Shown piece after piece: positions 1 through 6,575 of a stretch of 6,575 nucleotides of DNA. The notes under the pieces are model-generated. The model did no database searches. It was not told where the DNA came from and saw only the letters and a list, made by a program, of their open reading frames with translations. Source of the DNA: an uncultured Flammeovirgaceae bacterium (GTDB lineage Bacteria; Bacteroidota; Bacteroidia; Cytophagales; Cyclobacteriaceae). Position numbers and translations under genes: made by a program. How positions within the stretch are numbered: the first letter of the stretch is position 1; each line of letters starts with the position of its first letter. The stretch spans positions 1 through 6,575 of the forward strand of contig CAMLLI010000260.1 of assembly GCA_946480685.1 (NCBI GenBank), read 5' to 3'.

Positions 1-2168
1 CCAATTTCATATCCCTTTGTAATTTCTGGTTCCAGGTTGTTTGAAACCAAAACATTGCCTTGAGAATATCCTGCAAGACTTCCATAGGGAAAGCCGTTCG
101 AAGTAGTACCGCTGGTATTTGAGCTAAAGGTTGGGAGAAGAGAATATGCCCCAAAAGTCGCGGGATCTGTATTTGCCCCTAAATTCACCTGGCCCACTTT
201 TGACAAGCTTCCTCTTATCTTTAAATAGCTGATGATGTTACTTTCTCTAATGGCAGCAATTGCCTCGTTTGCAATGAACGCTACATCAACTGATGGATAA
301 AAGAAAGATCTATTTTGTTCAGACAATCTCGAGTCCCAATCGTTTCGGCCTGTTCCTGTCAGGAAGAGGAAATCCTTGTATCCAACAGTCAATTTCCCAT
401 ACAGTCCCATTTGGCGAGTTTTGTAATCTAATGCGTAGTATGTTGGCGTACCTGTACCGTTACTAAGGTTGTATAAATCAGTTACCACTAATCCACCGAT
501 CGAAGTACTTACATACTTTGCTTCATTTTGAGTCCATTGCCCACCCGCTACAAGATTAAAGTTGAACTGACCAACTGTTTTGTCATATTGAGCTAACAGG
601 TCAGTCAATAATTGAGTAGTGGAGTTGCTTGTTTCTCTTACTTGAGCAGAGATGTCGCTTTTAGAACTTTGATCAGTATGCTCAGCAAAATATGTATAGT
701 CAAAAGCACCGTTCCATATTTTACTTGCATAATTTCTGGAAGCAATGCCTTGGCGTGCTATCAATTCTAGTCCCTTGAATGGAGTAACTTTTAGTTCGAT
801 GTTACCGGTCAAGTAATCGTTTTTATCTTTTTGTCTATAGTTGTCAGCAGTGAAGTATGGGTTCTGATACCATGGATTATAGAATCCATTAGGATTTGCA
901 AACTTATTTGTTCTCCAATCTTTATACTTAGTAATATCCACATGCGAAGGCATGTTCAGCATATTGGAGTATATATTATCCGTCTCAGAGGTGATGTCGT
1001 ATCTGTTGGGAGAATATGCAGAACTATATGTAATGTTAACATGGTCACCAAATTTGCGTGTACCATTCAGTCGTAACGTTGCACGATTAAACTTGTCTCC
1101 AGGAGTAGTCCCAGTTGTTTTCACATACTGGCCAGATATATAGAATGAAGACTTGTCATCACCCGTTGTTAAAGAGAAGTCGGTTTGACTTGTTAAGCCT
1201 AGTTTCCAAAAATCGTCATGTCCAGGTTTATATGAATATTCTGTTGAATCCTGGCTTCCATCTTCCAATGCAGGGCCAAGAGGTCTTCTAACACCATCAA
1301 AGGCCGGACCATAAGATTGGTTTTCCAAGTAATTAAAAACCGGAGAGCCATCCTGATTTGTACCATATGCTGAACCGCCTGCACCAAATTTTTTCTGAAT
1401 CTTAGGAAGAAATGCAACTTGCTGAATCATCTCTGTTTGAGAGACGTTGATTTCTGTTTTCCCTTTCGTACCCTTCTTGGTAGTGATGATCATTGCACCG
1501 TTAGATGCCTGCGAGCCATACAATGCCGCAGCACCTGCACCTTGAAGAATATTTACTTGTTCTATATCGTTTGGATTTAAGTTGCTCAGTACTGAGCTCG
1601 GCACAATTACGTTATCCAATACAATCAGGGCTTGATTATTACCTGTCAGTGAACGCTGACCACGCAGAATTAACCTATATTCCGGATTAACACCGCTACT
1701 TGTTGCATTGATTTGGAAGCCGGCAACTTTACCTTGTAAGCCACTGGCTACATTCACGGCTTTGCCATTAGTAAGAACATCAGGTGTTACAATAGCATTC
1801 GCAGCACCAAGTTCTTTCTGTCGTGCTTGAAGGCCACCGGCACCAGTTACAATGATTTCACTGAGCTGAGTAACATCCTGATCCATCTGCACGTCAACGG
1901 TCGATCTGCTACCAATTTCAACCTCCTTAGATTGTAATCCGATAAAAGTAAATACAAGTATACCGCCCTGACTTGGAACAGTGAGTTTAAAGAGCCCTTC
2001 TCCATCGGTGACAGCTCCATTTGGTGTACCTTTCAGTAACACACTTACGCCAGGAAGACCTGTACCGTCTTCTGCCGAAGTTACTTTGCCAGAGATTGTT
2101 CTGTCCTGGCCCACGCTTTCAAAACTTATCCATAGCGAGATAAGCAGAAACAGTAGAGTTTTCTTCAT
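1..2168 (-). CDS. SusC/RagA-family TonB-dependent outer-membrane receptor, N-terminal part (runs off the left edge)
   Basis: This is an outer-membrane beta-barrel that would import a ligand, typically a glycan or peptide, using TonB energy and a SusD-like surface lipoprotein. ATG at 2168 opens about 722 codons without a stop; spot checks at both ends and in the middle show one intact frame. Residues 1-20 are a signal peptide (MKK, a hydrophobic run, then SVG before Q21). Residues 22-100 form a carboxypeptidase-regulatory-like domain (ISGKVTSAEDGTGLPGVSV). EIIVTG at 104-109 introduces the plug, which ends near 225 with the family signature DIEQVNILQGAGAAALYGSQ followed by ASNGAMIITTKKG. The barrel includes GRNDWDSRL, and NNLEPEITKGYEIG sits at the window edge. 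Family members are usually around 1000 aa, so some 250-300 residues lie outside. Substrate cannot be inferred from this part. A SusD gene would be expected downstream, beyond position 1. Confidence 0.95.
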   Translation of the reverse strand, partial: MKKTLLFLLISLWISFESVGQDRTISGKVTSAEDGTGLPGVSVLLKGTPNGAVTDGEGLFKLTVPSQGGILVFTFIGLQSKEVEIGSRSTVDVQMDQDVTQLSEIIVTGAGGLQARQKELGAANAIVTPDVLTNGKAVNVASGLQGKVAGFQINATSSGVNPEYRLILRGQRSLTGNNQALIVLDNVIVPSSVLSNLNPNDIEQVNILQGAGAAALYGSQASNGAMIITTKKGTKGKTEINVSQTEMIQQVAFLPKIQKKFGAGGSAYGTNQDGSPVFNYLENQSYGPAFDGVRRPLGPALEDGSQDSTEYSYKPGHDDFWKLGLTSQTDFSLTTGDDKSSFYISGQYVKTTGTTPGDKFNRATLRLNGTRKFGDHVNITYSSAYSPNRYDITSETDNIYSNMLNMPSHVDITKYKDWRTNKFANPNGFYNPWYQNPYFTADNYRQKDKNDYLTGNIELKVTPFKGLELIARQGIASRNYASKIWNGAFDYTYFAEHTDQSSKSDISAQVRETSNSTTQLLTDLLAQYDKTVGQFNFNLVAGGQWTQNEAKYVSTSIGGLVVTDLYNLSNGTGTPTYYALDYKTRQMGLYGKLTVGYKDFLFLTGTGRNDWDSRLSEQNRSFFYPSVDVAFIANEAIAAIRESNIISYLKIRGSLSKVGQVNLGANTDPATFGAYSLLPTFSSNTSGTTSNGFPYGSLAGYSQGNVLVSNNLEPEITKGYEI

Positions 2169-2559
2169 ACTTTAATGTTTAGGTTATAAAGCCTTAAAGT
2201 TGAAGAAGCTTGAATCACCAAAAAATCGCTCCCTCAAGGTAATATTATATACACATCACCACCATAAATGGGGTATACATATATATAACACTCAACGCAA
2301 ACGATGTTTTCACACGAATCAGTAGATGACGTTGATTATTTCACTCAAAGAAATATATGCCTACTCATTGAAATCAGCTCTAGAAAAATTACCGGCAATT
2401 TCTGAAAGGAAAGAAAGTAAATATACCTTAACCTATACACTACTTCATTTTCTATAGCGGCAACTCAGTTGGTGCCTTGATGTATGTTTTTCTTTAAAAG
2501 ACAACAAAGAAATATAGATTAACTATACTACTTAGCATATACTATAAATCATCAGAGTT
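2169..2559. other. AT-rich non-coding leader upstream of the SusC-like gene
   Basis: This 391-bp stretch has no convincing ORF on either strand. It is rich in TATA, TATAC and ATAT strings, for example around 2271-2287. I found no clean TAnnTTTG/-33 TTG promoter pointing at the SusC start, so the receptor's promoter is unassigned. It carries one copy of the 8-mer ATATACCT (2421-2428) and two copies of the 12-mer CAAAGAAATATA (2346-2357 and 2505-2516). The length of the leader suggests regulated expression, which is inference. Confidence 0.6.
2346..2516. repeat. Two copies of a 12-bp direct repeat in the SusC leader
   Basis: CAAAGAAATATA occurs exactly at 2346-2357 and again at 2505-2516, 159 bp apart, both in non-coding DNA. 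On the minus strand each ends in TTTCTTTG, resembling a degenerate Bacteroidetes -7 element (TT instead of TA), but no TTG was found at the right distance. They may be protein-binding sites or chance in AT-rich DNA. Confidence 0.35.
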
Positions 2560-2595
2560 AAAATAAAAAAAGAAGGCCATCACACGATGGCCTTC
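2560..2595 (-). terminator. Rho-independent terminator of the response-regulator gene
   Basis: A perfect 10-bp stem, GAAGGCCATC at 2572-2581 paired with GATGGCCTTC at 2586-2595, encloses a 4-nt loop. On the minus strand it is followed by T7-A-T4-type sequence (complement of the A-rich run 2560-2571). It lies 57 bp after the response-regulator stop codon and separates that transcript from the SusC-like gene. There is no T-run on the plus-strand side, so it acts in the minus direction. Confidence 0.88.
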
Positions 2596-2598
2596 AAA

Positions 2599-2623
2599 AT
2601 ATACCTGGATAAATAAGGTATAT
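2599..2623. repeat. 8-bp inverted repeat ATATACCT / AGGTATAT
   Basis: ATATACCT at 2599-2606 and AGGTATAT at 2616-2623 are perfect inverted copies separated by 9 nt, located between the response-regulator stop codon and its terminator. They could be a weak AT-rich RNA hairpin or a two-fold symmetric DNA-binding site. The same 8-mer recurs singly at 2421-2428 and 3383-3390. Confidence 0.5.
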
Positions 2624-2652
2624 AACGATGATCTATATTAAACTATATCGAC

Positions 2653-3297
2653 TTAGATAATCGATACAAGCTTATCGTTAATAGCTTTCTTAACTACTTC
2701 TGACTTGCTTCCAACTTTCAATTTGCGATATATATTCTTAATGTGTGTTTTGGAAGTTTCCTGCGAGATCTGAAGCTGTGCTGCGATCTGGGTATAGCTC
2801 TTGCCCTCGGTTACAAGTTTCAATACTTCTGTTTCACGATCGGATAACGGAGATACCGGATTTACCCAGAAGGTCTCCAGCAACGTGCGTGTAAATACAG
2901 GACTTAGGTATGCGCCTCCGTCAAGGATCTTATCTAAAGCTGTCAAGAAATGCGACAGACCTGATTCCTGCAGTACATATCCGGTAACACCGGCTGCTAT
3001 AGTGGACAGGAACAGCTCGCGCTGACGTTCTCCGGTAACAACCAGGAATTCTGTCTGCGGACGTTTTTCACGAATAGATTTGATTGCTTCAATTCCCTCA
3101 ATGCCCGCAAAAACGAGATCCATTACAATAAGATCCGGAGATGTCTTATTGAGTTCTTTTATAGCATCCTCGCATGAGCTATACGAGTTAATGAGTGAAC
3201 AACGGCTATTTGATTCAATAGCGTAACTGAGCCCTTCACGTGTTCTGGCATCTTCTATAATCAGAATCAGCCTTGCCTTAAATCTTCCTTGTATCAT
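2653..3297 (-). CDS. NarL/LuxR-type two-component response regulator
   Basis: This 214-aa cytoplasmic transcription factor has an N-terminal receiver domain (about residues 9-125) and a C-terminal LuxR/GerE helix-turn-helix (about 148-210). In the receiver, E15 and D16 form the acidic pair, D60 in VMDL is the expected phosphoacceptor and T88 in VVTG is the switch threonine. The position of the near-invariant receiver lysine, which follows GYVL, is Gln (Q110). The DNA-binding domain shows the family pattern LSDRETEVLKLVTEGKSYTQ, then IAAQL and SKTHIKNIYRKL, the latter being the recognition-helix region. The length is typical for the family. ATG at 3297 is used; a promoter lies at 3368-3399 and a terminator at 2560-2595, so it looks monocistronic. 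It sits between a kinase gene and a SusC-like gene, but its targets are unknown. Confidence 0.95.
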   Translation of the reverse strand: MIQGRFKARLILIIEDARTREGLSYAIESNSRCSLINSYSSCEDAIKELNKTSPDLIVMDLVFAGIEGIEAIKSIREKRPQTEFLVVTGERQRELFLSTIAAGVTGYVLQESGLSHFLTALDKILDGGAYLSPVFTRTLLETFWVNPVSPLSDRETEVLKLVTEGKSYTQIAAQLQISQETSKTHIKNIYRKLKVGSKSEVVKKAINDKLVSII

Positions 3298-3367
3298 GTT
3301 ACTCTTTTTAGATAAATCGTTTAAATTCTTTCAATTTCGCATAGAGAGTAGCTCTCATTTGCTTTGT

Positions 3368-3399
3368 CAAACTTATCTAAGAAGGTATATGTGACACAA
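3368..3399 (-). promoter_or_regulatory. Bacteroidetes-type promoter of the response-regulator gene
   Basis: On the minus strand TTG (3399-3397) is followed after 21 nt by TAAGTTTG (3375-3368), an exact match to the Bacteroidetes housekeeping-sigma -7 consensus TAnnTTTG, with a -33 TTG at acceptable spacing. Transcription would start near 3360, giving a leader of about 60 nt before the ATG at 3297. An AGGTATAT 8-mer (3383-3390) lies in the spacer and may be an operator. Confidence 0.65.
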
Positions 3400-3590
3400 T
3401 CCTGTTATTACTCACTACCATGTGGGGAAGTCACTCAGTAGGGTATCCGTATTTTTACTTATATAGTGGTAGAGATTGGATGTTAAACACTCCGGAATTC
3501 GGATTATATATGAGATACTATTGCTGCAAAACGATTTACCTGAAACTATCCGCGTGATTGAGAAATGAACGCCTGAGATTGGTAGCTAAA

Positions 3591-3660
3591 TAAAAAACGC
3601 ACAGAGTACGCAGAGAAAAGACCCTCTCTATAAAAACTCTGCAACCCCGTGCGTAGACTT
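3591..3660 (-). repeat. 70-bp hairpin repeat, copy 1 (terminator-like)
   Basis: This copy aligns without gaps to 3701-3770, with 61 of 70 positions identical. On the minus strand it folds as ACGCAC (3654-3649) with GTGCGT (3602-3597), an intermediate stem GGGGT/ACTCT containing G-U pairs, and an inner stem GCAGAG (3642-3637) with CTCTGC (3615-3610). The loop is 21 nt (3616-3636). The outer arm runs straight into a U-tract (complement of 3592-3597), as in an intrinsic terminator. It lies upstream of the response-regulator promoter, so it would stop read-through from the kinase transcript. The outer stem and U-tract are clear; a role beyond termination is open. Confidence 0.75.
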
Positions 3661-3672
3661 TCAATGTTTACA

Positions 3673-3689
3673 GAAGCACTGCCTGCTTC
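3673..3689. repeat. Small hairpin between the two 70-bp repeats
   Basis: GAAGCA (3673-3678) and TGCTTC (3684-3689) form a perfect 6-bp stem with a 5-nt loop in the 40-bp spacer between the repeat copies. There is no adjacent T-run, so it is not a terminator by itself. With the two flanking copies it makes three hairpins in a row. Confidence 0.45.
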
Positions 3690-3700
3690 CCTATATTTCT

Positions 3701-3770
3701 TAAAAAACGCACAGAACTCACAAAGAAAAGACCCTCTCTATAAAAACTCTGTGGCCCCGTGCGTAGACCT
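3701..3770 (-). terminator. 70-bp hairpin repeat, copy 2, at the kinase stop codon (probable terminator)
   Basis: This repeat begins, in the minus direction, immediately after the kinase TAA at 3771-3773. The stems are ACGCAC (3764-3759) with GTGCGT (3712-3707), GGGGC with GTTCT, and ACAGAG (3752-3747) with CTTTGT (3725-3720, one G-U pair). The loop 3726-3746 is identical to that of copy 1. A T-run follows the outer arm. Position, stem and U-tract make it a likely terminator for the kinase transcript. It is exactly 110 bp from copy 1, so the kinase is followed by two terminator-like structures in tandem. Confidence 0.75.
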
Positions 3771-4835
3771 TTATTCTATTTCAACTGGCTGGTATAGCTG
3801 ATTGGGGATTTGTATTCTGAAGATTGTTCCTTCGCCAACTTTAGATTGAACTTCAATCTTTCCCTTTAGCCGTTCGATTGTATCTTTTACAATGAACAAA
3901 CCTAAACCTGTTCCTTGTCCCTGATCGGTTGCCCGAAAGAACAAGTCGAATATTTTATCCAGGTAGGCTTGTGCTATACCTATGCCATTATCTTCTATTC
4001 GAATATCACAAACTTCTTCCGTGATCAATGCTGCAATTTTGATGAATGGATTTTGCTTTTGCAAGTCCATGTACTTTATAGCGTTCGAAAGAATATTTGT
4101 GACTATAGTTTGTACTCTGACCTTATCTGATAACAACTCAACATCCCCCGCTATATTCCATACTATACTAATGGACCGATCGGGGTAAACATTTTTAAGA
4201 TTCTCTACTTCTTCTGAGAGAAGTTTTTCAAGGTCTATTTTCTCGCGCTGTAGTGCCAGCTTCTCATTACGATAGAAATTATTCATTTCATCAATAAATG
4301 AGTCAAGCCGCTGCAGACTTTTCTTGATCAAACTTAGGTATTGCCCCTGCTCTTCGAAGGAGGCTTGCTCTGCTATTTTAACCAATCCGAGTGCCGACAT
4401 GAGGGGGGCTTTCATGTCGTGCGTAGTTTTATAGATAACCTGATCCAACTGTTGGTTCGAGCGGATCAGCTCCTGCTCACGTAATTTTTTCGGAGTAATA
4501 TTATATAGCTTTAATACTAATCCCTGAGGTTCGTTCTGATCAAAGAGCTTCGTGACATTCACATCAAAGTAAACCTCATGGTTGTTACCATCGGTGAATA
4601 CAAATTCGTCTGTAATATGATCTTCACTTTTTTGCAGACTGCTGGTCCATTGCAGCAATCTCTGTTGATCCACGAAGTCGAGAATACTCCGTCCAAGCAA
4701 GGAGGGTATTTCAACTCCAAGCACTTTGGTAACAGACGATGATACATACCGGATGTTAAACAACCGGTCTATTACTATAAAAATGTCCTCGGAGTTTTCA
4801 ACAAGCTCTCTGAACAGTTCTTCCCTGCATTTCAT
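3771..4835 (-). CDS. Soluble PAS-domain sensor histidine kinase
   Basis: This is a cytoplasmic ATP-dependent protein histidine kinase that would phosphorylate a response regulator. Residue numbers here count from a possible TTG start at 4844; the preferred ATG at 4835 is residue 4, giving 354 aa. A PAS sensor domain covers about 10-118 (SEDIFIVIDRLFNIRYVSSS, ending VLKLYNITPKK). A linker helix leads to the dimerisation/phosphoacceptor helix KTTHDMKAPL, with H142 as the expected phosphorylated residue. The ATPase domain has all boxes: N-box TNILSNAIKY (N250, N254), G1 DNGIGI (285-290), F-box FDLFF (299-303) and G2 GTGLGL (311-316). No signal peptide or membrane segment is visible. GGAG lies 1 nt before the ATG, too close for a standard ribosome site, so the start is uncertain by three codons. 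It follows a YfiR-like gene by 44 bp without a terminator, suggesting co-transcription. Confidence 0.93.
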   Translation of the reverse strand: MKCREELFRELVENSEDIFIVIDRLFNIRYVSSSVTKVLGVEIPSLLGRSILDFVDQQRLLQWTSSLQKSEDHITDEFVFTDGNNHEVYFDVNVTKLFDQNEPQGLVLKLYNITPKKLREQELIRSNQQLDQVIYKTTHDMKAPLMSALGLVKIAEQASFEEQGQYLSLIKKSLQRLDSFIDEMNNFYRNEKLALQREKIDLEKLLSEEVENLKNVYPDRSISIVWNIAGDVELLSDKVRVQTIVTNILSNAIKYMDLQKQNPFIKIAALITEEVCDIRIEDNGIGIAQAYLDKIFDLFFRATDQGQGTGLGLFIVKDTIERLKGKIEVQSKVGEGTIFRIQIPNQLYQPVEIE

Positions 4836-4879
4836 TCTCCACAAGCAAGTTAAAAACCTGCTCTTTTGTTCCCGAACTA

Positions 4880-5392
4880 CTAAATCAATATCGCCATGCT
4901 ACTCAGCTGGCTTGATATCTTGAGATTTGAACCATTAACTGTTGCCTGGTTTAATTCAAATTTCAATTTACCATCTACTACTTTGAAGTTTATACAACTT
5001 CCCTTCTGTCCTAAACCATTACCATCGGTTATGGTTAAGATCGACTTCCCTGCCGTTGTACTTTTAATGGTGTCGAAATCCTTGTTCTTGGATTTACCGA
5101 CATATACCACTTGGCAATCAGAAGATTCAGCAGGTGAACTCAATTTCTTGATCACATACTTTTTGCTTCCTTTTGGTTTGCCATCGTACCACTGCTTGAG
5201 CGTATTGAAGACGTTGTCATCTCCGATAACTCCAACTACAAACTCACCAGCTTCACCTTCATTTGGCCACTGCACATACTTAATAAAGTTGTACAACATA
5301 GCGGCATGAATTTCATGGGGTGGCCTTTCCTGGGCTACGCCCGTCCCGATCGTAATGAAGATCGAAAAAACTAACAGAATAGAGGTTCTCAT
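4880..5392 (-). CDS. YfiR-like (DUF4154) secreted protein, paralogue 1
   Basis: This 170-aa protein has a signal peptide (residues 1-20, ending TGVA before Q21) and is predicted to be periplasmic. The family pattern is visible: YNFIKYVQWP (34-43), GEFVVGVIGD (49-58), a conserved Cys93 in SDCQVVYVGKS, LTITDGNGL (119-127), GSCINF (131-136) and KLKFELNQ (142-149), ending with SSQLSSMAILI. In Pseudomonas, YfiR is a periplasmic inhibitor of the diguanylate cyclase YfiN; no cyclase is seen here, so only the fold is transferable. Besides Cys93 it has Cys133. It is the same length as the upstream paralogue at 5486-5998, and mature parts are roughly 60% identical by eye. The kinase gene follows after 44 bp, so the two are probably co-transcribed. 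A terminator hairpin lies 49 bp before its start, and no convincing promoter was found between. Confidence 0.9.
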   Translation of the reverse strand: MRTSILLVFSIFITIGTGVAQERPPHEIHAAMLYNFIKYVQWPNEGEAGEFVVGVIGDDNVFNTLKQWYDGKPKGSKKYVIKKLSSPAESSDCQVVYVGKSKNKDFDTIKSTTAGKSILTITDGNGLGQKGSCINFKVVDGKLKFELNQATVNGSNLKISSQLSSMAILI

Positions 5393-5441
5393 AGATTAAG
5401 TTTATTTGGGCTCTTACTACTAAATCTATGAATTAATATGG

Positions 5442-5469
5442 AAAAAACCCCGAAGAGTAACCTCCGAGG
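5442..5469 (-). terminator. Intrinsic terminator after the first YfiR-like gene
   Basis: On the minus strand CCTCGGAG (5469-5462) pairs with CTTCGGGG (5455-5448), 8 bp including two G-U pairs, with a 6-nt loop, followed by six Ts (5447-5442). It lies 16 bp after the stop codon of the gene at 5486-5998 and 49 bp before the start of the next paralogue. It either ends the first transcript or lets only part of transcription continue into the second paralogue and the kinase. Confidence 0.8.
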
Positions 5470-5485
5470 CTTTCCAAACAACCCA

Positions 5486-5998
5486 TTAAATCAATATCGC
5501 CATAGAGGAAAGCGAACCGGATACCTTCAGGTTAGATGCTTCGATAGCCTTCTGGTTCAATTCGAATTTAAGCTTGCTATCAACTGTTTTGAAGTTGATA
5601 CCGCTTCCTTTCTCTCCTAATCCATTCTTATCCGTAATTACCAGGGTACCTTTACCCTTTACCTTTGAATTTACTGCGTCAAACTCGCCACTCTTTGACT
5701 TGTCGATGTAAAGCACGTGGCAATCACCTACTTCAGCAGCCGAGTTGAATTTTTTAATAACATAAGTCTTAGAGCCTCTTGGCTTACCACCGTACCATTC
5801 GGTAAGTGTTTTGTAAACGTCATTGCTTCCAATCACCCCTATTACAAACTCACCACCAGTTGCCTGATCAGGCCACTGAACATAGCGGGTGAAATTGAAA
5901 ACCATCATGGAATACACTTCGTGCATGGGCCGCTCCTGCGCCTGTAGGCTCCCCGTTATGAGAAGGAGTGCTACTGCAAGGGTACTTAACTTTTTCAT
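5486..5998 (-). CDS. YfiR-like (DUF4154) secreted protein, paralogue 2
   Basis: This 170-aa predicted periplasmic protein starts with MKKLSTLAVALLLITGSLQA, a classic signal peptide with cleavage after A20 before QERP. The frame stays open upstream to 6067, but the extra residues would bury the signal peptide and the promoter's -7 element would lie inside the coding region, so ATG at 5998 is chosen. The body follows the same pattern as its neighbour: FNFTRYVQWP, GEFVIGVIGS, GDCHVLYIDKS with Cys93, LVITDKNGL, KLKFELNQ and SGSLSSMAILI. Residue 133 is Gly where the paralogue has Cys. It has its own promoter element (6030-6037) and terminator (5442-5469), so it can be expressed alone. Function by family is a periplasmic signalling or regulatory protein; the ligand and partner are unknown. 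Confidence 0.9.
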   Translation of the reverse strand: MKKLSTLAVALLLITGSLQAQERPMHEVYSMMVFNFTRYVQWPDQATGGEFVIGVIGSNDVYKTLTEWYGGKPRGSKTYVIKKFNSAAEVGDCHVLYIDKSKSGEFDAVNSKVKGKGTLVITDKNGLGEKGSGINFKTVDSKLKFELNQKAIEASNLKVSGSLSSMAILI

Positions 5999-6029
5999 AG
6001 AAACGTTGATAGGTTGTTGTTTGATGATG

Positions 6030-6037
6030 CAAAGATA
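6030..6037 (-). promoter_or_regulatory. Promoter -7 element for the YfiR-like gene at 5486-5998
   Basis: On the minus strand TATCTTTG matches the Bacteroidetes -7 consensus TAnnTTTG exactly and lies 31 bp before the ATG at 5998, implying a short leader of about 25 nt. A TTG at -33 is not seen; that position is occupied by the G/C-run of an inverted repeat (6047-6060), so the promoter may be weak or activator-dependent. Confidence 0.6.
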
Positions 6038-6046
6038 GATCAGCCC

Positions 6047-6110
6047 TAATAATTGGGGGATTCCCATAAAGGGGTTAACCTTATCGATGTAAGATTTTCC
6101 CCAATGATTA
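6047..6110. repeat. Imperfect inverted repeat spanning the peptidase stop codon and the -33 region
   Basis: TAATAATTGGGGGA (6047-6060) and TCCCCAATGATTA (6098-6110) are inverted copies with one mismatch and one extra G. A smaller hairpin, CCC (6063-6065) with GGG within 6071-6074, lies inside. The right arm includes the peptidase TAA (6108-6110); the left arm covers the -33 region of the next promoter. No T-run follows on the minus strand, so it is a poor intrinsic terminator and could equally be an operator. Confidence 0.5.
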
Positions 6111-6575
6111 CTTAATATAGCGGAAATCGTGCCCCGCCTTTAACTGAAGTAGGAACTCATATATGAGATTGATAACGTTTTCTACATCATCTTTATGAAC
6201 CATTTCAACAGTGGTATGCATATATTTAAGTGGTAATGAAATGAGTGCAGATGCTACTCCTTCAGCAGAATATGCAAAGGAATCAGTATCAGTACCTGTG
6301 GAACGAGACACGGCCTGGCGCTGGAAAGGAATCTTGCGCTTCTGAGCAGTCTCAATGATCATTTTAAGCACGTTATTCTGCACCGCGGGACCGTAGCAAA
6401 CCACCGGACCACTTCCGGCCTTCAGGTTCCCACTCTCTTTTTTATTATACATTGGTGACTGGGTATCGTGTGTTACATCGGTACAGATAGCCAGATCTGG
6501 TTTGAGCCTGCGCGAAATCATTTCGGCTCCACGTAAGCCGATCTCTTCCTGCACAGCATTTACTATATATAGTCC
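6108..6575 (-). CDS. M42-family metallo-aminopeptidase, C-terminal part (start beyond the right edge)
   Basis: This is the C-terminal 155 residues of a cytoplasmic, probably self-compartmentalising aminopeptidase with a two-metal centre that trims amino acids from peptides (M42 glutamyl/leucyl aminopeptidase family, also labelled endoglucanase M). Numbering from the window edge, AVQEEIGLRGAE carries the catalytic Glu (E10) and a metal-ligand Glu (E11). CTDVTHD supplies the metal-binding Asp (D33). GTDTDSFAYSAEGVAS (94-109) and LPLKYMHTTVEM with the ligand His (H120) complete the family signature. The first metal-ligand His and Asp are outside the window. Family proteins are about 350 aa, so a little under half is present. 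The frame is open to the last base. It ends 109 bp before the YfiR-like ATG, and that gene has its own promoter, so linkage is probably incidental. Confidence 0.93.
   Translation of the reverse strand, partial: GLYIVNAVQEEIGLRGAEMISRRLKPDLAICTDVTHDTQSPMYNKKESGNLKAGSGPVVCYGPAVQNNVLKMIIETAQKRKIPFQRQAVSRSTGTDTDSFAYSAEGVASALISLPLKYMHTTVEMVHKDDVENVINLIYEFLLQLKAGHDFRYIK

Follow-up and report, generated by a model that had tools for sequence, protein, structure and literature searches.

A hairpin RNA with a near-invariant loop at a conserved kinase locus represents an apparently undescribed family in Bacteroidota

The DNA analysed here (the window) is a stretch of 6,575 nucleotides from an uncultured Flammeovirgaceae bacterium, a relative of Ohtaekwangia within the order Cytophagales (phylum Bacteroidota). 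Read along the minus strand, it holds genes for an M42 peptidase, two YfiR/HmsC-like proteins and a PAS histidine kinase, then two copies of a hairpin RNA element, and finally a gene for a LuxR-type response regulator (Table 1). All large open frames between 2653 and 6575 lie on this strand, and thus the RNA copies are oriented along transcription. The kinase is 97% identical to its counterparts in L003 and in L001, a genome from a metagenome that bears the label Chitinophaga, 80% identical to that of Ohtaekwangia koreensis, and 61-62% identical to those of L005 and L006. At the place corresponding to the small spacer hairpin of the window, L005 carries AAGGC/GCCUU. Behind the response regulator gene (2570-2600, minus strand), there is a short GC-rich hairpin with a T run that resembles an ordinary terminator.

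Table 1. Positions of genes and RNA features in the window
Feature	Position	Strand	Basis or remark
RNA copy A: 18-pair hairpin, 22-nt loop, U6 tail, beside kinase stop codon	3701..3766	(-)	
RNA copy B: same hairpin as copy A, U6 tail	3591..3656	(-)	
Loop core GAGAGGGUC, copy A	3730..3738	(-)	Identical in 34/35 distinct copies
Loop core GAGAGGGUC, copy B	3620..3628	(-)	Identical in 34/35 distinct copies
Copy A 5' arm	3747..3764	(-)	3' arm at 3707-3725; both-side changes in 13/18 pairs, 35 copies
Copy B 5' arm	3637..3654	(-)	3' arm at 3597-3615; covariation over 35 copies
Small spacer hairpin GAAGCA/UGCUUC between the copies	3673..3689	(-)	Sequence and fold
LuxR-type response regulator	2653..3297	(-)	Pfam; downstream only here and in L001-L004
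PAS-HisKA-HATPase histidine kinase, immediately upstream of the RNA	3771..4844	(-)	Pfam; in 24/37 RNA-bearing genomes
YfiR/HmsC-like protein 1 (PF13689), codirectional	4880..5392	(-)	Pfam
YfiR/HmsC-like protein 2 (PF13689), codirectional	5486..6067	(-)	Pfam
M42 peptidase (PF05343), truncated by window end	6108..6575	(-)	Pfam; gene marks the locus in 34/37 genomes

A preliminary description of this DNA had pointed to two 70-bp copies (3591-3660 and 3701-3770) whose differences preserve one hairpin, and this was borne out by the alignment of copies. The repeats, which start 110 positions apart, differ at nine of 70 positions (3606, 3607, 3608, 3610, 3613, 3642, 3643, 3644 and 3659). Seven of the nine fall at paired positions, and every one keeps the hairpin: U-A becomes C-G at 3644/3607, G-C becomes A-U at 3642/3610, G-C becomes G-U at both 3606 and 3613, and U-G becomes C-G at 3643. 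The other two are a bulge base (3608) and a flanking base (3659), again as claimed. Both copies finish with U6, and the second repeat does start where it was said to, with the kinase stop codon (3773-3771) abutting 3701-3770. On the minus strand the two copies fold at -28.9 and -26.0 kcal/mol (z -4.97 and -4.31), and none of 200 shuffles is as good for either copy; the plus strand folds less well, at -17.1 (z -4.00) and -11.3 (z -1.88). Two copies by themselves are insufficient to rule out chance, which is ruled out by the relatives. Beyond what had been seen before, these relatives revealed a near-invariant loop, a conserved locus and, in three genomes, additional copies that have different stems.

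To define the distribution of the element, we used a covariance model (R1) built from the 11 copies of a first alignment. The genomes searched were 390 from the family, by which we mean the taxonomic group assigned to G004, in whose genome the O. koreensis locus lies. Such a search had been proposed as a check, and it found further copies: 37 genomes match at E < 1e-8, among which five or six supplied copies to the model and so match by construction, and 87 match at E up to 1. In all 37 strong genomes the element sits at one conserved locus, beside the M42, YfiR and kinase genes, which were sought with the proteins of the window and of L006; seven of the loci extend only 1.5 kb to each side. 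Each locus has one or two copies, with two in 11 of the 37 genomes, and in L001, L002, L004, L005 and L006 both copies are at the equivalent place. Beyond these, G340 is a 38th genome with the element, but its copy, located between YfiR and aroA, is diverged and has an altered core. Searches of the order (390 genomes) and the phylum (395 genomes) gave no strong match beyond genomes already in the family search, although both used fast filters by which weak members may be missed. The exact core pattern occurs in five of 236 genomes of the order, all of which are already in the family set. When required to follow a U run, the exact core occurs in 41 of 380 family genomes, against 10 matches for a reversed control. 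These comprise the 37 main-locus genomes and four others. The single matches in those four (G352, G313, G493 and G184) and one extra match in G241 were set aside as chance; four of these five (all but G184 were tested) are closed by only 1-2 bp. A plasmid search gave no match to the element.

The genes around the element are more variable than its position. An M42 gene is present at the locus in 34 of the 37 genomes. Upstream, the kinase is adjacent in 24, a YfiR gene is present without a kinase in 11, and neither is seen in two. The element is retained where the kinase is not adjacent (13/37) and where both YfiR genes are not found at the locus (2/37). The number of YfiR-like stretches itself differs, with three in G168, none in G429 and G433, and two in the window. 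On the downstream side, a gene for a Peripla_BP_2 substrate-binding protein (PF01497) is found in 29 of the 37 genomes and is absent in seven, and in one case the contig ends. Other downstream genes encode a response regulator in four genomes (G001-G004) and, on the opposite strand, aroA in three (G176, G168 and G196). In L003, a metagenome contig whose kinase is split over two frames, a single hybrid element (L003:6976-7041) joins the left half of copy A to the right half of copy B, a structure that either faulty assembly or deletion between repeats could have produced.

Evidence for selection on the fold comes from an alignment of 35 distinct copies, which include the one diverged row from G340. 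Of 629 cells at paired columns, 97.0% are paired. At least one change on both sides is seen for 13 of the 18 pairs, with 51 such cells compared to 13.3 in shuffles, and none of 500 shuffles reaches the observed value on any of the five covariation measures, all of which are exceeded. We give most weight to a control in which the partner is slid by 1-3 columns, because related sequences inflate covariation counts; this yields at most three both-side pairs and 71% pairing. Removing the G340 row leaves 12 of 18 pairs and 97.5% pairing, and RNAalifold recovers the identical stem unaided. Given this covariation and the retention of the element at one locus in 37 genomes, both the selection for the fold and the structured RNA that the preliminary description had suggested are upheld.

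Even more conserved than this covarying stem is the loop it presents, UUUUUAUAGAGAGGGUCUUUU, which is nearly invariant. Mean pairwise identity is 0.926 in the loop columns versus 0.760 in the stem, and the core GAGAGGGTC is identical in 34 of the 35 copies, with G340 as the sole exception. Already in the first alignment the loop bases are alike in all 11 copies, despite kinases that are only 61-62% identical to that of the window (L005 and L006), and elsewhere kinase identity drops to 37%. Conservation also extends to the U runs that flank the core, and ten genomes have a loop type in which the A before GAGAGGG is absent. A coding explanation for this conservation was rejected, since copies differ by single-base indels to either side of the core, so that they share no reading frame. 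We regard it as nearly certain from comparative sequence data that the element is a conserved RNA under selection.

Three genomes carry 13 extra copies with the same loop on other stems (three in G301, six in G275 and four in G232). These dispersed stems are unrelated to the main stem and partly also to each other. Closing stems are 6-12 bp in 12 of the 13 and 4 bp in one, whereas only 1.6% of random flanks give at least 6 bp. TAnnTTTG is the Bacteroidota -7 promoter consensus, and a box of this type stands shortly before 12 of the 13 copies, compared to 19% of shuffled regions; a computed terminator (a hairpin with a T run) follows 12 of the 13. Only five of the 13 have a fold energy clearly better than that of flank shuffles (no more than 5/300 as good), because several of the stems are short and A-T rich. 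No listed open frame of at least 80 residues overlaps any of these copies. Their neighbours differ from those of the main locus, in that the copies precede other genes or none, and those in L374, L379 and L382 lie between divergent genes.

At the main locus, a TAnnTTTG-like box is found before none of 29 first copies and two of 10 second copies, whereas shuffles give 12%. On the basis of this difference, we infer that the dispersed copies are free-standing small-RNA genes and that the window copies, which lack such a box, are probably derived from the kinase operon transcript at its 3' end. Many copies are followed by U tracts, and the element's own U tract may serve as the terminator in the window and its near relatives. 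In 18 loci, by contrast, a separate strong hairpin with a U-rich stretch comes close after the element (folds were judged by eye).

Contigs from viral collections contain some further candidates. A first scan of viral sequences with a fixed-length pattern found nothing, and a gapped pattern then matched 19 IMG/VR contigs. Three of these (L368, L370 and L373) form a similar hairpin, closed by 5, 6 and 5 bp and extended by further pairs; flank shuffles are as good in 2, 9 and 6 of 300 cases, respectively. The L370 contig encodes a terminase small subunit, that of L368 an SSB and a helicase, and that of L373 a primase/helicase, a serine invertase and an IS605 OrfB/TnpB-like transposase. The candidate in L358 closes with 9 bp, but 122 of 300 shuffles are as good. 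Those in L365 and L367 fold well only through pairing into the core, and the remaining matches close with 0-4 bp. By the criteria used, L368, L370, L373 and L358 have no box of 5 or more and no terminator.

Known families offer no direct counterpart to this element. The window has no Rfam 15 match at E up to 5, and the six Rfam matches among 18 relatives all fall at L119:506-597, away from the element. A search for published mention of the hairpin found none, although literature sampling was limited and this result does not imply absence. Overall, the evidence points to an apparently undescribed RNA family, and favours a regulatory role for it over a duplication by chance or a repeat that moves. 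The closest analogy we can offer is FopS of Bacteroides thetaiotaomicron, which is described as a set of multicopy sRNAs that are mostly intergenic, with one derived from a 3'UTR and one copy in a phage, that act with the binding protein RbpB and repress at start codons (PMC11697453). FopS resembles the present family in genomic habit. In both cases a group of Bacteroidota has a multicopy RNA; FopS genes have a promoter before and a terminator hairpin after them (PMC11697453), and the dispersed copies of our element have a promoter-like box and a predicted terminator in the corresponding places. The shared seed of FopS pairs near start codons, and it lies 5' and single-stranded before a terminator hairpin (PMC11697453); in the element of the window, by contrast, conservation centres on the loop that a covarying stem closes. 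Furthermore, FopS belongs to another bacterial group, and its structure is stated to have been deposited in Rfam (PMC11697453), whereas the present element has no Rfam match.

We favour, at about even confidence, a paralogous family of small RNAs that acts in trans through its loop, analogous to FopS of Bacteroides but a different RNA. In this model, a small structured RNA would be made from the minus strand, with the covarying stem presenting the loop and a U tract or a separate terminator following it. The main-locus RNA would be a 3'-end product of the kinase operon, and the dispersed copies would be genes in their own right. As for the loop, its trans action would most likely consist in base-pairing to the leaders of mRNAs in which its complement is present, as FopS does via another seed. 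A more elaborate version is a good deal more speculative: a fixed loop on an interchangeable stem, kept at one clade-wide locus and multiplied as free-standing genes in some species, might also be carried by phages that use it to enter or disturb a host regulatory circuit. The viral-collection copies, if confirmed, would add a phage link like that reported for FopS. Outside Bacteroides, the small RNAs of environmental Bacteroidota have been little explored, and a family that covariation defines, and that has a fixed locus, a precise loop and a short list of candidate targets, can be tested directly, including in the cultured hosts O. koreensis, Dawidia soli and Parachryseolinea silvisoli.

The least certain part of this model is the proposed pairing with mRNA leaders, a supported guess rather than a result, for which the genomic evidence is mixed. 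We sought the 11-base complement of the core in seven and then eight genomes with the RNA and in eight without it. Sites outside the element in the 15 genomes number 19 + 15 = 34, versus 8 + 17 = 25 for a reversed pattern, and so their number is not raised. Where the RNA is present, 14 of 31 sites extend the complement to the 13 bases AAAGACCCTCTCT; in the genomes that lack it, none of 17 sites does so (Fisher p 0.0007). This figure counts each orthologous site separately; two later sites lack the extension, which gives 14 of 33, and one last site shares its locus with another. The extension is more frequent in the first sites, where it was noticed (10/17), and weaker in the later ones (4/14). 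Ten of the 14 extended sites are intergenic, and all ten precede a gene on the same strand, with nine also standing behind one. Collapsing orthologues leaves seven loci; the intergenic share as such is not significantly raised (15/31 versus 5/17, p 0.24). About 30 bases around one extended site are identical in G001, G003 and G004. The ten genomes with the loop type that has no A before GAGAGGG contain only four extra sites, all in coding sequence, and show no matching change in the targets. L244 (in G006) and L221 (in G005) have a cluster of three GAGAGGGTCT-type sites spanning about 60 bases between two genes that lie on the other strand; every one of these sites can form a small hairpin.

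Some of these same observations would suit a loop that is instead a protein-binding site, in which case the RNA would sequester or direct a protein that binds it, and the complements in the genomes would be there by coincidence. We consider this possible, at well short of even confidence. Conservation of the whole loop, including its flanking U runs, and the exchangeability of the closing stems are what would be expected of a protein recognition element, and the ten genomes with the altered loop show no covarying targets. However, this proposal leaves both the distribution of the extended complements (14/31 versus 0/17) and their orientation unexplained.

Less probable still, and in our judgement unlikely, is an element that acts only in cis at the 3' end of the M42-YfiR-kinase operon, as a terminator or mRNA stabiliser. 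The adjoining kinase stop codon in the window, the U tracts after many copies and the lack of a promoter-like box at the main locus are all in keeping with such a role, and the hairpin with U6 in the window is like an intrinsic (Rho-independent) terminator. Unlike such terminators, however, the element has a 22-nt loop that is more conserved than its stem and that termination does not need, and a second terminator often follows it. The preliminary description had also considered use as a terminator, and the separate hairpin and U-rich stretch in 18 loci, together with a loop that changes least, make this unlikely as the sole function. Moreover, the element persists without the kinase and YfiR genes, and the 13 dispersed copies have other neighbours.

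A role as the 5' leader of the downstream substrate-binding protein gene, in the manner of an attenuator or riboswitch, is very improbable. Although 29 of 37 genomes have this gene downstream, for the most part no more than about 130 bases away, the proposal is mostly refuted by the response regulator gene that follows in G001-G004 and by the convergent aroA in G176, G168 and G196, and dispersed copies precede other genes or none.

It is even harder to credit that the element is a functionless copy of the CTCTGTG/CACAGAG palindromes dispersed among Bacteroidota. The arms are indeed similar, down to two boxes 9 bases apart, and the matches that a second model (R2) gave in the order and phylum at E values of about 3e-8 to 1e-3 are such palindromes. 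The preliminary description had mentioned intergenic repeats of this kind, and they do exist in many Bacteroidota genomes, but 39 of 40 inspected loci have no GAGAGGGTC core, and the one that has it is O. koreensis itself. A single clade-wide locus and an invariant loop that is missing from the palindromes do not fit a neutral dispersed repeat. Likewise, the suggestion of a mobile or multiplied intergenic repeat was not sustained in the six genomes first searched, each of which carries one or two copies here and none elsewhere. GTAG/CGTC-tagged palindromic repeats and other REPs (PMC3733652) are short intergenic palindromes too, but they are high-copy, whereas the element in those six genomes has one or two copies at one locus and an invariant loop. 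Finally, a recent local duplication with substitutions that agree by chance is practically negligible as an explanation: the window by itself has only two copies, but orthologues of both are present in 11 of 37 genomes and 0/500 shuffles match the covariation.

Because the arms and spacing look alike, it may nevertheless be that the RNA grew out of a CTCTGTG-type palindrome. A two-box CTCTGYG pattern is present in 11 of 13 clade genomes, mostly once and eight times in G301; in G001, G002, G004 (O. koreensis), G005 and G006 it is confined to the element. Palindromes of the CTCTGTG/CTTTGCG type are widespread in Bacteroidota genomes, as at L177, L196 (G087) and other loci among L175-L214. A minor observation concerns L029, which is titled as a Klebsiella pneumoniae MAG and has a Flavobacterium-like kinase stretch; it is probably a mislabelled bin.
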